Origin: Candidatus Poribacteria bacterium
GTDB lineage: Bacteria > Abyssobacteria > SURF-5
Direction of reading: 5' to 3'
NCBI GenBank assembly: GCA_016215705.1
Contig: JACRIR010000223.1
Location: 1 to 7,650, forward strand
Length of the DNA: 7,650 bases
Shown in pieces: positions 1 to 7,650 of this stretch. A program made the translations under genes and the position numbers. The first letter of the stretch is position 1, and every line of letters starts with the position of its first letter. The notes under the pieces were generated by a model. That model worked only from the letters and a program-made list of their open reading frames with translations, did no database searches and was not told the origin of the DNA.

Positions 1-37
1 AGCAAAATTTAGGAAAACTTAAGAATCTTGTTGGCGA

Positions 38-118
38 ATTCGTGATTCCGAAATCTGTTTCTCGTTTCTTCTTTCCATTCGTGATTCGTTCTCTATTTGT
101 CTCATTCGTGTTCCAATC
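38..118. repeat. ATTCGTG-type short repeats upstream of greA
   Basis: Two exact copies of ATTCGTGATTC lie at 38-48 and 77-87, and a variant, ATTCGTGTTCCAATC, at 104-118. The 15-base variant recurs exactly at 6344-6358 between mobA and moaA, so this is a dispersed family and not chance local similarity. An open frame runs through this stretch in phase with greA from a GTG at 42, but the greA promoter and ribosome site lie inside it, so I do not treat it as coding. Function unknown. Confidence 0.6.
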
Positions 119-128
119 CCGGACGCTC

Positions 129-157
129 TTGACAACAGCCACAGCCGACAGTATCAT
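129..157 (+). promoter_or_regulatory. Sigma-70-type promoter of greA
   Basis: TTGACA at 129-134 is a perfect -35 box. TATCAT at 152-157 is a good -10 box, and the spacer is exactly 17 bases. Transcription would be expected to begin around 163-165, right at the ribosome site at 164-168, giving an extremely short leader of about 12-14 bases. The call rests on consensus match and position only. Confidence 0.75.
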
Positions 158-163
158 ATTTTC

Positions 164-168
164 GGAGG
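164..168 (+). promoter_or_regulatory. Ribosome binding site fixing the greA start
   Basis: GGAGG ends eight bases before the ATG at 177. It decides the start in favour of 177 over the upstream in-frame GTG at 42, which would add 45 residues unlike any GreA. Confidence 0.85.
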
Positions 169-176
169 TAAATGAA

Positions 177-650
177 ATGTCCGAAATCGTATGGCTGTCC
201 CAGGAAGGTTATGACAAGCTTACGGCTGAGCTGGACCACCTTAAGACAGTGAAACGGCCGGAAATGGCGCGAACCCTGGAGAGAGCCCGGGCCCACGGCG
301 ATTTCCGCGAAAATGCCGAGTTCGACAGCGCCAAGCACCAACAGGGACTTCTTGAAAGCCGTATTGCCCAGTTGGAAGAACGACTCTCTCGCGCCCGCAT
401 TCACGAGCCTGCCGCTTCTAACGACGGCAAGGCGTATCTCGGCTGTTCCGTCAAACTTAAGGATTTGGCGCGCGGCAGTCAGTTCGAATATAAACTGGTC
501 GGCGCCGACGAAGCCGACGCGAAGGAAGGCAAGATTTCGATTACCTCACCCGTCGGTCGTGCCCTTTTGGGCTTGAAAGTCGGCGACGTCGCAGAAATCA
601 AAGTGCCCGCAGGCACACTCCGCTACGAAGTCCTCAACGTGACCTTATGA
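177..650 (+). CDS. greA: Transcription elongation factor GreA
   Basis: GreA rescues backtracked RNA polymerase by reaching through the secondary channel and stimulating cleavage of the extruded RNA 3' end. The 157-residue product matches the usual length (158 in E. coli). Residues 1 to about 75 form the antiparallel coiled coil. Its tip carries the signature ARAHGDFRENAEF (37-49), with the acidic residues D42 and E45 that assist the polymerase magnesium site. The C-terminal FKBP-like domain (about 80-157) contains the typical SPVGRALLGLKVGD (124-137). An early hydrophobic-aromatic stretch (MSEIVWLSQEGYDKL) and the GGAGG site support the start at 177. The gene has its own promoter and stands more than 300 bases from moeA, so it is probably a separate transcription unit. 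GreB is a paralogue, but this motif set and the moderately charged N-terminal region fit GreA better. Nothing appears broken. Confidence 0.97.
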   Translation: MSEIVWLSQEGYDKLTAELDHLKTVKRPEMARTLERARAHGDFRENAEFDSAKHQQGLLESRIAQLEERLSRARIHEPAASNDGKAYLGCSVKLKDLARGSQFEYKLVGADEADAKEGKISITSPVGRALLGLKVGDVAEIKVPAGTLRYEVLNVTL

Positions 651-669
651 CCTCGCCGCTCCGGAGCAT

Positions 670-795
670 CTTCACCGCAAAGGCGCAAAGACCTCAAAGG
701 GCGACTGTTCTCCTTGTCTTCTTAGTTTGTGCCCGTGATTTTCTCTTTGAATGTTCTTCGCTTGTCAGTTCTCTCTTTGCGCCTTTGCGCTGAAG
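670..795. repeat. Inverted repeat pair of the CGCAAAGGCGCAAAG family
   Basis: The left arm at 670-691 and the right arm at 774-795 are reverse complements at 21 of 22 positions. The core CGCAAAGGCGCAAAGA is perfect at 676-691 against 774-789. The 82 bases between are pyrimidine-rich and carry no gene that I can see. As I recall, CGCAAAGGCGCAAAG strings are frequent intergenic repeats in many environmental bacterial genomes. The arrangement resembles a small non-autonomous element, but I see no target duplication. It fills most of the gap between greA and the moeA promoter. Confidence 0.7.
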
Positions 796-822
796 AAGGC
801 CGTTTTCTGAGCCCTCCGCTCC

Positions 823-851
823 TTGACTCCATCCCGGATTTCTGATATGAT
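823..851 (+). promoter_or_regulatory. Extended -10 promoter upstream of moeA
   Basis: TTGACT (823-828) and TATGAT (846-851) are separated by 17 bases, and a TG dinucleotide at 843-844 gives the extended -10 form TGATATGAT. The expected start of transcription is about 857-860. That leaves a leader of roughly 100 bases before the moeA ATG at 958. It probably drives moeA and mobB. Confidence 0.7.
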
Positions 852-868
852 TCCTTCGTTATTCAGAG

Positions 869-905
869 CAAGCGTCGGCGTATGTGTATGCATATGTCCG
901 GCTTG
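869..905 (+). promoter_or_regulatory. Structured 5' leader hairpin of moeA (possible aptamer)
   Basis: The RNA can fold into a long interrupted stem: 869-873 with 901-905, 876-878 with 898-900, and 879-884 with 891-896. That is 14 pairs including one G-U, broken by a two-base bulge (874-875) and a one-base bulge (897), with a six-base loop at 885-890. It lies between the predicted transcription start and the terminator-like hairpin. I do not recognise the conserved core of the Moco riboswitch or any other named class, so its role as a sensor is inference. Confidence 0.45.
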
Positions 906-946
906 GAGTTGAGAGCCCTCTTAACACCTCGAAGAGGGCTTGTTTT
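905..946 (+). terminator. Terminator-like hairpin with competing antiterminator, moeA leader
   Basis: AGCCCTCTT (914-922) pairs perfectly with AAGAGGGCT (932-940) across a nine-base loop and is followed by TGTTTT (941-946), a short U-rich tract. The left arm can instead pair upstream: GTTGAGA (908-914) with TCTTAAC (919-925), extended by GG (905-906) with CC (927-928) across one A-A mismatch. The two folds exclude each other, as in attenuators. The terminator stem ends 17 bases before the moeA ATG, and its right arm contains GAGGG, the only purine-rich ribosome-site-like stretch nearby. The same fold could therefore also affect translation. An alternative is a simple terminator for a short upstream transcript. 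Confidence 0.5.
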
Positions 947-957
947 GCGATTCGACC

Positions 958-2181
958 ATGATTACCTTTGAAGAAGCCAGAAAAATTGTGCTGGATTCGG
1001 TTCCGACGCTCGATATCGTTGAAAAACCGATCCTCGACGCGCTCGGCTCAATAGCTGCCGAGAATGCAGTTTCAACTGAACAGATACCGCCGTTCGACAA
1101 TTCCGCAATGGACGGCTATGCCGTGCGCGCCGAAGACACTCGAGGCTCTGCCGGCGAGAAGTCCGTCGAGCTTCGCGTGTTGATGGACCTGCCCGCCGGC
1201 CGACACACCGACCGCTCAGTCGGCAGGGGAGAAGCCATCCGCATCATGACCGGCGCGCCAATGCCCCCTGGCGCCGATGCAGTCGTTCAAGTTGAGCTTA
1301 CCGAAAAAGTCTCCGACAACTGTGTCCGCATTCTCGAGCCGCATGACAAGGGCGACAATATCCGCTTCGCAGGTGAGGACATTGCCGTCGGGCAAGATGT
1401 CATTCGCACAGGCGAAGAGATTACTCCTGCCAAGATCGGTCTGCTCGCGTCCATCGGAAGACCGCGAATTAAGGTCATCCGCAGACCGGTCGTTGCGATT
1501 CTTGCCACCGGCGACGAACTCCTCGAGGCGGGTGAGCCGCTCGCTCCCGGCAAAATCCGCAGCAGCAATTCTTACACTATGATTTCGCAGACTCGCATGT
1601 GCGGCGCTGAGCCGCTTTATCTCGGCATCGCGCGCGATACGATAGACGACGTTCGTTCGCATCTGCAAAAAGGCCTCTCAGCCGACGTGATCGTGAGCTC
1701 TGCAGGCGTGTCGGTAGGGGATTACGACTTCGTCAAGACCAGCCTCGAGGAACTCGGCGTGAGATTTATGTTTACAAGGGTCGCGATCAGACCCGGCATG
1801 CCGACCGTGTTCGGCCTGCTCCGGGGAAAGCCGGTCTTCGGGCTCCCCGGCAATCCGGTATCCTCGATGGTTATTTTTGAACAGTTCGTGAGGCCCGCCC
1901 TCCTGATGATGATGGGCAAGCGCAGGCTGTTCCGTCCCGAAGTCGATGCCATCCTCGAAGAAGATATCAAGAAAAAGCCCGAACGGGCGCACTTGCTCCG
2001 TGCCGCCGTCCGCAAAGAGGGCTCGGAATACTACGTGACAACGACTGGCCCGCAAGGTTCGGGCATACTGCTTTCAATGGACCTCGCGAATGGCCTGATA
2101 CTGTTTCCTCGTGGAGAGACTCTGAGGAAGAAGGGCGAGCGCGTCAAGGTTCAGTTGATAAATATGCCGGAGGTCGAGTAA
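958..2181 (+). CDS. moeA: Molybdopterin molybdenumtransferase MoeA
   Basis: MoeA inserts molybdate into adenylylated molybdopterin, releasing AMP and giving Moco, in the cytoplasm. The 407-residue protein has the full four-domain family length. Diagnostic segments are PPFDNSAMDGYAV (44-56), TGAPMPPGADAVVQVE (98-113), ILATGDEL (181-188), GVSVGDYD (250-257) and FGLPGNPVSSM (294-304). The C-terminal beta-barrel domain IV runs from about 325. The residue before GVSVG is A249, where I recall most relatives having glycine; the rest of the motif is intact. Start: ATG 958 gives the typical MITFEEA N-terminus. An in-frame TTG at 940 would add six residues but has no usable ribosome site. The site for 958 is itself weak, with GAGGG about 20 bases upstream inside the leader hairpin, consistent with leader control. 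The next gene, mobB, begins two bases after the stop. Nothing is broken. Confidence 0.97.
   Translation: MITFEEARKIVLDSVPTLDIVEKPILDALGSIAAENAVSTEQIPPFDNSAMDGYAVRAEDTRGSAGEKSVELRVLMDLPAGRHTDRSVGRGEAIRIMTGAPMPPGADAVVQVELTEKVSDNCVRILEPHDKGDNIRFAGEDIAVGQDVIRTGEEITPAKIGLLASIGRPRIKVIRRPVVAILATGDELLEAGEPLAPGKIRSSNSYTMISQTRMCGAEPLYLGIARDTIDDVRSHLQKGLSADVIVSSAGVSVGDYDFVKTSLEELGVRFMFTRVAIRPGMPTVFGLLRGKPVFGLPGNPVSSMVIFEQFVRPALLMMMGKRRLFRPEVDAILEEDIKKKPERAHLLRAAVRKEGSEYYVTTTGPQGSGILLSMDLANGLILFPRGETLRKKGERVKVQLINMPEVE
2169..2173 (+). promoter_or_regulatory. Ribosome binding site for the TTG start of mobB
   Basis: GGAGG lies inside the last codons of moeA, nine bases before the TTG at 2183. It supports this non-ATG start and implies translational coupling to moeA. 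Confidence 0.8.
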
Positions 2182-2182
2182 T

Positions 2183-2674
2183 TTGCCTCCGATAGTCTTG
2201 ATTGTCGGCAAGAGCGATAGCGGAAAGACAACGCTCATCGAGAAGTTGCTGCCCATCCTGAAACAGCGGGGCTATCGCATCGGGACCGTAAAGCACGACG
2301 TCCACGGATTCGAAATGGACCGTGAGGGCAAAGACACTTACCGGCATTTTCATTCAGGAGCCGACGCCGTCCTAATCTCATCACCCAATAAAATGGCGCT
2401 GATCAAGCGGTACGAACAGCAACCGTCGCTTGATGAATTGGTCAGCCGATTCTATCCCGATATGGACCTCGTCATAACAGAAGGTTTCAAGCGCCTCGAT
2501 AAGCCGAAGATCGAGGTGTTCCGTTCCGCCGTACACGAACAGCCTCTGTGCACGAGCGCGGACAACCGCATCGCTCTGGTGACCGATGCATCAGTCGAAG
2601 TCGATTGTCCTCGTTTTGACATAAACGACATCGAAGCGATTGCAAATTTCATCGAGAACCGGTTTCTGAAGTAG
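2183..2674 (+). CDS. mobB: Molybdopterin-guanine dinucleotide biosynthesis adaptor MobB
   Basis: MobB is a GTP-binding P-loop protein that assists MobA in forming molybdopterin guanine dinucleotide; it is accessory and not strictly essential in E. coli. The 163-residue product has the family Walker A loop GKSDSGKTT (9-17) near the N-terminus, then GTVKHDVHGFEMDREGKD (34-51), where the KHD-H motif and acidic residues are typical. It also has the SGADAVLISSP segment (58-68) and the Walker B-like LVITEGFKR (96-104). The start codon is TTG, two bases beyond the moeA stop, and the expected MPPIVLIVGKS beginning leaves no room for an earlier start. Placement directly after moeA indicates one transcript. 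The gene is followed by a 221-base spacer before nfnA. Complete. Confidence 0.96.
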   Translation: MPPIVLIVGKSDSGKTTLIEKLLPILKQRGYRIGTVKHDVHGFEMDREGKDTYRHFHSGADAVLISSPNKMALIKRYEQQPSLDELVSRFYPDMDLVITEGFKRLDKPKIEVFRSAVHEQPLCTSADNRIALVTDASVEVDCPRFDINDIEAIANFIENRFLK

Positions 2675-2722
2675 AGAGATGGAATCCGTAAACTACGCGG
2701 GAAAGACAAAGAGGCGCGAACC

Positions 2723-2875
2723 CGCAGATTGCGGAGTTGCCTTGCTACTGAACTTTGGCGCTCGATCACTGGAATTCAAAAGATTCATAAATGAAAAAGA
2801 AAAAATGGATGAGTTGATGCAGAAAAATCAGTGAGAATCTGCGTATAAGAGAATCTGGAATCAAAAATCCAAAAT
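2723..2875. repeat. Dispersed short repeats between mobB and nfnA
   Basis: The core CGCAGATT occurs at 2723-2730 (within a small hairpin CCGCA-GAT-TGCGG at 2722-2734) and inverted at 2836-2843; another copy is at 7489-7496 after moaA. GAGAATCTG is repeated at 2833-2841 and 2849-2857. AATCAAAAATCCAAAAT at 2859-2875 matches 16 of 17 bases of the sequence at 6321-6337 at the end of mobA. An isolated TATAAG at 2844-2849 could be a -10 box for nfnA but has no -35 partner at a normal distance. No gene is supported in this spacer. Confidence 0.55.
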
Positions 2876-2895
2876 ATCTGTTTACGGGAGGAGAA

Positions 2896-3738
2896 ATGCA
2901 CAAAATAGTCAGGACAGATACACTTGCTCCCTCGATGTTCCTGATGGAGGTTGAAGCCCCCAAGATTGCTGAAAAACGCAAGGCGGGCCAGTTCATCATC
3001 CTCAGGATCGACGAGAAGGGCGAACGGGTACCGTTCACGGTGGCCGATTCGGACACCAAGCGCGGCACTATCACTCTCATCTATCAGGTGGTCGGAAAAA
3101 CGACTGCTCAAATGTCATCGTTGCGCGCAGGCGATAGCCTGCTCGATATCTGCGGCCCGCTCGGCCAGCCCACTCATATCGAGAAATTCGGGACCGTCTG
3201 CTGCATTGGCGGAGGCACCGGCATCGCGATAGCTTATCCCATCGCAAAGTCGCTCGGCCAGGCCGGCAACAAGGTTCTCTCGATTCTTGGCGCGCGCACA
3301 AAGGAACTCCTATTCTACGAGAACGAGGTACGTGCCATCAGCAACGAGTTACTCATCTGCACCGATGACGGCAGCTACGGCCAGAAGGGCCTCGTTACTG
3401 ATATGCTCAAACAGCTCATCGATAGGGGCGAGCAACTGAAGCTGGTCGTCGCCATAGGCCCGGTTCCGATGATGAAATTCGTGGCGCGCATGACGAAGGA
3501 ATACAATATTCACACCATTGTCAGCCTTAACCCGATTATGATCGACGGTTCCGGCATGTGCGGCTGCTGCCGCGTTTCGGTCGGTGGCGCCACCAAGTTT
3601 GTCTGCGTTGACGGCCCCGAATTCGACGCGCATCAGGTGGATTTCGAGCTGCTCACCAAGCGCCTGGCCTCGTACAGGGAAAAGGAAGCTCAGGCATATG
3701 ACATGTATAAACATGCATGCAAGATAGGCAGGGGATGA
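2896..3738 (+). CDS. nfnA: NfnA: small subunit of NADH-dependent ferredoxin:NADP+ oxidoreductase
   Basis: This is the FAD and [2Fe-2S] subunit of the NfnAB complex, which couples NADPH, NADH and ferredoxin by flavin-based electron bifurcation in the cytoplasm; the NfnA FAD site handles NAD(H). The 280-residue protein has the ferredoxin-reductase fold. The FAD-binding RVPFT is at 44-48, the nucleotide-binding GGGTGIAIAYP at 105-115, CTDDGSYG at 155-162 and GPVPMMK at 188-194. The C-terminal [2Fe-2S] loop is DGSGMCGCCR (217-226) with C237. Family clusters use one Asp and three Cys; here D217 and C222, C225 and C237 are the likely ligands. C224 is an extra cysteine where relatives that I recall have alanine. 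A GGGAGGAG ribosome site lies just upstream. nfnB starts four bases after the stop. An alternative name is sulfide dehydrogenase subunit SudB; sequence alone does not separate the two activities. Confidence 0.94.
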   Translation: MHKIVRTDTLAPSMFLMEVEAPKIAEKRKAGQFIILRIDEKGERVPFTVADSDTKRGTITLIYQVVGKTTAQMSSLRAGDSLLDICGPLGQPTHIEKFGTVCCIGGGTGIAIAYPIAKSLGQAGNKVLSILGARTKELLFYENEVRAISNELLICTDDGSYGQKGLVTDMLKQLIDRGEQLKLVVAIGPVPMMKFVARMTKEYNIHTIVSLNPIMIDGSGMCGCCRVSVGGATKFVCVDGPEFDAHQVDFELLTKRLASYREKEAQAYDMYKHACKIGRG

Positions 3739-3742
3739 ACAC

Positions 3743-5221
3743 ATGGACCCAAAAGAAAAGATGAAAATACCGCGGCAGAAAATGCCCGAACAGAAACCGG
3801 AGGTCCGGAGAGGGAATTTCCAGGAAGTGCCATTCGGCTATCCGGAAGAAACTGCGATGCTCGAGGCCAAGCGGTGTCTCCAGTGCAAGAAGCCGGGTTG
3901 CATGAAAGGATGTCCGGTAGAGGTAAAGATTCCCGATTTTATACGGCTTATTGCCGAAGGAGACCATTGGGGCGCTATCAAGAAGATTAAGGAGACCAAC
4001 AGCCTGCCCGCCGTGTGTGGCCGAGTGTGCCCCCAGGAAAGCCAGTGCGAAAGCATGTGCATCGTCGGCAAAAAGGCCGAGCCCGTGGCCGTTGGGAGGC
4101 TCGAGCGGTTCGTCGCAGACCTCGAGCGCAAGTCGGGCAAAGTGTCAAAACCGCAGATCGCGCCGCCCACGGGTAAGAGAGTGGCCGTGGTCGGCTCCGG
4201 TCCTTCGGGGCTGACCGTAGCAGGCGACCTTTCTCGCATGGGCCACAAGGTTGTCATTTTCGAGGCGCTTCATAAGGCTGGCGGCGTACTCGTCTATGGC
4301 ATTCCCGAGTTCCGTTTGCCCAAAGAAATCGTGCAGGCGGAAATCAACTTTCTCCAGGACATCGGCATCGAAGTTGAGTGCAATACCGTCATCGGCAAAG
4401 CCGACACGCTCGACGAGCTCTTGAATAATGGATTCGACGCCGTCTTCGTTGGTACCGGCGCAGGCGCCCCGATATTTATGAACATACCGGGCGAAAACCT
4501 GATCGGGGTGTACTCGGCAAACGAGTATCTCACACGCTCGAATCTCATGAAGGCCTATCTGTTCCCCGAATACGATACGCCCATCCTGACTTCCAAAGTC
4601 GTCGTCGTGGTCGGTGGCGGAAACGTCGCGATGGACTCGGCGCGCACCGCCCTCAGGCTGGGCGCCAACGAGGTACACCTCGTCTATCGTCGTTCCAAAG
4701 AAGAGATGCCCGCGCGCACGGAAGAAGCGCATCACGCAGAGGAAGAAGGCGTCATATTCGATCTGCTCACAAACCCGCTTCGATATATCGGCGACGATAA
4801 GGGCAAATTGGTGGCCGTCGAATGCCAGAAGATGGAACTCGGTGAGCCCGACCAGTCGGGCCGCAGGCGGCCGGTTCCCATAAAAGGTTCGGAATTCCAG
4901 TTGGCGATAGACACCGCCATCGTCGCCATCGGCAACGGCCCGAATCCGCTCGTCCCTTCCACCACTCCGGACCTGAAACTCAATCGGAAGGGAAACATCG
5001 AGGCCGACCTCCGCAACTGCAAGACGAGCAAGCGTGGCGTATTCGCAGGCGGCGACATTGTCCGTGGCGCCGCGACCGTGATCCTGGCGATGGGCGATGG
5101 AAAAGTCTCCGCTCGCTCGATAGACGCTTATCTGAAAGACCCGGCCTGGTGGGATTTGCCGACCCCCGAGCCCGAGCCGCAGCCGGAGAAAGCGCCAAAA
5201 GCAACTAAGAAACCCGAGTGA
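3743..5221 (+). CDS. nfnB: NfnB: large subunit of NADH-dependent ferredoxin:NADP+ oxidoreductase
   Basis: NfnB carries the bifurcating FAD, the NADP(H) site and two [4Fe-4S] clusters of the NfnAB complex. It belongs to the glutamate synthase small-subunit family, so automatic pipelines often call it GltD. The 492-residue protein begins with a cluster-binding domain: C45, C48, C53, C57 and C92, C96, C102, C106. The FAD dinucleotide fold GSGPSG is at 151-156, followed by YGIPEFRLP (185-193). A second dinucleotide fold has VVGGGNVAMDSARTA (289-303) and VYRRSKEEMPA (314-324), and the C-terminal flavin motif is GVFAGGDIVRGAATVILAMGDG (split at 432-441 and 442-453). CAGGGGA, seven bases upstream, supports the ATG at 3743. 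The last 20 or so residues are a Pro-Glu-Lys tail outside the conserved fold. Four bases separate it from nfnA, so the pair is one operon. The absence of a glutamate synthase large subunit and the presence of nfnA favour Nfn over GltD. Confidence 0.94.
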   Translation: MDPKEKMKIPRQKMPEQKPEVRRGNFQEVPFGYPEETAMLEAKRCLQCKKPGCMKGCPVEVKIPDFIRLIAEGDHWGAIKKIKETNSLPAVCGRVCPQESQCESMCIVGKKAEPVAVGRLERFVADLERKSGKVSKPQIAPPTGKRVAVVGSGPSGLTVAGDLSRMGHKVVIFEALHKAGGVLVYGIPEFRLPKEIVQAEINFLQDIGIEVECNTVIGKADTLDELLNNGFDAVFVGTGAGAPIFMNIPGENLIGVYSANEYLTRSNLMKAYLFPEYDTPILTSKVVVVVGGGNVAMDSARTALRLGANEVHLVYRRSKEEMPARTEEAHHAEEEGVIFDLLTNPLRYIGDDKGKLVAVECQKMELGEPDQSGRRRPVPIKGSEFQLAIDTAIVAIGNGPNPLVPSTTPDLKLNRKGNIEADLRNCKTSKRGVFAGGDIVRGAATVILAMGDGKVSARSIDAYLKDPAWWDLPTPEPEPQPEKAPKATKKPE

Positions 5222-5285
5222 GGTCGGGCTGAGAATTGCAGATCGGACTGAGAAGTGCGAAGTGCAGGTCGGGGTGAGAAGTGCA
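5222..5285. repeat. Imperfect 19-bp tandem repeat, three copies
   Basis: Units at 5222-5240, 5241-5259 and 5267-5285 follow the pattern GRTCGGRSTGAGAAKTGCR. A seven-base AAGTGCA (5260-5266) between the second and third units repeats the unit's own end. The array begins with the base after the nfnB stop codon. No coding or hairpin potential stands out. Confidence 0.65.
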
Positions 5286-5329
5286 TAGAAATCCCCCCTT
5301 GGAGACTGTCCCGTAATTGTGGATTTAAC

Positions 5330-5357
5330 GTAGGGGCACGGCGCGCCGTGCCCCTAC
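5330..5357. repeat. Perfect 28-bp palindrome, GTAGGGG family
   Basis: GTAGGGGCACGGCG is followed immediately by its exact reverse complement, CGCCGTGCCCCTAC. It lacks a following T-run, so it is not a typical intrinsic terminator, though such a hairpin downstream of nfnB could stabilise the mRNA end. Confidence 0.85.
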
Positions 5358-5380
5358 ATCCCCAAAAATCGCCATCCTCT

Positions 5381-5404
5381 GTAGGGGCGCAGCATGCTAC
5401 GCCC
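5381..5404. repeat. Imperfect GTAGGGG-family hairpin
   Basis: GTAGGGGCG opens a hairpin in which GGGCG (5385-5389) pairs with CGCCC (5400-5404) and AGC (5391-5393) with GCT (5396-5398), with one C-A mismatch. It shares its first eight bases, GTAGGGGC, with the unit at 5330 and its first ten with the unit at 7579. Confidence 0.7.
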
Positions 5405-5471
5405 GCAGAACCACAATTATAGGACAGTTTCTTTATCCCCCTTTGACAAAGGGGGAAAGAGCGGGATTTTC

Positions 5472-5594
5472 ATGGAAGCGAATGTGATTCATGCCTGCGA
5501 CTCACGGGTCGCCCCTTCGCATCTTTCTTGGAAGCGTATGATCACGTCGCGGCGTGGGTACTTGGAGAAAGCTGAGATTGGGAATCATCCATAT
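5472..5594. other. Gene-free spacer between repeats
   Basis: This part of the 487-base gap between nfnB and mobA shows no supported gene, RNA or strong hairpin. The only open frame crossing it starts in the repeat element and encodes a low-plausibility peptide without a ribosome site. Confidence 0.5.
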
Positions 5595-5622
5595 CGTCAT
5601 TCTGAGCGAAGCGAAGAATCTC
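5595..5622. repeat. REP-like dispersed motif (TCATTCTGAGCGAAGCGAAG)
   Basis: The stretch CGTCATTCTGAGCGAAGCGA followed by AGAATCTC belongs to a motif that I recall as a widely scattered intergenic repeat in many bacterial phyla. It includes an internal direct repeat, GCGAA-GCGAA. One copy is visible in this window. Function is unknown. Confidence 0.6.
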
Positions 5623-5641
5623 CTTTTGGCCTTCTTCAACT

Positions 5642-5683
5642 ATAAACCATAAACCATAAACCATGAACCATAAACCATAAACC
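5642..5683. repeat. 7-bp tandem array (ATAAACC)x6
   Basis: Six uninterrupted copies of ATAAACC are present, the fourth being ATGAACC. The array ends 25 bases before the mobA ATG. Slippage could vary its copy number and shift spacing upstream of mobA, but no promoter elements are seen across it. Confidence 0.9.
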
Positions 5684-5708
5684 CCAACCGATCTTCCTGG
5701 GTGGAACC

Positions 5709-6344
5709 ATGCAATCAGCAGTCATCCTCGCCGGCGGCAAAAGCACGCGCATGGGCCGCAACAAGGCGTTGCTCGACTTTGGCGGAGAAACGCTCATAGG
5801 ACGGCTGCACGGAATTCTCAAGAAAGCCTTCGACGAAGTCCTGATCTCGGCTAACGAACCGGGAATATACCGGTTCTTAGGAGTTCCAGTTGTCCCGGAC
5901 GTCTTCATCGAGGCAGGCTCCCTTGCCGGCATTCATGCCGGCCTCTTGCGTTCGCAGGCTCAATTATGTTTTTTCGTCGCCTGCGATATGCCCTTCGTCA
6001 ACATGGAACTGGTTCGCCTCCTTCATCGATTCACAAACGATTACGACGTCGTGATTCCCCAGAGCCGCTTTGACAATGACAGCCGCACCGGCCTCGAGCC
6101 ACTCCATGCGTTCTATTCCCGCGACTGCATCCCTTACATCGAGGAACAGCTTCGGCGGGGCGACCCGAGAATCATCGACTTCTTCCCGCATGTCAAAGTT
6201 CGCGAGGTCACTGTCGAAGAAATGCGCACACTCGACCCCCAGGGTCTCTCATACTTCAATATCAACACCCAAGAGAAATACGAACTCGCAAAGAAAACAC
6301 TGGCAACGAAACGTGACTCCAATCCAAAATCCAAAATAGAATGA
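5709..6344 (+). CDS. mobA: Molybdenum cofactor guanylyltransferase MobA
   Basis: MobA transfers GMP from GTP to Mo-molybdopterin, making the guanine dinucleotide cofactor used by the DMSO reductase and formate dehydrogenase families. The 211-residue protein starts with the nucleotidyltransferase signature ILAGGKSTRMGRNKALL (6-22). It has GSLAGIHAGL (70-79; the commoner form is GPLAGI), the metal-binding ACDMPF (91-96, D93) and EPLHAFYS (130-137). FNINTQEKY (183-191) corresponds to the family's N-x-NTPED region. The ATG at 5709 is followed at once by the signature, so a later start is excluded; the ribosome site (GGGTGGA, 5699-5705) is weak. The last eight residues, SNPKSKIE, come from a dispersed intergenic repeat that also leads into the stop codon, making the C-terminus a few residues longer than the conserved fold needs. 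It probably pairs functionally with mobB upstream and lies 114 bases from moaA. Confidence 0.95.
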   Translation: MQSAVILAGGKSTRMGRNKALLDFGGETLIGRLHGILKKAFDEVLISANEPGIYRFLGVPVVPDVFIEAGSLAGIHAGLLRSQAQLCFFVACDMPFVNMELVRLLHRFTNDYDVVIPQSRFDNDSRTGLEPLHAFYSRDCIPYIEEQLRRGDPRIIDFFPHVKVREVTVEEMRTLDPQGLSYFNINTQEKYELAKKTLATKRDSNPKSKIE

Positions 6345-6358
6345 TTCGTGTTCCAATC
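6321..6358. repeat. Dispersed repeats at the mobA end
   Basis: AATCCAAAATCCAAAAT (6321-6337) matches 16 of 17 bases at 2859-2875. Directly after the mobA stop, ATTCGTGTTCCAATC (6344-6358) is identical to 104-118 upstream of greA. Two different repeat families therefore abut here, one inside the mobA reading frame. Confidence 0.75.
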
Positions 6359-6449
6359 TCTTTTTCTTGCAAAACCTTCGCCATTATGCGAAAATAGTCT
6401 TGTCCTCACCCAGCCCTTAATTCCCATGCAAGTGGTTCGTCCCTGCTCG

Positions 6450-6454
6450 AAGGA
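6450..6454 (+). promoter_or_regulatory. Ribosome binding site fixing the moaA start
   Basis: AAGGA lies four bases before the ATG at 6459. Earlier in-frame starts at 6426 (ATG) and 6348 (GTG, inside a repeat) have no such site. Confidence 0.65.
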
Positions 6455-6458
6455 AGAA

Positions 6459-7421
6459 ATGGATCAAAACGGTAAGCGTGTCATAAATTATCTTCGCATC
6501 TCCGTGACGGATTTCTGCAACTACCGCTGCACTTATTGCATGCCGCCCGGCGGGATTCAGTGGTTGCCGCGCACTGATATTCTCTCCTTCGAGGAAATCT
6601 GCTCCATCGTGAATGCGGCCATTCCACTGGGGGTCGACCGCATAAGACTCACCGGCGGCGAACCCCTTATGCGGCATGGGATAATGGACCTGGTCAAGAT
6701 GCTCGCCCGCCTGCCCGGCATAGATGACATTGCCCTCACAACGAACGGCTCACGCCTCGAGGAGTTTGCCACTGTCTTGCGCGAGAGCGGCGTCAACCGC
6801 ATAAACGTCAGCCTGGACTCGCTGCGGCCCGGGCGGTACTGCGAAATTACGCGTGGAGGCAATTTCGACAAGGTGTGGAGAGGCATCGAAGCCGCGCATT
6901 CGGCCGGATTCGGCATCATCAAACTGAACGTCGTCGTCATAAAGGGCATCAATGACGACGAGATAGAGGATTTTGCGGCCTTGACGCGCAAGTACCCTTT
7001 CGAGGTTAGATTCATAGAATATATGCCGGTCGGTCCGACCGAGCTCTCCAACCGGTTCACCCACGTTTCCGCCGAAGAGATGCGCAATCGGATAAGCGCG
7101 CTCGGACAACTCGATAAATTAAGTGACGATTCGCATGGCGGTCCGGCCGAGCGTTACAAGTTGCAAGGCGCTGGAGCCGCTCTCGGATTTATCTCTGCGA
7201 TGAGCCACAGGTTCTGCTCGTCTTGTAACCGGCTTCGGCTCACAGCCGATGGGCGACTGCTCTCGTGCCTGTTCTCCGGTCAGTCAATCGAAGTCAAATC
7301 ACTCCTGCGTTCCGGCGCGCCACCCGAAAAAATCGCCGAAGCCGTTCGCCTTGCCATCGAATCGAAACCAATGGTGCGGCCCGAGCGATGCTCAAGCTTC
7401 ATGAGCTCAATCGGAGGGTGA
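6459..7421 (+). CDS. moaA: GTP 3',8-cyclase MoaA
   Basis: MoaA is the radical-SAM enzyme that converts GTP to 3',8-cyclo-7,8-dihydro-GTP, the first step of molybdopterin synthesis; MoaC (not in this window) takes the product onward. From the ATG at 6459 the protein is 320 residues, the usual size. The radical-SAM motif CNYRCTYC gives C20, C24 and C27 as ligands of the first [4Fe-4S] cluster. LTGGEPL (64-70) is the SAM-binding GGEP. TTNGSRL (94-100) and NVSLDSL (116-122) follow. The C-terminal cluster site uses C253, C256 and C270 within FCSSCNRLRLTADG (252-265). The chain ends in the required double glycine, G319-G320, after MSSIGG. The start at 6459 gives the classic G-R/K-x-I-x-YLRISVTD beginning and has a ribosome site. 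It lies 114 bases after mobA, with no convincing promoter between, so co-transcription is likely. Complete and intact. Confidence 0.97.
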   Translation: MDQNGKRVINYLRISVTDFCNYRCTYCMPPGGIQWLPRTDILSFEEICSIVNAAIPLGVDRIRLTGGEPLMRHGIMDLVKMLARLPGIDDIALTTNGSRLEEFATVLRESGVNRINVSLDSLRPGRYCEITRGGNFDKVWRGIEAAHSAGFGIIKLNVVVIKGINDDEIEDFAALTRKYPFEVRFIEYMPVGPTELSNRFTHVSAEEMRNRISALGQLDKLSDDSHGGPAERYKLQGAGAALGFISAMSHRFCSSCNRLRLTADGRLLSCLFSGQSIEVKSLLRSGAPPEKIAEAVRLAIESKPMVRPERCSSFMSSIGG

Positions 7422-7483
7422 CCATAAGAACGGGGAAAGGGGAGACGGAGCAAATGCGAAAAGGGAACAGAAGAAACCTGCCT

Positions 7484-7497
7484 AAATCCGCAGATTT
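7484..7497. repeat. CGCAGATT-family palindromic repeat
   Basis: AAATC-CGCA-GATTT is an inverted repeat around a four-base centre, sharing CGCAGATT with copies in the mobB-nfnA spacer. A small hairpin, GCGGC-ATA-GCCGC, follows at 7504-7516. Confidence 0.5.
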
Positions 7498-7533
7498 CAC
7501 AGCGCGGCATAGCCGCAACCAAATCGCCATATC

Positions 7534-7602
7534 GGGCGCGATGAATCGCGCCCCTACGGAAATCCCTCGTATACTCCTGTAGGGGCGCAATTCATTGCGC
7601 CC
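7534..7602. repeat. Inverted pair of self-complementary GTAGGGGCGC arms
   Basis: The arms 7534-7557 and 7579-7602 are reverse complements at 22 of 24 positions, around a 21-base centre. Each arm is also a hairpin by itself: GGGCGCGAT (7534-7542) with ATCGCGCCC (7545-7553), and GGGCGCAAT (7583-7591) with ATTGCGCCC (7594-7602). The family is the same as that at 5330 and 5381. The remaining downstream DNA to the window end shows no supported gene. Confidence 0.8.
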
Positions 7603-7650
7603 GTGTGAGTTTCATACGGTGTGTCATGAGAATCGCGACAGGAATTCAAG

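Follow-up and report, generated by a model that had tools for sequence, protein, structure and literature searches.

A promoter and a terminator-like hairpin kept in position upstream of moeA in three genera of one bacterial family: a candidate attenuator

The Moco/Tuco riboswitch family RF01055 controls molybdenum and tungsten cofactor genes, its P3-lacking members being linked to the tungsten cofactor (Regulski et al., 2008, PMC2408646), and in E. coli the moaA leader carries an RF01055 riboswitch and gives Rho-dependent 3′ ends (PMC7815308). Here we analysed the leader of a moeA gene in a window of 7650 bases (the whole stretch of DNA under study, which is one complete contig, G000:C161, of an Abyssubacteria-type MAG) and compared it with the corresponding loci of two further genomes, G001 and G002 (Ca. 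Abyssobacteria SURF_17); together with the window's own genome, G000, these represent three genera of one family. Like the E. coli moaA leader, the leader studied here is an RNA that precedes a Moco biosynthesis operon; unlike it, it has no aptamer, and the Rho-dependent ends belong to the E. coli leader. With terminator-type leaders of biosynthetic operons it shares a promoter of its own, a short leader and a U-tailed hairpin before the first gene, kept in position in the three genera; however, we identified in it no aptamer, no leader peptide with a Shine-Dalgarno (SD) sequence and no protein site, its antiterminator pairing is not conserved, and its U tract is weak.

The genes of the window run in the order greA, moeA, mobB, two oxidoreductase genes, mobA and moaA, and moeA is the first gene of the Moco operon (Table 1). 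By family search, the first of the two oxidoreductase genes encodes an FAD/NAD-binding protein with a DHODB-type Fe-S domain, and the second a Fer4_20/pyridine nucleotide-disulphide protein. This pair (2896-5221), lying between mobB and mobA within the Moco cluster, resembles NfnA/NfnB or the subunits of sulfide dehydrogenase, and its first gene is also found 3′ of mobB in G001 and G002.

Table 1. Coordinates of the features in the window and of the RF01055 members at other loci of the three genomes.
Feature	Position	Strand	Basis or description
Extended -10 sigma-70-type promoter, TTGACT-N17-TATGAT, TG before the -10	823-851	+	pattern search and conservation
Approximate transcript start and 5′ end of the leader	858-868	+	inferred from spacing to the -10
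Bulged 5′ stem (the 'sensor stem' of the earlier note)	869-905	+	present by folding, not conserved
Alternative pairing, 905-914 with 919-928	905-928	+	folding; 9/10 pairs
Terminator-like hairpin, AGCCCTCTT-9 nt loop-AAGAGGGCT	914-940	+	folding, shuffles, comparison with G001 and G002
Short U tract, TGTTTT	941-946	+	sequence; U-rich in all three genomes
moeA	958-2181	+	Pfam MoeA_N, MoCF_biosynth, MoeA_C; first gene of the Moco operon
Moco operon: moeA, mobB, two oxidoreductase genes, mobA, moaA	moaA start 6459		
RF01055, locus L079	1222-1347 and 1501-1625		
RF01055, locus L082	1501-1627	-	
RF01055, locus L080	1501-1622		
RF01055, locus L078	1501-1620	-	

An earlier note on this DNA, made from the letters of the window, had placed an extended -10 promoter upstream of moeA. 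We found it at 823-851, where it is the sole promoter-like match between positions 600 and 1300 (0.3 expected), and recovered it at the corresponding place in G001 and G002. The TTGACT-17-TATGAT pattern is a real promoter class of these three genomes (52, 35 and 36 occurrences in G000, G001 and G002, respectively, vs. 0 in the reversed control), and the copy before moeA is 71-80% identical over 35 nt among the window, G001 and G002, vs. 16-36% farther upstream. The gene on the other side of this promoter is greA in the window and in G001; in G002, it is a TetR-like ORF (named by eye) on the opposite strand. Since the upstream gene differs in G002 while the promoter and the hairpin described below both stay, we conclude that the promoter and hairpin belong with moeA.

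The same note had described a 9-bp terminator-like stem, 914-922 with 932-940 and then TGTTTT, which is indeed present and is kept in position in the three genera. Its nine pairs have a folding energy of -13.2 kcal/mol in the window and are followed by TGTTTTGC; across the three genera the energies are -13.2, -14.2 and -9.7 kcal/mol (the last in G001), with 5, 6 and 6 T in the first eight bases, and a T-tailed hairpin of equal length arose in 1.7%, 2.2% and 9.2% of the shuffled leaders of the window, G002 and G001, respectively. The hairpin lies 17-21 nt upstream of the moeA start across the three genomes (17 nt in the window). The promoter and the U-tailed hairpin are thus conserved in position upstream of moeA, at matching places in all three genera; among control promoters of this class in the same genomes, 3 of 26 are followed by a T-tailed hairpin under a looser criterion. 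Taking an intrinsic terminator to be a G+C-rich hairpin with a U tract between the promoter and the first gene, all three genera show this arrangement, with an imperfect U tract: it is short in both the window (tail score 2.65) and G001, and in both it is interrupted, and the extended form of the window hairpin falls below our strict threshold of 5 T in 8 bases. The hairpin is single copy in the window's genome, and a search of all three genomes for copies of the leader or hairpin returned none except the moeA leaders of the window and G002. Among moeA orthologues outside the family, we found no comparable hairpin directly before the start; one of them (L034) carries an unrelated hairpin at -77 to -46. 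A promoter, ~90 nt and then a terminator-like hairpin might delimit a separate, self-terminated small RNA, in which case moeA would depend on read-through for its expression, and this we regard as very unlikely, given that the body of such an RNA is unconserved among the three genomes and that the hairpin sits so close to moeA in three of three.

It may also be that the hairpin has no regulatory role, being either a 5′ stem that stabilises the mRNA or a neutral remnant of common descent. The three genomes come from one family, the covariation of the stem (2 pairs changed on both sides, in a comparison of three sequences only) was equalled by 53 of 500 shuffles and is not significant, and G001 has a much altered structure, weaker and open to two alternative drawings, all of which would fit such a remnant. 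However, the stem arms of the window and G002 are 89% identical, vs. 40% for the leader 5′ of the arms, and the hairpin and its U-rich tail are both retained in position. In this pair of genomes all eight inner base pairs match, and the outer one has undergone a compensatory change from A-U to U-A, with changes in the loop (6/9) and in the flanking sequence. On this balance we consider the absence of any role unlikely.

From the order of stem, switch and terminator before a Moco gene, the earlier note had gone on to suggest ligand-controlled attenuation, conceivably through a distinct sensor for Moco, molybdate or tungstate. What stands of that layout is a leader with a possible attenuator, its promoter and hairpin being kept in three genera; ligand sensing is not supported. 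The bulged stem at 869-905, proposed as the sensor, does form when the window sequence is folded; G002 has a different stem there, and in G001 no stable stem occurs and the feature is essentially absent. Segment 858-905 shows 25-47% pairwise identity among the three genomes, with 70-86% at the moeA coding start. The proposed switch, an alternative pairing of 905-914 with 919-928, is likewise present in the window, where 9 of its 10 pairs form, with one G-U and a single A-A mismatch, and a 7-pair core of it appears in the minimum free energy (MFE) fold; when we sought a counterpart in G001 and G002, as would be expected of a conserved antiterminator, neither had a clear one. The lack of conservation or covariation in relatives, which the note had named as grounds for refuting its idea, applies to the sensor stem and the switch pairing and not to the terminator hairpin. 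The MFE fold corresponds to neither of the two proposed states exactly, since the 5′ end of the leader pairs with the 3′ arm of the hairpin and the U tract. We also obtained a consensus fold of the three leaders, in which a 5′ helix shows a few scattered compensations, and rejected it because it rests on an unreliable alignment.

In a riboswitch, it is usually the ligand-binding aptamer that shows the strongest conservation. Here conservation is lowest in the segment preceding the hairpin, and the stem of that segment has not been retained, which makes a ligand-binding aptamer unlikely. As the note had recommended, we searched the leader against Rfam, and no family matched: there was no match in the window, none for positions 640-1100 at E<=10, and none at the moeA loci of G001 and G002 at E<=1. 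Its remark that the leader lacks a Moco riboswitch core agrees with this, as RF01055 gave no match to the leader even at E<=10; moreover, the ~55 nt between the start site and the hairpin would not accommodate the 135-position aptamer. A new riboswitch class sensing Moco, molybdate or tungstate would be in keeping with a leader that precedes a Moco operon, that has alternative pairings in the window sequence, and that over its ~100 nt (858-957) folds better than 200 of 200 shuffles (z = -3.87). Nevertheless, the region that would do the sensing is unconserved in sequence and structure across three genera, the leader has no homologue in Rfam or elsewhere in the three genomes, and the tungsten genes of these genomes are already under a known riboswitch of the Moco family. 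The reading of the leader as a new class is not supported, and we consider it extremely improbable.

That known riboswitch was found when RF01055 was searched across the whole genomes (membership being a covariance-model match of at least 36 bits), with matches elsewhere and none at moeA. All three genomes contain it, in five members before tupA/tupB-like genes (named from sequence): the window's genome has three, a tandem pair before a tupA-like gene and one before a tupB-like gene, and G001 and G002 have one each, before tupA-like genes. The four members that we aligned lack the P3 stem and are thus of the Tuco type. This organism thus carries the known riboswitch at its genes for tungstate uptake and lacks it at moeA. 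After the aptamer, 5 of 5 members have a slightly varying terminator hairpin, GCCAGTTCC...GGGACTGGC, along with a T-rich run, a point of likeness to the moeA leader. Because Tuco-type riboswitches with terminators stand at tungstate-transport genes, it is plausible that transcription of Mo/W genes in these genomes is also stopped early, ahead of the coding region. On the other hand, T-tailed hairpins in the three genomes are not enriched after stop codons (3/88 vs. 21/722 windows inside ORFs), and so give no support for common intrinsic termination in these bacteria, riboswitch platforms apart.

We also weighed a role in translation, in which the hairpin hides an SD-like AAGAGGG or protects a U-rich standby site, and so controls ribosome loading on moeA, possibly by way of a short overlapping frame at 945. 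The moeA start has no SD sequence in the window (-2.1 kcal/mol) or in G002 (-1.5), and energies at mobB, the two oxidoreductase genes, mobA and moaA are -5.7 to -10.3 kcal/mol (-5.7 to -10.8 for most neighbouring genes). In the window, AAGAGGG forms part of the hairpin's 3′ arm and precedes by 6 nt a TTG at 945 that is out of frame, and a TTG or GTG stands exactly 13 nt before moeA in three of three genomes (SD energies of -6.3, -6.3 and -4.7), opening a frame out of frame with moeA that stops 14-17 nt inside it. Against this, ~19 nt separate the SD-like arm from the start of moeA, too great a distance for direct use, and G001 has its own GGGGA near that start. The start-like codon of G001 is, moreover, a non-homologous base triplet, and with three sequences only the constant spacing of 13 nt may therefore be chance. 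Such a translational element is the chief alternative, though in our view rather unlikely. The frame in question, at 945-971 in the window, is very short (LRFDHDYL), overlaps the moeA start and takes its SD-like sequence from the 3′ arm. A longer candidate leader peptide at 882-971 was rejected: the frame is open in the window, G002 and G001, but has no SD sequence in any genome, shares neither a start nor regulatory codons, and suffers frame-shifting differences after the hairpin.

Our best reading, to which we give even odds, is that the hairpin is a partial or regulated intrinsic terminator, which would make the moeA leader a candidate attenuator of the ordinary kind; attenuation at this leader is possible. 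On that reading, the moeA operon would be transcribed from a promoter of its own, probably starting near 858, through a leader of ~100 nt, and the leader would close in the terminator-like hairpin 17 nt before the start codon. A fraction of the polymerases would most likely stop near 945 while the remainder read into moeA, such that the hairpin would set or modulate, via read-through, the output of moeA and the Moco genes that follow. Should this read-through be regulated, then a protein, translation or the speed of transcription would be a likelier trigger than a direct RNA sensor, which is unlikely because the sequence preceding the hairpin varies too much for an aptamer. If the hairpin does terminate, the moeA operon would be controlled apart from the riboswitch-controlled tungstate transporter genes, and this separation, if true, would be a small addition to what is known of Mo/W regulation. 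A more specific proposal, that tungsten uptake is governed by Tuco-type riboswitches and the molybdenum-cofactor operon by a separate, aptamer-less attenuator that answers molybdenum status through a protein or translation, is speculative and quite improbable; were it true, it would represent an undescribed mode of moeA regulation.

The window also contains several repeats. Between greA and moeA lies a 23-nt inverted repeat (669-691 and 774-796; TCTTCACCGCAAAGGCGCAAAGA), whose arm is a dispersed repeat with, at up to 2 mismatches, 95 copies in the window's genome, 69 in G002 and 15 in G001. Intergenic palindromic repeats of the type 'taggggcgcg...cgcgcccctac' occupy 5320-5430 and 7530-7605, and at 5640-5685, 5′ of mobA, 'ataaacc' units form a short tandem repeat ('cataaaccataaaccatgaaccataaaccataaacc').
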